NCBI RefSeq assembly: GCF_900110455.1 | Contig: NZ_FOIS01000002.1 | Span: 682,001-746,000 of the forward strand | Direction of reading: 5' to 3' | Length of the DNA stretch: 64,000 bases | DNA from: Natrinema salifodinae | GTDB taxonomy: Archaea > Halobacteriota > Halobacteria > Halobacteriales > Natrialbaceae | Shown: positions 1 to 64,000 of the stretch, in pieces | How positions within the stretch are numbered: position 1 is the stretch's first letter | Layout: every line of letters starts with the position of its first letter | Notes under the pieces: model-generated | The model's input: the letters and a program-made list of their open reading frames with translations, nothing else | What the model was told of the DNA's origin: nothing | The model's database searches: none | Made by a program: the position numbers and the translations under genes

Positions 1-249
1 GAACTCGCGGACCGTGTCGGCGTGCTCGAACCGGATGCTCGAGCCGTCGAGGATCCGACCAGGCGACTCGACTAAGCCCATGATCGACCTGGCGGTGACG
101 CTCTTGCCCGAACCGCTCTCGCCGACGATGCCGGTCGTGGTTCCGGGCGCGAGGTCGAAGTCGACGCCGTCGACGGCGCGAATCACCTCCTTGTCGGTGA
201 AGAACGCGGTCTGGAGGTCCCGCACCGAGAGGATGGAATCGGTCGTCAT
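1..249 (-). CDS. dppD: Oligopeptide/dipeptide ABC transporter ATP-binding protein (N-terminal part only)
   Basis: Nucleotide-binding subunit of a peptide-type ABC importer; only the first 83 residues lie inside the window. The translation opens with MTTDSILSVRDLQ and carries the Walker A P-loop GESGSGKS around residues 43-50, the form seen in Opp/Dpp ATPases. The ATG overlaps the stop codon of the upstream permease (TGATG), so the two are probably translationally coupled. It is the fourth gene of a minus-strand operon (binding protein, two permeases, ATPase) that continues past the window edge, where a second ATPase (DppF type) would be expected. Substrate specificity cannot be read from this part. 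Confidence 0.9.
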   Translation of the reverse strand, partial: MTTDSILSVRDLQTAFFTDKEVIRAVDGVDFDLAPGTTTGIVGESGSGKSVTARSIMGLVESPGRILDGSSIRFEHADTVREF

Positions 250-1973
250 CACCCACCACCTCCGGTCGCTGCGGCGCCTTCAGCGCCCTCGCCGCTGTCG
301 CTCTCCGGATCGATGGCGTCGCGGATCCCGTCGCCGAGGGCGTTAAACGCCGTCACGACGAGCACGACCAGGACGCCGGGGAGGGTCGCGATGTGCCAGG
401 AGGACGTCGCGATGAACGCCTGGCCCTCGTTGACCGCGCGGCCCCATTCGGGCGTCGGCGCCTGAATGCCGTACCCGAGGAAGGACAGCGCCGCCACGCC
501 GATAATGACGCCGCCGAGCGACAGCGACGCGTACACGAGCATGTAGCCGGCGATGTACGGCGACATGTGTTTTCGCATCGTCGCCGACGGACGCTGTCCG
601 TAGCTCCGCGCGGCGTCGACCCATTCCTGCTGTGCGATCTGAAGCGACGGGCCGCGGACCGCTCGCCAGAGGAACGGCCAGCCCGTCGCTGCGAAAATCA
701 AAGCCAAGAGTATGCCTCCGTCGTAGATCGTTGCGATCGGGTGGTTCGCTTCCATGAACAGCACCGAGAGTAGTAAGACGACCAAGAACCGCGGCATCGA
801 GATCACCGAGTCGCTGACGAGGACCGTCACCATGTCGAGCAGGCCCTTGTAGTAGGCGGTCATCAGCGCCAGTCCCGTGGCGGTCGCCGCCATGAGGCCC
901 GTCGCCAGAACGCCGATGACCAACGACGCGCGCGCGCCGTACGCGACGAAGGTAAACAGATCCTTGCCGTCCTGATTGGTCCCGAACGGCGCGAACCGAT
1001 CGAACTGGTCGTAGCTCAGCGGCCCGACGTTCTGCTCGCCGCCTTGCGACCGGGTCGCCATGTTCGCATCGCCGTGGGTGATCGTCTGGACACCGTCCTC
1101 GCCGTAGTACGTGATCTCGTGTTCGTACGGCGCGTAGAGGTTCGCTTCGGCCGTCACCGGACTGAGCGCCGGCGCCCAGATCGCCATCACGATGAACATG
1201 AAGACGACGACGATGCCGAACAGCCCCCAGTAGTGGGTTCGAAGTCGGTCGACGCTGTCGTCGCGGGGCGTCCAATCGGCCTCCCGGTAGTGCTCGCGGA
1301 AGACCTGATACCCCCTCCAGAACCAGCCGAGGAGGGCGAACGCGTAGATGTAGACGACCGCGACGCGGAGCGCCCAGGCCCACGCGGGTGAGAGTCCGAG
1401 GAAAGTCCCCTCCCAACTCCCGTCGGGCGTCTGGTAGCCCTGATTCGGGATCGTCTCCCGGCTCGTCAGCGTCTGCAACTGAGTGACCGTCTCCAACCGG
1501 CGGACGAGCCAGGCGACCGCGGCGTCGAAGACGCCACCGACCGGCGTCGCGGCCAACAGGACGGTGACGACCCCGAGCACCGCGGCGACGATCGCGTACT
1601 CGAGAACCGCGTCGCGCTGGCCGCGGGCGGAAATCCCGACCCGGTCGGTCAGCGACCAGGGGACGACCAGCCACTTGAGGACGACGGCGACCAGCGCGAG
1701 GATCGCGAGCCAGGTCGCTACGTACCCGGCCGTACTGACGACCGCGCCGCCTGGTCCCGTGAGCGCACCGGCGACCGCAGCGGGGATCGTCGTGATCGAC
1801 TCGATCCCGAGCCGGACGGTGTTGCCGAGCCGGAGGAGTCCGGCCGCCACCATCCGGACCTCGAGTGCGAGCAACACGAGGAGAACGGCCAGCCAGCGAA
1901 GTGCCGGCCGTGGTTGCGCAGCGATGCGTTCGCGAAGCGTCTTGTCGTCGAATTCGGCGTGACTCACACTCAT
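249..1973 (-). CDS. dppC: Dipeptide/oligopeptide ABC transporter permease, DppC type, with long N-terminal membrane extension
   Basis: Second inner permease of the peptide importer. The last ~330 residues form the BPD_transp_1 domain, with the EAA-loop region (EWVDAARSYGQRPSATMRKH) that contacts the ATPase. The protein is 574 residues, against roughly 300-370 for usual DppC proteins. The extra ~240 residues at the N-terminus contain several hydrophobic segments of membrane character, and the glycine-rich C-terminus is low complexity. I chose the ATG at 1973 (MSVSHAEFDD) because it sits just before the upstream permease stop and gives an acidic cytoplasmic start; longer readings run into the neighbouring gene in another frame. 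The family call is solid; the role of the extension is unknown. Confidence 0.9.
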   Translation of the reverse strand: MSVSHAEFDDKTLRERIAAQPRPALRWLAVLLVLLALEVRMVAAGLLRLGNTVRLGIESITTIPAAVAGALTGPGGAVVSTAGYVATWLAILALVAVVLKWLVVPWSLTDRVGISARGQRDAVLEYAIVAAVLGVVTVLLAATPVGGVFDAAVAWLVRRLETVTQLQTLTSRETIPNQGYQTPDGSWEGTFLGLSPAWAWALRVAVVYIYAFALLGWFWRGYQVFREHYREADWTPRDDSVDRLRTHYWGLFGIVVVFMFIVMAIWAPALSPVTAEANLYAPYEHEITYYGEDGVQTITHGDANMATRSQGGEQNVGPLSYDQFDRFAPFGTNQDGKDLFTFVAYGARASLVIGVLATGLMAATATGLALMTAYYKGLLDMVTVLVSDSVISMPRFLVVLLLSVLFMEANHPIATIYDGGILLALIFAATGWPFLWRAVRGPSLQIAQQEWVDAARSYGQRPSATMRKHMSPYIAGYMLVYASLSLGGVIIGVAALSFLGYGIQAPTPEWGRAVNEGQAFIATSSWHIATLPGVLVVLVVTAFNALGDGIRDAIDPESDSGEGAEGAAATGGGG

Positions 1974-3037
1974 CCTGAATACCCCACACGTGGATCGAGG
2001 ACCGTATATAGCAGGTCCTGAACGATGTTGATCGAGACGATTAGGAGGATAAAGACGAACATCAGCGATCCCACGAGCGGGAGATCGCCCTGGGTGGCCG
2101 CCTGGAAGAACAGGTAACCGAGCCCGTTGATCCCGAAGATCGTCTCGACGATGACCGAGCCGCCGATCAGGATGAAGGCCTCGTTCGTGATGATCGGGAC
2201 CAGCGGAATCAACGCGTTGCGGAACACGTGTTTCCAGACGATGGCGCGCTCGGAGACCCCTTTCGCGCGGGCGGTCTCGACGTAATTGGAGTTGATCGTC
2301 TCGAGGACGGCGGTGCGGCCGATCCGCATCTCGGTCCCCATCGACGCCGATCCGAGTACGAGCGCCGCCGGGAGGACCTGCTTGATCGACGCCAGGAGTC
2401 CGACCGGCGAGAAGTAGATGCCGACCGGGACGCTCAACAGCCCCAGCGAGACCCACTCCGTTATCGCGAGGAAGTCAAGCGGCGGCTGGCCGACGAGACT
2501 GTTGATCTCCACCCCGAACGTGTGCCAATCGAATCCGAAGAATAACCGCTCGGACTGGCGGAGCACGGCGAGCAACATCACCGCCAACCAGAAGTTCGGC
2601 ATGGCTCGCCAGACGATGCCGCCGAAGGAAGCGGTGTAGTCGCTCCAGGTGTTGGGATTGAGGCCGGCGTAGAACCCCAACGGAATCCCGATGAACAGCG
2701 CGATCAACACCGACCAGAAGCCGAGCCAGAGCGTCCGGGGTGCGTAGGTCCCGATCATGGAGTAGACGCTCCGACCGTTGTTGATCACCCACGACTGCCC
2801 CAGGTTCAGCGTGATCAGGTCTCTCATGAACGAGAGGTATTGGTTCCAGAGCGGCTGGTTGAGTCCGAGCCGCTCTTCGATGCGTGCTTGTTGGGCGGGG
2901 CCCGCGTCGGGGCCCAGAATCGCGGCCACGGGATCGATCGGCCCCATCCGAACGATGATAAACGTGGCCGTCATTCCGATGAACACGACCGGAATTGCGA
3001 GGACGAGCCGTCGGAGGAAGTACCGCCAGCGGCTCAC
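1970..3037 (-). CDS. dppB: Dipeptide/oligopeptide ABC transporter permease, DppB type
   Basis: First permease of the importer: 355 residues, starting MSRWRYFLRRLVLAIPVVF with the first membrane helix immediately following, as is normal for DppB. The cytoplasmic loop YVETARAKGVSERAIVWKH is the EAA motif that docks on the ATPase, and the C-terminus LLYTVLDPRVGYSG is the typical DppB ending. The start codon is GTG. The stop overlaps the ATG of the DppC-type gene by 4 bases. The gene lies 159 nt downstream of the binding protein gene, far enough for differential expression of the binding protein, though nothing in the gap is recognisable as a processing site. Confidence 0.95.
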   Translation of the reverse strand: MSRWRYFLRRLVLAIPVVFIGMTATFIIVRMGPIDPVAAILGPDAGPAQQARIEERLGLNQPLWNQYLSFMRDLITLNLGQSWVINNGRSVYSMIGTYAPRTLWLGFWSVLIALFIGIPLGFYAGLNPNTWSDYTASFGGIVWRAMPNFWLAVMLLAVLRQSERLFFGFDWHTFGVEINSLVGQPPLDFLAITEWVSLGLLSVPVGIYFSPVGLLASIKQVLPAALVLGSASMGTEMRIGRTAVLETINSNYVETARAKGVSERAIVWKHVFRNALIPLVPIITNEAFILIGGSVIVETIFGINGLGYLFFQAATQGDLPLVGSLMFVFILLIVSINIVQDLLYTVLDPRVGYSG

Positions 3038-3196
3038 GATCGTTCACCCCACTCTTTCAGTACCGTCATGTATGCTATAGCGTGGTCAATCATGGCTGTT
3101 TCATAAATTTCACCAGTTCCGCTCGCGAATCGTCCCGCCGCGGACGAGACGGGGACGGGAGGGCGGAGGTCGATCGGACGAGCGGGTCCGCGGTGA

Positions 3197-4960
3197 CTAT
3201 TCGTCCAGCGTGACGTTGTTGAACACCTGCTGGTACTCGCCCATCGCACCGAACGGCTCGACGTCGACGTGGTCGTAGTAGAACTGCTCTTTGAGGTCGT
3301 GGAACATCGGGATCATGACCGCGTCCTCCCAGATGGCCTCCTCCATCTCGCGGTAGGCCTCGGCGCGAGTGTCCTCCGCCTCCGGATCGGGATTCGCGAC
3401 GACCGTGTCCCAGGCGCTCTGGGCCTTCTGTGCGGCGTCGGAGTTCACGTCGTCCCAGTCGAGGTAGTAGCCGTTGGTCTCCTCGGGCATCCGTGCGGTG
3501 TCCGTATTCGCCGGTTCGAAGCCGAACATCCCGTAGCCGGGGTCCGGCCAGCTCCAGGTCCAGCCCAGCGTGTAGGCTTCGAGGTCGCCGTTCTCGCCGC
3601 GCTCCTGTAGCGCCGCGAACGGCGCCGATTCGAGGTCGACCTCGATGCCGGTCCCGGCGAGCTTGTCCCGGATGTTCCGGCCGATCTCCTGGTAGGTGTC
3701 ACCCTCGTAGGTCGTGATGGTGAGCTCGTAGGGGTTATCCTCGGTGTAGCCGTCGGCCTCGAGCACCTCCCGAGCGGCGTCGCGATCGTTCTCGTTCGCG
3801 CTGTAGGGGTAGTCCTCGACGAACGAGTCGTAGTCACCCGGGAAGACGCCTGGCGGAAGGAACGTCCACGCCTCCTGGCCGCGGCCCTTCATGATCGTGT
3901 CGACGATTTCCGCGTGGTTGGTCACGTAGGCGACCGCCTGGCGAACGGACTGCGGCGTGTTCGCCGCGTTGAACGCGAGATAGCGGGTGCTGAGTTCGGG
4001 GACGCCGACGTAATCGACGGTCTCGCCGTTCTCGTCGAACGGCCCGTAGGTCCCGATCTGCCGGTTGCGGTCGTCGGTCTCGGCGTCGACTTTGTTCGGG
4101 TCGTATCGGGACGTCGGCAGCGTGAAGAAGTCGAGGCTCTTCTCCATCGCGGCGGTGACGCGTGCATCGTCGCCTTCGAGGATCTGCCAGTTGACGGCGT
4201 CGACGTTCGCCGTGCTCCCGTGGTAGTCGTCGTATTTGGTGACTCGCACGTCGGCGTCGGGGTCCCAGGAGTCGAACTCGAAGGGGCCGGTTCCCACCAG
4301 GCCCTCGTTTGCAAACTCGTTGTGATCGAGTTCGCCCTCGTAGCCCTCGATATCGCCGACGATACCCTCGGGGATCACCGAAAGCGCGTCGTACGCGAGG
4401 ATCTGCAACGCGTCGGGTGCCGGCGTCGCGAGCGTGATCTCCAGCGTGCTGTCGTCGACGGCCTCGACGGCGAGCGAGTCGGGGACGATCCGTCCCTCGT
4501 CGTCGAACTCCGCCTCGACGTCGAGGAACGAGGGATCGCCGACGATGAAGTTCGACCGTTCGCTGTTCTCGGACTCGGCGAGCCGTCGGAACGTGTAGAC
4601 GAAGTCGTCGGCCGTCAGCGAGTCGCCGTTGTGGAATTCGGCGTCTTTCAGGTGGAACGTGTACGTCAGGTTGTCGTCCGAGATCTCCACCTCCTCGGCG
4701 AGTTTGTTCTCGACCCTGGTCTCCCCGTTGGGGTAGTGGGTCAACGGCTCGCAGACCTGCTTGATGACTTGTCCCGAGGCGGTGTCCGTCGACTGGATCG
4801 GGTCCAGCGACGACATCGTCGCGTTACGGAGGTTCAGTTCGTTGTCGCTGCCTTCGTCGTCCGGCTCTCCGGTGAGACAGCCCGCCACTGTCGCCACCGC
4901 GGCACCGGAACCGGTCGCTTTGAGAAACGTTCGTCGAGAGAGACTATTTTCGTTCGACAT
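3197..4960 (-). CDS. dppA: Tat-exported lipoprotein, peptide-type ABC solute-binding protein (SBP_bac_5)
   Basis: Extracytoplasmic binding protein of the minus-strand importer, about 587 residues. The N-terminus has a twin-arginine signal (SRRTFLKATGSG) followed by a lipobox ending in AGC, so it should be folded in the cytoplasm, exported by Tat and lipid-anchored. The mature part follows the canonical family order: N-terminal lobe (DPIQSTDTASGQ, then TYTFHLKDAEFHNGDSLTAD), the GTGPFEFDSW segment, then the C-terminal lobe (NIRDKLAGTGIEVDLESAPF and GWTWSWPDPGYGMF). The ATG at 4960 was chosen because the signal peptide follows directly and a TATA element lies about 30 bases upstream; ATG 4972 is an alternative. 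It is a useful standard for the permuted homologue at 5441-7090. Confidence 0.95.
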   Translation of the reverse strand: MSNENSLSRRTFLKATGSGAAVATVAGCLTGEPDDEGSDNELNLRNATMSSLDPIQSTDTASGQVIKQVCEPLTHYPNGETRVENKLAEEVEISDDNLTYTFHLKDAEFHNGDSLTADDFVYTFRRLAESENSERSNFIVGDPSFLDVEAEFDDEGRIVPDSLAVEAVDDSTLEITLATPAPDALQILAYDALSVIPEGIVGDIEGYEGELDHNEFANEGLVGTGPFEFDSWDPDADVRVTKYDDYHGSTANVDAVNWQILEGDDARVTAAMEKSLDFFTLPTSRYDPNKVDAETDDRNRQIGTYGPFDENGETVDYVGVPELSTRYLAFNAANTPQSVRQAVAYVTNHAEIVDTIMKGRGQEAWTFLPPGVFPGDYDSFVEDYPYSANENDRDAAREVLEADGYTEDNPYELTITTYEGDTYQEIGRNIRDKLAGTGIEVDLESAPFAALQERGENGDLEAYTLGWTWSWPDPGYGMFGFEPANTDTARMPEETNGYYLDWDDVNSDAAQKAQSAWDTVVANPDPEAEDTRAEAYREMEEAIWEDAVMIPMFHDLKEQFYYDHVDVEPFGAMGEYQQVFNNVTLDE

Positions 4961-5440
4961 TCCGGATGGCATGAGAATCTCTACCGGTATAAATTTTTGT
5001 TTTGTTGTTCGTTGGGTCGATACCGGCGATTCCGCCCGACAAGAGCTACGGAGACAGTTATTTCCAATATGTGAGTGCGGAATTATGTATCGGTGTTTGG
5101 AAGATTTGAGCGAGTTGGGTGAACACCTATAGCTGATACCCAGATATAGACTGCATCTATTTACTTTCTCGGTTTTCGATAGCAAATAAAAATTATATAT
5201 GGTTGGTTATCCGGACGTGACCACATCCGGTGCGAGCATCGAGTCGCCGGGTCTCCAGTCATGGTCAACGGCAAAGGCTATCAGCAACCGGTCGGAATAA
5301 CGTAGTATCGTCCCGGACTGACCGCCGCCATCACAGTAACGGCCCAATCCGGGAGACAGTACGAGCGTTGATCGAAGGTTCGATCGAGAGAGCGCCGCTG
5401 AGCGCAAGGAATATGTCGCGGGGATATAAACGGCGTACTT
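4961..5440. other. Divergent intergenic region between two peptide transporter operons
   Basis: This 480-base gap holds no convincing gene. It is A+T-rich from about 4975 to 5210 and returns to normal composition towards the right. It must carry both outward promoters; only the minus-strand TATA element at 4988-4993 is reasonably clear. A TATA-like string at 5424-5430 (GATATAAAC context) sits only ~14 bases before the ATG at 5441, too close for a standard leaderless promoter. No tRNA, inverted-repeat element or ORF with haloarchaeal coding character was seen. Confidence 0.5.
4988..4993 (-). promoter_or_regulatory. TATA box for the minus-strand peptide transporter operon
   Basis: On the minus strand the sequence reads TTTATA within an A+T-rich stretch, centred about 30 bases before the ATG at 4960. 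In haloarchaea transcription usually starts 25-27 bases after the TATA centre, which predicts a start near 4964 and a leaderless or nearly leaderless transcript. This supports the choice of start codon. Confidence 0.55.
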
Positions 5441-7090
5441 ATGGCAGGGAATAGCGTCGGGCCGGGAGAAGGCGGGCGTCTGGACCGGCGTTCGCTCCTG
5501 CAACGAGCGGGGGCGGCCGTGGTCGCCGGAGCGGCAGGTTGTATCACGCCCAACACCGAAGTCGAAGCCGACGGCCCCGCCGAGGAGTTGCTTCAAAAGG
5601 GGTTCGACGCCGCGGGGATCGAACCGCCGTTCGAGACGACGATCGCGATCACCAGCGACGACGAGCGGATGCAGTTCGCCCAACTGTTCGAGACCGCGCT
5701 CGAGAACACGGGCTTTTTCGACGTCTCGATCGACCAACGGGAGTTCGGCTCGTATCTGGACCTCCTGACCGCGGCGGCCGACGAGGGCGAAAACGCCATG
5801 TTCGTCATGAGCTGGACCGGGGGCTGGGATCCCGACGACTACGTCAACATGCTGTTTCACTCGGACAATCACGCGCCCGACGGATTCAACGTCAACCACT
5901 ACGCGAACGACACCGTCGACGAGTACATCGATGCGGCCCTCGAGGAGACCTCCCGCGACGAGCGCGTCGGCATCTATCGGGACCTCCAGGAAGAACTGGT
6001 TGCCGACGCCCCGGCGGCGTTCGTTCGCTTTCGCGAATCAGCCCACGTCTGGAACGACGACGTCGTCGCCGACTGGCGGACGTACCCGCTCCGGCCGGGA
6101 TCGTACTACGCGGTGTACGCGCCCTGGGCCGGCGTCTCCACCGATATCGCGGACGGCGACGAATTCGTCGGCGATCTCGACAGCGACGTCACGGCCTACG
6201 ACCCGGTCCGGATGAACGATACCGCGTCCAGCCAGGCGACGGCCCTCGTCTACGAGCAACTCGTCGGGATCGATTTCGACGGCGAGGTCCGTCCGATGCT
6301 CGCCGACGAGTGGGAGCGTCTCGACGCGACGACCTACCGATTCTCCCTTCGCGAGGGCGTCCGGTTTCACAACGGCGAGGAACTCACCGCCGCTCACGTC
6401 GAGGGATCACTCGAACGCTACGAGGGAACACCACGAGAGACCGACGTCTACGACTGGTACGAGAGCGCCACGATCGTCGACGACTACACCGTCGATATCG
6501 AGTGCTGGCGGGAGTACGGGCCCCTCGAACAGTCGCTGTTCAACGTCCCGATCGTCCCGATGGCGGCGATCGACGGCGACCACGACCTCGAGTCGGCGCC
6601 GATCGGAACCGGTCCCTATCGGTTCGTCGAGCATCGAAGCGCCGATCACTGGCGGCTCGAGCGGTTCGACGATCACTGGTTCCAGGGCGACGGATCGGTC
6701 CCGGAAACGCCGCCCATCGAGACCGTCACGCTCGAGATCGTTACCGAGCGGGCGTCTCGGCAGGGCGCGCTCGAGGCCGGGAACGTTCACTGTAGTCCCG
6801 ACGTCCCGGCGGCGAGCCTGGCTAGCTTCGAGCGCGACGACGCGTACGGCGTCGATCGGCGCGTCGGCGGCGGGTTCGACGCGGTGATCTATCCGCTGTA
6901 CTGCGACCCGTTCACCGAGCGAGCGGTCCGGCGCGGATGTACCATGTTGCTCCCGCGCGAGCAAATCCTCGAAACCGTATACGACGGCATCGGCGAAGTC
7001 GCCTATACGCCGATTTCACCGCTACTCGAGGGGTATACTGACGAATCGTTCCGAGAATCGATCGCCGAGACGTACGTTCGGCCGAACTGA
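5441..7090 (+). CDS. Circularly permuted Tat lipoprotein, peptide-type ABC solute-binding protein (SBP_bac_5)
   Basis: Presumed binding protein of the plus-strand peptide importer, 549 residues. A Tat-like signal (DRRSLLQRAGAAVV) ends in a lipobox (AAGC, Cys34). The mature domain order is reversed from the family norm. Residues ~46-215 match the usual C-terminal lobe (AEELLQKGFDAAGIE, SWTGGWDPDDYVNMLFHSD, then YRDLQEELVADAPAAFVRF). Residues ~245-549 match the usual N-terminal lobe (TAYDPVRMNDTASSQA, TTYRFSLREGVRFHNGEEL, IGTGPYRFVEH, TPISPLLEGY). The last residues (IAETYVRPN) are where a normal protein would run into AEELL. The old termini are joined through residues ~216-244. It stays one open frame, 13 bases before the permease gene. 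The family call is firm; the permutation is read by eye from motif order. Confidence 0.85.
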   Translation: MAGNSVGPGEGGRLDRRSLLQRAGAAVVAGAAGCITPNTEVEADGPAEELLQKGFDAAGIEPPFETTIAITSDDERMQFAQLFETALENTGFFDVSIDQREFGSYLDLLTAAADEGENAMFVMSWTGGWDPDDYVNMLFHSDNHAPDGFNVNHYANDTVDEYIDAALEETSRDERVGIYRDLQEELVADAPAAFVRFRESAHVWNDDVVADWRTYPLRPGSYYAVYAPWAGVSTDIADGDEFVGDLDSDVTAYDPVRMNDTASSQATALVYEQLVGIDFDGEVRPMLADEWERLDATTYRFSLREGVRFHNGEELTAAHVEGSLERYEGTPRETDVYDWYESATIVDDYTVDIECWREYGPLEQSLFNVPIVPMAAIDGDHDLESAPIGTGPYRFVEHRSADHWRLERFDDHWFQGDGSVPETPPIETVTLEIVTERASRQGALEAGNVHCSPDVPAASLASFERDDAYGVDRRVGGGFDAVIYPLYCDPFTERAVRRGCTMLLPREQILETVYDGIGEVAYTPISPLLEGYTDESFRESIAETYVRPN

Positions 7091-7103
7091 TACCACGACC
7101 ACG

Positions 7104-8051
7104 ATGTCGCTCGGACGATACATCTGTAGACGAGTGTTGATCGCGGTCCCGGTCCTGCTCGGGGTCACGGCGCTTTCGTTCTCGTTCGTTCACCTACTCC
7201 CCGGCGACGCCGTCGACGCGATCGTCGGGTACCAGGACGTCAGCCCCGCGGTCGAGGCGTCGGTCCGGGCCGACTACCACCTCGACCGGCCGGTCTGGCA
7301 GCAGTACCTGCTGTGGCTGCGCGACGCGCTCGCCCTCGAATTCGGTCGCTCGCCGATCACCGGACGCAGCGTCACCGGGACGATCGGGCGACGGCTCCCG
7401 GCGACGCTCGCCCTCGGCGGAGCCGCCTGGCTGTGCGCGTTCGCGATCGGGATTCCGGCGGGAGTCGTCGCCGCGGTCAGGCGGGGCGAACCTGCCGACG
7501 AACTCAGCCGACTCGCCGCGCTGGCCGGGATCGCGACGCCGAACTTCTGGCTCGGCCTGGTCCTGTTGCTGATCTTCGGCGTCCGGCTGGGCTGGGTCCG
7601 GGTCATCCCGCCGGACGCGCCGCTCGCGAGCCTCGCGATGGCGAAGTTCATGCTTCTGCCGACGATCACGCTGGGGACGGCCTCGGCGGCGCTGGTTACC
7701 CGGCTGCTCCGGTCGTCGATGCTGCGCGAACTCGAGCGGCCGTACGTCCGGGCCGCCCGCGCGAAGGGGCTGCGCGAGCGGACGGTGATCGCGAAACACG
7801 CCCTGCGAAACGCCTTGCTGCCGGTCGTCACCGTTGCCGGCCTCCAGCTGGCGTTCCTGGTCGACGGCGCCGTCGTCGTCGAGCAGGTCTTCTCCTGGCC
7901 GGGAATGGGGCGACTGCTGGTCGAATCGATCCTCCGGCGGGACTATCCGATCCTCCAGGCGAGCGTCCTGCTCGTTGCAGTCGGGATCGTCCTCGCGAAC
8001 CTGCTCGTCGATATCGTCTACGCGGTGTTGGATCCACGAATTCGATACTGA
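7104..8051 (+). CDS. dppB: Peptide ABC transporter permease, DppB type
   Basis: Membrane permease of the plus-strand peptide importer, 315 residues, starting MSLGRYICRRVLIAVPVLLG. It shows about six hydrophobic segments, the EAA loop PYVRAARAKGLRERTVIAKH near residues 213-232 and the typical end IVYAVLDPRIRY. It follows the permuted binding protein by 13 bases and precedes the DppC-type gene by 2 bases, so the operon is tightly packed. It is a paralogue of the permease at 1970-3037 but slightly shorter, and its loop sequences differ enough to indicate an old duplication or separate acquisition. Confidence 0.94.
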   Translation: MSLGRYICRRVLIAVPVLLGVTALSFSFVHLLPGDAVDAIVGYQDVSPAVEASVRADYHLDRPVWQQYLLWLRDALALEFGRSPITGRSVTGTIGRRLPATLALGGAAWLCAFAIGIPAGVVAAVRRGEPADELSRLAALAGIATPNFWLGLVLLLIFGVRLGWVRVIPPDAPLASLAMAKFMLLPTITLGTASAALVTRLLRSSMLRELERPYVRAARAKGLRERTVIAKHALRNALLPVVTVAGLQLAFLVDGAVVVEQVFSWPGMGRLLVESILRRDYPILQASVLLVAVGIVLANLLVDIVYAVLDPRIRY

Positions 8052-8053
8052 CT

Positions 8054-9178
8054 ATGAACGACAGCGATCGAGACGCCGACTGCGAGCCCGCCCCCGACCG
8101 CGATCACGACGCCACCGAGCGCACCGCCGATCGCGGCCGAATTCGCATCGTCGGTTTCGAGGAAGCCGTCGCCGAGCGGCGCGACCGCGACGCGCGAGCG
8201 CAGTCGGCGGCTCCGGGGTCGGGCCCGGCCGCACCGAGGTCGGCCGACCGACCCGGCGGCCGAGCGAGTCGCCTCGCAGTCGCCTGGCGGCGGTTCCGTC
8301 GGAACCGAACGGCGATGGCCGGGCTGGGGATCATCGTCGTCATGGCGGTGCTCGCCGTCTTCGCGCGGCCGATCGAGGTGTCGACGACGGGCTACACGAT
8401 CACGCTCCAGCCGGTCTCGCTGGCCCCGTACGATCCCGCCGAGCCGTTCGTCGGCTCGCCGAACGCGCCGCCCTCGCAGGCCCACCCCTTCGGCACGGAC
8501 TGGGCGGGCCGCGATCAGCTCTCCCGGGTGCTCGTCGGCGGGCGCTACACCCTGAGCGTCGGCCTCCTCGCGGTCGTGCTGGCGCTTGGCGTCGGCGTGC
8601 CCCTCGGCGCGATCGCGGGCTACTTCGGCGGCTGGGTCGACGAACTCGTCATGCGCGTCGTCGACGTGCTCTACGCCTTCCCGTTTCTGGTGCTGGCGAT
8701 TGCGGTCGTCGCGATCCTCGGCCAGGGGTTCTGGAAGCTCGTGGCCGCGCTGGTCGTCACCGGCTGGCTCGGCTACGCCAGGCTGTTGCGCGGCGAGGTG
8801 CTCTCTGTCCGGGAGCGCGAGTACGTCACGGCCGCGAAAGCGCTGGGCGTCCCCGATCGGACGATCATCCGCAGGCACGTCGTGCCCAACGCCGTCGCGC
8901 CCGTGATCGTCCAGGCGACGCTCAACGTCGGAACGGTCGTCCTCACGGCCGCGGCGCTTGGCTTCCTCGGTCTCGGACTCGAACCCGGCAGCGCCGAGTG
9001 GGGCGCGATGCTCTCGCGGGGCCGGGAGTCGCTCGTCCAGGGTCACTGGCACGTCACGCTCTTCCCGGGGCTCGCGATCTTCCTGTTCGTGCTGGCGATC
9101 AACCTGGTCGGCGACGGCATTAACGGCGCGCTCGATCCCCGTCGGAACGTGAACGACGAACGGAGGCGGCTGCGCTGA
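8054..9178 (+). CDS. dppC: Peptide ABC transporter permease, DppC type, with charged N-terminal extension
   Basis: Second permease of the plus-strand importer, 374 residues from the ATG at 8054. The first ~85 residues are hydrophilic and rich in Asp, Arg and Ala (for example DRDHDATERTADRGR) and precede the first membrane helix (MAGLGIIVVMAVLAVF). The permease core follows, with HPFGTDWAGRDQLSRVLVGG, typical of DppC periplasmic loops, and the EAA loop YVTAAKALGVPDRTIIRRH. The stop overlaps the ATG of the next ATPase gene (TGATG). A longer reading upstream is in frame but would overlap the permease gene, so I rejected it. Confidence 0.93.
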   Translation: MNDSDRDADCEPAPDRDHDATERTADRGRIRIVGFEEAVAERRDRDARAQSAAPGSGPAAPRSADRPGGRASRLAVAWRRFRRNRTAMAGLGIIVVMAVLAVFARPIEVSTTGYTITLQPVSLAPYDPAEPFVGSPNAPPSQAHPFGTDWAGRDQLSRVLVGGRYTLSVGLLAVVLALGVGVPLGAIAGYFGGWVDELVMRVVDVLYAFPFLVLAIAVVAILGQGFWKLVAALVVTGWLGYARLLRGEVLSVREREYVTAAKALGVPDRTIIRRHVVPNAVAPVIVQATLNVGTVVLTAAALGFLGLGLEPGSAEWGAMLSRGRESLVQGHWHVTLFPGLAIFLFVLAINLVGDGINGALDPRRNVNDERRRLR

Positions 9179-10311
9179 TGGCGCTGCTCGAAGTCGAGGA
9201 CCTCGTCGTCCAGTTCTACACCGACGACGGCGTCGTCCGGGCCGTCGACGGGGTCAGCTACGAGATCCGGGCCGGCGAGGCGGTCGGCCTGGTCGGCGAG
9301 AGCGGGGCTGGCAAGAGCGTCGCCAGCCTGGCGCTGTTGGACCTGATCGAGCGACCGGGCGAGATCGTCGGCGGCGAAATCCGCTTCCGGGGGCGCGATA
9401 TCCTCGCGTGCTCGGCCGAGGACCTCCGCGAGCTCCGGGGCGACGAGATCGCGATGGTGTTCCAGGACGCCGCGGCGGCGCTCAACCCAGTCTACACCGT
9501 CGGCGAGCAGATCGCCGAAGCGATCCGCGCCCACGAGGTCGTCACCGACGACGAGGCCCGCGAGCGGGCGATCGACCTCATGGCCCGCGTCGACGTGCCG
9601 GATCCGGCCGCGCGGTACTCCGACTACCCCCACGAGTTCTCCGGCGGGATGCAACAGCGGGCCGTCATCGCGATGGCCCTGGCCTGCGACCCCGCCCTGC
9701 TCGTCTGCGACGAGCCGACAACCGGGCTCGACGTCACCGTCCAGGCCGGGATCCTCGAACTGCTCGACGACCTCGCGCGCGAATCCGACACCGCGATCCA
9801 ACTGGTCACCCACGACCTCGGCGTCGTCGCGGAGCTGTGCGATCGCGTCCTCGTGCAGTACGCCGGCGAGATCGTCGAGCGCGCGCCGGTCGACGAGCTG
9901 TACTACGACCCCAAACACCCCTACACCGTCGGGCTGCTGGCGTCGACTCCCCGACTCGGCGACGACCGCGACCGCCTGGCGACCGTCCCCGGGACGCCGC
10001 CTTCGCTCGTCGATCCGCCGACCGGCTGCCGGTTCCACCCGCGGTGTCCGTACGCCGAAGACGTCTGCGCCAGGCGGCACCCGCCGCTGGTCGAGGCAGA
10101 TGCGGGGGGCGAGCCGGAAGCGGGAGCGGGGACTCCGATTCCGGCCGACGGCGACCCCGAGACCCACGTCGCCGCCTGCCTCGAGTACACCGGCGACCTC
10201 AAGGAGGGCCTGGACTACGAGGTGCGGGTACGGGGCGGCCCCGCGACCGATCGGCGGGTCGACGACGACGGGACCGACGCCGACCACGACCAGGCGAGTG
10301 ATTTCGAATGA
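9178..10311 (+). CDS. dppD: Peptide ABC transporter ATP-binding protein, DppD type
   Basis: One of two ATPase subunits powering the plus-strand importer, 377 residues. Walker A GESGAGKS is at about residues 40-47, the ABC signature is FSGGMQQRAVIAMAL, Walker B is VCDEPTTGLD and the switch histidine is in VTHDLG. The C-terminal oligopeptide-transporter domain carries a four-cysteine pattern ([15 protein letters not shown] and a later AAC); in some Opp ATPases such cysteines hold an iron-sulfur cluster, but here that is only an inference. It overlaps its neighbours by one base upstream and four downstream. Confidence 0.95.
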   Translation: MALLEVEDLVVQFYTDDGVVRAVDGVSYEIRAGEAVGLVGESGAGKSVASLALLDLIERPGEIVGGEIRFRGRDILACSAEDLRELRGDEIAMVFQDAAAALNPVYTVGEQIAEAIRAHEVVTDDEARERAIDLMARVDVPDPAARYSDYPHEFSGGMQQRAVIAMALACDPALLVCDEPTTGLDVTVQAGILELLDDLARESDTAIQLVTHDLGVVAELCDRVLVQYAGEIVERAPVDELYYDPKHPYTVGLLASTPRLGDDRDRLATVPGTPPSLVDPPTGCRFHPRCPYAEDVCARRHPPLVEADAGGEPEAGAGTPIPADGDPETHVAACLEYTGDLKEGLDYEVRVRGGPATDRRVDDDGTDADHDQASDFE

Positions 10312-11684
10312 CGGGGACAGAGACTACGGCCGACGACAACGAGCCGCTGCTCCGAGCCGACGGCCTTGAGAAGCACTACACCACGGCCGACGGCCTCCTC
10401 GACCGCCTGCTCGGCCGCGGCGAGACGGTCCGGGCCGTCGACGGCGTCGACCTCGAGCTCCGGCCCGGCGAGACGCTCGGCCTGGTCGGCGAGAGCGGCT
10501 GCGGCAAGACCACGCTCGGGCGCGCGCTCGTTCGCCTGGTCGAGCCCACCGGCGGCTCGGTGACCTACCGCGGTACCGAGATCACCGACCGCTCGCGCTC
10601 GGAGCTGCGGGCGCTGCGGACCAAGCTGCAGTACGTCTTCCAGAACCCTGACGCCAGCCTGGACCCACAGCTGACGGTCGGCGAAATCGTCGGCGAAGCG
10701 CTCGCGGTCCACGACGTCGTTCCGGAAGCCCGTCGCGACGAACGCGTTCGAGAACTGCTGGAGACGGTCGGGCTGCGGGCCGCGCACGCGGACCGCTACC
10801 CGCACGCGTTCTCGGGCGGCCAGCGCCAGCGGATCGCCATCGCCCGCGCGCTCGCGGTCGAGCCCGAAGTCGTCGTCTGCGACGAACCCGTCGCCGCGCT
10901 CGACGTTTCGGTGCAGGCTCGGATCCTCAACCTCCTGTCGGATCTCCAGGACGAGTTCGACCTCTCCTATCTGTTCATCACTCACGACCTCTCGGTCGTC
11001 GAGCACGTCGCTGACCGCGTGGCCGTGATGTACCTCGGCGAACTCGTCGAGACCGGGACCGCCGCTGAGGTCTTCGACGCCCCCTCCCATCCCTACACCG
11101 AGGCGCTGCTGTCGGCGATTCCTGAACCCGATCCGCGCTGGGACGGCGACCGAATCGTCCTTGAGGGGACCGTTCCCTCGCCGACCGACCCGCCGTCGGG
11201 CTGTCGGTTCCACCCGCGCTGTCCGAAGGTCGTCCCGCCCGCCGACTACGACATCGAGACCGACGCCTTCCGCGGCGTGCTAGCGCTGCGGACCCGCCTG
11301 GCCGAAGCGGTTGCCGCCGGCGACGACGGACTCGAGGCGCTGCTGGCGCGGTCCGACGATCGCGAGACCGCGGCCGTCCCGACGGCGCTTCGGGAGACCT
11401 ACGACATTCCCGACCGACTCGGCGATCCGGACGCCGACGCCGTCCTCGGGGACGCGCTCGACGCGATCGCATCTGGCGACGGAGACGGCGCGCGGCAGCG
11501 CCTGGCCGCGGAATTCGAGACTCCTTGCGAGACGATCGACCCGGAGCTGGCACCGGGAACGGCCGCCCATCCGATCGCTTGCCATCGGTTCGACGAGCGA
11601 TTCGCGGGCGACGAATCGAGTGACGGACCGGATCACGGTGACGGCGACGGACGCAGTCTGCACTATCGGGAACGCCACCGATGA
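10308..11684 (+). CDS. dppF: Peptide ABC transporter ATP-binding protein, DppF type
   Basis: Second ATPase of the importer, 458 residues, so about 120 longer than most DppF proteins. Walker [10 protein letters not shown] is at residues 61-69; signature [15 protein letters not shown], Walker [13 protein letters not shown] and switch HD in FITHDLS are intact. The extra length is in the C-terminal domain, between the cysteine pair of [11 protein letters not shown] and a later HPIACHRFD, and is mostly acidic helix-like sequence ([30 protein letters not shown]). Similar insertions are common in haloarchaeal DppF-type ATPases. It overlaps the next gene by four bases. Confidence 0.94.
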
Positions 11685-12238
11685 AACGAATTTACGACTC
11701 CGGTGCGGTCGAGCGGTCGGACGACGATCCGTTTGCACCCGGGACGCGCACGCGCGGGAACGATGTTGGTGATGGCGGCAGCGACGGCCGCGACCGGCGT
11801 GCGATCGACTGGGCGGCGTTCAGCCACGCGTTCACGCCGACGGCGCTGCGCTACCGGGCGATCGACGTCAGCGTCTCGACCGATAAGTCCCGGTACGAGC
11901 CCGGCGAACCGGTCGCGATCACCGTCGAGTTCCGTAACCGACTCCCGTTTCCGATTCGCATCCGCACCGACTCGCCGAACCGCTGGACCTGGGCCGTCGA
12001 CGGCCTCCGCCAGGCGTCGCGGGTCCCGAAAGCGGTTCCGGAGCGGCCCGCCGCGTTCGACTTCGGTCGGAGCGAGCGCAAGCGCTTCCGTCGGCGGTGG
12101 CCCCAGCGGATCCGCGTCACCGACGACGAATGGGTGCCCGTCGATCCCGGCCGCTATACGATCGAGGTCGGACTCGCTCGCGACGACGCGAGCGACCGGG
12201 GGCTCGTCGACAGTACCGAGATCGAGATCATCGACTGA
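11681..12238 (+). CDS. Small cytoplasmic protein with a predicted beta-sandwich (BsuPI-like) domain
   Basis: A 185-residue protein encoded by the last gene of the plus-strand peptide transporter operon, coupled to dppF by an ATGA overlap. It has no signal peptide or membrane helix. Residues ~60-185 resemble an immunoglobulin-like sandwich: DVSVSTDKSRYEPGEPVAIT, VEFRNRLPFPIRIRTDSPNR and a closing VDPGRYTIEVGLA. This pattern is seen in intracellular proteinase inhibitor BsuPI-like and related domains. The first ~50 residues are charged and probably disordered. Its link to peptide uptake is only positional. Confidence 0.75.
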   Translation: MKRIYDSGAVERSDDDPFAPGTRTRGNDVGDGGSDGRDRRAIDWAAFSHAFTPTALRYRAIDVSVSTDKSRYEPGEPVAITVEFRNRLPFPIRIRTDSPNRWTWAVDGLRQASRVPKAVPERPAAFDFGRSERKRFRRRWPQRIRVTDDEWVPVDPGRYTIEVGLARDDASDRGLVDSTEIEIID

Positions 12239-12249
12239 CTACCTCCAGA

Positions 12250-12291
12250 CTTTCGTTTATCCGTTCGAATTTTCTCTCTCCTTCCCTTTAT
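12250..12291 (+). terminator. Possible terminator after the peptide transporter operon
   Basis: Starting about a dozen bases after the stop codon at 12238, the plus strand becomes pyrimidine-rich with several short T runs (TTTCG, TTTTC, CCCTTTA). Archaeal RNA polymerase terminates at U-rich tracts without needing a hairpin. No strong stem was seen, so this is a weak call based on composition and position. Confidence 0.3.
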
Positions 12292-12503
12292 CGCGGTGTA
12301 GCGCTTCCCGCAGCAACAATAGATTTCGATGCGACTGATAGCGAGAAACAGAGTGCCGAATTCCGCGCCCGTCGACTGATAGAGGAAGATTCGAACTACG
12401 GTCGCGCCACGCTACTCTCGGTCAGCTTTGTTCACCGTATCCTCGAAGATTCAACACACATACAGGACAACAAGCGCCGTCTGATGTTGAATTCGTGAAA
12501 AGT

Positions 12504-12577
12504 AGCGGGAGGTAGATTTGAACTACCGATCTGCGGGTTATGAGCCCGCCGGAATCTCCTGGCTATCCCATCCCGCT
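12504..12577 (-). tRNA. Initiator tRNA-Met (CAU)
   Basis: On the minus strand a 74-base cloverleaf can be drawn: acceptor AGCGGGA paired with TCCCGCT, T arm with loop TTCAAAT, and anticodon stem-loop CGGG-CTCATAA-CCCG with anticodon CAU. The run of G:C pairs flanking the anticodon loop and the A1:U72 end pair are hallmarks of archaeal initiator rather than elongator tRNA. CCA is not encoded and no intron is present. It stands alone between an A+T-rich spacer and the GtrA-like gene. Confidence 0.95.
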
Positions 12578-12643
12578 ACTACCACGTAATCGAGTGCACT
12601 AGTTAAGGATTGTGATTCGGATGCCGTATGCGGATTTCTACCG

Positions 12644-13090
12644 CTACTCCTGATGGACCTGCCACGTGTAGAGACTCTCACAAGTGTAGTTGACGAAGAA
12701 GCCGACGGCGATTCCGACGATGTTCGCCAGGACGTAGTGGATGGCGAACTGTCGGACCAGCGCGGCCAGTACCGCAAGCGTAACGAGAAAGCCGGCGAAC
12801 CGAACGACGTTCGACCGCAGGAAGCGCCGTCCCAGGGCTCGTGAGCCGACCTCACCGTACTCCGCGAACGTCCACCGTTCGTTGATCGCGAAGATGACGG
12901 CGATCCCCAGTTCCCAGGAGAGAACTTTCGCGACGACCGGCCCGAGAACCGTCGCTTCGACCAGCACCACGAGAACGGCGTTGTCGACGCTCGCGCCGAC
13001 GGCCCCGACCCCGACGAACTGGCCGAACCTGGCGGTCGAGAGGAGCGCGCGAACTCGCGTCCGGACGGCATCTCCGAGGGAATCACTCAT
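12644..13090 (-). CDS. GtrA family membrane protein
   Basis: A 148-residue integral membrane protein with four hydrophobic segments. The start of the domain (RFGQFVGVGAVGASVDNAVL) and the motif INERWTFAEYGEV match the GtrA/DPMS family. Members are thought to help move polyprenyl-linked sugars across the membrane for cell-surface glycosylation. There is no glycosyltransferase next door, so the partner is not visible. The C-terminus NYTCESLYTWQV is typical of the last helix in the family. The gene stands alone. Confidence 0.85.
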   Translation of the reverse strand: MSDSLGDAVRTRVRALLSTARFGQFVGVGAVGASVDNAVLVVLVEATVLGPVVAKVLSWELGIAVIFAINERWTFAEYGEVGSRALGRRFLRSNVVRFAGFLVTLAVLAALVRQFAIHYVLANIVGIAVGFFVNYTCESLYTWQVHQE

Positions 13091-13215
13091 CGTCGTGGAT
13101 CACTCATCTTAACTGCAAGTCTGTCCACCACTGTCGACGCCGGTAATTTCCGTCTTGCGATTATCCACAGCAGTGGCGATGAACGCGAGCAAATAGATAC
13201 CGGACGTCCGTTCGA

Positions 13216-13253
13216 GGTCGACGACGCCCATAATGGTCGACGACGCCCATAAT
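13216..13253 (+). repeat. Perfect 19-bp tandem duplication
   Basis: The unit GGTCGACGACGCCCATAAT occurs twice head to tail with no mismatch, in a 276-base gene-free stretch between the GtrA-like gene and the HAH_0734-type gene. No further copies were noticed. It looks like a replication-slippage event. Confidence 0.9.
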
Positions 13254-13366
13254 GTCCGTTTCCGTGGTCGAGCGCACGAGCGCACGGGCGCGGGTCGGCG
13301 GCTCGCCGTCACGGGCCGGTACGTGCCACGTCGGTTCCGTCCGAATTACGCGACGGCCAGGCGCGC

Positions 13367-13633
13367 CTAGAGCGCGAGATCGCTCTTCGGTCGCACGACT
13401 TCGACGTCCTCGGCGTCGACGCGGTCGACGTCCAGGAAGTGCGGCGTGAAGTTGCGCTTCTCGTAGTCCTCGTACTCGTCCTCGGAGCCGACGGTACACC
13501 AGAGTTGGACGCGGTCGGGTCCGTGGTACTCGCCGTTGCGGTTGATCCCGAAACAGACCACCTCCTCCCCCTCGTAGCGGATGATGGCCCCGTTTCGAAC
13601 GCCGGGATCGCCGTGGATGATGAGCTGCTTCAT
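13367..13633 (-). CDS. HAH_0734 family conserved haloarchaeal protein
   Basis: An 88-residue soluble protein starting MKQLIIHGDPGVRNGAII, with conserved VQLWCTVGSEDEYEDYEKR and NFTPHFLDVDRVDA segments. I recognise it as the small conserved haloarchaeal family named after HAH_0734; its function is not established. The start at 13633 is chosen because the conserved MKQLIIHGDPG opening begins there, and a longer reading adds only basic low-quality sequence. It is transcribed away from the ribosomal block that follows. Confidence 0.85.
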   Translation of the reverse strand: MKQLIIHGDPGVRNGAIIRYEGEEVVCFGINRNGEYHGPDRVQLWCTVGSEDEYEDYEKRNFTPHFLDVDRVDAEDVEVVRPKSDLAL

Positions 13634-13794
13634 GCCCGAGTCTTCAGAGGAAAGACGATTAAACGCTTCGGAGCGGTCGCCGGCGACCCCGGCCGCAGTC
13701 GGCGGCTGGCGGTGAGGAAGACACGGACACGGAGCGACCCATGTGGGAAGCAAGCAATCGACAGCCGGTCACGGCCGCCGGCGAACCAAACGGG

Positions 13795-13801
13795 TTTTAA
13801 A
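13795..13801 (+). promoter_or_regulatory. TATA box for the L44e/S27e/aIF2-alpha operon
   Basis: TTTTAAA lies about 38 bases before the L44e start codon, which predicts a transcript with a leader of roughly a dozen bases. The region is otherwise G+C-rich, so the element stands out. Confidence 0.5.
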
Positions 13802-13836
13802 CAGCGCTGCCGTAGCCCACGGCAAGTGAGATAACC

Positions 13837-14118
13837 ATGCAGATGCCACGCCGATTCAATACGTACTGTCCGCACTGCAACGAACACCACGAACACGAAG
13901 TCGAGAAGTCCCGAACGGGCCGTTCCAGCGGGATGAAGTGGGACGCTCGCCGCACCCGACGGAACACCGCGAGCATCGGTAACTCCGGTCGCTTCTCGAA
14001 GGTTCCCGGTGGCGAAAAGCCCACCAAGAAGACCGACCTCAAGTACCGCTGCAGCGAGTGCGGCAAGGCCCACCTCCGCGAGGGATGGCGCGCCGGCCGA
14101 CTCGAGTTCCAGGAGTGA
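13837..14118 (+). CDS. rpl44e: 50S ribosomal protein L44e
   Basis: Large-subunit ribosomal protein of the archaeal/eukaryotic type, 93 residues. It carries two zinc-binding CxxC pairs ([12 protein letters not shown] near the start, CSECGKAH near the end) separated by the basic central region ([20 protein letters not shown]) that contacts 23S rRNA. Length and motifs match the family. It begins the translation operon; S27e follows after a 5-base gap. Confidence 0.97.
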
Positions 14119-14123
14119 TTACT

Positions 14124-14297
14124 ATGGCAGGAAACTTCTACACCGTTCGATGCAGTGACTGCGAGAACGAACAGCCCGTCTTCGGCAAGGCCGCCACGGA
14201 AGTCGCCTGTGCCGTCTGCGGCACGACGCTCGCGCACCCGACCGGCGGCAAAGCCGAGATCGAACACGAGATCGTCGAGACCGTCGAGTCACGATGA
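14124..14297 (+). CDS. rps27e: 30S ribosomal protein S27e
   Basis: Small-subunit ribosomal protein, 57 residues, starting [17 protein letters not shown]. The zinc ribbon is formed by CSDC and CAVC, and the fold continues into [14 protein letters not shown], all characteristic of archaeal S27e. Its stop codon overlaps the start of the aIF2-alpha gene (ATGA), indicating coupled translation. This order (L44e, S27e, aIF2-alpha, Nop10) is conserved in haloarchaea. Confidence 0.96.
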
Positions 14298-15091
14298 AGT
14301 ACAGCGGCTGGCCCGACCCCGGCGAACTCGTCGTCGGGAAGATCGACGAGATCGAGGACTTCGGTGTCTTCGTCGATCTCGAGGAGTACGAGGACAAGCG
14401 CGGACTGATCCACATCTCGGAAGTCGCGAGCGGGTGGATCAAGAACGTCCGCGACCACGTCCGCGAGGGCCAGATCGTCGTCTGTAAGGTCCTAGACGTC
14501 GACGAGGAGTCCCAGCAGATCGACCTCTCGCTGAAAGACGTCAACGACCACCAGCGCTCGGAGAAGATCCAGCAGTGGAAAAACGAGCAGAAGGCCGACA
14601 ACTGGATGGGCCTGGCCTTCGAGGAGATCGACGACGAGGCCTACACCGCGATCGCCAACGAACTGATCGGAGCCCACGGCAGCCTCTACGACGGCTTCAA
14701 GCAGGCCGCGATCCACGGCGAGGAGTCCCTCGAAGACACCGACCTCGACGACGGCGAAATCGACGCGCTCGTCGAAACCGCTCGCGAGAATGTCTCGGTA
14801 CCGTACGTCAACGTCACCGGCTACGTCGACCTCGAGAACCCCTCGCCGAGCGGCGTCGACGGGATCCGCGAGGCACTCGAAGCGGCCGAGGGCAACGGCG
14901 AAGTACCCGAAGAAGTCGACCTCGAGGTCAGCTACGTCGGCGCTCCCGAGTACCGCATCGAGGTCCAGGCGCCCAACTACAAGACCGCGGAGGCCGAACT
15001 CGAGGAGAGCGCCCAGCGAGCGATCGCCGCCATCGAGGGACACGACGGCTCCGGTGAGTACCACCGCGACCGCCGCACCGACGACGAGTAA
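14294..15091 (+). CDS. eif2a: Translation initiation factor aIF2 subunit alpha
   Basis: Alpha subunit of the archaeal initiation factor 2 heterotrimer that delivers initiator tRNA-Met to the small ribosomal subunit; 265 residues. An N-terminal S1-type OB fold ([20 protein letters not shown], then [20 protein letters not shown]) is followed by a helical middle domain and a C-terminal alpha-beta domain ([20 protein letters not shown]) that binds the gamma subunit. The sequence and length are typical. The initiator tRNA gene lies 1.7 kb away. Confidence 0.97.
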
Positions 15092-15111
15092 CGGACGCCG
15101 ACGATGACACG

Positions 15112-15291
15112 ATGAAGTCGGATATTCGAGTCTGTTCGGCGTGGCGCGAGGTCCACGACCGTCCGGTGTATTCCCTTACTGAGACCTGCCCCGAGTGCGG
15201 CGCCGACGCGGAAAACAGCGCGCCCGCACCGTTCGATCCGGCGGATCCTCACGGGGAGTACCGACGCGCTCTTAAACGTCGCCGCCGCTGA
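15112..15291 (+). CDS. nop10: H/ACA ribonucleoprotein protein Nop10
   Basis: A 59-residue component of the box H/ACA pseudouridylation complex with Cbf5, Gar1 and L7Ae. It opens MKSDIRVCSAWREVHDRPVY, carries TCPECGADAENSAPAPFDP with the zinc-binding CPEC pair, and ends GEYRRALKRRRR, which is the archaeal Nop10 pattern. It starts 20 bases after the aIF2-alpha stop and ends 6 bases before the next gene, so it is part of the same operon. Confidence 0.95.
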   Translation: MKSDIRVCSAWREVHDRPVYSLTETCPECGADAENSAPAPFDPADPHGEYRRALKRRRR

Positions 15292-15297
15292 TACGGT

Positions 15298-16065
15298 ATG
15301 GACGAACTCGAGATCGACGCAGTCGCCGAGGTCGAACTGGACGACCCCGTCCTCGTCGAGGGGTTGCCAGGAGTTGGACACGTCGGCAACCTCGCCGTCG
15401 AGCACCTGCTCGAGGAACTCGAGGGCGAAAGTACGCTCGTGCGCCGGATTTACTCCCGGGAGTTCCCGCCGCAGGTCAGCGTCGAGGACGGCGTCTCGGA
15501 ACTGACCTGCGCCGAGATTCACGCCGTCGACACGGCCGAGGGTCGCGACCTCCTCTTACTGACCGGCGACCACCAGGCCCAGAGCAACGCCGGTCACTAC
15601 GTGCTGACCGATGCCTTCCTCGACATCGCCGAGGAATTCGGCGCGAGCGAGGTGTACGCGCTCGGCGGCGTTCCGACGGGCGAACTCATCGAGGAGTACG
15701 CCGTCGTCGGCGCCGTCAACGACGACTCCCTGCTCGACGAACTCGAGGATGCGGGCGTCGAGTTCCGTGAGGACGAACCCGCCGGCGGCATCGTTGGCGT
15801 CTCCGGGCTCCTGCTGGGCCTCGGCGAACGGCGGGGCATCGAGGCCTCGTGTCTAATGGGCGAGACCAGCGGCTACCTCGTCGACCCGAAGAGCGCCCGC
15901 GCGGTGCTCGAGGTCCTCGAAGAGGTGCTCGAGTTCGAACTCGACTACGAATCCTTAGACGAGCGGGCCGACGAGATGGAAGAAGTCATCGGGAAGATCC
16001 AGGAGATGGAACAGCAACAGCAGATGGACGTTCCGACCGACGACGACCTGCGCTATATCGGCTGA
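15298..16065 (+). CDS. PAC2-family protein, proteasome assembly chaperone-like
   Basis: A 255-residue cytoplasmic protein with the PAC2 domain: LVEGLPGVGHVGNLAVEHLL at the start, GREFPPQVSVEDGV-like central part (YSREFPPQVSVEDG) and the loop YALGGVPTGELIEEY. The C-terminal ~40 residues are a charged helix with a glutamine run (MEQQQQMDV). Family members in archaea are annotated as proteasome assembly chaperones by analogy with eukaryotic PAC2; direct evidence in haloarchaea is limited. It is the last gene of the translation block. Confidence 0.88.
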   Translation: MDELEIDAVAEVELDDPVLVEGLPGVGHVGNLAVEHLLEELEGESTLVRRIYSREFPPQVSVEDGVSELTCAEIHAVDTAEGRDLLLLTGDHQAQSNAGHYVLTDAFLDIAEEFGASEVYALGGVPTGELIEEYAVVGAVNDDSLLDELEDAGVEFREDEPAGGIVGVSGLLLGLGERRGIEASCLMGETSGYLVDPKSARAVLEVLEEVLEFELDYESLDERADEMEEVIGKIQEMEQQQQMDVPTDDDLRYIG

Positions 16066-16134
16066 TCGAGCCGTTCTCGTTCTCGCCCGCGTTCTCGTTT
16101 CGGCCCGATATCCAATATCGGTCGCTTCCCCGAT

Positions 16135-16503
16135 TCACCACGAGTGTCGCAGCTTCGACTCGGGTTCCGGTGGCCACTCGTCTAACTCTTCGGCCGCCTC
16201 GAAGAGCACGTCGACGTCGTCGCTCTCGGCCAGCGTGACTTCGTTGTCGGCCCAGTCGACTTCGATGACGTCCTGCTGGAGTAACTGCGGAAAGTGAATA
16301 TGGACCAGGCGGACTCGGGCGCGTTCGACCTCCGCGGCGGTGACGGTGTCGGAGCTCGCGGCGGTCCGGTGGCGCCGGAGAGCAACCCTGCGCGAGAGCT
16401 CACCGACCGTGCTCTCGCCGTCTCGCTCGAGGAGCTCGTGGAGTACGTACTGTCGGTCGGCGCTGGCGAGTACCCTGAACGCATCGGTCGATTTCAGCGT
16501 CAC
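16135..16503 (-). CDS. Haloarchaeal winged-helix-like protein (DUF7344 type)
   Basis: A 122-residue acidic protein whose N-terminal half looks like the DUF7344 winged-helix domain of haloarchaea: AFRVLASADRQYVLHELLER, TVGELSRRVALRRH and VRLVHIHFPQLLQQDVIEVD. Proteins of this type are presumed DNA-binding regulators. The start codon is GTG; there is no internal methionine to offer another choice. It is convergent with the PAC2 gene and stands alone. Target genes are unknown. Confidence 0.75.
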   Translation of the reverse strand: MTLKSTDAFRVLASADRQYVLHELLERDGESTVGELSRRVALRRHRTAASSDTVTAAEVERARVRLVHIHFPQLLQQDVIEVDWADNEVTLAESDDVDVLFEAAEELDEWPPEPESKLRHSW

Positions 16504-16610
16504 ACTACCCTCTAGTTTAGGAGAGACGCGTCACCGGGAAAGGACCACCGCCTAAAATCGTTGGAATCGTTGGAACAGAGGTTCGGTACCGTTTCCGGTT
16601 CGGCTCCGCC

Positions 16611-17390
16611 TCAGCCCTCAAGCACTTCGTAGGAGACGTCGCCGTCCCGAAGCGCGTCGGTGACGCGACCGACGCCGTCGGTCGTCGCGACGACGGTCAC
16701 GTCGAGTCCATGATTCGCGGCGTCGGCCGCGACGTCGCCGACGGCGAACGTGACCGACGGCTCGGTGCCCGCCCCCCGGCAGGCGACGACGGCCTCCACG
16801 CCGGTGGCGACGACCAGATCGGCGTCGGCGCAGGCGTCGGTGACGGTCTCGTCGTCGATTGTCCGGCTGCCGCCGGTTCGGATCGACGGGACCTGCAGGA
16901 CGGTGACGGTGCCGGGATCGAGGTCCATGACGCCCTCGAAGCTGGTGACGCCGACGTCGGTGCCGGCGTCGGCGTCGCTCGTCGCGATGCCGGTCGCGGG
17001 GCCCTCGCTGCCTGGCGTCGCGTGGAGCAGGCCGTCCTCGACCGATAGGGAGACGGTCTCGCCCTCCTCGATGTCTTCAGTGGCGATGTAGGCGTCCTCG
17101 CTCATCGCGCCTAAGATGTCTCCGGTGACGTGGTCGGCGAACCGCCGGACGTCGTCGGCCGCCCGGAAAAGCCAGTCGACGCCCTCGCGGGTGACGCGGT
17201 ACCGCGACCGCCCCTCCTTCTCGACGAGGCCTTCGTCGACGAGCTCGCGGATGTACTCGCTGACGGCCTGGCTCGTCACGCCGACTTCCTCGGCGATCTC
17301 ACCCTGACTGACCGCGGGCTGGCGCTCGGCGATCTGGACGAGGATCCGAAACCGCGTCGCGGCCCGCTTGTTGTCGAGGACGTCGACCAT
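16611..17390 (-). CDS. MarR-like winged-helix regulator with C-terminal domain of unknown function
   Basis: A 259-residue protein. Residues 1-75 form a winged helix-turn-helix (RFRILVQIAERQPAVSQGEI, VGVTSQAVSEYIRELVDEGL, EGRSRYRVTREGVDWL). The rest is a beta-rich domain (TVSLSVEDGLLHATPG, VTVLQVPSIRTGGSRTIDDE, ADLVVATGVEAVVACRGAGT) found with this HTH in haloarchaeal proteins annotated as MarR-family or DUF7839 proteins. The start at 17390 opens MVDVLDNKRAATRFR and fits the HTH; longer readings add basic low-complexity sequence. It is divergent from archaeosortase A, sharing a 183-base intergenic region, so it could regulate that gene. Confidence 0.82.
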   Translation of the reverse strand: MVDVLDNKRAATRFRILVQIAERQPAVSQGEIAEEVGVTSQAVSEYIRELVDEGLVEKEGRSRYRVTREGVDWLFRAADDVRRFADHVTGDILGAMSEDAYIATEDIEEGETVSLSVEDGLLHATPGSEGPATGIATSDADAGTDVGVTSFEGVMDLDPGTVTVLQVPSIRTGGSRTIDDETVTDACADADLVVATGVEAVVACRGAGTEPSVTFAVGDVAADAANHGLDVTVVATTDGVGRVTDALRDGDVSYEVLEG

Positions 17391-17573
17391 ACAGCTAGCC
17401 TTTTCGTGAGGGGTGCAAAAAGGTACGCGGTCGCGCGGTCCGCGAGCGACGCTGACGGCGGTCGGCCGGATCGGGCGCTCGACGTGGGTCGCCGCGTCGG
17501 TTCCAGTCCCCGATCGCCGCAGCGACCGAGGCGTCAAGTTGATAGCCAGAGAGTCCTTCGGGTTAGCCTGAGT

Positions 17574-18653
17574 ATGCCGGCCCTACCAGCGACGACCGCC
17601 TCGGAAACGAGTACGGCGGTCGTCGACCTCGTGTCGACGGGAGCCGCGTCCGCGTCCGTGTCTCCGTCCGCGGGTCTCCTCTCGATGAGTATCGGTTCGA
17701 TCCCGCTCTCGGATTCGCTCGCCTGGATCGCGATCGGCGCGTTCGTCGTCGCGATCGTTCTCCAGTGGCGCGACGCCGCTACCCCGGCACGCTATCTCGC
17801 CGCAGGAGCCTGGGTCGTCTTCGGGGGCTTCTGGCTCACGATGTTCCCCCACTACTATTTCGAGGTCAAGAGCCCCCTCCAATCGCTGCTGACGCTAGCG
17901 GCGCTTCCGCTGTGTGCGTACACCGGCTACCTGCTCGCCAGGGGCCGCGAGTCGCTGCTCCTGCTCACGAAGGCCGTCGCGTGCATGGGCCTGATCTACC
18001 TGCCGGTCGAGACGATTCCGGTCGTCCGCACCTGGCTGATCGAGACGACCGCCGCCCAGACGCACTTCGGGATGGAGCTGCTGGGCCACAGCCCCGGTCT
18101 CACGGAGGGAGCGAACGGCTACGTGAGCAAGTTCGACTTCGATCCGAACGAGACGGTCACCGGCCGGACGACCTACATCATCACGGCCTGTACCGGCATC
18201 GGCAGCATGGCCATCTTCGGCGGGCTCATCGCCGCGGTCAAGGCCCCGCTGAAGCGGAAGGCCACCGCCTTCGCCATCGCCATCGGAGTCATCTGGTTTC
18301 TCAACCTCGTCCGGAACGTCTTCATCGGCCTGGCCTCGCCGTGGGGCTGGTTCCAGCAGGACGTCTTCGTCTACGTCGCCACGGAGTTCATGGGTGCGCC
18401 CGCCGACCGGACCTCCTACATCGTCGCCCACAACTTCATCGCGCAGTCGCTGTCGATCGTCGCCCTGCTGGGCATCACCTACCTCGTGGTCCGCATCCTC
18501 CCCGAAGTATTCGATCCCTTAGAGGAGGTCCTGTTCATCCTGACGGGGACGGAGTACGACCTGGCGGACGCGTTCGGCGCGGACGCGGCGGTCCGGCCCG
18601 ACGGCGGCTCCGAGTCCGGATCCGCCCCCGATCCGGAACCGAACGATGACTGA
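17574..18653 (+). CDS. artA: Archaeosortase A
   Basis: Membrane-embedded cysteine transpeptidase that removes the C-terminal PGF-CTERM sorting helix from surface proteins such as the S-layer glycoprotein, allowing lipid attachment. It is 359 residues with about eight hydrophobic segments. The catalytic cysteine sits in TTYIITACTGIGSMAIFGG, the first catalytic arginine in FLNLVRNVFIGLASPWGW and the second in PADRTSYIVAHNFIAQSL, the three-part signature of the exosortase/archaeosortase superfamily. The first ~37 residues are Ala/Ser/Thr-rich; an in-frame ATG at 17685 is an alternative start. The C-terminal tail is acidic. It overlaps the next gene by eight bases. No PGF-CTERM substrate was recognised in this window. 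Confidence 0.95.
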   Translation: MPALPATTASETSTAVVDLVSTGAASASVSPSAGLLSMSIGSIPLSDSLAWIAIGAFVVAIVLQWRDAATPARYLAAGAWVVFGGFWLTMFPHYYFEVKSPLQSLLTLAALPLCAYTGYLLARGRESLLLLTKAVACMGLIYLPVETIPVVRTWLIETTAAQTHFGMELLGHSPGLTEGANGYVSKFDFDPNETVTGRTTYIITACTGIGSMAIFGGLIAAVKAPLKRKATAFAIAIGVIWFLNLVRNVFIGLASPWGWFQQDVFVYVATEFMGAPADRTSYIVAHNFIAQSLSIVALLGITYLVVRILPEVFDPLEEVLFILTGTEYDLADAFGADAAVRPDGGSESGSAPDPEPNDD

Positions 18654-19365
18654 AACCGATACCGACGTCGACGTCCCGTTCACCGTTCTCGACCGCGCCG
18701 TCTCCTTCCCCGCATCCGAGACGCTTGTCCTCGCCGACGTCCACCTCGGCAAGGCCGCCGCCTCGAACGTGGATGCCCCGATCGACGACGGGGCCAACGT
18801 CCGCGAGCGCCTGGCGACCCTCCTCGAGGCGACCGATCCGGAGACGGTCGTCGTCGCGGGGGACCTGCTACACTCGTTCTCGGATGTCCCCCGCGGCGCC
18901 GAACAGGACCTCGATCGACTCGTCGGGACCGTCGACGGGGCCGGCGCCGACCTGATCGTCACGCCCGGCAACCACGACGCGATGCTCGACGGCGTGTTTG
19001 CGGGCGAGACGTCGTCGGAGTACCGCCTGGCCGACGGCGAGACGGTGGTCTGTCACGGCCACGAACGGCCGTCGGCGACGGCCGAGCGGTACGTCGTCGG
19101 TCACGACCACCCGGCGCTGTCGATCGAGGGCCGCAAGCGCCCGTGCGTTCTCTACGGCCCCGACGTCTACGAGGGCGCGGCCGTGCTCGTGCTGCCAGCG
19201 TTCACTCGCCTGGCGGCGGGCGCGACGGTCAACGGGATGCGCGGCCGGGACTTCCAGTCGCCGCTGGTCCGGAGCGCCGACTCGTTCTATCCCGCCGTCA
19301 GGGACGCTGACCGCGGCGAGACGTTGTGGTTCCCGCCGTTAGGGGAGTGTCGGCGGTTGCTGTAG
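18646..19365 (+). CDS. Metallophosphoesterase
   Basis: A 239-residue cytoplasmic calcineurin-like phosphoesterase. The metal-binding motifs are all visible in order: VLADVHLGK, VVVAGDLLHSF, IVTPGNHDAML and CHGHERP, with a further VVGHDHPA. This set fits the archaeal MJ0037/SbcD-like group of small phosphoesterases, some of which act on DNA ends in partnership with a helicase. No such helicase is next door, so the substrate is open. The gene overlaps artA by eight bases. Confidence 0.9.
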   Translation: MTETDTDVDVPFTVLDRAVSFPASETLVLADVHLGKAAASNVDAPIDDGANVRERLATLLEATDPETVVVAGDLLHSFSDVPRGAEQDLDRLVGTVDGAGADLIVTPGNHDAMLDGVFAGETSSEYRLADGETVVCHGHERPSATAERYVVGHDHPALSIEGRKRPCVLYGPDVYEGAAVLVLPAFTRLAAGATVNGMRGRDFQSPLVRSADSFYPAVRDADRGETLWFPPLGECRRLL

Positions 19366-19410
19366 CGGCCGCTGGCGGTAAAGCGCGGGAGACGGAGAAG
19401 ACGACCGCGA

Positions 19411-19635
19411 TCAGAACGGCAGCGTCGCCACGGCGGCGAGCGCGACCGACTGGATCGGGATGTCCGGCCCGAACGACGTTCCGGTTCCCGTCCAGGCGAA
19501 GAGATTTCGGAAGAAGTCGCTGAAGATCACAAGCAACAGCGCGGCGAGGATAATCAGCGAGAGGAAGGCGAAGAAGATGATCGCTGCCTGTCGTCCGGTA
19601 AGCGAGTGGCCTTCGAGGAGCTCGTTCAGTTCCAT
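19411..19635 (-). CDS. Small hydrophobic protein
   Basis: A 74-residue protein with a short hydrophilic start (MELNELLEGHSLTGRQ), one clear membrane helix (AAIIFFAFLSLIILAALLLV) and a weaker hydrophobic end. I do not recognise the family. The reading is supported by codon bias and by a clean start after an A+T-rich upstream stretch. It converges with the phosphoesterase gene and is separated by 73 bases from the oxidoreductase remnant. Confidence 0.6.
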   Translation of the reverse strand: MELNELLEGHSLTGRQAAIIFFAFLSLIILAALLLVIFSDFFRNLFAWTGTGTSFGPDIPIQSVALAAVATLPF

Positions 19636-19708
19636 GAGCGTCTAGTGAACATATCAGCGTGCACCGTTAGTATTTGTTCCGCTTGATCGGGCCGGAACGC
19701 TGCGTCGA

Positions 19709-19906
19709 TCACTGCGAACGACCGTCGATCACCGCCTTCGCCGCCCGCCGACCGCTCTCCATCGCCCCCTGAATGGACGACCACCGCGTGTAGTCGCCCG
19801 CCAGGTAGATCGGCCCGTCCGGATCGCGAGCGTTGGGGAGCCGGTCGTGGACGCCAGGCGGTTGCTCGAACTGGGCGACCGGGCGAGCGCCCGTGAGTCC
19901 CGTCTT
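19709..19906 (-). pseudogene. C-terminal remnant of an FAD-dependent amine oxidase/phytoene desaturase-like protein
   Basis: The minus strand encodes ~65 in-frame residues ending in a proper stop: RPVAQFEQPPGVHDRLPN, then GPIYLAGDYTRWSSIQGAME and SGRRAAKAVIDGRSQ. GPIYLAGDYT...S..GA..SG..AA is the classic C-terminal FAD-binding segment of protoporphyrinogen oxidase/phytoene desaturase-like flavoproteins. The remaining ~350 residues, including the N-terminal GxGxxG dinucleotide fold, are missing: the nucleoside hydrolase gene occupies the upstream position in a different frame. There is no start codon of its own, so it is a decayed fragment. Confidence 0.75.
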
Positions 19907-19929
19907 CGAGGGACAGATTCGATCGCGAC

Positions 19930-20910
19930 TTACGCCGAGTAGTGCGGATCTCCGTGCCGGAGCATATCGAGCATCAGTCGCTCGAACCGCTCCTCGTCGA
20001 CCGATTCGACGACCCGCGTCCGCGGCTCGCCGTCGGTAACGCCGAGTTCGTCGACCAGGCTGTAGCCGCGGGTCGGCCCCTCGCGGTCGTCGACCTCGAC
20101 GTAGTAGGTGCCCGACTCCTCGATCAGGTCGGGTTCGAGCAGCGTCGCGACCGTCAGCGAGTCCGGCTGGGTCGTGACGTCCGCCCCGAGGGCGTCGTGC
20201 TCGGATTGGGCGTTGAACTCCCGGACGGCGTCCGTGACCGTCAGGAAGAAGTCCGCGAGCGGGGTGTCCATCGCCTCGACTTCCTCGAAGACGTCGGGTC
20301 CGAACAGCGAATCGCGGACCGTCACACCCCAGTCGACCAGCGTCGCCTCGAGCTCGCTCATCACCAGGCGAGCCGCGTCGGGGTCGACCCAGAAGTTGTA
20401 CTCCGCTGCGGGCGTGACGTTGCCGAGCGTGTTGACCGCGCCGCCCATGATCCAGACGTCGTCGAGCAACTCGGGGAGGTCGGGCTCGCGCTGGAGCGCC
20501 AGCGCGACGTTGGTCAGGGGCGCGATGCAGACGAGGGTGATCTCGCCGGGGTTCTCGCGAGCAGTACGGACGATGTAGTCGACCGCGTGCTCGTCGGCCG
20601 AGGGAATCCCCGTGTCGGGGAAGAGGTCCCCGCCGAGACCACCTTCGCCGTGGATATACTCCGCGAACTCGTGGTCCGTGAGCAGCGGGGACCGCGCCCC
20701 CTCGTAGACCGGTACCTCGTCGGCGACGCCCGCCAGGTCGAGCGTGTACTTGGCGTTCTCGACCTGGTACTCGAAGGGGACGTTCCCGGCACAGATCGTC
20801 ACGCCCTCGAGCGAGACGCGATCGGAGAGCGCCGCTAACAGGAGTCCCTGAGTGTCGTCGCCAGCGGTGTCGGTATCGACGATCACGCGTCGGGTGTCCG
20901 AATCTGTCAT
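19930..20910 (-). CDS. Inosine/uridine-preferring nucleoside hydrolase family protein
   Basis: A 326-residue cytoplasmic hydrolase that should cleave the N-glycosidic bond of ribonucleosides. The calcium-binding signature VIVDTDTAGDDTQGLLLA opens the protein. Further family motifs are VTICAGNVPFEYQVENAKY, ITLVCIAPLTNVALAL and the metal ligand region MGGAVNTLGNVTPAAEYNFW near residues 155-175. Substrate preference (purine or pyrimidine) cannot be told from sequence alone. It stops about 24 bases before the flavoprotein remnant on the same strand. Confidence 0.92.
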   Translation of the reverse strand: MTDSDTRRVIVDTDTAGDDTQGLLLAALSDRVSLEGVTICAGNVPFEYQVENAKYTLDLAGVADEVPVYEGARSPLLTDHEFAEYIHGEGGLGGDLFPDTGIPSADEHAVDYIVRTARENPGEITLVCIAPLTNVALALQREPDLPELLDDVWIMGGAVNTLGNVTPAAEYNFWVDPDAARLVMSELEATLVDWGVTVRDSLFGPDVFEEVEAMDTPLADFFLTVTDAVREFNAQSEHDALGADVTTQPDSLTVATLLEPDLIEESGTYYVEVDDREGPTRGYSLVDELGVTDGEPRTRVVESVDEERFERLMLDMLRHGDPHYSA

Positions 20911-21004
20911 GTGGTGTTCGTTGAGAGGTGTGGCTCAAATAGCTGTGGTCGATGCCTCGGCCCCGATGAGTTCGCGGAGCCGTCGGTTCTTCGCCCGCGG
21001 CCGA

Positions 21005-21142
21005 TCACTTGCCCGCCACCAGGCGCAACGCGATGCCGACGAGGATGACGACCAGACCGCCGAGCGCGCTCGCGACCGGCGGGATCGGGAAGACCAGCAT
21101 CACGACACCAGCGAGGATCACGAGCGTCGAGAACTTGACCAT
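21005..21142 (-). CDS. Very small membrane protein
   Basis: A 45-residue reading frame: MVKFSTLVILAGVVMLVFPI, then PPVASALGGLVVILVGIALR and LVAGK. It forms two hydrophobic helices separated by a proline turn. Such tiny hairpin membrane proteins are common in haloarchaea and usually have no known function. It lies 94 bases upstream of the nucleoside hydrolase on the same strand and may be co-transcribed with it. Confidence 0.6.
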   Translation of the reverse strand: MVKFSTLVILAGVVMLVFPIPPVASALGGLVVILVGIALRLVAGK

Positions 21143-21309
21143 ACGGACGGAACGGCGGCCCGACGGATAGGATCACGGCCCGCATTCACAGCAGGAGGGC
21201 GGGTCGGTCCTGTCGGGGTCGATCCGATAGTCGCCTGGCGGAACCTAGTAGGCGCGTTACCGTTTGCCGTGGCCGGTACGACTTTGCCGGTTCCGGTGGC
21301 GGTGTCGGT

Positions 21310-21783
21310 ATGGGAGAGCGACCCGAGAGCGCCGCGGCGGACGCCGACGGCCCCGCCTTTCGAACCGTCTTCGAGAACCGCGTTCGGTTCGCCGAGACCG
21401 ACCAGCAGGGCGTCGTCTTCTACGGCGAGTACTTCACCTTTCAGGACGAGGCCGTCTCCGCGTTCCTGCGGGCGATCGACTACGACTACGACCGCATGGT
21501 CGAAAACGGCTGGCAGATCCACGTCGTCAACAGCGAACTGAACTACCGTGCCGGGGCCGAGTTCGGCGACGTCATCGACAACGAACTGCGCGTCGCCGAG
21601 ATCGGCACGTCGAGTCTCGCGTTCGAGTACCGCGCCAGGCGCCGGGCCGACGACGCGGTGTTGGCCGACGGAACGGTAACTCACGTCGCGGTCGACCGCG
21701 AGACCGAGGCGCCGACTCGTATTCCCGACGCGTTTCGCCAGGCCGTCGCGGCGTTCCAAGGTAGCCTCGAGTCGAGCGAATAA
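21310..21783 (+). CDS. Acyl-CoA thioesterase, 4HBT hotdog fold
   Basis: A 157-residue hotdog-fold protein. The motif VRFAETDQQGVVFYGEYFTF is the active-site signature of the 4-hydroxybenzoyl-CoA thioesterase class (the D-x-x-G-V-V-(F/H)-(Y/N)-x-x-Y form), with Asp as the likely catalytic residue. The helix FQDEAVSAFLRAIDYDYDRM and the strand FEYRARRRADDAVLADGTV complete the fold. It probably hydrolyses an acyl-CoA; the acyl group is not predictable. The first ~17 residues are an acidic tail. It is the last gene before an A+T-rich patch. Confidence 0.88.
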   Translation: MGERPESAAADADGPAFRTVFENRVRFAETDQQGVVFYGEYFTFQDEAVSAFLRAIDYDYDRMVENGWQIHVVNSELNYRAGAEFGDVIDNELRVAEIGTSSLAFEYRARRRADDAVLADGTVTHVAVDRETEAPTRIPDAFRQAVAAFQGSLESSE

Positions 21784-22387
21784 GACGAGAGCACAGGCGC
21801 TCACGTTGAAAGATCCGGTTTAGTGAGTGCACGTACAAACTGAATGCCGAAACATCTGTTAGTATAAAATGATGTCCGTCAAGCCATGCTGAATACAAGG
21901 TGCGAATGCAACACGAGAATCCGACCGATCTGCGAAAGTAATGATCGCTCAATACAGGGCAAGTAGTCATCAAACAAGTATATGAGGAGTGAGTTGGAAA
22001 TCCAATATAATGGACGAGAAACCGGTTATCCTACGCCTCAATCTGATTATCGCACTGCTATTTAGCAACCTTGTACTGCTGCTTATCTTTATGCTCCCTC
22101 TGGAATTGTTATCCGTCGGGGGAATTTTGGCTTTCTTCCTAATTCCTGTATTGATCCTGTTGGCAATCCGACTTCTTCGATAAGTTTGCAAGTCTACTGA
22201 GCAGTTGGTTCAGCACAAATCGCTTGGAAGAAACGATGTCGATCTGCTGCATCCATACTCTGTATTCAGCACGCTGTACTTGATAGCTGCCGGACAGATA
22301 AGTAGCGACATCGGTAGCTCCTCCGTCCGTACTTACCGCGACTTTCACGAGAAGTCCCGAATAAAGAAACCGTGCTGCTAGTTACTG
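21784..22387. other. A+T-rich patch with short inverted, related segments
   Basis: About 600 bases of clearly lower G+C than the flanks separate the thioesterase from the liv operon. The only plausible gene is the tiny membrane protein at 22010-22183. The plus strand at 21887-21917 and the minus strand at 22271-22241 share an imperfect 31-base match (20 of 31 by eye, with the first 11 bases identical); both translate to related short peptides (AEYKVRMQ and AEYRVWMQ). This suggests decayed pieces of one ancestral gene placed in inverse orientation. No transposase was recognised. Confidence 0.5.
22010..22183 (+). CDS. Small membrane protein in A+T-rich patch
   Basis: A 57-residue frame starting MDEKPVILRLNLIIALLF, with two strongly hydrophobic helices joined by LPLELLSVGG. 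A GTG at 21989 would add seven residues. The codon use is A+T-rich, unlike the rest of the window, which suggests recent arrival or relaxed constraint. No family was recognised. Confidence 0.45.
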   Translation: MDEKPVILRLNLIIALLFSNLVLLLIFMLPLELLSVGGILAFFLIPVLILLAIRLLR

Positions 22388-23125
22388 TTAATGGACCCCG
22401 ACGTACGCCTCGCGGACGTACTCGTTGTCGTGGAACTCCGCGGACGTGCCGGACAGTTCGATCTCGCCGGTCTCGATCAGCGAGAGCCGCTCGGCGTGGT
22501 TCAGGGCGAACGTCGAGTTCTGCTCGGCCAGCAGGATCGTCAGCCCCTCCTCTTGCTGGAGCGTCTCGAGGGCCCGTCCGATGTCCTCGATGATGACCGG
22601 CGCGAGCCCGAGCGTCGGCTCGTCGAGCATCAACAGATCGGGGTCGCTCATCAGCGCCCGGCCGACCGCGAGCATCTGTTGCTCGCCGCCGCTCATGGTC
22701 TCGGCCTCCTGCTCGCGGCGCTCGTCGAGCCGCGGGAACAGGTCGTAGACCATCGCGAGGTCGGCTTTGACCGCGTCGCGGTCGTCGCGGAACTGGGCAC
22801 CCATCAGCAGGTTCTCGTGGACCGAGAAGTACGGGAACAGATCCCGGTCCTCGGTGCAGTAGACGAGGCCGTTCCGGACGATTTGCTGCGGGTTCACGGC
22901 GGCGAGGTTCGTTCCGTCGTAGCGGATCATTCCCTCGTAGTCGACGAAGCCGGCAATGGCGTTGAGCATCGTCGTCTTGCCGGCCCCGTTCGGACCGATC
23001 ACGCCGTAGATCTCGCCCGGTTCGATCGACAGCGAGACGCCCTTCAGTGCGTGCGACTTGCCGTAGTAGACGTCGAGGTCATCGACGTCGAGTATCGCGT
23101 TCGTGGTTCCGTTCGTGTCAGTCAT
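22388..23125 (-). CDS. livF: Branched-chain amino-acid type ABC transporter ATP-binding protein LivF
   Basis: Second ATPase of the liv importer, 245 residues. Walker A is GVIGPNGAGKTT, the signature is MSGGEQQMLAVGRAL, Walker B is LLMLDEPTLGLAP and the switch histidine position is LLAEQNSTFAL, where HD is replaced by the LivF-typical EQN. VYYGKSHALKGVSLSIEPGE is the LivF A-loop region. The start at 23125 overlaps the LivG stop. It is the last gene of the operon and ends at the A+T-rich patch. Confidence 0.96.
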   Translation of the reverse strand: MTDTNGTTNAILDVDDLDVYYGKSHALKGVSLSIEPGEIYGVIGPNGAGKTTMLNAIAGFVDYEGMIRYDGTNLAAVNPQQIVRNGLVYCTEDRDLFPYFSVHENLLMGAQFRDDRDAVKADLAMVYDLFPRLDERREQEAETMSGGEQQMLAVGRALMSDPDLLMLDEPTLGLAPVIIEDIGRALETLQQEEGLTILLAEQNSTFALNHAERLSLIETGEIELSGTSAEFHDNEYVREAYVGVH

Positions 23126-23853
23126 TACAGTCCCTCCCCGGCGAGGTAGGCCTCCTGGACTCGCTGGTTCTCGGCGATCTCTTCGGGGGTCCCCGCCGCG
23201 AGGAAGTCCCCGTTGTTGAGCACGACGACCCGGTCGACCAGATCCATCAGCCCGCCCATGTTGTGGTCGACCACGACCATCGTCATTCCCTCCTCGCGGA
23301 AGCGCTCGATCTGCGCCGACAGCTCGGCGATCTCCGCCTGGTTCATCCCGGCGAACGGCTCGTCGAGCAACAGCAGCTCGGGCTCGGTCGCCAGGGCCTT
23401 GGCGATCTCGAGCCGGCGGACGTCGGCGTGAGGTAACTCGCCGGGCATCTGGTCGAGTTCGTCTTCGATGTCGATGCGCGCGGCGTACTCGCGGATCTCC
23501 GCCTCGCTCGCGCCGCCGTGGAACGAGACGATGCTGTTCGGCAGCGTGAACAGCTCGATGTTGCCGGCGACCGACATCGAGTCGATCGGGTTCGACTCCT
23601 GGGAGACCCGCGAGAGGCCCTTGTTGACCACTTCGTGGGTCGCGTCGTCGGTGATGTCCTCGCCGTCGAACCGGACCGTCCCGTCGGTGACGTCGTAGAG
23701 GCCCATGATGCAGTTGAACACCGTGGACTTCCCCGACCCGTTCGGGCCGATCAGGCCGACGATCTCGCCGCGCTCGACCGACAGCGAGAAGTCGTCGACG
23801 GCGATCAGGCCGCCGAACGTCTTCGTGAGGCCGTCGACCTCGAGGAGGCTCAC
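23125..23853 (-). CDS. livG: Branched-chain amino-acid type ABC transporter ATP-binding protein LivG
   Basis: First ATPase of the liv importer, 242 residues. It has GLIGPNGSGKST (Walker A), HADVRRLEIAKALATEPELL (a divergent signature region, with the usual LSGGQ replaced by HADVR), LLLDEPFAGMNQAEI (Walker B plus the LivG-typical AGMN) and VVDHNMGGL as switch. The start codon is GTG at 23853, inside the LivM stop codon. It resembles the general LivG group rather than the urea or amide subgroups, but substrate cannot be fixed. Confidence 0.95.
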   Translation of the reverse strand: MSLLEVDGLTKTFGGLIAVDDFSLSVERGEIVGLIGPNGSGKSTVFNCIMGLYDVTDGTVRFDGEDITDDATHEVVNKGLSRVSQESNPIDSMSVAGNIELFTLPNSIVSFHGGASEAEIREYAARIDIEDELDQMPGELPHADVRRLEIAKALATEPELLLLDEPFAGMNQAEIAELSAQIERFREEGMTMVVVDHNMGGLMDLVDRVVVLNNGDFLAAGTPEEIAENQRVQEAYLAGEGL

Positions 23854-24968
23854 TTGCGATCACCCCCGATCGAGCCGACGGTGTGCCAGATCCGGCGGAA
23901 GAGCCCGTCACGGGCGAACACGAGGACGAGCAGGACCAGCAGCCAGAGCATGACCCAGCGCGTCGAGTGGCCGAACCACAGCCGGAGGATCTCGTCGCGC
24001 AACAGCACGAAGAGGAACGCGCCGCCGATCGGGCCGAGGACGGAGCTCATGCCGCCGATGACCGCCATCGCGATCATCTCGATGCTCCGATCGACGACGA
24101 CGAAGGTCGCGGGGTCGACGTTCCCGCCGAAGTGGGCCAGCAGGACGCCGCCGATCCCCATCGTGATCGAGCTGAGCGCGAACGACCAAAGCTTGAACTT
24201 CGTCGGGTCGAGCCCGGCCGCCGACACGGCGCGTTCGTTCTCGCGGATCGCGACGAGTACCGTCCCGACGTTCGACCGGGCGACGAACGTGAGTGCGGCC
24301 GCGATGAACAACATCGGCACGAGCATGAGGAAGTACCGCTCGGTGAAGTCCCAGGTGAACACCTCGACCGCCTGGAACCCGTTTTCGCCGCCGAGGGTCT
24401 CACTGAACCCGATTGTCAGCCGGTAGAACAGGAGCACGGCGACGAACGTGACCAGCGAGAAGTATGGGCCCGACAGACGCAGCGAGGGCAGCCCGATGAG
24501 CAGGCCCAACACGAGCGCCGCGAGGATCGAGACCGGGATGGTGACCCAGAAGCTCGGCACCGGACTGAGGGAGACGGCCAACAGCGCCGTCGTGTAGCCG
24601 GCCGCGGCCGACAGCGCCGAGTGACCGAAGCTGATGTAGCCGGTGTAGCCGCTCTGGACGTCCCAGCCCATCGCGAAGATCGCCCAGATGCAGGCGAGCG
24701 CGAGCGTCCGCATGTAGTTGCCGACGAGCAGCGGCGCCCACGCCGGAACGGAGACGAGCGCGACGAGCGACGCGACGAGCAGCCCCAGTTGGAGCCCGGT
24801 CACCTCGCCGAAGTACGATCCGAGGTACCGATTGAAGAGGTCCGCGCCTGGCCGCAGCGCTCGATCGACCGGCGAGAGGGCGCGCGCGGCGGCCCGCCCG
24901 CTCGGGAGCAGGATCGTTTGCCGAACCGTACTGCGCAGCCGTCCGAGCCGTTGTACTCCTTCACTCAT
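23850..24968 (-). CDS. livM: Branched-chain amino-acid type ABC transporter permease LivM
   Basis: Permease of the liv importer, 372 residues with about ten membrane helices. Family motifs include GYTGYISFGHSALSAAAGYT, the LivM signature for the first conserved loop, and VAIRENERAVSAAGLDPTKF, the cytoplasmic loop that couples to the ATPase. The N-terminal ~55 residues are polar and Arg/Gly/Pro-rich. It overlaps LivH by eight bases. Confidence 0.95.
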   Translation of the reverse strand: MSEGVQRLGRLRSTVRQTILLPSGRAAARALSPVDRALRPGADLFNRYLGSYFGEVTGLQLGLLVASLVALVSVPAWAPLLVGNYMRTLALACIWAIFAMGWDVQSGYTGYISFGHSALSAAAGYTTALLAVSLSPVPSFWVTIPVSILAALVLGLLIGLPSLRLSGPYFSLVTFVAVLLFYRLTIGFSETLGGENGFQAVEVFTWDFTERYFLMLVPMLFIAAALTFVARSNVGTVLVAIRENERAVSAAGLDPTKFKLWSFALSSITMGIGGVLLAHFGGNVDPATFVVVDRSIEMIAMAVIGGMSSVLGPIGGAFLFVLLRDEILRLWFGHSTRWVMLWLLVLLVLVFARDGLFRRIWHTVGSIGGDRK

Positions 24969-25842
24969 GGACGTACTCCCTCCCGTACAGTCCCTGCGGA
25001 AGCAGGAACAGCACGACGAGTAGGATGACCAGCGAGAGGATCCCGCGGAAGCTCTGCCCCAGCATCGAGACGGTCAGCGTCTCGGTGTATCCGATCAGGT
25101 ACGCGGCGACGATCGACCCCTTGATCGAGCCGATGCCGCCGATCACCACGATGATGAAGGCCAGCGCGAGCGGGTCCAGCCACATCAGCGGCGTCGCGGC
25201 CTGGTCCCCGCCGAGGAAGATCCCCGCGAGGCCCGCGAGCCCGCCGGCGATCAGCCACGTGCGGGTCCGGACCGAATCCAGATCGACGCCGGTAAGCTGT
25301 GCGCCCCGCTCGCTCATCGACGCGGCGCGGATCGATCGACCGCCGTCGGTCCGGGTAATGTAGTACCACAGCAGCCCGATGGCGATCCAGGAGAGGACGA
25401 AGCCGGTCAGATCGTTGTACGAGACGGACGTGCCGACGATGTTCGCCTGGCCGCCGACGACCGTGTAGGCGTACGGTTGGTCGCCGAAGACTCCGAGCGC
25501 GATTTCGGTCGTCATCGTGGCGACGACGACCGTCGCGAGGAACGTGATCACGGGGTTGTCCTCGATGTAGCGGACCAGGCCGGCGTACAGTCCGTACGAC
25601 GACAGCGCGATGCCCGCGACCGCGAGCGGGAAGACGACGAGCCGCGGTAACGCGATCGACTCCCAGACCAGGTCGCGACTGAGGATCATGAACACGTAGG
25701 CGCCGGCCATGATCAGGGCGCCGTGGGCGAGGTTCAACACGCCGCCGACGCCGAAGATCATGGTGAATCCGATGGCGATGAGCGCGTAGAGAGCGCTGAT
25801 CATCGCCCCGGTGATCAGTATCGAGAGGATCGAATCGAGCAT
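24961..25842 (-). CDS. livH: Branched-chain amino-acid type ABC transporter permease LivH
   Basis: Partner permease, 293 residues from the ATG at 25842 (MLDSILSILITGAMISALYA). The conserved FGVGGVLNLAHGALIMAGAY and the coupling loop IRAASMSERGAQLTGVDLDS identify LivH. It starts 2 bases after the binding protein stop, so the whole set is one transcript. The longer reading upstream overlaps the binding protein gene and was rejected. Confidence 0.95.
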   Translation of the reverse strand: MLDSILSILITGAMISALYALIAIGFTMIFGVGGVLNLAHGALIMAGAYVFMILSRDLVWESIALPRLVVFPLAVAGIALSSYGLYAGLVRYIEDNPVITFLATVVVATMTTEIALGVFGDQPYAYTVVGGQANIVGTSVSYNDLTGFVLSWIAIGLLWYYITRTDGGRSIRAASMSERGAQLTGVDLDSVRTRTWLIAGGLAGLAGIFLGGDQAATPLMWLDPLALAFIIVVIGGIGSIKGSIVAAYLIGYTETLTVSMLGQSFRGILSLVILLVVLFLLPQGLYGREYVHE

Positions 25843-25844
25843 GC

Positions 25845-27179
25845 CTAGCTCATCCACTCGGGTTGGACGTGGTCTGCCGTCCGGTGCTGTTCGGGGTAGA
25901 CGCACTCGAGGCCGCCCTCGGGTCGCCACTGGGTCATCGGGAAGTTCGTGATCGCGTCGCCCTCGCCGCGTTCTTCCTGCACGTCGTGGGGGTACTCGTC
26001 ACCCTCGCCGTAGAACGAGATTTCGCCGGCGGTCCCCGTGTAGTCCAGCCCCAGCATCGCGTCGACGATGTCGTCGAGGTCGCTCTCGTAATCGGCCGTG
26101 CCGGCCTCCTCGACGGCCTCCCGGTAGAGGTAGATCGCGTCGTAGGTGTTGAATCCCATGTACATCGGGAGATCGGGCGCGCCGTCGTCGTCCTCGGTGA
26201 ACGCCTGGTACTCGTCGACGAAGTCGAGGGTCTTGTCCGTGATGGCGGTCGTGCCGGCGGCGCCCGACTGCGACGTCGTCTCGAAGGTCGCGGTCCCCTC
26301 CGAGAGCTGGTAGAAGTCCGGCGTCATGGACGCGACGTGGATCCCTTCGATGCCGAACCCGGCCTGGCGCTGGTGCCAGCTCGCGAGCATGTCCGTCGCG
26401 ATGATGTGGGCGAAGAATCGGAAGACGGCGTCGGGTTCTTCGGACTCGAGGTCGCTCATTACCGTGCTAAAGTCGTCGATCCCGGTCGACAGCTCCGATT
26501 CGTAAACGACGTCGTAGCCGCGTGATTCCAGCTCGTCGGGCAGGTTGTTCGTGAACGGGTCCGTCCATGCGGCGTCGTCCGCGAGGTACGCGAACGTGTT
26601 CCAGCCGTGGTGGTCCGAGAGGTAGTCGGCGTATCCGCCCATCGCCTCGGCCTGGAAGTACGAGTTGATCGGCCCGGAACGGAAGATGTTCTTGTTCGCC
26701 TCGTAGTCCGAGCCGGTCGAATTTTCGATGATCGCCGGCGACGCCGACCCGGTGACGATGTACGGGACGTCGTTCTCGGCGATCATGTCCATGATGTTGA
26801 CCGAGACCTCGCTGGAGAAGGTCCCGACGAGCAGGTCGACGCGCTCCTGATTGATGAGCCGGGACGCCTCGTCCTGGGCGGTCGACGGATCCGACCGGGT
26901 GTCCGCGCTGACGATCTCGACGTCCTCGTCGCGGATTCCGCCGTCGTCGTTGATCTCCTTGGCGGCCAGTTCGGCGCTCTGCTCGGAGCCGAGCCCCTGG
27001 GTGTTCTCCAGCGGAGCGAGGTGGCCGATCGTGAACCCGTCGTCGTCGCCGCCGCCGAGACAGCCGGCGAGCGTCGTCGCCACGGCGCCGGCCCCCGCGG
27101 CGCCGAGGAACGTCCGTCGCCCGACGGACGTCTTACCAATTCTACACGTTTTCGAAGTATTGTTATCGTCGTTAGCCAT
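25845..27179 (-). CDS. livK: Tat lipoprotein, branched-chain amino-acid type ABC substrate-binding protein
   Basis: Extracytoplasmic receptor of the liv importer, 444 residues. Its twin-arginine signal (GRRTFLGAAGAGAVATTLAG) ends at a lipobox Cys, followed by an acidic linker (GGGDDDG). The mature protein has the Peripla_BP_6/LivK fold: IGHLAPLENTQGLGSEQSAE, LINQERVDLLVGTFSSEVSV and MYMGFNTYDAIYLYREAVEE. It opens the operon. On the minus strand a TTTATT element near 27230-27235 sits about 53 bases upstream of the ATG and would give a ~27-base leader. The ligand may be an amino acid, amide or another small organic acid. Confidence 0.95.
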   Translation of the reverse strand: MANDDNNTSKTCRIGKTSVGRRTFLGAAGAGAVATTLAGCLGGGDDDGFTIGHLAPLENTQGLGSEQSAELAAKEINDDGGIRDEDVEIVSADTRSDPSTAQDEASRLINQERVDLLVGTFSSEVSVNIMDMIAENDVPYIVTGSASPAIIENSTGSDYEANKNIFRSGPINSYFQAEAMGGYADYLSDHHGWNTFAYLADDAAWTDPFTNNLPDELESRGYDVVYESELSTGIDDFSTVMSDLESEEPDAVFRFFAHIIATDMLASWHQRQAGFGIEGIHVASMTPDFYQLSEGTATFETTSQSGAAGTTAITDKTLDFVDEYQAFTEDDDGAPDLPMYMGFNTYDAIYLYREAVEEAGTADYESDLDDIVDAMLGLDYTGTAGEISFYGEGDEYPHDVQEERGEGDAITNFPMTQWRPEGGLECVYPEQHRTADHVQPEWMS

Positions 27180-27338
27180 TATATGCCACTCCGTTACCGA
27201 TTCTCATCCACCACTTCATATTCTCCCATAATAAAGATGAGGGTAGTTAGCAAGGTCCGACCGACAATAGTGAACACGTGAAATATTGTCGTTTGACTGC
27301 GGTCGATCGTCACCGGACTCGAGACGAAAACCTCCCTC

Positions 27339-28301
27339 TCAGACGATCTTCGCCGGAGAAACGCACTCGTTAATCAGTCGGTACGTGCCGTCTTCGACGG
27401 CGACAATCCCCTCGTGACGGAGGTGATCGAGGTGTGCGAAGGCCTCCCCCGGGCCGTGGACGATGTGGATTCCCTCGAGATCGCCGAACAGTTCGGCGCT
27501 GACCGACCAGGCGTCGGCCGGGCCGTGGTCGCGCAGCACGTCGAGGATCGCCTCGGTCCGCTCGCGGTGGTGCTCGATGATCGTCGTCGCGCGCTCGGTG
27601 GGGTCGTCGATGGGGTCGCGGTGGCCCGGCCAGACCCGATCGTAGTCGCGGTCGGCGATCCGCCGGAGCGCGGTCAGGTACTTCTCGAGGGGACGGTCGA
27701 CGCGAACGTCCGCGCCGCCCACGTTCGGCGTGTAGACCGGCAAGACGGCGTCGCCGACGAACGCTCGGTCGCCGTCTGCGAGTTCGAAACAGCACAGGCC
27801 GGCCGCGTGGCCCGGTGCGTGCAACACTTCGAGGGTTCGTCCGCCGACGTCGAGGACGTCGCCGTCGGCGATCGGCGTCGGATCGGCGGGCCGCCCCGTT
27901 ATGTGCTCGAACGAGTCGAAAAACGCGAGGAGTTCGTCCTTCGCGTCCGCGGGCACGCCCCATTCGTCGAGGATCTCTTCCCGACGTCGCTCGACGGCCG
28001 CGACCGCGTCCGGATCCTGTGCGACCAGCGGCGCGTCGGCCTCGTGGACGGACACCGTCGCGCCGCTTTCGGCCTGGATCTCGCCGGCCAGGCCGGCGTG
28101 GTCGACGTGGTGGTGCGTGAGGACGACGTCGTCGACGTCCGCAAACTCGTAGCCGCGCTCGGCCAGCCCCTCGCGGAGGTCGCGCCGGACGGCGTCGGTC
28201 GCGATACCGGTGTCGACGAGCGCGAGGTCGTCGCCGTCGGCGAGGACGTACGCGTTGTTCTGCCCCTCGAACTCCGCGTTCCCGAGTCGAATGCGGTCCA
28301 T
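27339..28301 (-). CDS. MBL-fold metallo-hydrolase
   Basis: A 320-residue metallo-beta-lactamase-fold hydrolase. The metal motif THHHVDHAGLAGE (HxHxDH) is near residues 61-73, with later ligands in EVLHAPGHAAGLCCFELAD and the aspartate in AFVGDAVLP. The C-terminal ~90 residues contain HHRERTEAILDVLRDHGPAD and a winged-helix-like end (LDHLRHEGIVAVEDGTYRL), the arrangement seen in LACTB2-like hydrolases. The start at 28301 gives MDRIRLGNAEFEGQNNAYVL, the usual family opening. The substrate is unknown. Confidence 0.92.
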   Translation of the reverse strand: MDRIRLGNAEFEGQNNAYVLADGDDLALVDTGIATDAVRRDLREGLAERGYEFADVDDVVLTHHHVDHAGLAGEIQAESGATVSVHEADAPLVAQDPDAVAAVERRREEILDEWGVPADAKDELLAFFDSFEHITGRPADPTPIADGDVLDVGGRTLEVLHAPGHAAGLCCFELADGDRAFVGDAVLPVYTPNVGGADVRVDRPLEKYLTALRRIADRDYDRVWPGHRDPIDDPTERATTIIEHHRERTEAILDVLRDHGPADAWSVSAELFGDLEGIHIVHGPGEAFAHLDHLRHEGIVAVEDGTYRLINECVSPAKIV

Positions 28302-28486
28302 GGCGACTACCCACACGCCGGTCGCTAATAATTCGTCGGCTAGCGGCACCGGCCAGGCGGGCGAGAGGAATACGGAGACGGACTGCGTGACGAGTGGAGA
28401 ACGGACGTCGGCGGCCGACCGACTGACGACCGCACAGACTCCCGAACCGGCGTAGAAAGAGCGGTTTACCGGGCCGTCGACGCTGA

Positions 28487-29983
28487 TTACCCCTCGAGTT
28501 CGGTCTGCAGGAGCTGGTTGACGTCGCCGGGGTCCGCGCTGCCGCCGGTCTTCTGCATGACCTGACCGACGAGGAAGTTGATCGCGCCGTCGTCGCCCGA
28601 CTCGTAGTCGGAGACGGCGTCGGGGTTCTCGTCGATCGCCTCCTCGACGGCCTGCTGGACCTCGCTCTCGTCGGTCTTGCCCAGATCTTCCTCGTCGACG
28701 ATCTCGTCCGGCCCCGTGCCGTCGTCGAGCATCGACCGGAGGACGGTCTCGCGGGCGTTCTTGGCTGTGATCTCGTCCTCGGCGACGAGTTCGACCAGGC
28801 GCGTGACTTCGTCGAGGCGGCCCTCGATCTCGGTGATTTCCATGTCGCGGTAGTTGAGTTCGCCCAGCAGGTTGTCCGCGACCCAGGTCGCCGCCAGGTC
28901 GGGATCGAACTCGCTGGCGACGTTCTCGTAGAAGTCGGCGACCTGTTTGGTCGACGTTAGTTTGGAGGCGGCCTCCTCGCTCAGGCCGTACTCCTCTTGG
29001 AACCGCTCGCGGCGAGCCGAGGGGAGTTCGGGGATCGCGATCTCTTCCTTCCAGCCGGAGACCCGCAGCGGCGGCAGGTCGGCCTCCTCGAAGTACCGGT
29101 AATCTTTCTCCTCTTCCTTCGAGCGCATCGAGACGGTGATCCCGCGTGACTCGTCCCAGTGGCGGGTCTCCTGCTCGACAGCGCGGCCGCGCTGGATGGC
29201 GTTCTTCTGGCGGGTCTCCTCGTAGGCCAGGGCTTTCTCCGCGCCCTTGTGGCTCGAGATGTTCTTGACCTCGGTGCGGTTGGCGGCCGCCAGCGCCTCT
29301 GCGCCGATCTCGTCGGTGCTCTCGCCGTCGATTTCCTCGGCGGGGATGATCGAGAGGTTGGCGTCGATCCGCAGGCTGCCGTCGCGCTCGGCGTCGAAGA
29401 CGCCCAGGTACTCGAGCACTTCCTCGAGTTCGGCGAGGAAGGCCCGCACCTCGCTCGGGCTGCGGAAGTCCGGCGCGGTGACGATCTCCATCAGCGGCGT
29501 GCCCGCGCGGTTGTAGTCGACGAGGGTGTACTCCGCCGAATCGATGCCGCCACCGCCGCCGACGTGCTGGAGGCTGCCCGGGTCCTCTTCGAGGTGCGCG
29601 CGCTCGATCGTCACGGTGCGGCGCTCGCCCTCGACCGAGATCTCGAGGTCGCCGTCCTGACAGATCGGCTCGTCGTACTGGGTGATCTGAAAGTTCTTGG
29701 GCAGGTCGGGGTAGTAGTAGTTCTTCCGGTGGAACCGGGTCTCCTCGGGGATGTCGGCGTCGATCGCCTTCCCGATCTTGACGGCGGCCTCGACGGCGCC
29801 CTCGTTCAACACCGGCAGCGCTCCCGGCAGGCCGAGACAGACCGGGCAGACGTGCTCGTTGGGCTCGTCGGTCGGCTCGGTCGAACAGCCACAGAAGATC
29901 TTCGTGTCGGTCTCCAGCTGGACGTGCACCTCGAGCCCGATGACGGTCACGAGGTCCGCCTGCTGGGCGGTCTGGGCAGTCAT
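28487..29983 (-). CDS. gatB: Asp-tRNA(Asn)/Glu-tRNA(Gln) amidotransferase subunit GatB
   Basis: Subunit of GatCAB, which converts misacylated Asp-tRNA(Asn) or Glu-tRNA(Gln) to the amide form in the cytoplasm; 498 residues. The kinase-like cradle domain starts VIGLEVHVQLETDTKIFCGC, with the zinc-binding CGC and CPVC pairs and the family motif HVCPVCLGLPGALPVLN. The middle part includes KNYYYPDLPKNFQITQYDEP and the C-terminal YqeY/GatB tail NFLVGQVMQKTGGSADPGDV. GatA and GatC are not in the window. A TTTAC element near 30004-30010 on the minus strand would give a near-leaderless transcript. Confidence 0.97.
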   Translation of the reverse strand: MTAQTAQQADLVTVIGLEVHVQLETDTKIFCGCSTEPTDEPNEHVCPVCLGLPGALPVLNEGAVEAAVKIGKAIDADIPEETRFHRKNYYYPDLPKNFQITQYDEPICQDGDLEISVEGERRTVTIERAHLEEDPGSLQHVGGGGGIDSAEYTLVDYNRAGTPLMEIVTAPDFRSPSEVRAFLAELEEVLEYLGVFDAERDGSLRIDANLSIIPAEEIDGESTDEIGAEALAAANRTEVKNISSHKGAEKALAYEETRQKNAIQRGRAVEQETRHWDESRGITVSMRSKEEEKDYRYFEEADLPPLRVSGWKEEIAIPELPSARRERFQEEYGLSEEAASKLTSTKQVADFYENVASEFDPDLAATWVADNLLGELNYRDMEITEIEGRLDEVTRLVELVAEDEITAKNARETVLRSMLDDGTGPDEIVDEEDLGKTDESEVQQAVEEAIDENPDAVSDYESGDDGAINFLVGQVMQKTGGSADPGDVNQLLQTELEG

Positions 29984-30110
29984 TGCGCCTCGATTCGGGC
30001 TGGTCGGGGTAAAGCGTAACGACTCCTAGTAACCACAACGAGAACCATTCCTCAGGATGTAATATAGGATCGATGAATATATTACAGAGATATTGCACCC
30101 AATTTTAAAA

Positions 30111-30116
30111 TTTATA
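30111..30116 (+). promoter_or_regulatory. TATA box for the small membrane protein gene at 30156
   Basis: TTTATA in a run of A+T sits about 42 bases before the ATG, predicting a leader of roughly 15 bases. The element is the clearest in the 172-base gap after gatB, whose own promoter points the other way. Confidence 0.5.
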
Positions 30117-30155
30117 ACCCGAAACTACCTTAGGTAAGGTGACAAACTAGATAAC

Positions 30156-30428
30156 ATGAAACCGATCGTCCTCGTATTGCTCCTCATTGCCCTCTCTTCT
30201 ATCCCGGTCGCGCTGGGGCTCATCGTACAGCAGGACGCGAAACGGAAGGGACTGGATGATCCTGACCGATGGTTCGCGATCGTCGCCCTCACGGCTGGAA
30301 CGGGCGTGATTCTCTATCTGCTTGAGCGGGACGATCGGGCTTCGCGGTCGGCACCAGCGGATGCGGAATTCCCGCTGCCCGGGGCGAGCGTTCGAGACGA
30401 TTCGGGGGAATCGTCGGAAAATGAATGA
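30156..30428 (+). CDS. Small membrane protein, two predicted helices
   Basis: A 90-residue protein with a first helix MKPIVLVLLLIALSSIPVAL, a short cytoplasmic stretch (QQDAKRKGLDDPDRW), a second helix (FAIVALTAGTGVILYLL) and an acidic tail. The family is not recognised, but small proteins of this two-helix plan are frequent in haloarchaea. It faces the end of the propeller lipoprotein gene convergently, 18 bases apart. Confidence 0.65.
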   Translation: MKPIVLVLLLIALSSIPVALGLIVQQDAKRKGLDDPDRWFAIVALTAGTGVILYLLERDDRASRSAPADAEFPLPGASVRDDSGESSENE

Positions 30429-30446
30429 TCAAACCGACGTCCCGGC

Positions 30447-31460
30447 CTACGAGTCATCGTATCGCCGTTCGTAGACGATCCCCGACTCGCCGACGACCAG
30501 TTGCGGCGTCCGGGCGGTCCCGAGCGCGACCGCGAGCAGTTCGTTGCCAGGCCGGAGTCCGGCGAGTTCGGTCCAGCCGTCGTAGCTGCGCTCGTAGATC
30601 GTTCCCGACGTCGAGACCGCCAGCGCGTCGTCGCGGTCCCGCGCGAGCGCCGCGATCGGCTGCTCGCCGACCGTCGTCCGCGACCAGGCGACCCCGTTGT
30701 AGCGGTAGACGACGCCGTTGCCCCCGGCGACCGAAACGTGGCCGGAATCGGTCGCCGCGACCGCCTCGAAGTCGACGGCCGCGCCGTCGATTCCGATCCG
30801 GGACCAGGCGACGCCGCCGTCGCGGGACTCGAAGACGCCGCCGTCGGTGTCGACGACGTACCCGTACGCGAGCGGGGTGAGGGCGACGTCGGTGACGCTC
30901 GAGCCGGTGCCGGGCTCGGTCACGTCGCCCCACGAGACGTCGGCGCCGTCGCGCCGCCCCCGGAGGAGTTCCCCGGAGCTGTTGATGACCGTCAGCCGCT
31001 CGTCGCCGGCCAGGCCGGCGGCCGCGACCGACGTCCACGACGTCGTCTTCCCGTTCGGGGCGGAGAAGTCCGCGACGTGATCGGCGACAACGTCGTAGAG
31101 GCCGAGCGCGCCGCTGTCGCCGGCGACCCACAGCGCCCGCCCGTTGCTCGTGACCGCCGCCGAGCGGAGGCCGTCGCCCGCGTCACCGACCCCGTTCTCG
31201 AGGCGGACGGTCCAGTCGCCGCCGTCGCGGGCGAGGACGACGCCGTCTTCGCCGACCGCGTAGGCGCCGTCGGCCGTCGGCACCACGTCGTACAGCGTCG
31301 CGTCGGTCGGAACGTCGGCGCGGACCCACTCGCCGTCGACGTCGTCCTCAAGACAGCCGGCGAGCGACAGCGAACCGACCGCGGCCCCGGCCGCCGCGAG
31401 GACGGCGCGTCGGGTGTGGCGGGGGCGAGAGTGGGACCGGGAGCGAGTGCGATCGAGCAT
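30447..31460 (-). CDS. Tat lipoprotein with Ycf48/BNR-like beta-propeller
   Basis: A 337-residue secreted protein. A Tat signal (HTRRAVLAAAGAAVGSLSLA) ends in a lipobox Cys. The mature part is a propeller of degenerate repeats such as AYAVGEDGVVLARDGGDWTV, VAGDSGALGLYDVVADHVAD and VVYRYNGVAWSRTTVGEQPI, similar to Ycf48-like and BNR-repeat proteins. It is a paralogue of the cytoplasmic propeller at 42441-43682: compare VAGDSGALGLYDV with FAGDSGALGYYDV, and SWGDVTEPGTGSSV with VWGDVVEPGGGSTI. Its ATG overlaps the stop of the upstream membrane protein gene. Its function is not known; propellers of this kind often act in assembly of membrane complexes. Confidence 0.85.
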   Translation of the reverse strand: MLDRTRSRSHSRPRHTRRAVLAAAGAAVGSLSLAGCLEDDVDGEWVRADVPTDATLYDVVPTADGAYAVGEDGVVLARDGGDWTVRLENGVGDAGDGLRSAAVTSNGRALWVAGDSGALGLYDVVADHVADFSAPNGKTTSWTSVAAAGLAGDERLTVINSSGELLRGRRDGADVSWGDVTEPGTGSSVTDVALTPLAYGYVVDTDGGVFESRDGGVAWSRIGIDGAAVDFEAVAATDSGHVSVAGGNGVVYRYNGVAWSRTTVGEQPIAALARDRDDALAVSTSGTIYERSYDGWTELAGLRPGNELLAVALGTARTPQLVVGESGIVYERRYDDS

Positions 31461-32887
31461 CAGTCGCCCTCGCGCGCTCCGCCGTCGGCGGCGGCGTCGT
31501 CCGGCGTCGATTCTTCGGACTCGGCTCCCGTATTGGTCTCGTCCCGGCCCGGCCGAATCGCCCCTCGGGCCTCGTGCGCCTGGTGGAACTCGCCTGGCGG
31601 CGTGAACGCGCCGGGCGCGGAGGTCCGCATAAGGACGGCCGAGATGCGGACGACATACGCGAAGAGAACCGCGAGCGGACTGAACGCGACCGCGAGCGCC
31701 AGGCTCACGAGCGCGAGCAGCCACCCCTCGAAGGCGACCGGCGGGTAGCCGCTCGCGTAGATCATGATGACCAGCGACGAGAGCAGGATCGCGGCGGTGC
31801 CGCTGTAGGTGATCAACCGCGACAGCCGCGCGAGCTCGCGCTGGAGGTAGATCGTCGTGAAGTACTGACGCGTCGCGTCCGCGATGACGAACAGCTCGCG
31901 GAGCTCCGCGAGCAGCGACGCCGCGCGGTCGGACAGCTCCCCGTCGAACCGACGGCCGAGCCGCCTGGCCTCGTTGGCGGCGCCGGCGTAGTCGTGGTCG
32001 ATCGTCGGTAACACGACGGCGAACACCGACTCCGTGCCGCCGGTGAGCTGCACGGAGAGGGCGTTCGTGTGCTCGCGCGTCCGTTCCGCGAAGCGACAGA
32101 TCGATTCGAGGGCGCGGATCGGCGTTCCGTCGACTCCGTCCTCGCCGGGTCGGCTGCGCTCGCTCGCGTCCCCGTCGTCCGCACGCCGACCCGCGTCCTC
32201 ACACTCGCTCGCGAGTTCGTCGGCACGACTGCCGAGCGTGCCGGCTAGGCGGGCGAGGAACGGCGCCGGATCGGAGGGGCTGACGCCGTCGCCCTCGGTC
32301 CGGGACTCGACGCGGCTGCGGAACTCCTGGACGCCGTCGATGCGGTCGGTGAGGCGGTCGGGCGTGCCGAACAGCCGGGAGATGATCAGCTGGTTGACCG
32401 AGACGACGATCGGGATGAACGAGAACAGTCCCGCGATCATCGTGCTGAACATCGTCGTGACGAACCGGCTCTCCCGGACGCCGATGACGTCGCTGACGCC
32501 GAGGACGAGCGCGAGGGCGAACACGCCGGCGACGAATCCGCCGACGATCACCCGCCGATCGCCCTCGAGCAGGACCCACCGCCAGCCGCGGCGACGCGAC
32601 GGGGTATCGGCGAGGTAGCGTGCGGTGATTCGGCCGCCGGCCCAGACGATGCGAGCGCCGACGACCGCTGCGGCGACCAGCAGCCGGAGGACGTATCCGA
32701 CGATCGAGAGCCCGATCGAGGACTCGGTATCGGCCTTCGTATCGGTCTCCGCGGCGGTATCGTCGCGGTCGCTGGTACCGTCACCGTCGCGGTCGCGGTC
32801 CTCGGTCGAGCGGCGATCGACGGTCTCCGCGCCGTCGACGCGCTCGGGCGATTCCGGATCGTCGCGGTCCGTTCGATCGTCGGTCAT
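31460..32887 (-). CDS. Haloarchaeal multi-pass membrane protein with cytoplasmic helical domain
   Basis: A 475-residue protein. The N-terminal ~55 residues are acidic and probably disordered (DDRTDRDDPESPERVDGAET). Two helices follow (SIVGYVLRLLVAAAVVGARI; IVGGFVAGVFALALVLGVSD) plus a third near FSTMIAGLFSFIPIVVSVNQ. A soluble helical region (~190-345) precedes two C-terminal helices (RLITYSGTAAILLSSLVIM; LLALVSLALAVAFSPLAVLF). The acidic C-terminus overlaps the propeller lipoprotein start (TGATG). I do not recognise a named family with certainty; tight coupling suggests that it works with the secreted propeller. Confidence 0.8.
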   Translation of the reverse strand: MTDDRTDRDDPESPERVDGAETVDRRSTEDRDRDGDGTSDRDDTAAETDTKADTESSIGLSIVGYVLRLLVAAAVVGARIVWAGGRITARYLADTPSRRRGWRWVLLEGDRRVIVGGFVAGVFALALVLGVSDVIGVRESRFVTTMFSTMIAGLFSFIPIVVSVNQLIISRLFGTPDRLTDRIDGVQEFRSRVESRTEGDGVSPSDPAPFLARLAGTLGSRADELASECEDAGRRADDGDASERSRPGEDGVDGTPIRALESICRFAERTREHTNALSVQLTGGTESVFAVVLPTIDHDYAGAANEARRLGRRFDGELSDRAASLLAELRELFVIADATRQYFTTIYLQRELARLSRLITYSGTAAILLSSLVIMIYASGYPPVAFEGWLLALVSLALAVAFSPLAVLFAYVVRISAVLMRTSAPGAFTPPGEFHQAHEARGAIRPGRDETNTGAESEESTPDDAAADGGAREGD

Positions 32888-32921
32888 GTGCAGGTAGAGA
32901 TCGGGGCGTCGTCGGGACGGC

Positions 32922-33932
32922 TCAGAGGCCGTCGGAGACGGCCCCGAGGAGTCGAATGGCGGCCAGCAACAGCGCCGTCAGCAGGGCGAGCCGGCGGAGG
33001 ATCGCGCCCCGCGTCGTCCTGATTCGGGCGCGGTCCGGTGGGTGAAACCCCACGGTCCACAGCGTCGCGATCGCGCCGACGTTGATCGCGATGAGGTTGA
33101 CCGCGACGACGACGAGCGAGCCGAGCACCGCCGCGGGTTCCTGCCAGGCGACGCCGACGCCGACGACGCCGATCGGGGGCATGATCGCGGCCGCGATCAT
33201 CACGCCGATGAGGTCCGTGATGCCGGTCGTCGCCATCCCGAGGCCGCCGGCGATGCCGGAACAGACCGCGACGGTCACGAGCAGCGACGGCGGGAGGCCG
33301 TGGCTGCCCAGGCCGAGACTGGCCTCGAGGTCGACCGCGGCCGTGACGACCGTCGACGTCCGCGCGAACGTCGCGAACGCGAGGGCGCTGGTCATCGCCA
33401 CGCCGATGCCGACGAGTTGGAGTTTGACGCCGCGGACGAACAGCCGGCGCTCGTCGAGGACGGTTGCAACGCTCGAGGCCATCGCCGGGCCCAGCAGCGG
33501 CGCGATCACCATCGCGCCGACCAGAACTGCCAGCGAGTCCAGCAGGACGCCCGTGGTGGCGACGACGCCGCTGATCGCCGTCATCGCGGCGAAGATGACC
33601 AGCGAGGGCAACTGCGAGCGAGCCTTCGACCGGAGTTCGCTCCGGGAGATGCGCTCGAACGAGAGCCACTCGCCGCGCCGGGCGGGCGAGTCGTCCCACC
33701 CGCTGCCGACGATCGCCATCGGCTCCTCGACGACGATGGCGACGTCGCCGGCGACCGACGCCAGGTCGTCCTCCAGGGTCTCGATCGCGTGGGCGGGCAC
33801 GGGGACGGTGATCGTTCGGTGCTCGCCGTCGGTGTGATCCGTGAGGCTGTACTCGAGATCGTAGCGCTCGAGGACGGTCCTGACCTCGTCGGTACTCGCC
33901 TGCGAGGCGGCAAGCACCGTCAGGAGTCGCAT
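32922..33932 (-). CDS. DUF389 (TIGR00341-type) membrane protein
   Basis: A 336-residue membrane protein. The first ~110 residues form a soluble alpha-beta domain (MRLLTVLAASQASTDEVRTV; TITVPVPAHAIETLEDDLAS). The membrane part contains the DUF389 signature LDSLAVLVGAMVIAPLLGPA and MIAAAIMPPIGVVGVGVAW. The family is widespread in archaea and bacteria and has no firm function. The start at 33932 is chosen because the soluble domain begins there. It sits in a minus-strand cluster with spacings of 47 bases upstream and 34 bases downstream. Confidence 0.9.
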   Translation of the reverse strand: MRLLTVLAASQASTDEVRTVLERYDLEYSLTDHTDGEHRTITVPVPAHAIETLEDDLASVAGDVAIVVEEPMAIVGSGWDDSPARRGEWLSFERISRSELRSKARSQLPSLVIFAAMTAISGVVATTGVLLDSLAVLVGAMVIAPLLGPAMASSVATVLDERRLFVRGVKLQLVGIGVAMTSALAFATFARTSTVVTAAVDLEASLGLGSHGLPPSLLVTVAVCSGIAGGLGMATTGITDLIGVMIAAAIMPPIGVVGVGVAWQEPAAVLGSLVVVAVNLIAINVGAIATLWTVGFHPPDRARIRTTRGAILRRLALLTALLLAAIRLLGAVSDGL

Positions 33933-33979
33933 ATTCGTGGCGTTCGAGGTGCGAGCCGAGCGGTGCCCGTCGCGATCGA

Positions 33980-34546
33980 TCACAGTAACGTGAGCGCATC
34001 GGTATCGGGGGTCGGATCGTCGGGAAAGGTTCGGGCGAGCAGCGAGCGGACCGTCTCCCGGACCGCCGCGAGCCGGTCGTCACAAGTGCCGCGACAGGAG
34101 CCGCCGCAGCGCCCGATCGGCCCGTCCGGACCCGCGACGTACTGCAGTCGGCCGTGACACTCCGGACAGCGCGGTTCGACGTGGGCGGTCATCCACGCCA
34201 CGTCGAACCCGTTGCCGGCGAGTCGGTCGCCCAGCGCGTACCAGACGACGACGTCGCACTCCTCGCGGCCCGACGCCGCCCGTTTGAGGCGGTCGATCGC
34301 GAGCGCGGCGCTTCGGTAGAGGTCGTCGTTCGGGTCCGCGTGGCGGCGGTGACACCGCCGGAAGTACGTCACGAGTGCGCGCCGCGAGGAGCGGCGCTTC
34401 CCCGTTGTGAGCGGGGCGTCGCGGGTAGCGTTCGGCGAGAGATCGTCGGACTGCGGCACCCGCTCGGGGCGGCCGCGGTCGTCGTAGTGGACCTCTCGCG
34501 AGAGAGATGCACCGCTGGTCGGACAGAACGCGTGTTCACCGATCAT
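33980..34546 (-). CDS. Putative zinc-binding haloarchaeal protein
   Basis: A 188-residue soluble protein. Cysteine pairs suggest zinc binding: CPECHGRLQYVAGPDGPIGR, then CGGSCRGTC at the C-terminal third, and a lone early CPTSG. The middle is a helical region (LYRSAALAIDRLKRAASGRE, VVVWYALGDRLAGNGFDVAW). I recognise it as a conserved haloarchaeal protein of unknown function. It heads the four-gene minus-strand cluster that ends in the propeller lipoprotein. Confidence 0.75.
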   Translation of the reverse strand: MIGEHAFCPTSGASLSREVHYDDRGRPERVPQSDDLSPNATRDAPLTTGKRRSSRRALVTYFRRCHRRHADPNDDLYRSAALAIDRLKRAASGREECDVVVWYALGDRLAGNGFDVAWMTAHVEPRCPECHGRLQYVAGPDGPIGRCGGSCRGTCDDRLAAVRETVRSLLARTFPDDPTPDTDALTLL

Positions 34547-34756
34547 CTGTTGAGGGCCGATCGAACCGTCGGTGCGGTCCGACCGGGTACCCCGGGGATA
34601 GCGGCGCCAGAGGCATAAACTGACATAGTGTTGAAACCTTCTAGAATAAAAATTCGGACCCCTAGACCGTTCTAGACGTATGTTTCTATTATTTTGTTCG
34701 ATAATATTATGGATCTCCCAGTCTTATCAGTAAGCAGTTCCTACGGCGGCTGCACC

Positions 34757-35197
34757 ATGTCACGTGGTGAGCTTTCGCTCGTCGATTCGACCGATCGGCC
34801 GTGGTACTGGTACGTCTTAATCGGCTATCCCGTCCTGAGTCTGCTCGGGATCGTCGCGCTCGCCCGCCTCACCGGCGGCGGCTCGGTCCTGGCCTCGGGC
34901 CTCGGGAGCGTCGCCCTCCTGATCGTCGTCACCGCTTCCGGCGCCGTCACGCTGCCCGCGCTCTGGCGCGACGTCGAGTTCGTCGCGACCGAGACCGACG
35001 CCTGGTCGCCCGACCGGCAGCTCTACGTCGGGGCGGCGATCGCCGCGCCCCTGCTGCTCGGCGTCCTCTCCGGTCTGGCGGCCGGGTTCGGCATCGCGCT
35101 GGCGATCGCGATCGTCGCGTTCCTCCTCTCGACGGTGACGGTCTGCGTCGCCTACCTGTACAACCGTCACCGCACGATCGGGTTGCTGGCTCGCTGA
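34757..35197 (+). CDS. Four-helix membrane protein
   Basis: A 146-residue protein with four hydrophobic segments (YVLIGYPVLSLLGIVALARL, SVALLIVVTASGAVTLPALW, AIAAPLLLGVLSGLAAGF, ALAIAIVAFLLSTVTVCVAY) and a basic end (YNRHRTIGLLAR). The ATG at 34757 starts MSRGELSLVDSTDRPWYW; an in-frame ATG at 34709 would add a Ser-rich stretch. The upstream region 34620-34735 is A+T-rich and likely holds the promoter. The family is not recognised. Confidence 0.7.
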   Translation: MSRGELSLVDSTDRPWYWYVLIGYPVLSLLGIVALARLTGGGSVLASGLGSVALLIVVTASGAVTLPALWRDVEFVATETDAWSPDRQLYVGAAIAAPLLLGVLSGLAAGFGIALAIAIVAFLLSTVTVCVAYLYNRHRTIGLLAR

Positions 35198-35461
35198 GAT
35201 CGGTCGATCGCGCTCGCGGCCGCGGCGGAACCCGCCCGCTCCCGGCCCGCGCGCATTCGTCCGGTCACCGGTACTCTCAGTGTACATCCTCTAGGTTTCG
35301 TCCATTTTTATAGGGCTCAATCTATTGGTTATTTCTGTTGGACGGCCCGGACGACGCGCCCCGGCGCGGATGACATCCTGGCCCGACAGCGCAGCCGTTG
35401 GTATCCGCTCCGCGCGATTCTCCGACGCTCCGCTCGATTCGAATCCCGAACTTCGCCACTG

Positions 35462-36985
35462 ATGCTCCCAGCAATACCCATCCCCACTGACGTGTCCGGC
35501 CTCGCGCTTGCCCAGGGACGACCGTTCGTCGCGCCGGCGCTGGCGGTGATCGAACACGGACAGTTCCGGTGGGCGTCGGTCGCCGGACGGCCGATCGGCA
35601 CCGCAGTCGCGTTCGGCGCCCCCGTCCCGGACGCCAACGGGGGCGGCCTTGACCTCGCAGCCAGGCTGGTCGGACTGCTCGGTGCGTTCTTGCTCCGCCT
35701 GCTCGAGGCCGCGGTCATCGCGTTCGAGATGGCCTGGGAGACCTGGTGGGCGCTCGTGCTCGGCTTTACGATCACCGGCGCTGTCCAGGAGTTCGTCGCC
35801 GAGGACCGGCTCACCGACTTCCTCGGCGACGACGGCTGGCGGGAGGTCGGCTACGGTGCCCTCTTCGGCGCCTCCTCATCGAGTTGCTCGTTCTCCGCAG
35901 TGGCGACGACCCGGTCGCTGTTCACCAAGGGCGCGTCGGCCGCGGCCAGCCTGGGCGCGTTCCAGTTCGCGAGCACGGACCTGGTGCTCGAACTCGCGCT
36001 CGTGGTCCTCCTCCTGCTCGGCTGGCAGTTCGCCGTCGCGGAGATTTTCGGCGGTCTTGTCGCCATCGCCGTCCTGGCGGTGATCTACCGCCGGTTCGTC
36101 CCCCGGCCGTGGGTCGACCGGGCGCGAGAGCACGCGCAGGCGCTCGATGAGACCGAGTGTGCGACCTGCGGGATGGCCGCGGACCCAACCGACGAAGAGA
36201 CGATCGACGCGACGTTCGACGGCGAGCGGCGGTACTTCTGCTGTTCCGGCTGCCGCAACGCGTACGATCCGGCGACCGATCGCGAGGCCGTCACCGCCGG
36301 CCCCGAACTCCTCTCGGGCGATCGCTGGCGGTCGGCGATCGCGAACGCGATCCGCGAGTGGGACATGCTCTGGCGGGACATCGCGATCGGCTTCGTCATC
36401 GCCGGTCTGCTGGCCGCGCTCGTCCCGACCGCCTGGTGGACCGCCGTCTTCGGCGTCGGCGCCGAGGGCAGTCTCACCCGCCTGGTCTCGAACGTCGTTC
36501 TCGGCGCCGTCGTCGGCGTCCTGACGTTCCTCTGTTCGGTGGGAAACGTCCCCTTCGCGGTCGTCCTCTGGCAGAACGGCGTCTCGTTCGGCGGCGTCCT
36601 CGCGTTCATCTTCGCGGACCTGCTGATCCTGCCGCTGGTCCGCACCTACCGGCGGTACTACGGGACCCGCATGGCCGCCGTGATCTCCGTCGCGTTCTTC
36701 CTCGCGGCGACGACGGCCGGGCTCGCCGTCGAACTCGTCTTCACTGCCCTGGGCCTCGTGCCGCCCGCGGGCGCGGTTGGCGGCACGGTCTCCGGGACCT
36801 ACACCGCCCTGTTCAACGTCGTCGCCCTCCCGATCTTCGCGGGCCAGGTCTACGTGGCCCTCGACCCCCACCAGCGCGCCCGCATCGGGAAGCGACTCGC
36901 GCCCCACGTCGCCGGCGTCCTCATCCGTACCCACCAGCTCCTCGAGCGGCTCGCCTACGCGCTCGAGGACCGCGGACTGAAGTGA
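35462..36985 (+). CDS. Two-part permease (DUF318/ArsP-like) with an internal YHS/TRASH metal-binding domain
   Basis: A 507-residue membrane protein with two homologous permease halves. The first carries ALFGASSSSCSFSAVATTRS; the second carries FLCSVGNVPFAVVLWQNGVS and FADLLILPLV. Both match the DUF318/YraQ permease family, some members of which export arsenicals. Between the halves is a cytoplasmic domain (~230-270) with ECATCGM and RYFCCSGCRNAYDP: Cys233, Cys236, Cys260, Cys261 and Cys264, the TRASH/YHS pattern that senses or carries soft metals. A metal or metalloid transporter is likely; the ion is unknown. Confidence 0.88.
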   Translation: MLPAIPIPTDVSGLALAQGRPFVAPALAVIEHGQFRWASVAGRPIGTAVAFGAPVPDANGGGLDLAARLVGLLGAFLLRLLEAAVIAFEMAWETWWALVLGFTITGAVQEFVAEDRLTDFLGDDGWREVGYGALFGASSSSCSFSAVATTRSLFTKGASAAASLGAFQFASTDLVLELALVVLLLLGWQFAVAEIFGGLVAIAVLAVIYRRFVPRPWVDRAREHAQALDETECATCGMAADPTDEETIDATFDGERRYFCCSGCRNAYDPATDREAVTAGPELLSGDRWRSAIANAIREWDMLWRDIAIGFVIAGLLAALVPTAWWTAVFGVGAEGSLTRLVSNVVLGAVVGVLTFLCSVGNVPFAVVLWQNGVSFGGVLAFIFADLLILPLVRTYRRYYGTRMAAVISVAFFLAATTAGLAVELVFTALGLVPPAGAVGGTVSGTYTALFNVVALPIFAGQVYVALDPHQRARIGKRLAPHVAGVLIRTHQLLERLAYALEDRGLK

Positions 36986-37052
36986 ATCCGGCCGATCGAC
37001 CGCCGACTCCGCCCCTGCACTCCCCGCCCGGTTCCAGCACCTCCCATCACCC

Positions 37053-38459
37053 ATGACACCACCGCTAGTCACTTCCGCGACCGACCGGCTCGATCCGGTC
37101 CGGCTCGTCTGCCTCGTCGCCCTCGTGGCGAGTCACGGCCTGGTTCGCCTGGCCGAACGCTACCTCCCCGCGTTCGTGACCGCGCTGGGCCACGGACCGC
37201 TCGTCGTCGGCGCGCTGGTGACGCTCGGCCTGGGCGTCGCCGCGGCGGGGGCCGAGTACACGACCGACGCGATCGACGAGGGCGCGACGACCGATCGCGA
37301 ACGGACAGCGATCGCGGTACTGGCGGCGCTGCTCGGGGCCGTCGGCCTGCTCGCCTGGGCGGGCGCGCCGACGCTCGATACGCTGCTGGGGACGCCGCTG
37401 ACGTCGCTGGGCTGGCTCGCGGTCGGCGCCGTCGTCCTCCAAACGTGGCACGTCGCCGGGCCCGTCCGCCACCTGTGGCCGGTCGATATCCGGATCGCGT
37501 CATCGCCCGCGAGCGCGGCCGATGAACCCGACGGCAACCAGGCGGGCGCGGACGATGGGGACCGGGAGCGAACGCCGCGGCGAGCCCGCGCGCCCGACCG
37601 GCGAATGCGGATCGTCGTCGGCGCGCTCGGAATCGCCGCCGCGGCGGTGGTCGCGACCGCGGCCGTCGCTAGCGCCGACGGGGTCCGCGCCGGGTTCGCG
37701 CTCGTCGCCGCGACGGGAGCCGCGGTCGCAGTCGTCGGCGCGGTGACGCTCGGCACCGTCGGCGACCGATCGACGCTCTCGGTTGGCCGCCTGGCGACGG
37801 CGAGCGGCGACCGGAAGGGCGCGGGAAGCGACGCCGACGCCCCGCTGACGGTCGTCCGGCGCGCCGTCTCGCGGCTGCCCGACCGCCGGCGGTGGGCCGT
37901 CGTCGGCGACGCGCTCGTCCGCGTCGCGATCGCGGGCGCCTGGCCGTACCTGATCCTCTTGGTCGTCGACTACCGGCCGCTCGCCCGCTCGGTCGGCGGA
38001 CTCTCGTTGGGCCCGGCCGCCGTCTTCGGGCTGTTCGTACTCGCGGAGGCGGTGGGGGCGATCGCCGGCGCGATCGCCGCGCCGGCGCTTGCCGCGCGCG
38101 TCGATCGGCGTGCGCTGCTGATCGCCGGGCTCGCGGGTCTCTCGCTGGTGCCGCTGGCGCTCGCGGCGGCGCCGGCCAGCGTCGGGGTCGTCGCCGTCCT
38201 GTTCGCCCTCGCGGGCTGTCGTAGCGCGATCGAACCGCTCCGGCCGACCGTCGGCGCCGGCGTCCGCGCCGCGCCGGTTCCCGGACCGCGGCTCCCCGAC
38301 GCCGTCCGAACCGGGGTTCGCCTCGCCGTCGTTCCCGCGCCGCTGGTTGGCGGGCTCCTGTACGCGATCGACCCCCTCGTGGCTTTCACCGTCGCGACGA
38401 CGGTCGGCCTGCTCGGCGTCCGCGAGCTTGGTCGCGCGTTCACGTTCGACCGCCGATGA
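37053..38459 (+). CDS. Major facilitator superfamily-like transporter
   Basis: A 468-residue protein with about eleven or twelve hydrophobic segments, arranged as two halves around a long hydrophilic loop (DEPDGNQAGADDGDRERTPR). The second half shows VVGDALVRVAIAGAWPYLIL and RVDRRALLIAGLAGLSLVPL, the latter resembling the cytoplasmic RxxRR loop of MFS proteins. The first ~25 residues lead into LVALVASHGLVRLAERYLPA. It overlaps the oxidase gene by four bases (ATGA), so the two are coupled. Substrate unknown; no close characterised family was recognised. Confidence 0.72.
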   Translation: MTPPLVTSATDRLDPVRLVCLVALVASHGLVRLAERYLPAFVTALGHGPLVVGALVTLGLGVAAAGAEYTTDAIDEGATTDRERTAIAVLAALLGAVGLLAWAGAPTLDTLLGTPLTSLGWLAVGAVVLQTWHVAGPVRHLWPVDIRIASSPASAADEPDGNQAGADDGDRERTPRRARAPDRRMRIVVGALGIAAAAVVATAAVASADGVRAGFALVAATGAAVAVVGAVTLGTVGDRSTLSVGRLATASGDRKGAGSDADAPLTVVRRAVSRLPDRRRWAVVGDALVRVAIAGAWPYLILLVVDYRPLARSVGGLSLGPAAVFGLFVLAEAVGAIAGAIAAPALAARVDRRALLIAGLAGLSLVPLALAAAPASVGVVAVLFALAGCRSAIEPLRPTVGAGVRAAPVPGPRLPDAVRTGVRLAVVPAPLVGGLLYAIDPLVAFTVATTVGLLGVRELGRAFTFDRR

Positions 38460-40000
38460 GGCGCTCCTCGACGCCGCGGCGTGCGATCCGGAGCGTCGGA
38501 ACCGTACTCGCGGGTCGCTCGGGCGTCGACCACCGGCGGCTCGGTCGCTGGCACCTCGCGTTCGCGCTGGCGATGGGTCTCTGGGGCGGGCTCGACGCCC
38601 TCCTCCTCCGGACGGCGCTGCTCACGCCGCGCCTGGCCCGGTGGCCGGCCGAGACCTACAACGCCTTCTTCACCACCCACGGGCTGACGATGCTGTTCCT
38701 GTTCGCGCTGCCGGCGATCTGGGGGTTCGCGTACGCCGCAGTCCCGCCGCTGATCGCGGCCGACGGCGTCGCGTCGCCGACGCTCGGCGCGCTGGCGTTC
38801 TGGCTGCAGATCCCCGCCGCGCTGTCGCTGCGTGCGGGCGCCGTCGGCGGCGTCCTCGGCGTGGCGGGATTCGAACCGGTCGCGATCGGGTGGACGCTGT
38901 ACCCCCCGCTGAGCGTCCGGTCGCCGAACCCCGCGATCGACGCCGTGCTCGTCGGCCTCCTGCTGGTCGCCGTCGGAACGGCGCTGACGGCGGCGAACCT
39001 CGTCGTCACGATCCGGCGGAATCGCGAGGTTCGGTGGCTCGACGTCGACACCTTCACCTGGACGGTGGTGACGGCCGCGGCGATGGCGGTCGTCGCCTTC
39101 CCCGTCCTGGCCGCCGCCGTCGCGCTGTTGCTCGCCGATCGGGCGCTCGAGACCGTGCTGATCGGCGACGGCGGCCTACTCGGCTGGCAGCACCTGTTCT
39201 GGTTCTTCGCCCACCCGCTGGTGTACGTGCTCGTGTTACCCCCGATGGGGATCGTCAGCCATGTCCTCCCACGGTTCGCCGGCCGCCGGCTGTTCGGTCG
39301 GCGCTCGTCGGTCTACTCGACGCTCGCGATCGGCGTCGTCTCCTTCACCGTCTGGGCCCACCACATGTTCGTGACGGGTATGAGCCCCGCCGTGCGAACG
39401 GTCTTCATGCTCACCACGCTGGCGGTGGCCCTCCCGAGTTCGGCGAAACTCTGCACCTGGCTCGTCACGCTGTGGGGCGGTTCGATCCGCTATACCGCTC
39501 CGATGCTCGCCGCCCTCGCCGCGGTCGGCTTCTTCGTCGTCGGCGGCGTCACCGGCGTCTTCCTCGCCGCGCCGCCGATCAACATTCGCTACACCGGGAC
39601 CTACTACGTCGTCGCGCACTTCCACCTGCTGCTGGCCGGCTTCGTCGGCCTGGCGCTCCTCGCCGGCGCCTACTACTGGTACCCCCTGCTGACCGGCCGC
39701 CGGCTCGAGCCGGGCCTGGCCCGCCTGCACGTCTGGCTCACCGTCGTCGGGATCGCCGTGACGTTCGGCGCGCTCCTGCTCGTCGGCCTCGCGGCGTTAC
39801 CCCGGCGCGTCGCGACCTATCCGGCGAGGTACGCGCCGCTGCACCAGCTCGCGACCGTCGGGACCTACGTCATCGTGGCCGGCCAGGCGGCCTTCCTCTG
39901 GAACCTCGGTCGATCGGTCCGGACGGGCGAGCCGGCGTCGGCGGATCCGTGGGATCTCGAGGGCGGCCCGTCGCACACGCGCGAGTGGCGGCGTCGATAG
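38456..40000 (+). CDS. Heme-copper oxidase subunit I-like protein lacking the D-channel glutamate
   Basis: Membrane terminal oxidase catalytic subunit, 514 residues. The sequence shows low-spin heme ligands His75 (TTHGLTMLF) and His390, high-spin heme ligand His388 (VAHFHLLLAG), Cu-B ligands His253 (FAHPLVY), His302 and His303 (WAHHMF), and the cross-linked tyrosine Tyr257. Lys331 in AKLCTWLVTLWGG matches the K channel. The usual A-family HPEVY is HPLVY, so the D-channel glutamate is Leu255. GWTLYPPLS and QHLFWFF still resemble A-type oxidases. No subunit II or III gene is adjacent; the small membrane protein at 40202 might be an accessory. Proton pumping cannot be judged from sequence. Confidence 0.88.
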   Translation: MRRSSTPRRAIRSVGTVLAGRSGVDHRRLGRWHLAFALAMGLWGGLDALLLRTALLTPRLARWPAETYNAFFTTHGLTMLFLFALPAIWGFAYAAVPPLIAADGVASPTLGALAFWLQIPAALSLRAGAVGGVLGVAGFEPVAIGWTLYPPLSVRSPNPAIDAVLVGLLLVAVGTALTAANLVVTIRRNREVRWLDVDTFTWTVVTAAAMAVVAFPVLAAAVALLLADRALETVLIGDGGLLGWQHLFWFFAHPLVYVLVLPPMGIVSHVLPRFAGRRLFGRRSSVYSTLAIGVVSFTVWAHHMFVTGMSPAVRTVFMLTTLAVALPSSAKLCTWLVTLWGGSIRYTAPMLAALAAVGFFVVGGVTGVFLAAPPINIRYTGTYYVVAHFHLLLAGFVGLALLAGAYYWYPLLTGRRLEPGLARLHVWLTVVGIAVTFGALLLVGLAALPRRVATYPARYAPLHQLATVGTYVIVAGQAAFLWNLGRSVRTGEPASADPWDLEGGPSHTREWRRR

Positions 40001-40061
40001 CGCCGTCTCCGAGTCTCTCGATAGGCGTCGCCGATAGCGCCGTCACCGGGTCTCTCGATAG
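39995..40061 (+). repeat. Imperfect 30-bp direct repeat, period 37
   Basis: Two copies, 39995-40024 and 40032-40061, begin CGATAGCGCCGTC and end GTCTCTCGATAG with a few substitutions between. The first copy contains the oxidase stop codon. They lie in the 201-base spacer before the 40202 gene. No further copies were noticed. Confidence 0.75.
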
Positions 40062-40201
40062 CTTCGCCCCGGGTTCGCTCCCGCTCGCTCTCACTGATTC
40101 CCGCCGCCGAATCGACCGCCGAGCAGTCGCATCGCTCTCCGACGACCGCACCGTCGTGCGGCCCGACAACCGTCCTAGCCGACCCAGCACACAGTCCACC
40201 C

Positions 40202-40528
40202 ATGGCAACCACCGCAAGCACCGACGTCGCACTGATGCTCCTGCAACTGATCGCGCTGACGATTCCGCCGGCCGTCGTCCTGGTCGAGCAACTGCGCCGC
40301 TCCGAGAACCTCGAGTGGCGGCTCCGCAAGCTGAGCTTCGGGCTCGTGATCGCGAGCGTCGCGCTGTTGCTCGCGGCCGCGGTCGCCGTCCTCGGGTACT
40401 TCGTCGCGAGCGTCGCGCTGCCGACCGCCGTCTCCGCCGGGCTGTTACTCGTCATCGCCGGCCTGGGTCCCCTCGGCGCGTTCCTCGCGATTCTCTACCG
40501 AGAACACCGGCTGGAACACGGTCCCTGA
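40202..40528 (+). CDS. Small membrane protein, three predicted helices
   Basis: A 108-residue protein with three hydrophobic segments (ALMLLQLIALTIPPAVVLVE, LVIASVALLLAAAVAVLGYF, SAGLLLVIAGLGPLGAFLAI) and a polar linker (LRRSENLEWRLRKLSFG). It follows the oxidase subunit gene after 201 bases and could be an accessory subunit, but no family was recognised, so that is only positional inference. Confidence 0.65.
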   Translation: MATTASTDVALMLLQLIALTIPPAVVLVEQLRRSENLEWRLRKLSFGLVIASVALLLAAAVAVLGYFVASVALPTAVSAGLLLVIAGLGPLGAFLAILYREHRLEHGP

Positions 40529-40571
40529 CCGGACCCCCGCGGCCCCGCTTCCCGCCGCGGCGTCGCTCCAC

Positions 40572-40618
40572 GCTACGTCCGGATCGGCCGGATCGCGGGT
40601 TCGAGTCCCGCGCGTAGC
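40572..40618 (+). other. 47-nt tRNA-like element: acceptor stem plus T arm only
   Basis: The sequence folds as an acceptor stem GCTACGT (40572-40578) with GCGTAGC (40612-40618; six Watson-Crick pairs plus one G:T) closing a canonical T arm GCGGG-TTCGAGT-CCCGC (40595-40611). Only 16 bases lie where the D arm, anticodon arm and variable loop should be, and they contain a directly repeated CCGGATCG (40579-40586 and 40588-40595). It cannot be a working tRNA because there is no anticodon arm. It is either the relic of a tRNA gene with its middle deleted, or a structured RNA element in the padR leader. Confidence 0.6.
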
Positions 40619-40619
40619 C

Positions 40620-40638
40620 TCGGCGGCTTCGCCGCCGA
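40620..40638 (+). promoter_or_regulatory. Perfect hairpin just upstream of padR
   Basis: CGGCGGC-TTC-GCCGCCG forms a seven-pair stem with a three-base loop, extended by one T:A pair, ending 10 bases before the padR ATG and beginning 2 bases after the tRNA-like element. It could be an operator, a transcript structure hiding the start, or chance in G+C-rich DNA. Confidence 0.4.
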
Positions 40639-40648
40639 TGACGAACCG

Positions 40649-41062
40649 ATGTCCGATTACACACCGACAGACCGAGACTGCGACGACAGCGAGGAATCGA
40701 GCCCCGATGACGGCGCCGGCGATACCGGCGCCGACGGCAGCGACGGCAGCGATGGCGCGGATCCGCGACCGCTGACGAACCTGACCGGCTTCAAGCGAGA
40801 TCAGCTGTTCGTCATCCGGATGCTCGCGGACCGCAACCCCCACGGCCTGGTGATCAAGGATAAACTCGACTGCTACTACGACGAGGAGATCAATCAGGGC
40901 CGGCTCTACCAGAACCTCGGCGAACTCATCGAGGAGGGGTACGTCGAGAAGCGCCCGCTCGACGGCCGAACGAACGCCTATCGGCCGAGTACGCGCGCCA
41001 ACGAACTCCTCGAGGCCCACCACGAATGGGAACGGCGCTGCCTCTTCTGCGAGCACCACTGA
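40649..41062 (+). CDS. PadR family transcriptional regulator
   Basis: A 137-residue DNA-binding protein. The first ~45 residues are an acidic tail rich in Asp, Gly and Ser. The PadR winged helix follows (LTGFKRDQLFVIRMLADRN, INQGRLYQNLGELIEEGYVE, KRPLDGRTNAYRPSTRANEL). It ends with HHEWERRCLFCEHH, a Cys/His-rich tail that could bind metal. It precedes the pseudo-glutamate-dehydrogenase gene by 95 bases and might control it, although the order allows either co-transcription or a separate promoter. Confidence 0.88.
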   Translation: MSDYTPTDRDCDDSEESSPDDGAGDTGADGSDGSDGADPRPLTNLTGFKRDQLFVIRMLADRNPHGLVIKDKLDCYYDEEINQGRLYQNLGELIEEGYVEKRPLDGRTNAYRPSTRANELLEAHHEWERRCLFCEHH

Positions 41063-41157
41063 GCGCGGGACCGCGGTCCCGGTCGCTCCGCGCGGCCTGG
41101 CGACCCGACGAACGAACCGACGATCGACGATCCGGCGATCTATTGAGTTCTTCCACG

Positions 41158-42444
41158 ATGACAGCACGCGATCACGACACCGACAGCGGCGAGTCCGGCC
41201 GAACAGCACCCGATCTCGACGCCCCGTGGACGTACGCGACGACAGCCGCGCGTCGCCTCGGGGTCCCAGACGAGATCGAGCACCGACTCCTCTATCCGCG
41301 CCAGCGCCAGCGGCTCTCGGTACCGTTCGAGCGCGACGACGGCACGCTCGGCGTCTGCGAGGGGTACCGCGTCCGCCACGACGGCGTCCGCGGCCCGTTC
41401 GTCGGCCCGCACCGATACGCCGACGCGCTAACCGGCGACGACTGCGCCGGCCTGGCCGCGGCGACGACCGTCGGCGCCGCGATCGCCGGCGTTCCCTTCG
41501 GCGGCGCGGCGGGCGGAATCGCCGTCGATCCGACGACGCTCTCGCGGGACGAACGCGTCCGGCTCATCCGCGCCTACGCGGCCCGCGTCGACGGCGTCGG
41601 CCCCGACGGCGACGTCCTCGTCCCCGACGTCGGGACCGACGAGCGCACCATGGCCCGATTCGCCGACGCCATCGCCGATCGGATCGACGGCCCGCCGCGA
41701 GCGACGGTCGCCGGAAAGCCGCCGGCCGTCGGCGGCTTCCGCGACATCCCGCGCGCGAGCGGCCACAGCGTCGCCCACGTGACACAGGACGTCCTCGAAA
41801 CCGACCGCGATCGGCCGCTGTCCGAGGCGACGATCGCCGTCGCCGGCACCGGCACCGTCGGCGCGACCGCGGCCCGCCTGCTCGAGTTCTGGGGCGGCAC
41901 CGTCGTCGCGATGTGCAGCGATCGGGCCGGGCTCACCGCGCCCGCTGACGAGGACGGTTTGGACGCGGATCTCGCCCCCAGCTATCTCGATCGACCGGGC
42001 GCGCTCGCGGCCTACGACGACGGAACGATGACCGGCACCGAGAACGTCCTCGAACGGGACGCCGACGTCCTCGTCCTCGCGGCCCCCGCGACGGCGGTCA
42101 CCGCCGAGAACGCGGCTGCGATCCGATCCGATCTCGTCGTCGAGGGCGCCGTCGGCGGCGTGACCCCCGGCGGCCAGGCCGCCCTCGAAGAGCGCGGCGT
42201 GACGGTCGTGCCCGCCACCCTGGCGACGGCCGGGACGATGGTCGCGGCCCACCTCGAGTGGGTCCAGAGCGTCGGCCGGGACCGGCTGAGCGACGCGCGC
42301 GTGACCAACGAGTTCGGCTACGCGCTCACCGACGCGGTCGCCGACGTGCGCGACCGCCGCGAGAGCTGCGACCTGACCTGGCGCCAGGCTGCCTACAGCG
42401 TCGGCCTCTCGCGGGTCGCGGCCGCCCACGAGGTGGTGCGATGA
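41158..42444 (+). CDS. Glu/Leu/Phe/Val dehydrogenase homologue without catalytic lysines (probable pseudoenzyme)
   Basis: A 428-residue protein with the full GDH layout. Conserved elements: VRGPFVGPHRYADALTGDDC, GVPFGGAAGGIAVDP, VLVPDVGTDERTM, VAGKPPAVGG and the Rossmann GTGTVG (230-235). Compared with the haloarchaeal GdhA pattern I recall, three conserved lysines are lost: the KGG lysine is Val82, the WMTWK lysine is Gly106 and the GGAKGG lysine is Ala118. The aspartate (Asp157) is kept. Catalysis of glutamate oxidation is therefore unlikely, while dinucleotide binding may survive. The next gene starts within its stop codon (ATGA). A regulatory or scaffold role is inferred, not shown. Confidence 0.88.
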   Translation: MTARDHDTDSGESGRTAPDLDAPWTYATTAARRLGVPDEIEHRLLYPRQRQRLSVPFERDDGTLGVCEGYRVRHDGVRGPFVGPHRYADALTGDDCAGLAAATTVGAAIAGVPFGGAAGGIAVDPTTLSRDERVRLIRAYAARVDGVGPDGDVLVPDVGTDERTMARFADAIADRIDGPPRATVAGKPPAVGGFRDIPRASGHSVAHVTQDVLETDRDRPLSEATIAVAGTGTVGATAARLLEFWGGTVVAMCSDRAGLTAPADEDGLDADLAPSYLDRPGALAAYDDGTMTGTENVLERDADVLVLAAPATAVTAENAAAIRSDLVVEGAVGGVTPGGQAALEERGVTVVPATLATAGTMVAAHLEWVQSVGRDRLSDARVTNEFGYALTDAVADVRDRRESCDLTWRQAAYSVGLSRVAAAHEVVR

Positions 42445-43682
42445 TCGACAGTCTGGACGACTCGCTGTCCGAGGCGCTCGCCTGGCTCCAGCGCGTCGGT
42501 TCCTCCGGCGCCGGCTCGGCCGGATCGAGCGCTGCGAACGGGGGCGACGAGACCGACGGGGCCGGAGCCGAGAGCGGCGACGGCCGCGACGGCGATCGCG
42601 GCGGCGGCCGGGTAACCGGTGTCGCGACCGACGACGGCGACCGGGACGACCGCGGCGGTTGGGAGGTCGTCGAATCGCCGACCTCGCGGACGCTCCACGG
42701 CGTCGTCCACGGTCAGGACGGCCCCTACGCCTGCGGCGAGGGCGGCCTCGTGCTCCACCGGACCGGCGACGCCTGGCGCGTCCTCTTAGAGCGCGGCCCC
42801 GGCGTCTCGGAGAACACCCTCCGATCGATCGCCGCGACCGACGACGGCTGTCGCCTGTGGTTCGCCGGCGATAGCGGCGCGCTCGGCTACTACGACGTGG
42901 CCGACGGCCACCTCAGCGACTACTCCGCGCCGATGGAGAAGACGAGCACCTGGGAGGCGATCGCCGTCGCCGGCGCGACCGGCGAGGAACGCGTCCGGAT
43001 CGCGAACGGCTCCGGGGAGGTGCTCGACTGCACCGTCGAGGACGGCTGTCCCGTCTGGGGCGACGTGGTCGAACCGGGCGGCGGATCGACGATCCCCGGC
43101 CTGACGGCGGGTCCCGACGGGTTCTACGCCGTCGACACCAGCGGCGGGGCGTACTTCGAACCCGCAGACGGTTCGGGCACGGGCACGGACGCGGACTCGG
43201 ATTCGCCTGCGACCGATTCCGGGGACGGCGACACGGAATCCGTAGACAGCGACCGGACCAACGACTGGAAACGGATCGGCGTTCGCAACGCTCAGGTCGA
43301 CTTCCAGGACGTCTGGGCCGGCGCCGATTCGGTCTTCATCGCCGGCGCCGACGGCATCGCCTACCGGTACGACCCCCGCTGCGAGAACTGGACGCCGCTA
43401 CACGTCGGCCAGGGCGCGCTCCAGGCGATCCGATCGGTCGGGACCGACGCGGTCGCGGTCGCGACCGGCGGCCGGATCTACGAACGCGACGCGAGCGTCC
43501 GCTGGACCGCCCTGGACGCACCGACCGAACAGTCGCTGCTCGATCTCGCGCTCGCCCGCTCGAGCGCCGACGTCGGGGACGGCCTGGCGACCGTCTCGGT
43601 CGACGTCGCCGTCGGGGCCGGCGGTGCGATCCTCGAGCGCGACCGCCGAGACCGCGAGGGTGCGGCGGACCGCCGTGACTGA
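42441..43682 (+). CDS. Cytoplasmic Ycf48/BNR-like beta-propeller protein
   Basis: A 413-residue protein with no signal peptide or membrane helix. The first ~70 residues are low-complexity acidic/Gly sequence. The propeller repeats include YACGEGGLVLHRTGDAWRVL, LWFAGDSGALGYYDVADGHL and VFIAGADGIAYRYDPRCENW. A Ser/Asp/Thr-rich insertion interrupts one blade (GTGTDADSDSPATDSGDGDT). It is paralogous to the secreted propeller at 30447-31460. The ATG overlaps the pseudo-GDH stop, so the two proteins are probably made together and may form a complex. Confidence 0.82.
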   Translation: MIDSLDDSLSEALAWLQRVGSSGAGSAGSSAANGGDETDGAGAESGDGRDGDRGGGRVTGVATDDGDRDDRGGWEVVESPTSRTLHGVVHGQDGPYACGEGGLVLHRTGDAWRVLLERGPGVSENTLRSIAATDDGCRLWFAGDSGALGYYDVADGHLSDYSAPMEKTSTWEAIAVAGATGEERVRIANGSGEVLDCTVEDGCPVWGDVVEPGGGSTIPGLTAGPDGFYAVDTSGGAYFEPADGSGTGTDADSDSPATDSGDGDTESVDSDRTNDWKRIGVRNAQVDFQDVWAGADSVFIAGADGIAYRYDPRCENWTPLHVGQGALQAIRSVGTDAVAVATGGRIYERDASVRWTALDAPTEQSLLDLALARSSADVGDGLATVSVDVAVGAGGAILERDRRDREGAADRRD

Positions 43683-43746
43683 CCGTACCGGAATCGATCG
43701 ACTCGTCTGAATCGCCCCGCCGATCGCCCCGTTTTCCCCGTACTCG

Positions 43747-44565
43747 ATGGTACCCGACGTTCGACTCCCGTTCACGACTCGTATCGATCGCGACTCGGTC
43801 CCGGTCGCGGAAACGCTCGTCCTCTCGCTGTCCGCCCTGCTGTGGTTCGTCCTCCGCCGGGGATGGCTCCCCGGGCCGGGACCGGTCCCGGACGGCCTCG
43901 ACGCGCCGATGAGCGCGCCAGGCGTTCCCGAAGCGGCGGCCACGGCAAACGGACTCGCCGGTGCCCTGGCCTACCTCCTGCTGTGGGGTGCGATGATGCT
44001 GACAATGATGCTCCCGTCGCTCCTTCCCGCCGTCCGGCGGTATCGGGACGAACTCTGCGACGCGCCGTCCGTTTTCGGCCCGTCGATCGCGGCGTTCGTC
44101 GGGGCCTACGGCCTCGTCTGGACGCTGGCCGGCGCCGTCCCGCTGGCGGTCGACTTCCTCCTCTCGATCCGCGGCCTGGTGACCGCGACGATCGGCGGGG
44201 TCGACGCCGGGGCGCTCGCGCTTGCCGGCCTGTTCGCGTTCGCGGGCGCCTACCAGTTCACGTCGCTGAAACGGGATCTGCTCGCGCGGTGTGCGCGCTG
44301 TCGATCGATCCCGCACCGCCCCGGCGTCCGCCGGATGGCGCGCGAGGGGGTCGAGTACGCCGCCAACTGCGTCGGCTGCACCTGGCCGCTGTTCGCGGCC
44401 ATGGTCGCGCTGGGATCGATGAACCACCTCGTCATGGTCGGCCTGACGCTGGTCGTCGCGCTCGAGCGCCTGGCGGCCAACGGCGAGGACATCGCGGTCG
44501 CCTGGGGCGTCGTCCTCCTCGGCGCGGCCGCGGTCGCGCTCCTCTCGGGCGTGCTCGGCATCTGA
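43747..44565 (+). CDS. DUF2182 family membrane protein
   Basis: A 272-residue membrane protein with about six helices. The motif LLLWGAMMLTMMLPSLLPAV, with its methionine-rich helix, and the cytoplasmic stretch QFTSLKRDLLARCARC are typical of DUF2182, annotated as predicted metal-binding integral membrane proteins. NCVGCTWPLFAAMVALGSMN is the second conserved helix. Function is not established. It stands between the propeller gene and the dicarboxylate symporter. Confidence 0.85.
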   Translation: MVPDVRLPFTTRIDRDSVPVAETLVLSLSALLWFVLRRGWLPGPGPVPDGLDAPMSAPGVPEAAATANGLAGALAYLLLWGAMMLTMMLPSLLPAVRRYRDELCDAPSVFGPSIAAFVGAYGLVWTLAGAVPLAVDFLLSIRGLVTATIGGVDAGALALAGLFAFAGAYQFTSLKRDLLARCARCRSIPHRPGVRRMAREGVEYAANCVGCTWPLFAAMVALGSMNHLVMVGLTLVVALERLAANGEDIAVAWGVVLLGAAAVALLSGVLGI

Positions 44566-44610
44566 CGAGGCCGGCCGCTCCGCCGAACCGAAAGCCGACG
44601 CGGGATGCCG

Positions 44611-44616
44611 TTTTTT
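44611..44616 (+). terminator. Oligo-T terminator candidate after the DUF2182 gene
   Basis: A run of six T in G+C-rich surroundings, 45 bases after the stop codon at 44565. Archaeal RNA polymerase ends transcription at such U tracts. No stem precedes it. Confidence 0.4.
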
Positions 44617-44651
44617 GATCGCCGCCCCCGAAGGACTAGATGGTGTGCTAA

Positions 44652-45977
44652 ATGGCAACAAGTAACGTCAAATCGTACTGGGGGCGGTACCGCTCGATCC
44701 CGATCGTGTACCGAATCGGCGCGGCGTTCGTCCTGGGGTCGATCGTCGGCCTGGTCGTCGGCGATCCCGCGACGAGGCTCGAGCCGCTGGGGGACATCTT
44801 CGTCCGGCTGTTGAGCATGATCGTCATCCCGATCGTCGTCTTCACCCTGCTGATGGGGATACGACGGATCTCGCCGGCCCAACTGGGCCGGATCGGCGGT
44901 CAGGTGATCGCGCTGTACGCGATCATGTCCGCGATCGCGGTGTTCATCGGCCTGGCGGTAGCGAACCTGGTCAATCCGGGGACGGGACTGACGCTGACCG
45001 AGGATGCGGCGTTCGAGCCGGCCGAGACGCCGGACTTCGTCGATGTGCTGGTCGGGATCGTCCCGGAGAATCCGATCGGGGCGATGGCGGAGGGCGACGT
45101 CCTCGCGACGATCTTCTTCGTCATCGTCTTCGGCCTGGCGCTGTTGCTGCTCGAGGAGAGCAGCGAGGACGAGGCCGTCCTCCGGGGCGTCGAATCGATC
45201 TTCGACATCGTCGAGGCCGGCACCGAGGCGCTGTTCAAGCTCGTCTGGGGGATCATGGAGTACGGCGTCATCGGCGTCTTCGCGCTGATGGCCGCCGTCT
45301 TCGGCGAGGCCGGCGTCGACGCGCTCGTCCCGTTCGCGATGCTGATCGCCGCGCTGACCGCCGCAATCCTGCTCCACATCGCAGTCGTCTACCTCGGCGG
45401 GCTCATCGTGGCGCTCACTAGGCAGTCGCCCGTCGCGTTCCTCGCGGGCTCGAAGGACGCGATCGTGACCGCGCTCTCGATCCGCTCCTCGAGCGGCACG
45501 CTGCCGGTGACGATGGCTAACGCCGACGACAACCTGCGGATCGACGAGAGCGTCTACGGATTTTCGCTCCCGCTGGGCGCGACGATCAACATGGACGGAA
45601 CGGCGATGTACCAGGGCGTCGTGGCCGTCTTCGCCGCCAACCTCGTGGGCGTGCAGCTAACGATCGTCGAGCAGGTGACGGTCGTCCTCATCGCCGTGCT
45701 CGCGAGCATCGGGGCCGGGGGCGTCCCCGGCACGGGGCTGATCATGCTGACCTTAGTGCTGACCCAACTCGGGCTCCCGCTCGAGGTGGTCGGCTTCGTC
45801 GCCGGCGTCGACCCGATCCTCGACCGACTCCGGACGATGACGAACGTGACCGGCGACCTGGCCGTCACGACGGTCGTCGCCCACTGGAACGACGCGATCG
45901 ACTTCACCGGGGGCTCGTGGGCCGATCCGACGCGGGGCCTCGAAATCGGCGGCGACACAACGGCGGGTGGCGACTGA
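44652..45977 (+). CDS. Dicarboxylate/amino acid:cation symporter (DAACS family)
   Basis: Secondary transporter importing glutamate, aspartate or C4-dicarboxylates with sodium or protons; 441 residues. Family signatures are SIRSSSGTLPVTMANAD, corresponding to the serine-rich HP1 hairpin, and GATINMDGTAMYQGVVAVF, containing the NMDGT sodium/substrate motif, with the HP2 hairpin at ASIGAGGVPGTGLIMLTLV. MATSNVKSYWGRYRSIPIVY leads into the first helix. It lies close to the pseudo-GDH gene, but nothing beyond proximity links them. Confidence 0.93.
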   Translation: MATSNVKSYWGRYRSIPIVYRIGAAFVLGSIVGLVVGDPATRLEPLGDIFVRLLSMIVIPIVVFTLLMGIRRISPAQLGRIGGQVIALYAIMSAIAVFIGLAVANLVNPGTGLTLTEDAAFEPAETPDFVDVLVGIVPENPIGAMAEGDVLATIFFVIVFGLALLLLEESSEDEAVLRGVESIFDIVEAGTEALFKLVWGIMEYGVIGVFALMAAVFGEAGVDALVPFAMLIAALTAAILLHIAVVYLGGLIVALTRQSPVAFLAGSKDAIVTALSIRSSSGTLPVTMANADDNLRIDESVYGFSLPLGATINMDGTAMYQGVVAVFAANLVGVQLTIVEQVTVVLIAVLASIGAGGVPGTGLIMLTLVLTQLGLPLEVVGFVAGVDPILDRLRTMTNVTGDLAVTTVVAHWNDAIDFTGGSWADPTRGLEIGGDTTAGGD

Positions 45978-46012
45978 ACCCGCTGCACGGGAGCTCTCAC
46001 CCCGCCGTTCTC

Positions 46013-46017
46013 TTTTT
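46013..46017 (+). terminator. Oligo-T terminator candidate after the symporter gene
   Basis: TCTTTTTC appears 34 bases after the symporter stop in the short convergent gap. Convergent genes flank it, which fits a terminator, but the tract is short. Confidence 0.3.
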
Positions 46018-46037
46018 CGCCGCCGTCGACCGACCGG

Positions 46038-47273
46038 TCAACAGGGACAGTAGTACTCTCTCGTCCCGAATTCCGTCGCGAGGAGCCGGTATGTCGGATC
46101 CGGATCGCTCGGCCGGTAGACGGCCGTCGTGAGATCGTCGCGCCGCTCGAATTCGCCGGCGACGATCGAGCGCCACTGCTCGCGCGAGAGGTGATCCTCG
46201 ACCGCGTGGTTCGCCAGCAGCGTCGCGTAGTCCTTGAGGTAGACCCAGGTCGCGTCCCGGACCACGCCAGGCTCGTAGTCGCCGCCGGTCGCGTCGGCGT
46301 AGGCCGCCGCGGGGAGGTTCGCCCCCGCCGCGATCGGGAGCCCGATCCACTTCCACGGCCTGGTGTTGATATCGAGCAGCCGGTACTCGTCGGTCCGCGC
46401 GTCGTAGAGGAACTCCGCCTCGCTGATGCCGTGGTAGCCGGCGTCGTCGAGCACTGCGAGCGCGTCCCGTTCGATCTCGGGGACGTCGGTGCCGGAAACC
46501 AGGCAGGTCGTCCCGAAGTCGGGCGGATAGATCGCGCGGCGCCGGCCGACGAAGGTGACGGCGTCGTCGACGCCCGACTCGGGGACGTACGACGCGAGCG
46601 TGTAGAGGTCGCCCTGCTCCTTCGGAATCTTCTCTTGGGCCATCACTCGCATGTCCGCGTCGCGGGCGCGCTCGACGATCTCGTCGTACTCTTCTCGACT
46701 TTCGACTTCGACGAGGTTCGTCCCGAACGCGTCCTCGAACCGCCGCTTCAGGGCCGGTTTGACGATCAGCGGAAGGTTCAGTTCATCGGCCGCGGCGTCG
46801 GGATCGGTCTCGTCGAGCCGGTAGGTCTCGGGGGTCGGCACGTCCAATTCGTCGGCCCGCTCGTAGAGCGAGGTCTTGTCTAAGATCGCGTCGACCGTCT
46901 CGAAGTCGGCGAACGGCAGGTCGATCCTGTCGGGGTCGAGGTCGGCGACGGCGTGGACCCACTCGTCCATACACGGGAACAGCACCGGGTCGTGTTCGAG
47001 CGCGTCCGCGATCGCCGCCAGTTCCTCCCCGAACGCCTCGAGATCGTCGAGCGGATAGGTGACCAGGCCCGCCAGCTCGACCCCCTCGGAGTACGGCGCG
47101 ACCCCGTCGGGCGAGCGGTCGAGCGTGACCACCGGCACGCCGTGGTCCGCGAGCGCGCGGGCAACCGCCAGGCCGGTGATGTGGGCGTTGCAGACGATCG
47201 CCGGCGGTCGGTCGAACGACCGATCTTCCAGTTCGTCGATGGCGGTTCGCGTATCGTAGACTGTGTCTGCCAT
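46038..47273 (-). CDS. ATP-grasp carboxylate-amine ligase family protein
   Basis: A 411-residue ATP-grasp enzyme. The N-terminal pre-ATP domain has IVCNAHITGLAVARALADHG. The nucleotide-binding core shows ILDKTSLYERADELDVPTPE, LNLPLIVKPALKRRFED and the metal/ATP site YHGISEAEFLYDARTDEYRL with DINTRPWKW. The family joins a carboxylate to an amine using ATP; the actual substrates are unknown. The start at 47273 opens MADTVYDTRTAIDELED. It is a single gene with no biosynthetic neighbours, so no pathway is proposed. Confidence 0.85.
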   Translation of the reverse strand: MADTVYDTRTAIDELEDRSFDRPPAIVCNAHITGLAVARALADHGVPVVTLDRSPDGVAPYSEGVELAGLVTYPLDDLEAFGEELAAIADALEHDPVLFPCMDEWVHAVADLDPDRIDLPFADFETVDAILDKTSLYERADELDVPTPETYRLDETDPDAAADELNLPLIVKPALKRRFEDAFGTNLVEVESREEYDEIVERARDADMRVMAQEKIPKEQGDLYTLASYVPESGVDDAVTFVGRRRAIYPPDFGTTCLVSGTDVPEIERDALAVLDDAGYHGISEAEFLYDARTDEYRLLDINTRPWKWIGLPIAAGANLPAAAYADATGGDYEPGVVRDATWVYLKDYATLLANHAVEDHLSREQWRSIVAGEFERRDDLTTAVYRPSDPDPTYRLLATEFGTREYYCPC

Positions 47274-47455
47274 GCGTGTTATTCTCATTCAGGCCGCAAA
47301 AATCGTCCGGGACCGTCCGATCGATCGGTGCGGTCCGGAGGCATACCCCCGTCTCGCGGCCGCTCCCGGCCGGCGCACCGCCGGCAACTCGCGGATCGCG
47401 GTCGGATATCGCGGAACCGCCTGGCGCGGTCGAGACGCCGGTTACCGTTTCGTGG

Positions 47456-47947
47456 TCACTCGCTCTCCCGGTCGGTCTTCGGCGTCTCCCCGCCGATCGT
47501 CACGTCAGTCGTTCCGAACGGTTGCATCGTCTCCTCGAACGTCGCGGTCAGTTCGGTGTCCGGGAACACCCCGATAATGCGGGCGGGTTCGTCGCCGGCG
47601 TTCGCGATCCCGTGGGGTTCCATTTCGGGGACGATGGCGCACTGTCCCGCCTCGAGGGGGATCGTCTCGTCGCCGACCGTCGCTTCGACCGTCCCTGCGA
47701 TCACTACGAGGAGTTCCTCGTTGCTGTCCCGGTGGCTGGGGAGGTGGTCGCCGGGGTCGATCTCCATGCTGACGAGCATCAGATCTTCGGCGCCAGCGTC
47801 GGTCCCGTTCGGCGTTCCGGGCGTCAGCGGGAAGTAGCCGCGCAGGCGTGCGCGCTCGTCGCCCTCCTGATACACGTCGGTTCCCTCGAATTCGTAGAGA
47901 TCGATCGCTCGGGTCGCTTCCGGTTGCTTCTTCGATGTTGCTGCCAT
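47456..47947 (-). CDS. Cupin-domain protein
   Basis: A 163-residue single-cupin protein. The first cupin motif is DHLPSHRDSNEELLVVIAGT (His and Glu ligands in H-x-n-E-E) and the second is EMEPHGIANAGDEPARIIGV. It is acidic and cytoplasmic. The cupin fold alone does not reveal whether it is an enzyme or binding protein. It lies alone, with 182 and 195 empty bases on either side. Confidence 0.85.
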   Translation of the reverse strand: MAATSKKQPEATRAIDLYEFEGTDVYQEGDERARLRGYFPLTPGTPNGTDAGAEDLMLVSMEIDPGDHLPSHRDSNEELLVVIAGTVEATVGDETIPLEAGQCAIVPEMEPHGIANAGDEPARIIGVFPDTELTATFEETMQPFGTTDVTIGGETPKTDRESE

Positions 47948-48142
47948 GGGTGCTCACCGCTGTGATTGCGGGCCGCCTCGCGGCGACGTGAAAAGCGTCG
48001 ACTCGGTCGATAGGGGCCTGAATCAGGTACTAGAACGCTCGCTCGTCTCTTAACGGTTTTTCACGGGGCTGGGAGAGACCGAATCGGAGACAGAACCACG
48101 GTCGAAATCCGGCGACTCCGGTCGGCTCGAAGCGACTACCGA

Positions 48143-50170
48143 CTACCTGGCGTCCGCCAGTTCCTCGAGCGCCTCCGGGTTCTCGATGCTGCTCATGTCG
48201 CCCAAGTCCTCGCCCGTGTAGGTGGCCTCGATGGCCCGGCGGATGATCTTTCCCGACTGGGTCTTCGGCAGTTCGTCGACGAACAGCACCTCGCGCGGGC
48301 GGAACGGCTTCCCCAGTTCCTCGCCCACCTGCGCGCGCAGTTCCTCGCGGAGGTCGTCGCTCTCCTCGGCGCCGTCGAGGACGACGTAGGTGACGACCGC
48401 GGTCCCGGTCGTTTCGTCCGGCGCGCCGATCGCGGCGGCCTGGTTGACCGCGTCGTGATCGATCAGCGCCCCTTCGACCTCGGCGGGGCCGACCTTGCGT
48501 CCGGCGACGTTGAGCGCGTCGTCGGCGCGGCCGTGGAGGAACCAGAAGCCGTCCTCGTCCTTCTGGGCCCAGTCGCCGTGGTTCCACAGGGGCGGGTCCT
48601 CGAAGGTCGACCAGTACTCGGTCAGGTAGCGCTCGTCGCCCGACCACAGCGACTTGGTCATCGACGGACAGGAGTCCCTGGCGACGAGGAAGCCCCGGCG
48701 GTGCTCCTCCGCGACGGAGGTCCCGTCGCGGTCGACGATGTCGATGTTCATCCCGAGCCCGGGGCCGCCGAGCGTGCAGGGCTTGAGCGGCTGGGTCGGC
48801 ATCGGCATCAGGAAGCAGCCACAAATCTCGGTGCCCCCGGAGATGTTGATGATCGGCGCCTGGCCGCCGCCGACGTTCTCGTAGAACCAGCGCCAGGACT
48901 CGGGGTCCCAGGGCTCGCCCGTCGAGCCGAGTAGCCGGAGCGACGAGAGGTCGTGACCTTCGAGCCAGTCGTCGCCGTGCTTCCGTAACGCGCGGATCGC
49001 GGTCGGCGAGATGCCGAACTGGGTGAGGTCGTGTCGGTCGATCATCTCCCAGAACCGGTCGGGTTCGGGGTGGTCGGGCGCGCCCTCGTACATGAAGACG
49101 GTGCCGCCGAAAGTGTGGGTCCCGATCAGCGTCCATGGCCCCATCATCCAGCCGATGTCCGAGACCCAGAAGAACCGGTCGGCCGGCTTGAGGTCCATCC
49201 CGAAGTAGACCTCCTTGGCGCACTGGACCTGCACGCCCGCGTGGGTGTGGACGATCCCCTTCGGCTTGCCCGTCGTCCCCGACGAATAGAGGAGCATCGA
49301 CTCCTGATTCGAGGGCAGCGACGCCGTCTCGTACTCGTCGTCTTGCGCCGCCACGGCGTCGTCCCACCACTCGTCGCGGTCGTCGGTCCAGGGGATCTCG
49401 GTCTCGCTCCGCCGGTCGCTCGAGCCGAGCCGATCGAAGACGATCGCGTGCTCGACGTGCCCCGCTTCCTCGATCGCCTGGTCGGCCGAGGACTTGAGGA
49501 AGACCGGATCGCCGCGTCGATAGAACCCGTCGCCGGTGAACAGCACCGCGGGCTCCGAGTCCTCGATCCGGGTCGCAGCCGCGTCGACGCCGAAGCCCGA
49601 GAAGATCGGCACCGCGATCGCGCCCACCTTGAAACAGCCATAGAGGATCGAGACGACCTCGGGTACCATCGGCATGTACAGTCCGACCGTGTCGCCCGCG
49701 CCGACGCCGCGTTCCTCGAGGGTGTTCGCGACCTGGTTCGCCTGGCGACGGAGTTCGTGATAGGTCACCTCCCGGACCTCGCCGTCTTCGCCCTCCCAGA
49801 TGGTAGCGACTTTGTTGCGCCGCTCCTCGTCGCGGGCGGCGTGGCGGTCGACGACGTTGTGTGCGATGTTGAGTTCGCCGTCGACGTACCAGTCGGTGAA
49901 CTGCGGCCCCTCGCTGCTGTCTCGGACCTCGTCGTAGGCCTCGTAGAACTCGATCCCGAGGTAGTCGACCAGCTCGTCCCAGAACCAGTCGAGGCCGCTC
50001 TCGGGTTCGCCCTCGACCTCGGTCGTCGTCCGCTCGATGAGGTCGTCGTAGTCGTCGATCCCGTACGTCTCCATGAAGTCGTAGACGTTGGTAGATTCGA
50101 CGAACTCCCGGTCGGGTTCGTGGACGATCTCGTCGACATCCTCGAGACTGGGGCTCGTGTTCTCGGACAT
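48143..50170 (-). CDS. Acetyl-/acyl-CoA synthetase family AMP-forming ligase
   Basis: A 675-residue adenylate-forming enzyme of the acetyl-CoA synthetase type. The N-terminal ACAS region (TDWYVDGELNIAHNVVDRHA) is followed by the phosphate-binding loop LLYSSGTTGKPKGIVHTHAG, the core motif INISGGTEICGCFLMPMP and the hinge HGRADDALNVAGRKVGPAEV. The conserved acylated lysine is in PKTQSGKIIRRAIEA near the end. It starts two bases after the SDR stop, so the two are one transcript. With a 3-hydroxybutyrate dehydrogenase-like partner, acetoacetate is a reasonable substrate; propionate or acetate are alternatives. Confidence 0.92.
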   Translation of the reverse strand: MSENTSPSLEDVDEIVHEPDREFVESTNVYDFMETYGIDDYDDLIERTTTEVEGEPESGLDWFWDELVDYLGIEFYEAYDEVRDSSEGPQFTDWYVDGELNIAHNVVDRHAARDEERRNKVATIWEGEDGEVREVTYHELRRQANQVANTLEERGVGAGDTVGLYMPMVPEVVSILYGCFKVGAIAVPIFSGFGVDAAATRIEDSEPAVLFTGDGFYRRGDPVFLKSSADQAIEEAGHVEHAIVFDRLGSSDRRSETEIPWTDDRDEWWDDAVAAQDDEYETASLPSNQESMLLYSSGTTGKPKGIVHTHAGVQVQCAKEVYFGMDLKPADRFFWVSDIGWMMGPWTLIGTHTFGGTVFMYEGAPDHPEPDRFWEMIDRHDLTQFGISPTAIRALRKHGDDWLEGHDLSSLRLLGSTGEPWDPESWRWFYENVGGGQAPIINISGGTEICGCFLMPMPTQPLKPCTLGGPGLGMNIDIVDRDGTSVAEEHRRGFLVARDSCPSMTKSLWSGDERYLTEYWSTFEDPPLWNHGDWAQKDEDGFWFLHGRADDALNVAGRKVGPAEVEGALIDHDAVNQAAAIGAPDETTGTAVVTYVVLDGAEESDDLREELRAQVGEELGKPFRPREVLFVDELPKTQSGKIIRRAIEATYTGEDLGDMSSIENPEALEELADAR

Positions 50171-50172
50171 TG

Positions 50173-51030
50173 TTACTCGTAGGTAAGGGTCATGCCACCA
50201 TCAAACAACAGGTCGCCGCCGTCGAGGTGCCGGCCCAGATCCGAGAAGCCGAGCAGGAAGAGGTTGGCGACGTCGACCGGCTCCATCATCTCCTTGACGC
50301 GGGACTGGCCGAGCATGACGTCCTCGATTACCTCGTCGACCGAGATCCCGCGCTGTTCGGCGGTGTCCTCGAGTTGGTCGGTCACGAGTGGCGTCTTCAC
50401 GTAGCCGGTGCTGACCGAGAACGAGCGGATCGCCCCCTCACCCTCGGCGGCGATCGACTGGGTCAGGCCGCGCAGGCCGAACTTCGAGACGTTGTAACCG
50501 ACCTTGTCGCTGGTGACGTAGTGGCCGTGAACCGAGCCCATGTTGCCGACACAGCCCTCCCCATCCTCGGTCTCTCGGAAGTGCGGGATGCACAGTTTCG
50601 AGAGGTACAGCGGCGCGCGGAGCATGATCCGGTGCATCGTATCGTAGGTCTCCATCGGAAAGTCCTCGATCGGGTCGATGTGTTGCATCCCCGCGACGTT
50701 CGCGAGGTACTTGATATCACCGAGTTCCGCGGCCTCGTCGACGATTCGCTCGAGGTCGCCGTCGTCCGTGAGGTCGCCGGGAATCGACTCGATCGTTCCC
50801 CCGAGGTCGAGTTCTTCGCCGCGGTCGACCGTCCCGTCGAGCCCCTCCTCGTCAACGTCCGTCGCCGCGACGGTGAGTCCGTTCCCCGCGGCCGCCAGCG
50901 CCGTCGCTCGACCGATACCCGAGGCCGCGCCCGTCACCAGGCAGACGTTGCGATCGGTGAACGAGTCGTCGTCGAAGTCGTGAATGTCCTCGCGCGCGAC
51001 CGTCGGTGGGGTGACCTGATCCTGTGACAT
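50173..51030 (-). CDS. Short-chain dehydrogenase, 3-hydroxybutyrate dehydrogenase-like
   Basis: A 285-residue SDR. The dinucleotide loop is VTGAASGIGRATALAAAGNG, the NAG-type motif is LANVAGMQHIDPIEDFPMET, the catalytic serine is in VGNMGSVHGHYVTSDKVG and the catalytic YxxxK is YNVSK. IDPIEDFP and SVHGHYVTSDKVGYNVSKFG closely resemble bacterial D-3-hydroxybutyrate dehydrogenases. The start at 51030 (MSQDQVTPPTVARED) is preferred to a longer reading with hydrophobic junk. It sits first in a two-gene operon with the acyl-CoA synthetase, which fits breakdown of 3-hydroxybutyrate to acetoacetyl-CoA. Confidence 0.9.
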   Translation of the reverse strand: MSQDQVTPPTVAREDIHDFDDDSFTDRNVCLVTGAASGIGRATALAAAGNGLTVAATDVDEEGLDGTVDRGEELDLGGTIESIPGDLTDDGDLERIVDEAAELGDIKYLANVAGMQHIDPIEDFPMETYDTMHRIMLRAPLYLSKLCIPHFRETEDGEGCVGNMGSVHGHYVTSDKVGYNVSKFGLRGLTQSIAAEGEGAIRSFSVSTGYVKTPLVTDQLEDTAEQRGISVDEVIEDVMLGQSRVKEMMEPVDVANLFLLGFSDLGRHLDGGDLLFDGGMTLTYE

Positions 51031-51261
51031 ACTGTTATGAGACCAGACACCGAGGATCACGATAAAAGTGATCAGTGGCCGGCCCGATGTTCTCACTCCG
51101 ATGAGTGTCACGGATACCGATCGATCGCACGATCGGTCGCTCCGTAGGGACGATCGATCGGCGCCGAGCAGGCCGATTTCCGCCGACGCGGCGCGATAAT
51201 TGTAATCTAACTTATAGTCGTCTGACGTACGTTTATGTGGCCCGACGGCCCCATAGCGGAT

Positions 51262-51573
51262 ATGCCGAACAACCGCGTCGAGGAACTCGAATCGACGGTC
51301 GCGAAGCTCGAGTCGACGGTAGAGGGGCTGACAGATGAACTCATCGAAGCGAAGGAGCGCATTCGCGTCCTTGAGGCCGAACTCGACACCGAGACGCCGA
51401 CGCGCGTCCCCGAGCGTCGGAGCGGCGAGCCCGCCGCGGCGGTCGACGAAGACGAAACGCCCGACGCCGAGTCCGACGACGTCGCCGAAGCGGCGGCCGA
51501 CGCCGAGGACGACGGCGACGCTGCCGGCGACGAAGCGGAAGACTCAGGTAGCGACGACATTATTGTCGCATAA
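51262..51573 (+). CDS. Short coiled-coil protein upstream of smc (DUF7518-like)
   Basis: A 103-residue protein. Residues 1-45 form a heptad-like coiled coil (RVEELESTVAKLESTVEGLT, DELIEAKERIRVLEAELDTE); the rest is an acidic disordered tail (DEDETPDAESDDVAEAAADA). A TATA-like TTATAG at 51212-51217 lies about 48 bases before the ATG at 51262, predicting a leader of ~20 bases, so I prefer this start to the ATG at 51235. It precedes smc by 135 bases. I recognise it as a conserved haloarchaeal family often next to smc; a role with the condensin complex is only inferred. Confidence 0.78.
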   Translation: MPNNRVEELESTVAKLESTVEGLTDELIEAKERIRVLEAELDTETPTRVPERRSGEPAAAVDEDETPDAESDDVAEAAADAEDDGDAAGDEAEDSGSDDIIVA

Positions 51574-51708
51574 CTGCGGCCGACGCCGTCGGCGAGGCTG
51601 GGGGAGCGCCGACGGAGCGATCGTCTCCGCTCTCGCTCCGCCCGGTCCCCACCCCCACCCCGCACCGACGGCCGACGCCGATTTCGCCCCGGAGGCCTCG
51701 CAAAGAGA

Positions 51709-54700
51709 ATGTACATCAAGTCGCTCGTCTTAGACAATTTCAAGAGCTTCGGTCGGAAGACGAAGATACCGTTTTATGAGGATTTCACGGTCGTCACGGG
51801 CCCGAACGGCTCCGGCAAATCGAACATCATCGACGCCGTGCTGTTCGCGCTCGGCCTGGCCCGCACGCGCGGGATCCGCGCCGAGAAGCTGACGGACCTG
51901 ATCTACAACCCCGGTCACGAGGACGGCGACGCGTCCGCCGGACCGCGCGAGGCGACCGTTGAGGTTATCCTCGATAACTCGGATCGGACCCTCGAGCGCT
52001 CGCAGGTCGTCAACGCCGCGGGCAGCGAGGACGTCGGCGACATCGACGAGGTCCGCATCCGCCGCCGGGTGAAAGAAACCGAGGACAACTACTACTCCTA
52101 CTACTATCTGAACGACCGCTCGGTCAACCTCTCGGACATTCAGGATCTGCTCGCCCAGGCCGGCGTCACGCCGGAGGGGTACAACGTCGTCATGCAGGGC
52201 GACGTCACCGAGATCATCAACATGACCCCCCACGCCCGCCGGGAGATCATCGACGAGATCGCGGGCGTCGCGGAGTTCGACGCCAAGAAGGAGGACGCCT
52301 TCGAGGAACTCGAGACCGTCCAAGAGCGGATCGACGAGGCCGAACTCCGCATCGAGGAGAAGCGCGAACGCCTCGAACAGCTCGCGGACGAGCGCCGCCA
52401 GGCGATGCGCTATCGGCGCCTCCGCCGCGAGAAAGAGGAGTACGAGGGCTACAAGAAGGCCAGCGAACTCGAGGAGAAACGCGACGAACTCGAGTCGGTC
52501 GAGGCGACCGTCGACGACCTCGAAGACGAACTCCGCGAACTCCAGCGCGAACTCGACGAGCGCGAGGGGAAGGTAGTCCGCCTGCAGGAGGATCTCGAGG
52601 ACTTAAACGCCGAGATCGAGCGCAAGGGCGAGGACGAGCAGCTCCGGATCAAAAGCGAGATCGAGGAGATCAAAGGCGACATCTCGCGGCTCGAGGACAA
52701 GATCGAAGCCAGCGAGGAGCAGATCGAGGACGCCGAATCCGAGCGCCGCGAGGCGTTCGTCCAGATCGACCGCAAGCAAGAGCAGATCGAGGAACTCGAC
52801 GACGAGATCCGCGAACACAAGCTCGAGAAGGCCTCGATCAAGACCGAGATCCAAGAGCGCGAGGCCGAACGCGCGGACCTCGAGGCCGAAATCGAGGCCG
52901 TCGACACCGAGTTCGACGAGCTCAAGGCCGACCTGGCCGAGCGCAAGGACGACTTAGAGGCGGCCAAGACCCAGAAGAACGACCGCCAGCGCGAGCAGGA
53001 CCGCCTGCTCGACGAGGCCAGGCGGCGCTCGAACGCCATCGACGAGAAAGAGGACGCGATCGAAGAGAAACGCGAGCAGCTCCCCGAGATCGAGAGCGAG
53101 CGCGGCGACCTCGAGCGGGAACTCGAGAAGGCCGAACAGAACCGCGACAACATCGCCGAGGTCGTCGACGACCTGAAGGCCGAGAAGCGCCGCCTCCAGT
53201 CCGACGTCGACGAGCTCGACGACGAGATCCAGGCCAAACAGCAGGAGTACGCCGAACTCGAGGCCAAGGCCGGCGAGAGCGGCGACTCCTCGTTCGGCCG
53301 CGCGGTGACGACGATCCTCAACTCGGGGATCGGCGGCGTCCACGGCGCGGTCGCCCAGCTCGGCACCGTTTCGGGCGAGTACGCGGTCGCCTGCGAGACC
53401 GCCGCCGGGGGTCGCCTGGCGAACGTGGTCGTCGACGACGACGTCGTCGGCCAGCAGTGTATCGAGCACCTCAAGTCCCGCAACGCCGGCCGGGCTACCT
53501 TCCTGCCGCTGACGGACATGAGCCGGCGCCGGCTCCCCAACGCCCCCAGCGATCCGGGCGTCGTCGACTTCGCGTACAACCTGGTCGATTTCGACGACCA
53601 GTACGCGGGCGTCTTCTCGTACGTCCTCGGGGACACCTTAGTCGTCGAGGACATCGAGACCGCGCGCTCGTACATGGGCGACTACCGGATGGTCACGCTG
53701 GACGGCGACTTGGTCGAGAAGAGTGGTGCCATGACCGGCGGCTCCGGCGGCGGCTCGCGGTACTCCTTCACCGGCGGCGGCGAGGGCCAACTCGAACGCG
53801 TCGCGAAGCGGATCACGGAACTCCAAGAGGAACGCGAGGAGCTCCGCGAGGAGCTCCGCGGCGTCGAGGAGCGTCTCGACGACGCCCGCGACCGCAAGAG
53901 CGACGCGGCCGACGAGGTGCGTTCGATCGAGTCCGAACTCGAGAAGCTCGACGAGCGGCGCGACCGCATCGAGACGGAGATCGAGGACTTCGAGAGCGAC
54001 CTCGAGGAACTCCGTGAAGAGCGCGAGTCGGTCGACGAGCGGATGAACGAGATCGCCGACGAGATCGAGGCGAAGACGGCGACGATCGAGGAGATCGAGG
54101 CCGACATCGCGGACCTCGAGGGAGAACTCGCGGACTCGAAGATTCCCGAGCTGACCGATCAGATCGAGGAACTCGACGCGGAGATCGACGAGCGCGAGGC
54201 CCAGATTCAGGAGATCGACAACGAGCTCAACGAGTTGAACCTCGAGAAGGAGTACGCCGAGGACGCCATCGAGGACCTCCACGACGACATCGAGGCCGCC
54301 CAGAACCGCAAGGCCGAGCACGAGGAACACATCGAGGAGTACGAGACCGAGATCGAGGGCAAGCGCGAGACCCTCGCGGAAAAGCGCGAGGCCGTCGAGG
54401 AGTTGGAAGCGGAGCTCGCCGAACTGAAAGACGAGCGCAGCGATCGCAAGGAGGAACTGGCCGAGGCCAGGACGGCCCGCGACCAACAACAGGACCGGGT
54501 CAACGCTGTCGAGAGCAAACTCGAGGACGCCAGCGAGCGCGCGAGCAGCCTCGAGTGGGAGATCGAGTCCCTCGAGGCCGAGGTCGGCGACTACGACCCC
54601 GAGGACGTGCCCGATCACGACACCGTCCTCGAGATGATCGACCTCCTGCAGACCGACATGGAGGCGATGGAGCCGGTCAACATGCTCGCGATCGACGAGT

Positions 54701-55299
54701 ACGACGAGGTCCGCAGCGACCTCGAGGAACTCGAGGACGCAAAGGCCACGCTGGTCGAGGAAGCCGACGGGATCCGCGACCGAATCGAACAGTACGAGAC
54801 CCAGAAGAAACGGGCGTTCATGGACGCCTACGACGAGATCGCCGCGCACTTCACGGAGATCTTCGAGAAGCTCTCGGAGGGGACCGGCTCGCTCCACCTC
54901 GAGGACGAAGCGGACCCGTTCGACGGCGGGCTGACGATGAAGGCCCAGCCGGGCGACAAGCCGATCCAGCGCCTGGACGCGATGTCCGGCGGCGAGAAGT
55001 CGCTGACCGCGCTGGCGTTCATCTTCGCGATCCAGCGGCACAACCCGGCGCCGTTCTACGCGCTCGACGAGGTCGACGCCTTCCTCGACGCCGTCAACGC
55101 CGAACGGGTCGGCCAGATGGTCGAGGAACTGGCCGGCGACGCGCAGTTCGTCGTCGTCTCCCACCGCTCGGCGATGCTCGACCGCTCCGAGCGGGCGATC
55201 GGCGTGACGATGCAACAGGACAACGTGAGCGCGGTGACCGGGATCGACCTGAGCGACGGCGTCGACCCGAGCGGCGAGGAGGTGTCCGTGAGTGACTAG
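51709..55299 (+). CDS. smc: Chromosome segregation protein Smc
   Basis: ATPase of the condensin-like complex that organises and segregates the chromosome; 1196 residues. The N-terminal head carries VVTGPNGSGKSNIIDAVLFA (Walker A). Two long coiled-coil arms (~170-515 and ~690-985) flank a hinge at ~525-665 (FGRAVTTILNSGIGGVHGAV, GYAVACETAAGGRLANVVVD-like). A GGSGGGS turn follows the hinge. The C-terminal head has AMSGGEKSLTALAFIFAIQR (signature) and FYALDEVDAFLDAVNAERV (Walker B and D loop). It overlaps scpA by eight bases. Everything is consistent with a functional Smc. Confidence 0.98.
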   Translation: MYIKSLVLDNFKSFGRKTKIPFYEDFTVVTGPNGSGKSNIIDAVLFALGLARTRGIRAEKLTDLIYNPGHEDGDASAGPREATVEVILDNSDRTLERSQVVNAAGSEDVGDIDEVRIRRRVKETEDNYYSYYYLNDRSVNLSDIQDLLAQAGVTPEGYNVVMQGDVTEIINMTPHARREIIDEIAGVAEFDAKKEDAFEELETVQERIDEAELRIEEKRERLEQLADERRQAMRYRRLRREKEEYEGYKKASELEEKRDELESVEATVDDLEDELRELQRELDEREGKVVRLQEDLEDLNAEIERKGEDEQLRIKSEIEEIKGDISRLEDKIEASEEQIEDAESERREAFVQIDRKQEQIEELDDEIREHKLEKASIKTEIQEREAERADLEAEIEAVDTEFDELKADLAERKDDLEAAKTQKNDRQREQDRLLDEARRRSNAIDEKEDAIEEKREQLPEIESERGDLERELEKAEQNRDNIAEVVDDLKAEKRRLQSDVDELDDEIQAKQQEYAELEAKAGESGDSSFGRAVTTILNSGIGGVHGAVAQLGTVSGEYAVACETAAGGRLANVVVDDDVVGQQCIEHLKSRNAGRATFLPLTDMSRRRLPNAPSDPGVVDFAYNLVDFDDQYAGVFSYVLGDTLVVEDIETARSYMGDYRMVTLDGDLVEKSGAMTGGSGGGSRYSFTGGGEGQLERVAKRITELQEEREELREELRGVEERLDDARDRKSDAADEVRSIESELEKLDERRDRIETEIEDFESDLEELREERESVDERMNEIADEIEAKTATIEEIEADIADLEGELADSKIPELTDQIEELDAEIDEREAQIQEIDNELNELNLEKEYAEDAIEDLHDDIEAAQNRKAEHEEHIEEYETEIEGKRETLAEKREAVEELEAELAELKDERSDRKEELAEARTARDQQQDRVNAVESKLEDASERASSLEWEIESLEAEVGDYDPEDVPDHDTVLEMIDLLQTDMEAMEPVNMLAIDEYDEVRSDLEELEDAKATLVEEADGIRDRIEQYETQKKRAFMDAYDEIAAHFTEIFEKLSEGTGSLHLEDEADPFDGGLTMKAQPGDKPIQRLDAMSGGEKSLTALAFIFAIQRHNPAPFYALDEVDAFLDAVNAERVGQMVEELAGDAQFVVVSHRSAMLDRSERAIGVTMQQDNVSAVTGIDLSDGVDPSGEEVSVSD

Positions 55300-56437
55300 C
55301 GAGTCGCCACCCGACTCGGAGAACGCGAGCGCCGAAGGCGCGAGCAGGGAGTCGCGAAGTGATTCCGACTCACGAGACGCTGATCGCGACGAGTTCTATA
55401 CCGACGGCGGGAGCGACGACATCCCGCTGAACATCGCCGGCCACGAGGACCGCGAGCGGCCGGGGAAATCGGACGCGAGCGAAGAGAGCAACTCGAGCGG
55501 CGAGCGCTCGCCGTCCGGCGAGGAGTCGGTCCTCGAGTTCTCCGAAGACGACGGTCTCGGCTCGAGCGCCGGTGACGACCCGGACGTGGACGCGGACGAT
55601 GACGCCGAAGCGGACGAAGTCGAACCCGTCGAACTCCTCGTACAGCTCGCGAAGGACGGCGAGATCGATCCGTGGGACATCGACGTCGTCCGCGTCACCG
55701 ACAAGTTCCTCGAGGCGCTGGACGACGCCGACCTGCGGACCTCGGGGCGGGCGCTGTTCTACGCCAGCGTCCTCTTGCGGATGAAAAGCGACGAGCTGTT
55801 CGCTCCCGACGAGCCCGAGGAAGAGGAGCTGCCGCCGTGGGAAGCGCCCTTCGCCGACGACGGGGCGATGGACGCGCAGGGCGACGACGGCGCCGGATCC
55901 CACCCGCCGGGGTTCGATCCCGTCGAGAACCTGGAGGCGGAGATGGAACGCCGGTTAGAGCGCAAGCACGCCCGCGGAAAGCCGGAGACACTCGACGAAC
56001 TGGTCCGGGAGCTTCGCACCGCCGAGCGCGACAGCCGGTGGAAGGAGTCGCGCAGCTACGACACGAGCGACTCGCCGAAGGGGTACGACCGCGGCGTCCA
56101 GGAGCTGAACTACCACTCCGGCGACGACTTCCGGGTCGACGACGAGCCGACCAGCGACGACGTCACGCACACGACCCACGAGGAGGACATCGAGTCCGTT
56201 ATCGACGACGTCGAGGCGGAGCTCGAACGCCACTACGAGAACGGGCGCGACGAGGTGCTGTACGCCGAGATCGACGAGGTCGGCGGCTCGCGCGTGATGA
56301 CCTACCTCGCCTTGCTCTTCCTGGCCCACCGCGGGCGGCTCGTCCTCGAACAGGACGAACTGTTCGGCGACCTCTGGATTCAGGAGGCGACGGTGGACGC
56401 GGAACCGGACGAAGCCGACGAAGCGATCGCTGACTGA
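55292..56437 (+). CDS. scpA: Segregation and condensation protein ScpA (kleisin)
   Basis: Kleisin that bridges the Smc heads; 381 residues. It starts with GTG inside the end of smc, so translation is coupled. The first ~100 residues are a disordered Ser/Glu/Asp-rich tail. The ScpA domain follows: VELLVQLAKDGEIDPWDIDV, RVTDKFLEALDDADLRTSGR and YASVLLRMKSDELFAPDEPE. The C-terminal winged helix is RVMTYLALLFLAHRGRLVLE. No scpB is next to it, which is the usual situation in haloarchaea. Confidence 0.96.
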   Translation: MTSESPPDSENASAEGASRESRSDSDSRDADRDEFYTDGGSDDIPLNIAGHEDRERPGKSDASEESNSSGERSPSGEESVLEFSEDDGLGSSAGDDPDVDADDDAEADEVEPVELLVQLAKDGEIDPWDIDVVRVTDKFLEALDDADLRTSGRALFYASVLLRMKSDELFAPDEPEEEELPPWEAPFADDGAMDAQGDDGAGSHPPGFDPVENLEAEMERRLERKHARGKPETLDELVRELRTAERDSRWKESRSYDTSDSPKGYDRGVQELNYHSGDDFRVDDEPTSDDVTHTTHEEDIESVIDDVEAELERHYENGRDEVLYAEIDEVGGSRVMTYLALLFLAHRGRLVLEQDELFGDLWIQEATVDAEPDEADEAIAD

Positions 56438-56503
56438 GCCGTCCCGGTTTCTCGCGGTTCGCGTCGAAACGGTTATTCGTCCGTCACGAGTACCGTTCGA
56501 CGA

Positions 56504-57031
56504 ATGACACGACCGGACCGCCGTCCGAACGCGGCGCGCGGACTGCGGCGCCTGGCGGACCACGTCGGGTTCGCGCTGCTGTGGTGTTGGATCCTCGTCT
56601 CCCTGTTTTTCGTCCCGACGTGGCTCGGGTACTGGTGGGTCGGCGCGCTCCTGTTTGTCGTTGGACTCGTCGTCTGCTGGCAGGCGGCCGGCGCGACGAC
56701 CGACCCGGTCTACACCGTCGGCACCAAACGCGAGGTCCGGACCGGCCGCGTCGAGTCCGAACGCGTCGACTGCGACGAGTGCGGTCGGCCGGCCGCGGGC
56801 GGCGAGTACCGCCGCTACGAGCGCCGGCGCGTCCTGTTCGGCACCACCGTTTCGATTCCGGAATTGGGCGAGAACGTCTACTGCCAGCGGTGTGCGTACG
56901 ATCCGCGCGATCCCGATTTGATCGCGGGTGAGGAAGCCGCTACCGGCGCGCTCGAGAGCGAGCGGCTAGGCGTCGGTCCGAGCGCCCCCGAGACCGACGG
57001 ACGGTCGGCGCTCGAATCGGAGCGCCGGTGA
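56504..57031 (+). CDS. Membrane protein with a zinc-ribbon-like domain
   Basis: A 175-residue protein. Two helices near the start (GFALLWCWILVSLFFVPTWL, WVGALLFVVGLVVCW) are followed by a cytoplasmic region with paired cysteines (RVDCDECGRPAAGGEYRRYE and ENVYCQRCAYDPRDPDLIAG), which probably form a zinc ribbon. The C-terminus is acidic and low complexity. I do not recognise a function. It is separated by 66 bases from scpA. Confidence 0.72.
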   Translation: MTRPDRRPNAARGLRRLADHVGFALLWCWILVSLFFVPTWLGYWWVGALLFVVGLVVCWQAAGATTDPVYTVGTKREVRTGRVESERVDCDECGRPAAGGEYRRYERRRVLFGTTVSIPELGENVYCQRCAYDPRDPDLIAGEEAATGALESERLGVGPSAPETDGRSALESERR

Positions 57032-57100
57032 GCCGCGCCGTCGACCGAAAGGGCGCGAGCGAGTCGGTGCGAGTAGCAGTAAGTCGAGGAGCCGGTCCGA

Positions 57101-57961
57101 TCAGTCGTCCAAGTAGTCGCCGGCCAGCAGGTCGACGCGCTCGCGGGTCTCCTCGGGGATCGCCGCTTCGGGCGTGTTGATCGTCCCTTCGAGGGCGGAC
57201 CAGGCGTCGCTCTCGAAGTCCTCGGGCATCGTCCGGATGGCGTGCTCGACGACCTCGTTGATCGCGTCCTGGTTGGCTTCGGCGTTCTCGAGGACCTCCT
57301 CCAAGGTGACCTCGTTGTCCGCCTTCCAGACGTCGTAGTCGGTGACGCCGGCGACGGTGGCGTAGCTCAGTTCGGCCTCGCGGGCGAGTTTGGCCTCCGG
57401 GATTGCGGTCATGCCGACGATATCCCAGCCCTGATCGCGGTAGAACTCGCTCTCGGCGCGGGTGGAGTACTGCGGCCCCTCGATGCAGACGTAGGTGCCG
57501 CCCTTCTCGGTCTCCGTGTCCTCGGTCACCTCCTCGGCTGCGGTCGCCAGGTGGTCGACCATCTCGGGACAGTAGGGGTCGGCAAAGCCCATGTGGACGA
57601 CCATGCCGTCGCCGAAGAAACTGGACGTGCGGTGTTTGGTCCGGTCGAAGATCTGATCGGGGACGACGAGCGTCCGGGGCGGCAGGTCCTCGCGGAGGCT
57701 GCCGACCGCGTTCGTGGCGATGACCCGGTCGACGCCGACGGACTTGAGCGCGTAGATGTTCGCCCGGTAGGACGCGTCGGTCGGCGCGTGTTGGTGGTCC
57801 TCGCCGTGGCGCGGGAGGAAGGCGACCTCCTTCCCGGCGAGTTCGCCGAGGGTGACGGCCTCGCTGGGCTCCCCGTAGGGCGTCGAGATCTCCTCCGTGC
57901 GGGTGTTCTCGAGTGGCAGTGCCTCGTAGATGCCGCTTCCGCCGATAACGCCGATCGTCAT
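57101..57961 (-). CDS. mtnP: S-methyl-5'-thioadenosine phosphorylase
   Basis: Cytoplasmic enzyme that phosphorolyses methylthioadenosine to adenine and methylthioribose-1-phosphate in methionine salvage; 286 residues. Motifs: IGVIGGSGIYEALPL (phosphate loop), EVAFLPRHGEDHQHAPTDAS, VIATNAVGSLREDLPPRTLV, and VPDQIFDRTKHRTSSFFGDG. YVCIEGPQYSTRAESEFYRD and MTAIPEAKLAREAELSYATV complete the purine nucleoside phosphorylase superfamily pattern. A 6-oxopurine phosphorylase cannot be fully excluded, since archaeal members vary in specificity. The gene is single and divergent from the MATE exporter. Confidence 0.92.
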   Translation of the reverse strand: MTIGVIGGSGIYEALPLENTRTEEISTPYGEPSEAVTLGELAGKEVAFLPRHGEDHQHAPTDASYRANIYALKSVGVDRVIATNAVGSLREDLPPRTLVVPDQIFDRTKHRTSSFFGDGMVVHMGFADPYCPEMVDHLATAAEEVTEDTETEKGGTYVCIEGPQYSTRAESEFYRDQGWDIVGMTAIPEAKLAREAELSYATVAGVTDYDVWKADNEVTLEEVLENAEANQDAINEVVEHAIRTMPEDFESDAWSALEGTINTPEAAIPEETRERVDLLAGDYLDD

Positions 57962-58130
57962 GCGACTACCTCGGCGGACCAGTGCCGTAAACGGCCCGAT
58001 TGTCTCTCGAATTCGGCGGTCGGTCCCGTCCGTAGGCGCCGGTCAAGCCCGGGAATCGGCGTCGCCTATTCCTGTTCCTCGTTATCACGGTTCACGAGGG
58101 CCCAAATAGCCCCGTCGTTACTGTTCGGTT

Positions 58131-59627
58131 ATGGCAATCGGTGAACAGTCGGAGTCGACCGACGGGGACCTCACCGAGGGCAACCTGGTGCGACCGATGA
58201 TCCGCCTGGCCTGGCCGCTGGTAGTCATCCAACTGCTGCAGGTCGCCTACAACGTCGGCGACACCTTCTGGCTCGGCGCGCTCTCGCCCGACGCGGTCGG
58301 CGCGGTGAGCCTGGCCTTTCCGCTGCTCTTTTTGCTGATCGCGATCGGCGGCGGGTTCACGACGGCCGGCGCGATCCTGATCGCCCAGCACACCGGCGCG
58401 GAGAGCGGCGAGGCGGGCCTGATCGCCGGGCAGACGCTGTCATTTGTCTCCATCGTCGCCGCGGGGTTGGGGCTGCTCGGGTTCGTCGCGACCGAGCCGA
58501 TGCTCGCCGCCCTGCCGGCCGACCCCGAGACGCAGGCGGCGATCCTCCCGCTGGCCGCCGGCTACCTCAAGGTGTTCTTCCTCGGCCTGCCCTTCCTCTT
58601 CGGCTTCTTCGTCTTCGTCGCGCTCATGCGGGGCTACGGCAGCACCCGGGCGCCGATGCGGGTGATGGTCGTCAGCGTCGCGATCAACCTCGCGATCGAC
58701 CCGCTGTTCATCTTCGGCGTCGGGCCGGTCCCCCGCCTCGAAGTGCAGGGGGCCGCCGTCGCGACGCTCATCTCGCGGGCGATCGCGACGGCGATCGGCG
58801 TCTACCTGCTGTACTACACCGACGTCGGTCCCGACATCCGGGCGGCCCACCTCCGCCCGCGACGCGAGTACATCGCGAAGATCACGCGCCTGGGCATCCC
58901 GACGGCCCTCGAACAGTCGATGACGGCGTTGGCGCTGGTTGCGATGACGGCCATGGTCGTGACCTTCCCGCCCGCGGTCGTCGCGGCCTACGGGCTCGGG
59001 AATCGGCTGATCTCGCTGGCCTTCCTGCCCGCGCTCGGCACGGGCCAGGCGACGGACACGATCGTCGGCCAAAACTTGGGCGCGGGCAAACCCGATCGCG
59101 CGGGGCGGGCGGTCCGGATCGCGGCGAGCGTGATCGCGGCGGTCATGCTCGCGGCGGGTGCGCTGGCGGTCCTCTTCCCGGAGCCGTTCGTCTCGGTGTT
59201 CGTCACCGCCGACGAGGCCGGGAAGGAGGCGACGATCGAGTACGGCGTCACCTACCTCCGGTTCGCCGCGGTCGGGTTCGCCTTCATGGGCGTACTCCAG
59301 GTGATCCAGGGCGCGTTCCGCGGAGCCGGAAACACGAAGACGGCGCTGGCCTTCGCCGTGCTCGGGCTGTGGATCGTCCGCGTCCCCGTCACCTACGGGC
59401 TGCTGTTCGTCGCCGACTGGGGACCGACTGGGATCTGGACGGGCGTCGTGATCGGTGACGTCGCCGGCGCGCTCGCGGCCCTCGCCTGGTTCACCCGCGG
59501 GACCTGGAAGAAGTCGATCGTCGACGAGGCGGACGCAGGGACGGAATCGGACGACGCGGATGCGGATGCTGACGCGGACGACCAGGCGGAACCGAACCGG
59601 ATCGACGCGGATTCGACCGCCGAATAG
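58131..59627 (+). CDS. MATE family efflux transporter
   Basis: A 498-residue exporter with about twelve helices. The N-terminal half shows PMIRLAWPLVVIQLLQVAYN and VGDTFWLGALSPDAVGAVSL, typical of the first MATE helices. Family loops IAQHTGAESGEAGLIAGQTL and the second-half equivalents IVGQNLGAGKPDRAGRAVRI are clear. The C-terminal tail is Asp-rich (ADADADADDQAEPNR). MATE proteins expel organic cations or drugs in exchange for sodium or protons; the substrate here is unknown. Confidence 0.93.
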   Translation: MAIGEQSESTDGDLTEGNLVRPMIRLAWPLVVIQLLQVAYNVGDTFWLGALSPDAVGAVSLAFPLLFLLIAIGGGFTTAGAILIAQHTGAESGEAGLIAGQTLSFVSIVAAGLGLLGFVATEPMLAALPADPETQAAILPLAAGYLKVFFLGLPFLFGFFVFVALMRGYGSTRAPMRVMVVSVAINLAIDPLFIFGVGPVPRLEVQGAAVATLISRAIATAIGVYLLYYTDVGPDIRAAHLRPRREYIAKITRLGIPTALEQSMTALALVAMTAMVVTFPPAVVAAYGLGNRLISLAFLPALGTGQATDTIVGQNLGAGKPDRAGRAVRIAASVIAAVMLAAGALAVLFPEPFVSVFVTADEAGKEATIEYGVTYLRFAAVGFAFMGVLQVIQGAFRGAGNTKTALAFAVLGLWIVRVPVTYGLLFVADWGPTGIWTGVVIGDVAGALAALAWFTRGTWKKSIVDEADAGTESDDADADADADDQAEPNRIDADSTAE

Positions 59628-59735
59628 GGACAGTGCGGAGGGATCGGAGAGAAAATAGCCGCGCCGCGCGACTCGCACTCGAATCGAATTCGATCGAACG
59701 CGGATTCGATCCGACTCGATCGGATGCGGTACCGT

Positions 59736-60434
59736 CTATCCGTCGGCGAGCGACCACTCGCCGGGCCCGGCCGAGACGATGACGTCGCGGCGTTCCATCT
59801 CGTTCAAGACCTCCGGCAGCCGGTCTGGCTGGGCGATCTCCATCTCGATGCGCTGGACGCCGTGGTACTCCGTGAGGTAGTGGCGAATCTCCTCCTGGGT
59901 GAACGTCGCCTGGTCGGCCTGGTCCATCACGCCGGAGATCAGGTCGACCATGTCCTCGATGAAGTTCCAGGGGTAGACGATCCAGGTCCACTCCTCGAGC
60001 TGCTCGCCGACGTAGTCGGGCTGGAACTCGCTGGTGCCCAATAGCTGGAGCGTCGCGGTGCGGACCTCGCCGGCCTCGCGGTCGTCGACGTACTCGTAGG
60101 CGCGCTTGATCGACCCGCCGGTGTCGGCGATGTCGTCGATGATGAGCACGTCCTTGTCTTCGACGCTGCCCTCGGGCATCGGGTAGCGGACGGTCGGCTC
60201 GCCGGACTTCTGGGCGGTGCCGACGTAGTGTTCCATCTTCAGGCTCGTCAGGTCGTCCAGGCCGAGGAAGTCACAGAGACACCGGCCCGCGAACCAGCCG
60301 CCCCGCGCGAGCGCGACGACGACGTCCGGTTCGAACTCGTCGTCGCGCACGTCGTCGCTGACGTCCCGACACAGGCTGTAAATGTACTCCCAATTGGTTA
60401 TCGTACAGTCGAAATCGTCCGGTAGGTCGGACAT
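59736..60434 (-). CDS. Purine-type phosphoribosyltransferase
   Basis: A 232-residue enzyme of the type I phosphoribosyltransferase fold. The PRPP-binding loop is DKDVLIIDDIADTGGSIKRA; the early PDVVVALARGGWFAGRCLCD is the conserved active-site strand and loop. The C-terminal ~80 residues carry a helical extension (FTQEEIRHYLTEYHGVQRI) seen in haloarchaeal xanthine/guanine phosphoribosyltransferase-like proteins. Base specificity is not certain. The start at 60434 (MSDLPDDFDCTITNWEY) is preferred because longer readings run into divergent sequence. Confidence 0.88.
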   Translation of the reverse strand: MSDLPDDFDCTITNWEYIYSLCRDVSDDVRDDEFEPDVVVALARGGWFAGRCLCDFLGLDDLTSLKMEHYVGTAQKSGEPTVRYPMPEGSVEDKDVLIIDDIADTGGSIKRAYEYVDDREAGEVRTATLQLLGTSEFQPDYVGEQLEEWTWIVYPWNFIEDMVDLISGVMDQADQATFTQEEIRHYLTEYHGVQRIEMEIAQPDRLPEVLNEMERRDVIVSAGPGEWSLADG

Positions 60435-60570
60435 CTGATGGCCACCTACGGGGTACCTGGAGCGCGGCCCTCTTAAGTTGGCTGAAACCCGTTTCACGTC
60501 CCGCGCCGGCGGGCCTCATAGAATAGTGAACAGTAATTTCTACCGGACTGTCGAACGGTCCGAACTGTAG

Positions 60571-61902
60571 ATGCCCTCGACACGAGACTACGAGTACCTC
60601 CTCGAGTGCGAGAACGTGATCGGCGTGGACTACGACGAGGAGGTGGACCGGGTGACGGTGTTCGTTTCGCAGAAACGACCGCGGGACTGCCTCGACGACG
60701 CGGACGACGTGGAAAAGCGCGTGGCCGACGCGGGCGACGACGTCGACGTCAGCGTCGTCGACTCGGGGTACGACGAGAAGCGAGAGGGGTTCGACGCCCT
60801 CTCGACCCTCGATCCGATGCCCGAGGCCGCGGCGGGACGACAAGAGTGCCACCGCCCCGTCCCCGCCGGCGTCAGCGAGATCAACGCGAACTCGACCGCC
60901 GGGACCGGCGGCCCGTATCCGGCTCGCGTCGATCGCGCGAACGGCGACGGGAACGACGACGGCGACGCCACCGACGCTCGCTGGCGCGACGACGTCGCGG
61001 ACGGCGACCTCGTCCGCCTGTCGAACAACCACGTCTACGCCCGCTCGAACGAGGCGGCGTTCGGAGAGTCGATCCTCCAGCCGTCGCCAGCCGACGGCGG
61101 CGACGCGGACGACGAGGTCGGCCAGCTCGTCGGCTACGTCCCGATCGAAGACGACGGCCTGGTCGACGTCGCCGCCCGCTCGGCCGATCCGGACCGGGAG
61201 TCCGCGATCTACTACGGGCTGGACGAGGCCTGGCCGACCGGCGTGCGCCGCGAGGGGTACGACGACCTCCGCGGCGAGACGGTCACCAAGACGGGGCGCA
61301 CGACGGGCGTCACGAGCGCCGCGATCGAGGCGGCGAGCGCGACCGTCCGCGTGGAGTTCGGCGATCGAGGGACGGTCGAGTTCCGCGAACAGCTCGTCGC
61401 CGGCCCGATGTCCGAGCCCGGCGACAGCGGCTCGCCGGTCTTCCTCGCGGACGGCCGCCTGGTCGGGCTGCTCTTCGCCGGCTCGAGCCGACAGACGATC
61501 TGCAACCGGATCGCGAACGTCGAGCGGGAGTTAGGCGTCGAGATACTCACCGCAGCCCCGAGCGAAGCGCCGGACGACGACGATGACGCGGTCCCGGTTT
61601 ACAGGACGACGATGGAGCACGCGCTGGCGGTCGAGTTCGACGCGCCGACCCTCTCGCTCGAGTCGATGACGTTCGAGGACGAACTCCGGCCAGGCGAGAC
61701 CGTCGACGTCGCCGCGACCGTCGCCGCCGAACCCGGCACCTACTGGCTCTCGATCGGCGACCAGCGGGCGACGGTGTCGATTCCGGGCGGCGAGGAATCG
61801 GACGGCCTGGCGACGGTGACGCTTTCCGTCTCGGTTCCCGACGACGCGGCGTCGTCGCTTTCCGTCCGGATTCGGGGCGGTCCGGTCGCGACGCTCGAAT
61901 AG
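60571..61902 (+). CDS. Cytoplasmic trypsin-fold serine protease, NAL1-like, with C-terminal beta-sandwich domain
   Basis: A 443-residue protein without signal peptide. The catalytic triad can be placed at His154 (LSNNHVYARSN), Asp199 (GLVDVAARSAD) and Ser286 (EPGDSGSPVF). KTGRTTGVTSA (240-250) and LSNNHV match the NAL1-like branch of trypsin-fold peptidases. The first ~90 residues form an alpha-beta domain of the type used for processing (EYLLECENVIGVDYDEEVDR). Residues ~345-443 look like a CARDB-type beta sandwich (LRPGETVDVAATVAAEPGTY). Substrate unknown. The absence of a signal makes a cytoplasmic role likely. Confidence 0.82.
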   Translation: MPSTRDYEYLLECENVIGVDYDEEVDRVTVFVSQKRPRDCLDDADDVEKRVADAGDDVDVSVVDSGYDEKREGFDALSTLDPMPEAAAGRQECHRPVPAGVSEINANSTAGTGGPYPARVDRANGDGNDDGDATDARWRDDVADGDLVRLSNNHVYARSNEAAFGESILQPSPADGGDADDEVGQLVGYVPIEDDGLVDVAARSADPDRESAIYYGLDEAWPTGVRREGYDDLRGETVTKTGRTTGVTSAAIEAASATVRVEFGDRGTVEFREQLVAGPMSEPGDSGSPVFLADGRLVGLLFAGSSRQTICNRIANVERELGVEILTAAPSEAPDDDDDAVPVYRTTMEHALAVEFDAPTLSLESMTFEDELRPGETVDVAATVAAEPGTYWLSIGDQRATVSIPGGEESDGLATVTLSVSVPDDAASSLSVRIRGGPVATLE

Positions 61903-61942
61903 ATCGGTCAGTGGTCGAATCGCTCTCACTCTCTTCCGATCC

Positions 61943-61960
61943 CGGCGGTAACGACCGCCG
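61943..61960 (+). promoter_or_regulatory. Inverted repeat between the protease and thiC genes
   Basis: CGGCGGT-AACG-ACCGCCG forms a perfect seven-pair stem with a four-base loop, 40 bases after the protease stop and about 50 bases before the thiC TATA box. It could be an operator for thiC or a transcript-end structure of the protease gene. Confidence 0.4.
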
Positions 61961-62011
61961 TAACGGCGTCTCCGAGCGTCGATCGCTACCGTCGAGGTAC
62001 GCAGTCAGTTA

Positions 62012-62017
62012 TTTATA
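62012..62017 (+). promoter_or_regulatory. TATA box for thiC (leaderless)
   Basis: TTTATA, flanked by A+T, is centred 28 bases before the thiC ATG. With a normal haloarchaeal spacing the transcript would start at or within a base or two of the start codon, giving a leaderless mRNA. This leaves no room for a riboswitch leader. Confidence 0.65.
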
Positions 62018-62042
62018 ACTCGATCATACAACCTAGTTATCG

Positions 62043-63491
62043 ATGGCACGAACGCAGATCCAGGCCGCCCGCGACGGAGCGATCACCGAGGAGATGGAAC
62101 GCGTCGCCAAGCGCGAGAACCGCGATCCGGAGTTCGTCCGCGAGCAGGTCGCCGACGGCCAGGCGGTGATCCCGGCGAACGTCAACCACGACACGCTGGA
62201 TCCGATGATCATCGGCCGCGAGTTCGCGACGAAGGTCAACGCCAATATCGGCAACAGCGAGACGACCAGCGACGTCGAAACGGAACTCGAGAAGCTCCAC
62301 ACCGCGGTTCACTACGGCGCGGACACGGTGATGGACCTGGGGACCGGAAGCGATCTCGACGAGATCCGGGAGGCCCACGTCGACCACTCGCCGGTCCCGC
62401 TCGGGACGGTGCCGCTGTACGAGGCGGTCAAACAGGCCGGCAGTCCCGAGGATATCACGAAAGACCTGCTGCTGGAGATCATCGAGAAACAGGCCGAGCA
62501 GGGCGTCGACTACATGACGATCCACGCGGGTATCCTCGCCGAGCACCTGCCGCTGACCGACGGCCGGAAGACCGGGATCGTCTCGCGGGGCGGCTCGATC
62601 ATGGCTTCGTGGATGGAGGAACACGGGGAACAGAATCCGTTCTACCAGGTCTTCCCCGAGATCTGCGAAATCTTCGCCGAGCACGACGTCACCTTCAGCC
62701 TCGGGGACAGCCTCCGACCCGGCTGTCTCGCCGACGCCTGCGACGAGGCTCAGTACGCCGAACTCGACACACTGGGCGAACTCACCCGGATCGGCTGGGA
62801 CCACGGGGTTCAGGTGATGGTCGAGGGACCAGGTCACGTCCCGATGCACAAGGTCGCCGAGAACGTCGAGCGCCAACAGGAGGTCTGCGACGGCGCGCCC
62901 TTCTACGTGCTCGGACCGCTGGTGACCGACGTCGCGCCAGGCTACGACCACATCACCAGCGCGATCGGCGCCGCGATGGCGGCCCAGGCCGGCGCCGCGA
63001 TGCTGTGTTACGTCACGCCGAAGGAACACCTCGGGCTCCCCGAGGAGGAGGACGTCCGCGACGGCCTGGCGGCCTACCGGATCGCCGCCCACGCCGGCGA
63101 CGTCGCGAACGAGCGGCCGGGCGCTCGCGACTGGGACGACGCGCTCTCGGAAGCGCGCTACGAGTTCGACTGGCGCGAGCAGTTCCGCCTGGCGCTCGAT
63201 CCCGACCGCGCGCGGTCGTTCCACGACCAGACGCTGCCCGGCGACAACTACAAGGAGGCCCGCTTTTGCTCGATGTGCGGCGCCGAGTTCTGTTCGATGC
63301 GGATCGACCAGGACGCCCGTGCGGACGGCGAGATGGAGACGCTCGTCGACGACGAGGAGGGCACCGACCTCGAGTCCTCGCCCGCGGCGGAGGTCAACCG
63401 GCCGCCGGTCGGGACCCACGAGTCGGGCGACCTGCCACCGATGGCGGACCACGATCACGCGGACCCGCTCGAGGAACTCGGGGACAACTGA
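62043..63491 (+). CDS. thiC: Phosphomethylpyrimidine synthase ThiC
   Basis: Radical-SAM enzyme that converts aminoimidazole ribotide to HMP phosphate in thiamine biosynthesis; 482 residues. Conserved stretches include [80 protein letters not shown] and [20 protein letters not shown]. The [4Fe-4S] site is the C-terminal CSMCGAEFC (CxxCxxxxC, near residues 409-417), followed by SMRI. The tail is acidic. No other thiamine gene lies within the window. Confidence 0.97.
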
Positions 63492-63636
63492 TCGCCGGCG
63501 ACACCCCCGAGACGGAGGGAGCGAAGTGGCGAGCCACCCCGACGACAGGTCGCTGGGCTTCGTATATCAAGATCGAATACAGTCACAGAGAATCGACCTC
63601 GTCTTTATCCGACAGAAGGTGGTCGGTCCGCTATCG

Positions 63637-64000
63637 ATGGCACCCCGACGGCGGACCCTACTTGCGGCGGTATCGACGGCAGCCGCGTCGACGGCGGCCG
63701 GCTGCGCCGACCTACTCGCCGGCGACACCGACGAGGAAACTTCCGACCCGGTCGACGACATCGCGACGGCGCTCGTCGAGGACCTGGCGAACGGGCGATT
63801 CGAGGAGGCCGGTGAGCGCTTCGCGTCGAACGAACAGGCACGACGCGGCGATCCCGGCCGACTCGAGCGGCTCTGGATGGCCTACACGTCGGTCGGCGGC
63901 GACTTCGAGGAGATCGGCGGCACCGACGTCCGAACCGAGAACGGATACGAACTGGTCGACGTCACCCTCTCGTTCGACGGCGGCGACCACGGCTGCGGCG
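63637..64000 (+). CDS. Tat-type lipoprotein, N-terminal part (DUF3887-like)
   Basis: An open frame of at least 121 residues that runs off the window. It starts MAPRRRTLLAAVSTAAASTA with a twin-arginine-type motif and a lipobox ending in AGC, then an acidic linker (DLLAGDTDEETSDPVDD). The following region (IATALVEDLANGRFEEAGER, LERLWMAYTSVGGDFEEIGG) resembles DUF3887, a small domain often placed before an alpha/beta-hydrolase. Its downstream part is not visible, so the enzyme domain is only a guess. Confidence 0.75.
   Translation, partial: MAPRRRTLLAAVSTAAASTAAGCADLLAGDTDEETSDPVDDIATALVEDLANGRFEEAGERFASNEQARRGDPGRLERLWMAYTSVGGDFEEIGGTDVRTENGYELVDVTLSFDGGDHGCG

Follow-up and report, generated by a model that had tools for sequence, protein, structure and literature searches.

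The SBP_bac_5 family (type II, cluster C) of substrate-binding proteins (SBPs) includes DppA, OppA, AppA, NikA, and YejA. Natural circular permutations have mostly been found as single old events. The closest described case is Tp0684 (MglB-2) of Treponema pallidum, a circularly permuted glucose-binding protein classified as "Type Ic / Cluster Bc." It is the tethered binding protein of an ABC importer, naturally permuted and still able to close on its ligand, and an advantage from relocating the membrane anchor has already been raised for it (PMC4990184). In Escherichia coli YejA, lobe 1 comprises residues 1–286 and 540–579 and lobe 2 comprises residues 287–539, with a 25-residue surface-loop insertion at 343–368; in other proteins of the YejA-type fold, the N- and C-termini lie near each other (PMC10924461). 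Permuted family 5 or cluster C binding proteins are apparently undescribed so far, and we found no report of one in open-access full text, a body of literature outside which most subscription papers lie.

The window analyzed here is a 64,000-nt stretch of the Natrinema salifodinae genome (contig NZ_FOIS01000002.1, positions 682,001–746,000). At 5441–7090 (+), it holds a single open frame of 549 aa, in whose sequence a twin-arginine signal with R16 and R17 and a lipobox cysteine, Cys34, can be read. In a profile search, PF00496 hits this frame twice and in reversed order: profile positions 271–365 (at C2:687597–687869, genome coordinates) lie ahead of positions 1–260 (at C2:688284–689054), so that every part of the profile is represented (1–260 and 271–365 of 368 positions). 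Pfam likewise reports two stretches in the 549-aa protein, the best being residues 282–536 against profile positions 1–258, and the PF00496 score is 179.8 bits against a curated cut-off of 32.4 (E = 1e-52). We also used a model of 504 positions in canonical order, for which permuted sequences had been rotated by computer and combined with normal relatives. Residues 45–227 match model positions 309–497 and residues 240–545 match positions 1–304, and the two blocks jointly span the model almost fully; residues are numbered here on the 549-aa frame, whereas the ORF used in this search had a 13-residue upstream extension that shifts its own numbering. The chain order is not the collinear one of canonical SBP_bac_5 topology. 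Because the block order is reversed, the protein is a permuted variant rather than a canonical PF00496 or cluster C member; ORF 5441–7090 is a circular permutation. The original prediction had proposed reversed SBP_bac_5 parts behind an intact Tat/lipobox signal, a fold that lacks no segment, and a single open frame that leads a complete importer operon, and it is borne out on all of these points. The features of the locus are listed below in window coordinates, with the basis for each in parentheses.

5441..5542, + strand: Tat signal and lipobox, M1–C34, at the new N-terminus (sequence; conservation of R16, R17, and C34)
5573..6121, + strand: "C-block," residues 45–227, natively C-terminal; second stretch of lobe 2, up to about residue 197, and the strands back to lobe 1 (model 309–497; PF00496 271–365; lobe mapping)
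6122..6157, + strand: joint, residues 228–239; native C-tail (WAGVSTD) fused to the native mature N-terminus (IADGD) (comparison with normal-order relatives)
6158..7087, + strand: "N-block," residues 240–549; lobe 1 (to about 477), hinge, initial part of lobe 2, and new C-terminus (model 1–304; PF00496 1–260; lobe mapping)
7104..8051, + strand: DppB-type permease (PF00528, PF19300; downstream in permuted and normal-order loci)
8054..9178, + strand: DppC-type permease (PF00528, PF12911; locus comparison)
9178..10311, + strand: DppD-type ATPase (PF00005, PF08352; locus comparison)
10308..11684, + strand: DppF-type ATPase (PF00005, PF08352; locus comparison)
11681..12238, + strand: orf6, 185 aa, last gene of the operon (36–67% identity and the same place in nearly all compared loci; no Pfam match)
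3197–4960, − strand: canonical-order SBP5 gene (own permease genes at 1970–3037 and 249–about 1955, − strand)

Comparison with normal-order relatives locates both the joint and the cut. Their C-terminus reads ...YPLDTGEFTAIYAPWADTYTTMGGG and their mature N-terminus ...GGPELVATLGADVKTYDP; put together, these two give the joint of the permuted protein, YPLRPGSYYAVYAPWAGVSTDIADGDEFVGDLDSDVTAYDP. Likewise, the C-terminal ...IYAPWADTYTT and the start GGPELVATLG... of normal-order relatives correspond to what lies on either side of this joint. The new termini fall between ...EEYLGY and DPEKAATLL of the relatives, with nothing substantial missing. The native termini are indeed joined, as had been proposed, but by about 12 residues (228–239) rather than by a linker of about 30 (216–244). 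Such a short joint is possible because the native termini are close together in the fold.

Mapping onto YejA assigns residues 478–549 plus about 46–197 to lobe 2 and a contiguous stretch, about 198–477, to lobe 1. The break therefore falls inside lobe 2, adjoining the position of the YejA 343–368 surface-loop insertion, in a region that tolerates change. A cut at this place does not swap the lobes but opens lobe 2, whose two parts now stand at opposite ends of the chain. Of the earlier picture of a C-terminal lobe (about 46–215) followed by an N-terminal lobe (about 245–549), the reversed order thus stands, whereas the identification of the blocks as lobes does not. On the sequence mapping, a lobe1-lobe2-lobe1 topology would have become lobe2-lobe1-lobe2, and the lipid anchor would sit on lobe 2. 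An AlphaFold2 model computed from three sequences had a mean pLDDT of 34, and the bilobate three-domain fold is predicted by homology.

The surroundings of the gene indicate where this rearrangement occurred. In a comparison of loci, the operon order SBP-DppB-DppC-DppD-DppF-orf6 is common to permuted and normal-order loci, with orf6 absent, displaced, or unrecognized at a few of them. The transporter products carry the expected Pfam domains, and the SBP gene stands beside two permeases and two oligo_HPY ATPases, as in a Dpp/Opp-type importer. Relatives of the window gene in other haloarchaeal families have the normal order. Those that share its operon and gene order (L072–L076, L036, and L078) are about 38–51% identical to the permuted protein in the best local match, but their blocks stand in the canonical order. 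Since normal-order relatives head the same SBP-DppB-C-D-F-orf6 operon, the window gene was permuted in place. The canonical SBP5 gene at 3197–4960 (−), for which a normal order had correctly been predicted, runs divergently from the permuted operon and is only distantly related to the window SBP. It was not seen upstream of the Natrinema ejinorense ortholog, and an alignment with fragments of this canonical SBP was too poor and was set aside.

We put the probability at roughly 0.87 that the gene encodes a lipid-anchored binding protein of the SBP_bac_5 family (type II/cluster C), serving a Dpp/Opp-type importer, and that it was permuted where it stands, in an operon conserved among haloarchaea, with a predicted cluster C fold and flytrap action. 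The product is most likely an ordinary Venus-flytrap SBP in a permuted topology. A tandem duplication followed by partial deletion may have produced it: the native C- and N-termini, near each other on lobe 1, would have been joined by the short linker, the chain opened at the lobe 2 surface region just ahead of the DPEKAxxLL helix, and a signal peptide with lipobox placed at the new start. This route, already suggested in the original prediction, fits the junction, but we found no duplication intermediate, and when the junctions were checked for direct repeats that the rearrangement might have left, only short GC-rich matches turned up, none of them convincing. With both hinge crossings retained, the permuted SBP should still fold and close on its ligand as a Venus flytrap, dock, and hand the ligand to DppBC, while the membrane tether at Cys34 would emerge from lobe 2 rather than lobe 1. 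As to the ligand, NCBIfam equivalogs score far under their cut-offs (DppA, 78 bits against 1005). The dipeptide-contact residues of E. coli DppA are R383 and D436 (PMC12136057), and both the alignment and the YejA mapping give them no clear counterpart in the window protein. By score and by residues, then, it does not qualify as a DppA (dipeptide) equivalog.

Permuted proteins differ in where the chain is cut. Class A, to which the window protein belongs, is cut ahead of the DPEKAxxLL helix, class C after this helix, and class B after the hairpin that follows it. A possible fourth class, D, cut inside lobe 1, is a single gene from one MAG (L051 2807–4810, −), whose chain opens midway through the N-block and closes with the first 55 model positions of that block; no second full-length example was found in 195 genomes. 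On an SBP tree of the A/C/D family, the distribution of permuted and normal order takes five changes (bootstrap range 4–6), and uniting A and C, the two main cut types in this operon, in a single clade is rejected (p-AU 3e-48). An independent DppBCDF tree gives four changes and again rejects A plus C (p-AU 5e-126), the taxon samples of the trees having been drawn by similarity searches. Class B forms a separate clade in both N-block and C-block trees. Because A and C are rejected as one clade in two trees and B stands apart, at least three origins (A, C, and B) are the simplest account, short of favoring repeated reversions. A single origin for all permuted classes in this operon was considered and was rejected by p-AU on the SBP and transporter trees.

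Class A may itself be composite. Its members in Natrialbaceae and in the f4 genomes G275 and G211 could reflect two permutations at nearly the same cut, or one permutation plus a reversion in the normal-order clade, and we give this somewhat less than an even chance. The SBP tree rejects class A as one clade at a borderline level (p-AU 0.049), and the transporter tree nests G275 and G211 among normal-order loci (SH-aLRT 98). However, the transporter tree does not reject a single class A clade (p-AU 0.155), the C-block tree joins class A, if weakly, and the cut is nearly identical in the two groups.

Returning to the reading of a working, permuted SBP, the gene has been conserved and constrained. 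Among the other 28 genomes of the genus, 24 carry a full-length, collinear ortholog in one frame, with 65–72% identity. The permuted order is also found in N. ejinorense (68%; very likely the same as G028, so that named records may recur in the genome set), in Natrialba swarupiae (50%), and in a number of other genera of this family. Thus, the relatives in other haloarchaea that the original prediction had suggested looking for exist, and the permuted chain order is conserved across species, as expected of a natural circularly permuted SBP. The G025 ortholog is broken into two ORFs at the block joint (L055/L176), which could be a frameshift, a sequencing error, or a real two-chain form. In close pairs, dN/dS is about 0.09–0.34 over the whole protein and low in both blocks, and R16, R17, and C34 are invariant among eight orthologs. 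The gene is under purifying selection.

These data bear on three other explanations. First, the protein could be permuted yet no longer a working importer subunit, but a relic or a receptor or decoy. The substrate residues of DppA are indeed without clear conservation, and an intact or detectable copy is missing in a few genomes of the genus. Nonetheless, we regard this as improbable, since dN/dS is far under 1 in both blocks, the signal and lipobox are invariant, and the gene heads a complete, conserved operon. Second, two SBP paralogs might each have contributed a half, and the blocks do differ in their identity to the normal-order G051 relative (43% for N against 27% for C). This is more improbable still: whether the tree is built from the N-block or from the C-block, the window gene falls in the same operon-specific clade, with the same relatives, and the operon is syntenic with normal-order loci. 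Both halves are derived from one gene family, and the separate block trees speak against a chimera of two paralogs. Third, an assembly or annotation artefact, in which a collinear gene was scrambled in this genome only, has next to no chance of being true, since the same one-frame order in independent assemblies of 24 other congeneric species and of other genera excludes misassembly, the outcome that the original prediction had named as a possible refutation; no support for it was found, the two-ORF copy of G025, broken at the linker, being recorded beside it.

In place of an unusual gene, permuted SBPs appear as a sizeable group. Permuted type II binding proteins had been called very unusual, but 92 of 112 classified haloarchaeal SBP5 ORFs are permuted, in a set of fetched loci biased toward permuted ones by the similarity searches, and others occur in Alphaproteobacteria and probably in methanogens. 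The genome of the window has 3 permuted genes among about nine SBP5 genes; two more permuted class B SBP5 genes, L005 and L008, lie close together on the same contig (C2:361862–365647). At E below 1e-60, a class B profile has matches in about half of the 195 genomes sampled from the order, and most of these matches are full-length and collinear. Reversed PF00496 hits occur in G466, G399, and G407, which belong to one family (f21) of the same phylum outside the order and, to judge from the phylum, are methanogens. In Alphaproteobacteria, permuted SBP5 lie within importer operons; the class B examples are L150, L151, L152, and L154, two of which adjoin M28 peptidase and hydantoinase or M20 genes. 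Two scans of viral contigs found no relatives.

It is conceivable, although on present evidence rather doubtful, that cluster C SBPs are prone to permutation, with at least three in-place events (A, C, and B, plus D as a fourth known from a single MAG gene) having given rise to unrecognized but widespread "inside-out" SBPs in archaea and bacteria, favored in lipoprotein-anchored lineages by the move of the tether from lobe 1 to lobe 2. Any advantage from anchor relocation, an idea raised for Tp0684, is hypothetical, and two alphaproteobacterial class B proteins, those of Nitratireductor and Maritalea, show no lipobox, which speaks against anchor relocation as a general cause.

The occurrence of permuted proteins in this family may be relevant for several questions. 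First, one and the same operon, its permease and ATPase partners unchanged, starts with a permuted SBP in some genomes and with an unpermuted relative in others. The origin of the permutation, its effects on hinge motion and docking, and the relevance of the anchor move are therefore directly testable. Second, standard domain databases and homology models do not capture the topology of a sizeable class of genes annotated as "ABC transporter substrate-binding protein." Finally, evolution has repeatedly used cut sites in lobe 2, which is useful for biosensor design.

It is useful to contrast the window protein with its known counterparts. Like other cluster C SBPs, it is a lipoprotein SBP heading a dpp-type operon, and both of its blocks match PF00496 as well as members of known structure, such as 5u4o and AppA (1xoc). 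However, in those solved relatives that are among the best listed matches, the N-block match comes early in the chain, which is the normal order, and none of them is permuted. The class B proteins of haloarchaea, Alphaproteobacteria, and probable methanogens resemble the window protein in being permuted within lobe 2, but they are cut one helix further on, after GYTWDDDGRLHY, and form a separate clade. By comparison, Tp0684 has a type I/cluster B fold, a different cut site, and a need for an extra hinge crossing. The window protein does not belong to that fold, since it matches PF00496, a cluster C family; it is cut in lobe 2 and probably keeps its two hinge crossings.

Follow-up and report, generated by a model that had tools for sequence, protein, structure and literature searches.

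The gene that we call GDHL encodes a homologue of glutamate dehydrogenase (GDH) whose residues make it close to certain that the protein is non-catalytic as a GDH. It lies in the 64,000-nucleotide stretch of Natrinema salifodinae DNA analysed here (the window), inside a conserved cassette that also encodes a heme-copper oxidase subunit and a permease. Our favored interpretation, to which we give about an even chance of being right, is that GDHL is a GDH pseudoenzyme derived from a live cassette GDH and working by contact with other proteins, either as a scaffold in an oligomer or as a regulatory subunit. One gene block presents an evolutionary series, with a live GDH in some haloarchaeal families and a fully dead one, strongly selected, in another, and glutamate dehydrogenase is the wrong functional annotation for the GDHL genes. 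The gene and the codons at the lost lysine positions are as follows:

41158..42444, + strand: GDHL, putative GDH-like pseudoenzyme of 428 aa, with V82, G106 and A118 at the K89, K113 and K125 positions and A364 at that of S380
41401..41403, + strand: V82 codon (K89 position), placed by alignment; coordinate = 41158+3*(82-1)
41473..41475, + strand: G106 codon (K113 position), placed by alignment
41509..41511, + strand: A118 codon (position of K125, the catalytic lysine), within PFGGAAGG, placed by alignment

Residue positions were set by aligning GDHL with solved GDHs and with the three GDHs of its own genome, and catalytic residues are assigned and numbered as in C. symbiosum GDH (K89, K113, K125). 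The alignment confirmed the original prediction that the three lysines are replaced by Val82, Gly106 and Ala118. Further losses were found at Ser380, which is replaced by A364, and at the Asn of NAGG, which is T357; Asp165 is present, and the nucleotide-binding glycine motif reads GTGTVG. The gene is also intact, as predicted, running from an ATG start to a TGA stop over 428 aa with no internal stop. By its two Pfam domains, both of which pass the gathering score (PF02812, 2e-30, 105.6 bits; PF00208, 3e-37, 129.1 bits), GDHL is a member of the GDH (ELFV dehydrogenase) homologous family, and solved GDHs match it down to E 8e-57. Its best NCBIfam profiles, NF041398 (haloarchaeal GdhB, GdhB_Halo) with 343 bits against a curated cut-off of 620 and then NF040817 (archaeal GdhA) with 216 bits against 750, both fall far short. 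The AlphaFold model is poor (pLDDT 59.6), below the quality needed for judging the substrate cleft or the interfaces. Since the three core GDHs of the same genome, to which GDHL is 34-42% identical, retain all the catalytic residues, the cell presumably need not rely on GDHL for GDH activity. The G+C content had been described as typical, which does not hold against the window (74.7% vs 67.3%) but does among the other cassette genes; because these have 64-76% (GC3 0.83-0.93), the value is ordinary for the neighborhood.

The GDHL subfamily comprises 25 proteins in Natrialbaceae, namely the window protein and 24 orthologues with 40-81% identity. Close members occur in 23 of 125 family genomes and 11 of 29 genus genomes, and the 24th and 25th members, from Saliphagus (48%) and genome G029 (40%), were located through a named scan and the cassette. 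The named relatives are species of Natrinema, Haloterrigena, Natrialba, Halovivax, Natronoglomus, Halobiforma and Saliphagus. In an order-level search of a sample of 392 genomes, scores dropped from 680 bits for the subfamily to 408 bits for other GDHs. An alignment with lysines at the catalytic positions, which would speak against the loss, was not obtained: all three positions are without lysine in every one of the 25 members, whereas all three lysines are present in 38/38 core haloarchaeal GDHs compared, three of which are from the window genome. Asp165 and Ser380 are likewise kept by all 38 core GDHs and by three cassette GDHs described below. Among the 25 GDHL proteins the Asp165 position holds D in 13, G in 8, E in 3 and N in 1, a loss in 12, and Ser380 is missing from 24, including the window protein. 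Residue 82 (V, L, M, I or A) and residue 106 (S, T, G, A, R or Q) are variable and mostly small or hydrophobic. The G029 member carries L, Q and M at the three lysine positions, and its lysine loss may have been independent. Roughly half of the members have a degenerate GxGxxG motif, in Saliphagus the motif is shorter, and the GANGP Asn varies. The claim that the fold-defining motifs are retained is thus right for PDVGTD and GTGTVG in the window protein, but neither is fixed among the orthologues. In the Natrialba members (L045-L047) the nucleotide-binding domain is extended, close to residue 263 of the window protein, by an acidic, low-complexity insert that reaches about 30 residues at most. 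Core GDH number in genomes of the genus gave no signal (on average about 3.0 with GDHL and 3.4 without).

The further prediction that the gene is under selection for a non-catalytic purpose agrees with the absence of any retained lysine, the fixed synteny and the low dN/dS across relatives. YN00 estimates, restricted to close pairs with the near-saturated larger distances excluded, gave dN of 0.011-0.038, dS of 0.11-0.33 and dN/dS of 0.04-0.14, within the range of COX1, the permease and PadR from the same genomes, and these rates support strong purifying selection on GDHL. Conservation of the C-terminal segment is 0.84 in GDHL vs 0.77 in core GdhB, and the subfamily and the core GDHs have about 49 invariant residue positions in common. 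The active-site and cofactor residues that are invariant in the core drift in GDHL, and 22 positions conserved in core GdhB have switched and then become fixed in a different state, several of them (W102A, K118A, L85H, G84P) in the former substrate site or next to it. A GPHRY motif is fixed or nearly fixed, although its His85 is not universal. A drifting cofactor site together with a conserved C-terminal segment and 22 fixed switches would fit retention for shape and contacts rather than for a catalytic role or an NAD(P) function common to the subfamily.

The genes around GDHL are the following:

35462..36985, + strand: ArsP_1 permease (PF03773) with a weak TRASH metal-binding match, cassette member
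37053..38459, + strand: MFS-like membrane protein of the cassette, below the Pfam cut-off
38456..40000, + strand: heme-copper oxidase subunit I (COX1, PF00115), metal ligands kept, HPEVY changed to HPLVY
40202..40528, + strand: small membrane protein of the cassette, 108 aa, no family
40649..41062, + strand: PadR-like regulator (PF03551), 95 bp upstream of GDHL
42441..43682, + strand: propeller-like protein, co-conserved, its start codon overlapping the GDHL stop (ATGA)
43747..44565, + strand: PpoB2/DUF2182 putative copper chaperone (PF09948), usually adjoining the cassette

The order permease (P318)-MFS-COX1-TM-PadR-GDHL-propeller is found in 22/22 neighborhoods besides the window (20 fetched, plus those of Saliphagus and G029). 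The DUF2182 gene comes after the propeller gene in most of them, and farther downstream the content is variable. The 25 family genomes with GDHL are also those that have a PadR orthologue at a threshold of E 1e-25, and all 23 close GDHL members end in ATGA or GTGA, so that the next ORF can begin on the stop codon. The propeller label is based on a paralogue at 30450-31724 (- strand), about 10 kb upstream, which matches PF14870 (YCF48-like); many other genomes likewise have a paralogue of this kind some 10-12 kb away from the cassette. No oxidase subunit II gene was recognized among the cassette genes examined (window 38456-40528), and we found no literature on the GDHL subfamily or its cassette.

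Evidence on the origin of GDHL comes from three haloarchaea of two other families, whose version of the cassette encodes a GDH that still has all three lysines (L138 in genome G215, L146 in G233 and L139 in G337). These proteins share both cassette and clade with GDHL but differ from it in having K89, K113, K125, Asp165, Ser380 and GxGxxG intact. A tree of 66 proteins separates the cassette GDHs from the core GDHs by a 100/99 branch. A domain I tree that also takes in GDHs of Thermus, Thermotoga, Bacillus and plants places the cassette GDHs in one group (99/99), with most of the lysine-less proteins nested among the lysine-bearing ones; their inner order is unsure owing to the long branches of G029, Saliphagus and L139. 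The occurrence of a lysine-bearing GDH in the same cassette and clade argues that an active enzyme of the cassette gave rise to the dead form, and from the trees and gene order we infer that this happened within Natrialbaceae, once or twice. Other cassettes outside the family (L140-L145, L147, L152, L153) keep the permease, COX1 and PadR without a recognizable GDH, and GDH is therefore not essential to the cassette.

The linked oxidase has changed as well. In cassette COX1 the histidines that bind heme and CuB are retained, but the HPEVY motif has Leu in place of its Glu in 20/23 GDHL cassettes (L062 and L123 have Glu, L063 has Gln). The Glu is kept in 12/12 cassettes with a lysine-bearing GDH or without a GDH. 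This comparison covers the window, L048-L067, L123, L124, L138-L147, L152 and L153; the genomes are related, so the pattern amounts to a few events at most, yet it suggests a joint change of the cassette genes. A more far-reaching idea, which we consider doubtful, is that the whole oxidase-permease-GDH cassette changed function in Natrialbaceae, with GDHL as a non-catalytic hub for the propeller and other cassette products and the oxidase, having lost the HPEVY Glu, forming part of an undescribed respiratory or redox-sensing complex.

In the interpretation that we favor, GDHL would still have the domain architecture of a GDH, with a large part of the conserved framework, but would lack the normal substrate site; judged by its sequence alone, it should not be capable of the glutamate reaction. 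Its ancestor would be a catalytic GDH already residing in the haloarchaeal oxidase/permease cassette, a placement seen in the gene order, with single descent supported by the trees. GDHL would be made together with the cassette proteins and would contact them, above all the product of the overlapping propeller gene. The main alternative partner would be core GdhB, in mixed hexamers like those of T. thermophilus GdhA, and gene linkage favors cassette partners at least as much as core GDH subunits. Two points count against the favored reading: the structure model is of low quality, and some cassettes outside the family do without a recognizable GDH.

The possibility that GDHL is a regulatory subunit of mixed hexamers with the core GDHs, tuning their activity as Thermus GdhA does for GdhB, is the rival that survives best, and we see it as real but somewhat unlikely. 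There is precedent in the T. thermophilus hexamer, which combines inactive GdhA as regulatory subunit with active GdhB (PMC9570180), and the GDHL genome offers three core GDHs, which share the roughly 49 invariant positions with the subfamily. However, GDHL has diverged far from these core GDHs, and its gene is linked to the cassette and not to theirs. We think it improbable that GDHL is a ligand sensor, its emptied site binding another metabolite or NAD(P) and signaling through domain closure. The switched and fixed positions around the old substrate site would suit such a role, but the drift of GxGxxG, of the Asn of GANGP and of the catalytic Asp makes classic NAD(P) binding unlikely as a shared function and weakens the NAD(P) sensing offered in the original prediction, the overall interpretation of which is partly supported. 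A new enzyme activity in the remodeled site is very unlikely: newly fixed residues such as those of GPHRY and the strong selection could be read in its favor, yet positions 82 and 106 vary among mostly small or hydrophobic residues and even His85 is not shared by all members. Loss of all the catalytic lysines might indicate a decaying pseudogene, but this we reject almost entirely in view of an intact gene in 25 genomes, the low dN/dS, the conserved synteny and the conserved stop/start overlap.

GDHL as a pseudoenzyme acting through contacts has its closest known counterpart in Thermus GdhA, which we identify with chain E of PDB 3AOE because PMC9570180 names chain A as GdhB. Among solved structures, this chain matches domain I of GDHL best (115.6 bits vs 96.0). 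Both proteins belong to the GDH family, both have Ala in place of the catalytic K125 in a PFGGAAGGIAVDP motif (PFGGAAGG in both), and both occur in cells that have another, active GDH subunit, the inactivity of GDHL being read from its sequence. Thermus GdhA differs in keeping K89, K113 and Asp165 and in having the C-terminal tail that shapes its leucine site, which GDHL lacks; the two retained lysines and the missing tail also count against the mixed-hexamer explanation. It is placed elsewhere than GDHL in the domain I tree, where a single clade of the two was rejected (AU p 0.026, with long branches and printed fragments only), so membership of the same lineage is not supported and the K125-to-A change is apparently convergent. 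That GDHL works like Thermus GdhA is nevertheless plausible by analogy. With the series of live and dead cassette GDHs, and Thermus GdhA as an independent bacterial parallel, the conversion of an enzyme into a structural or regulatory partner becomes directly testable.
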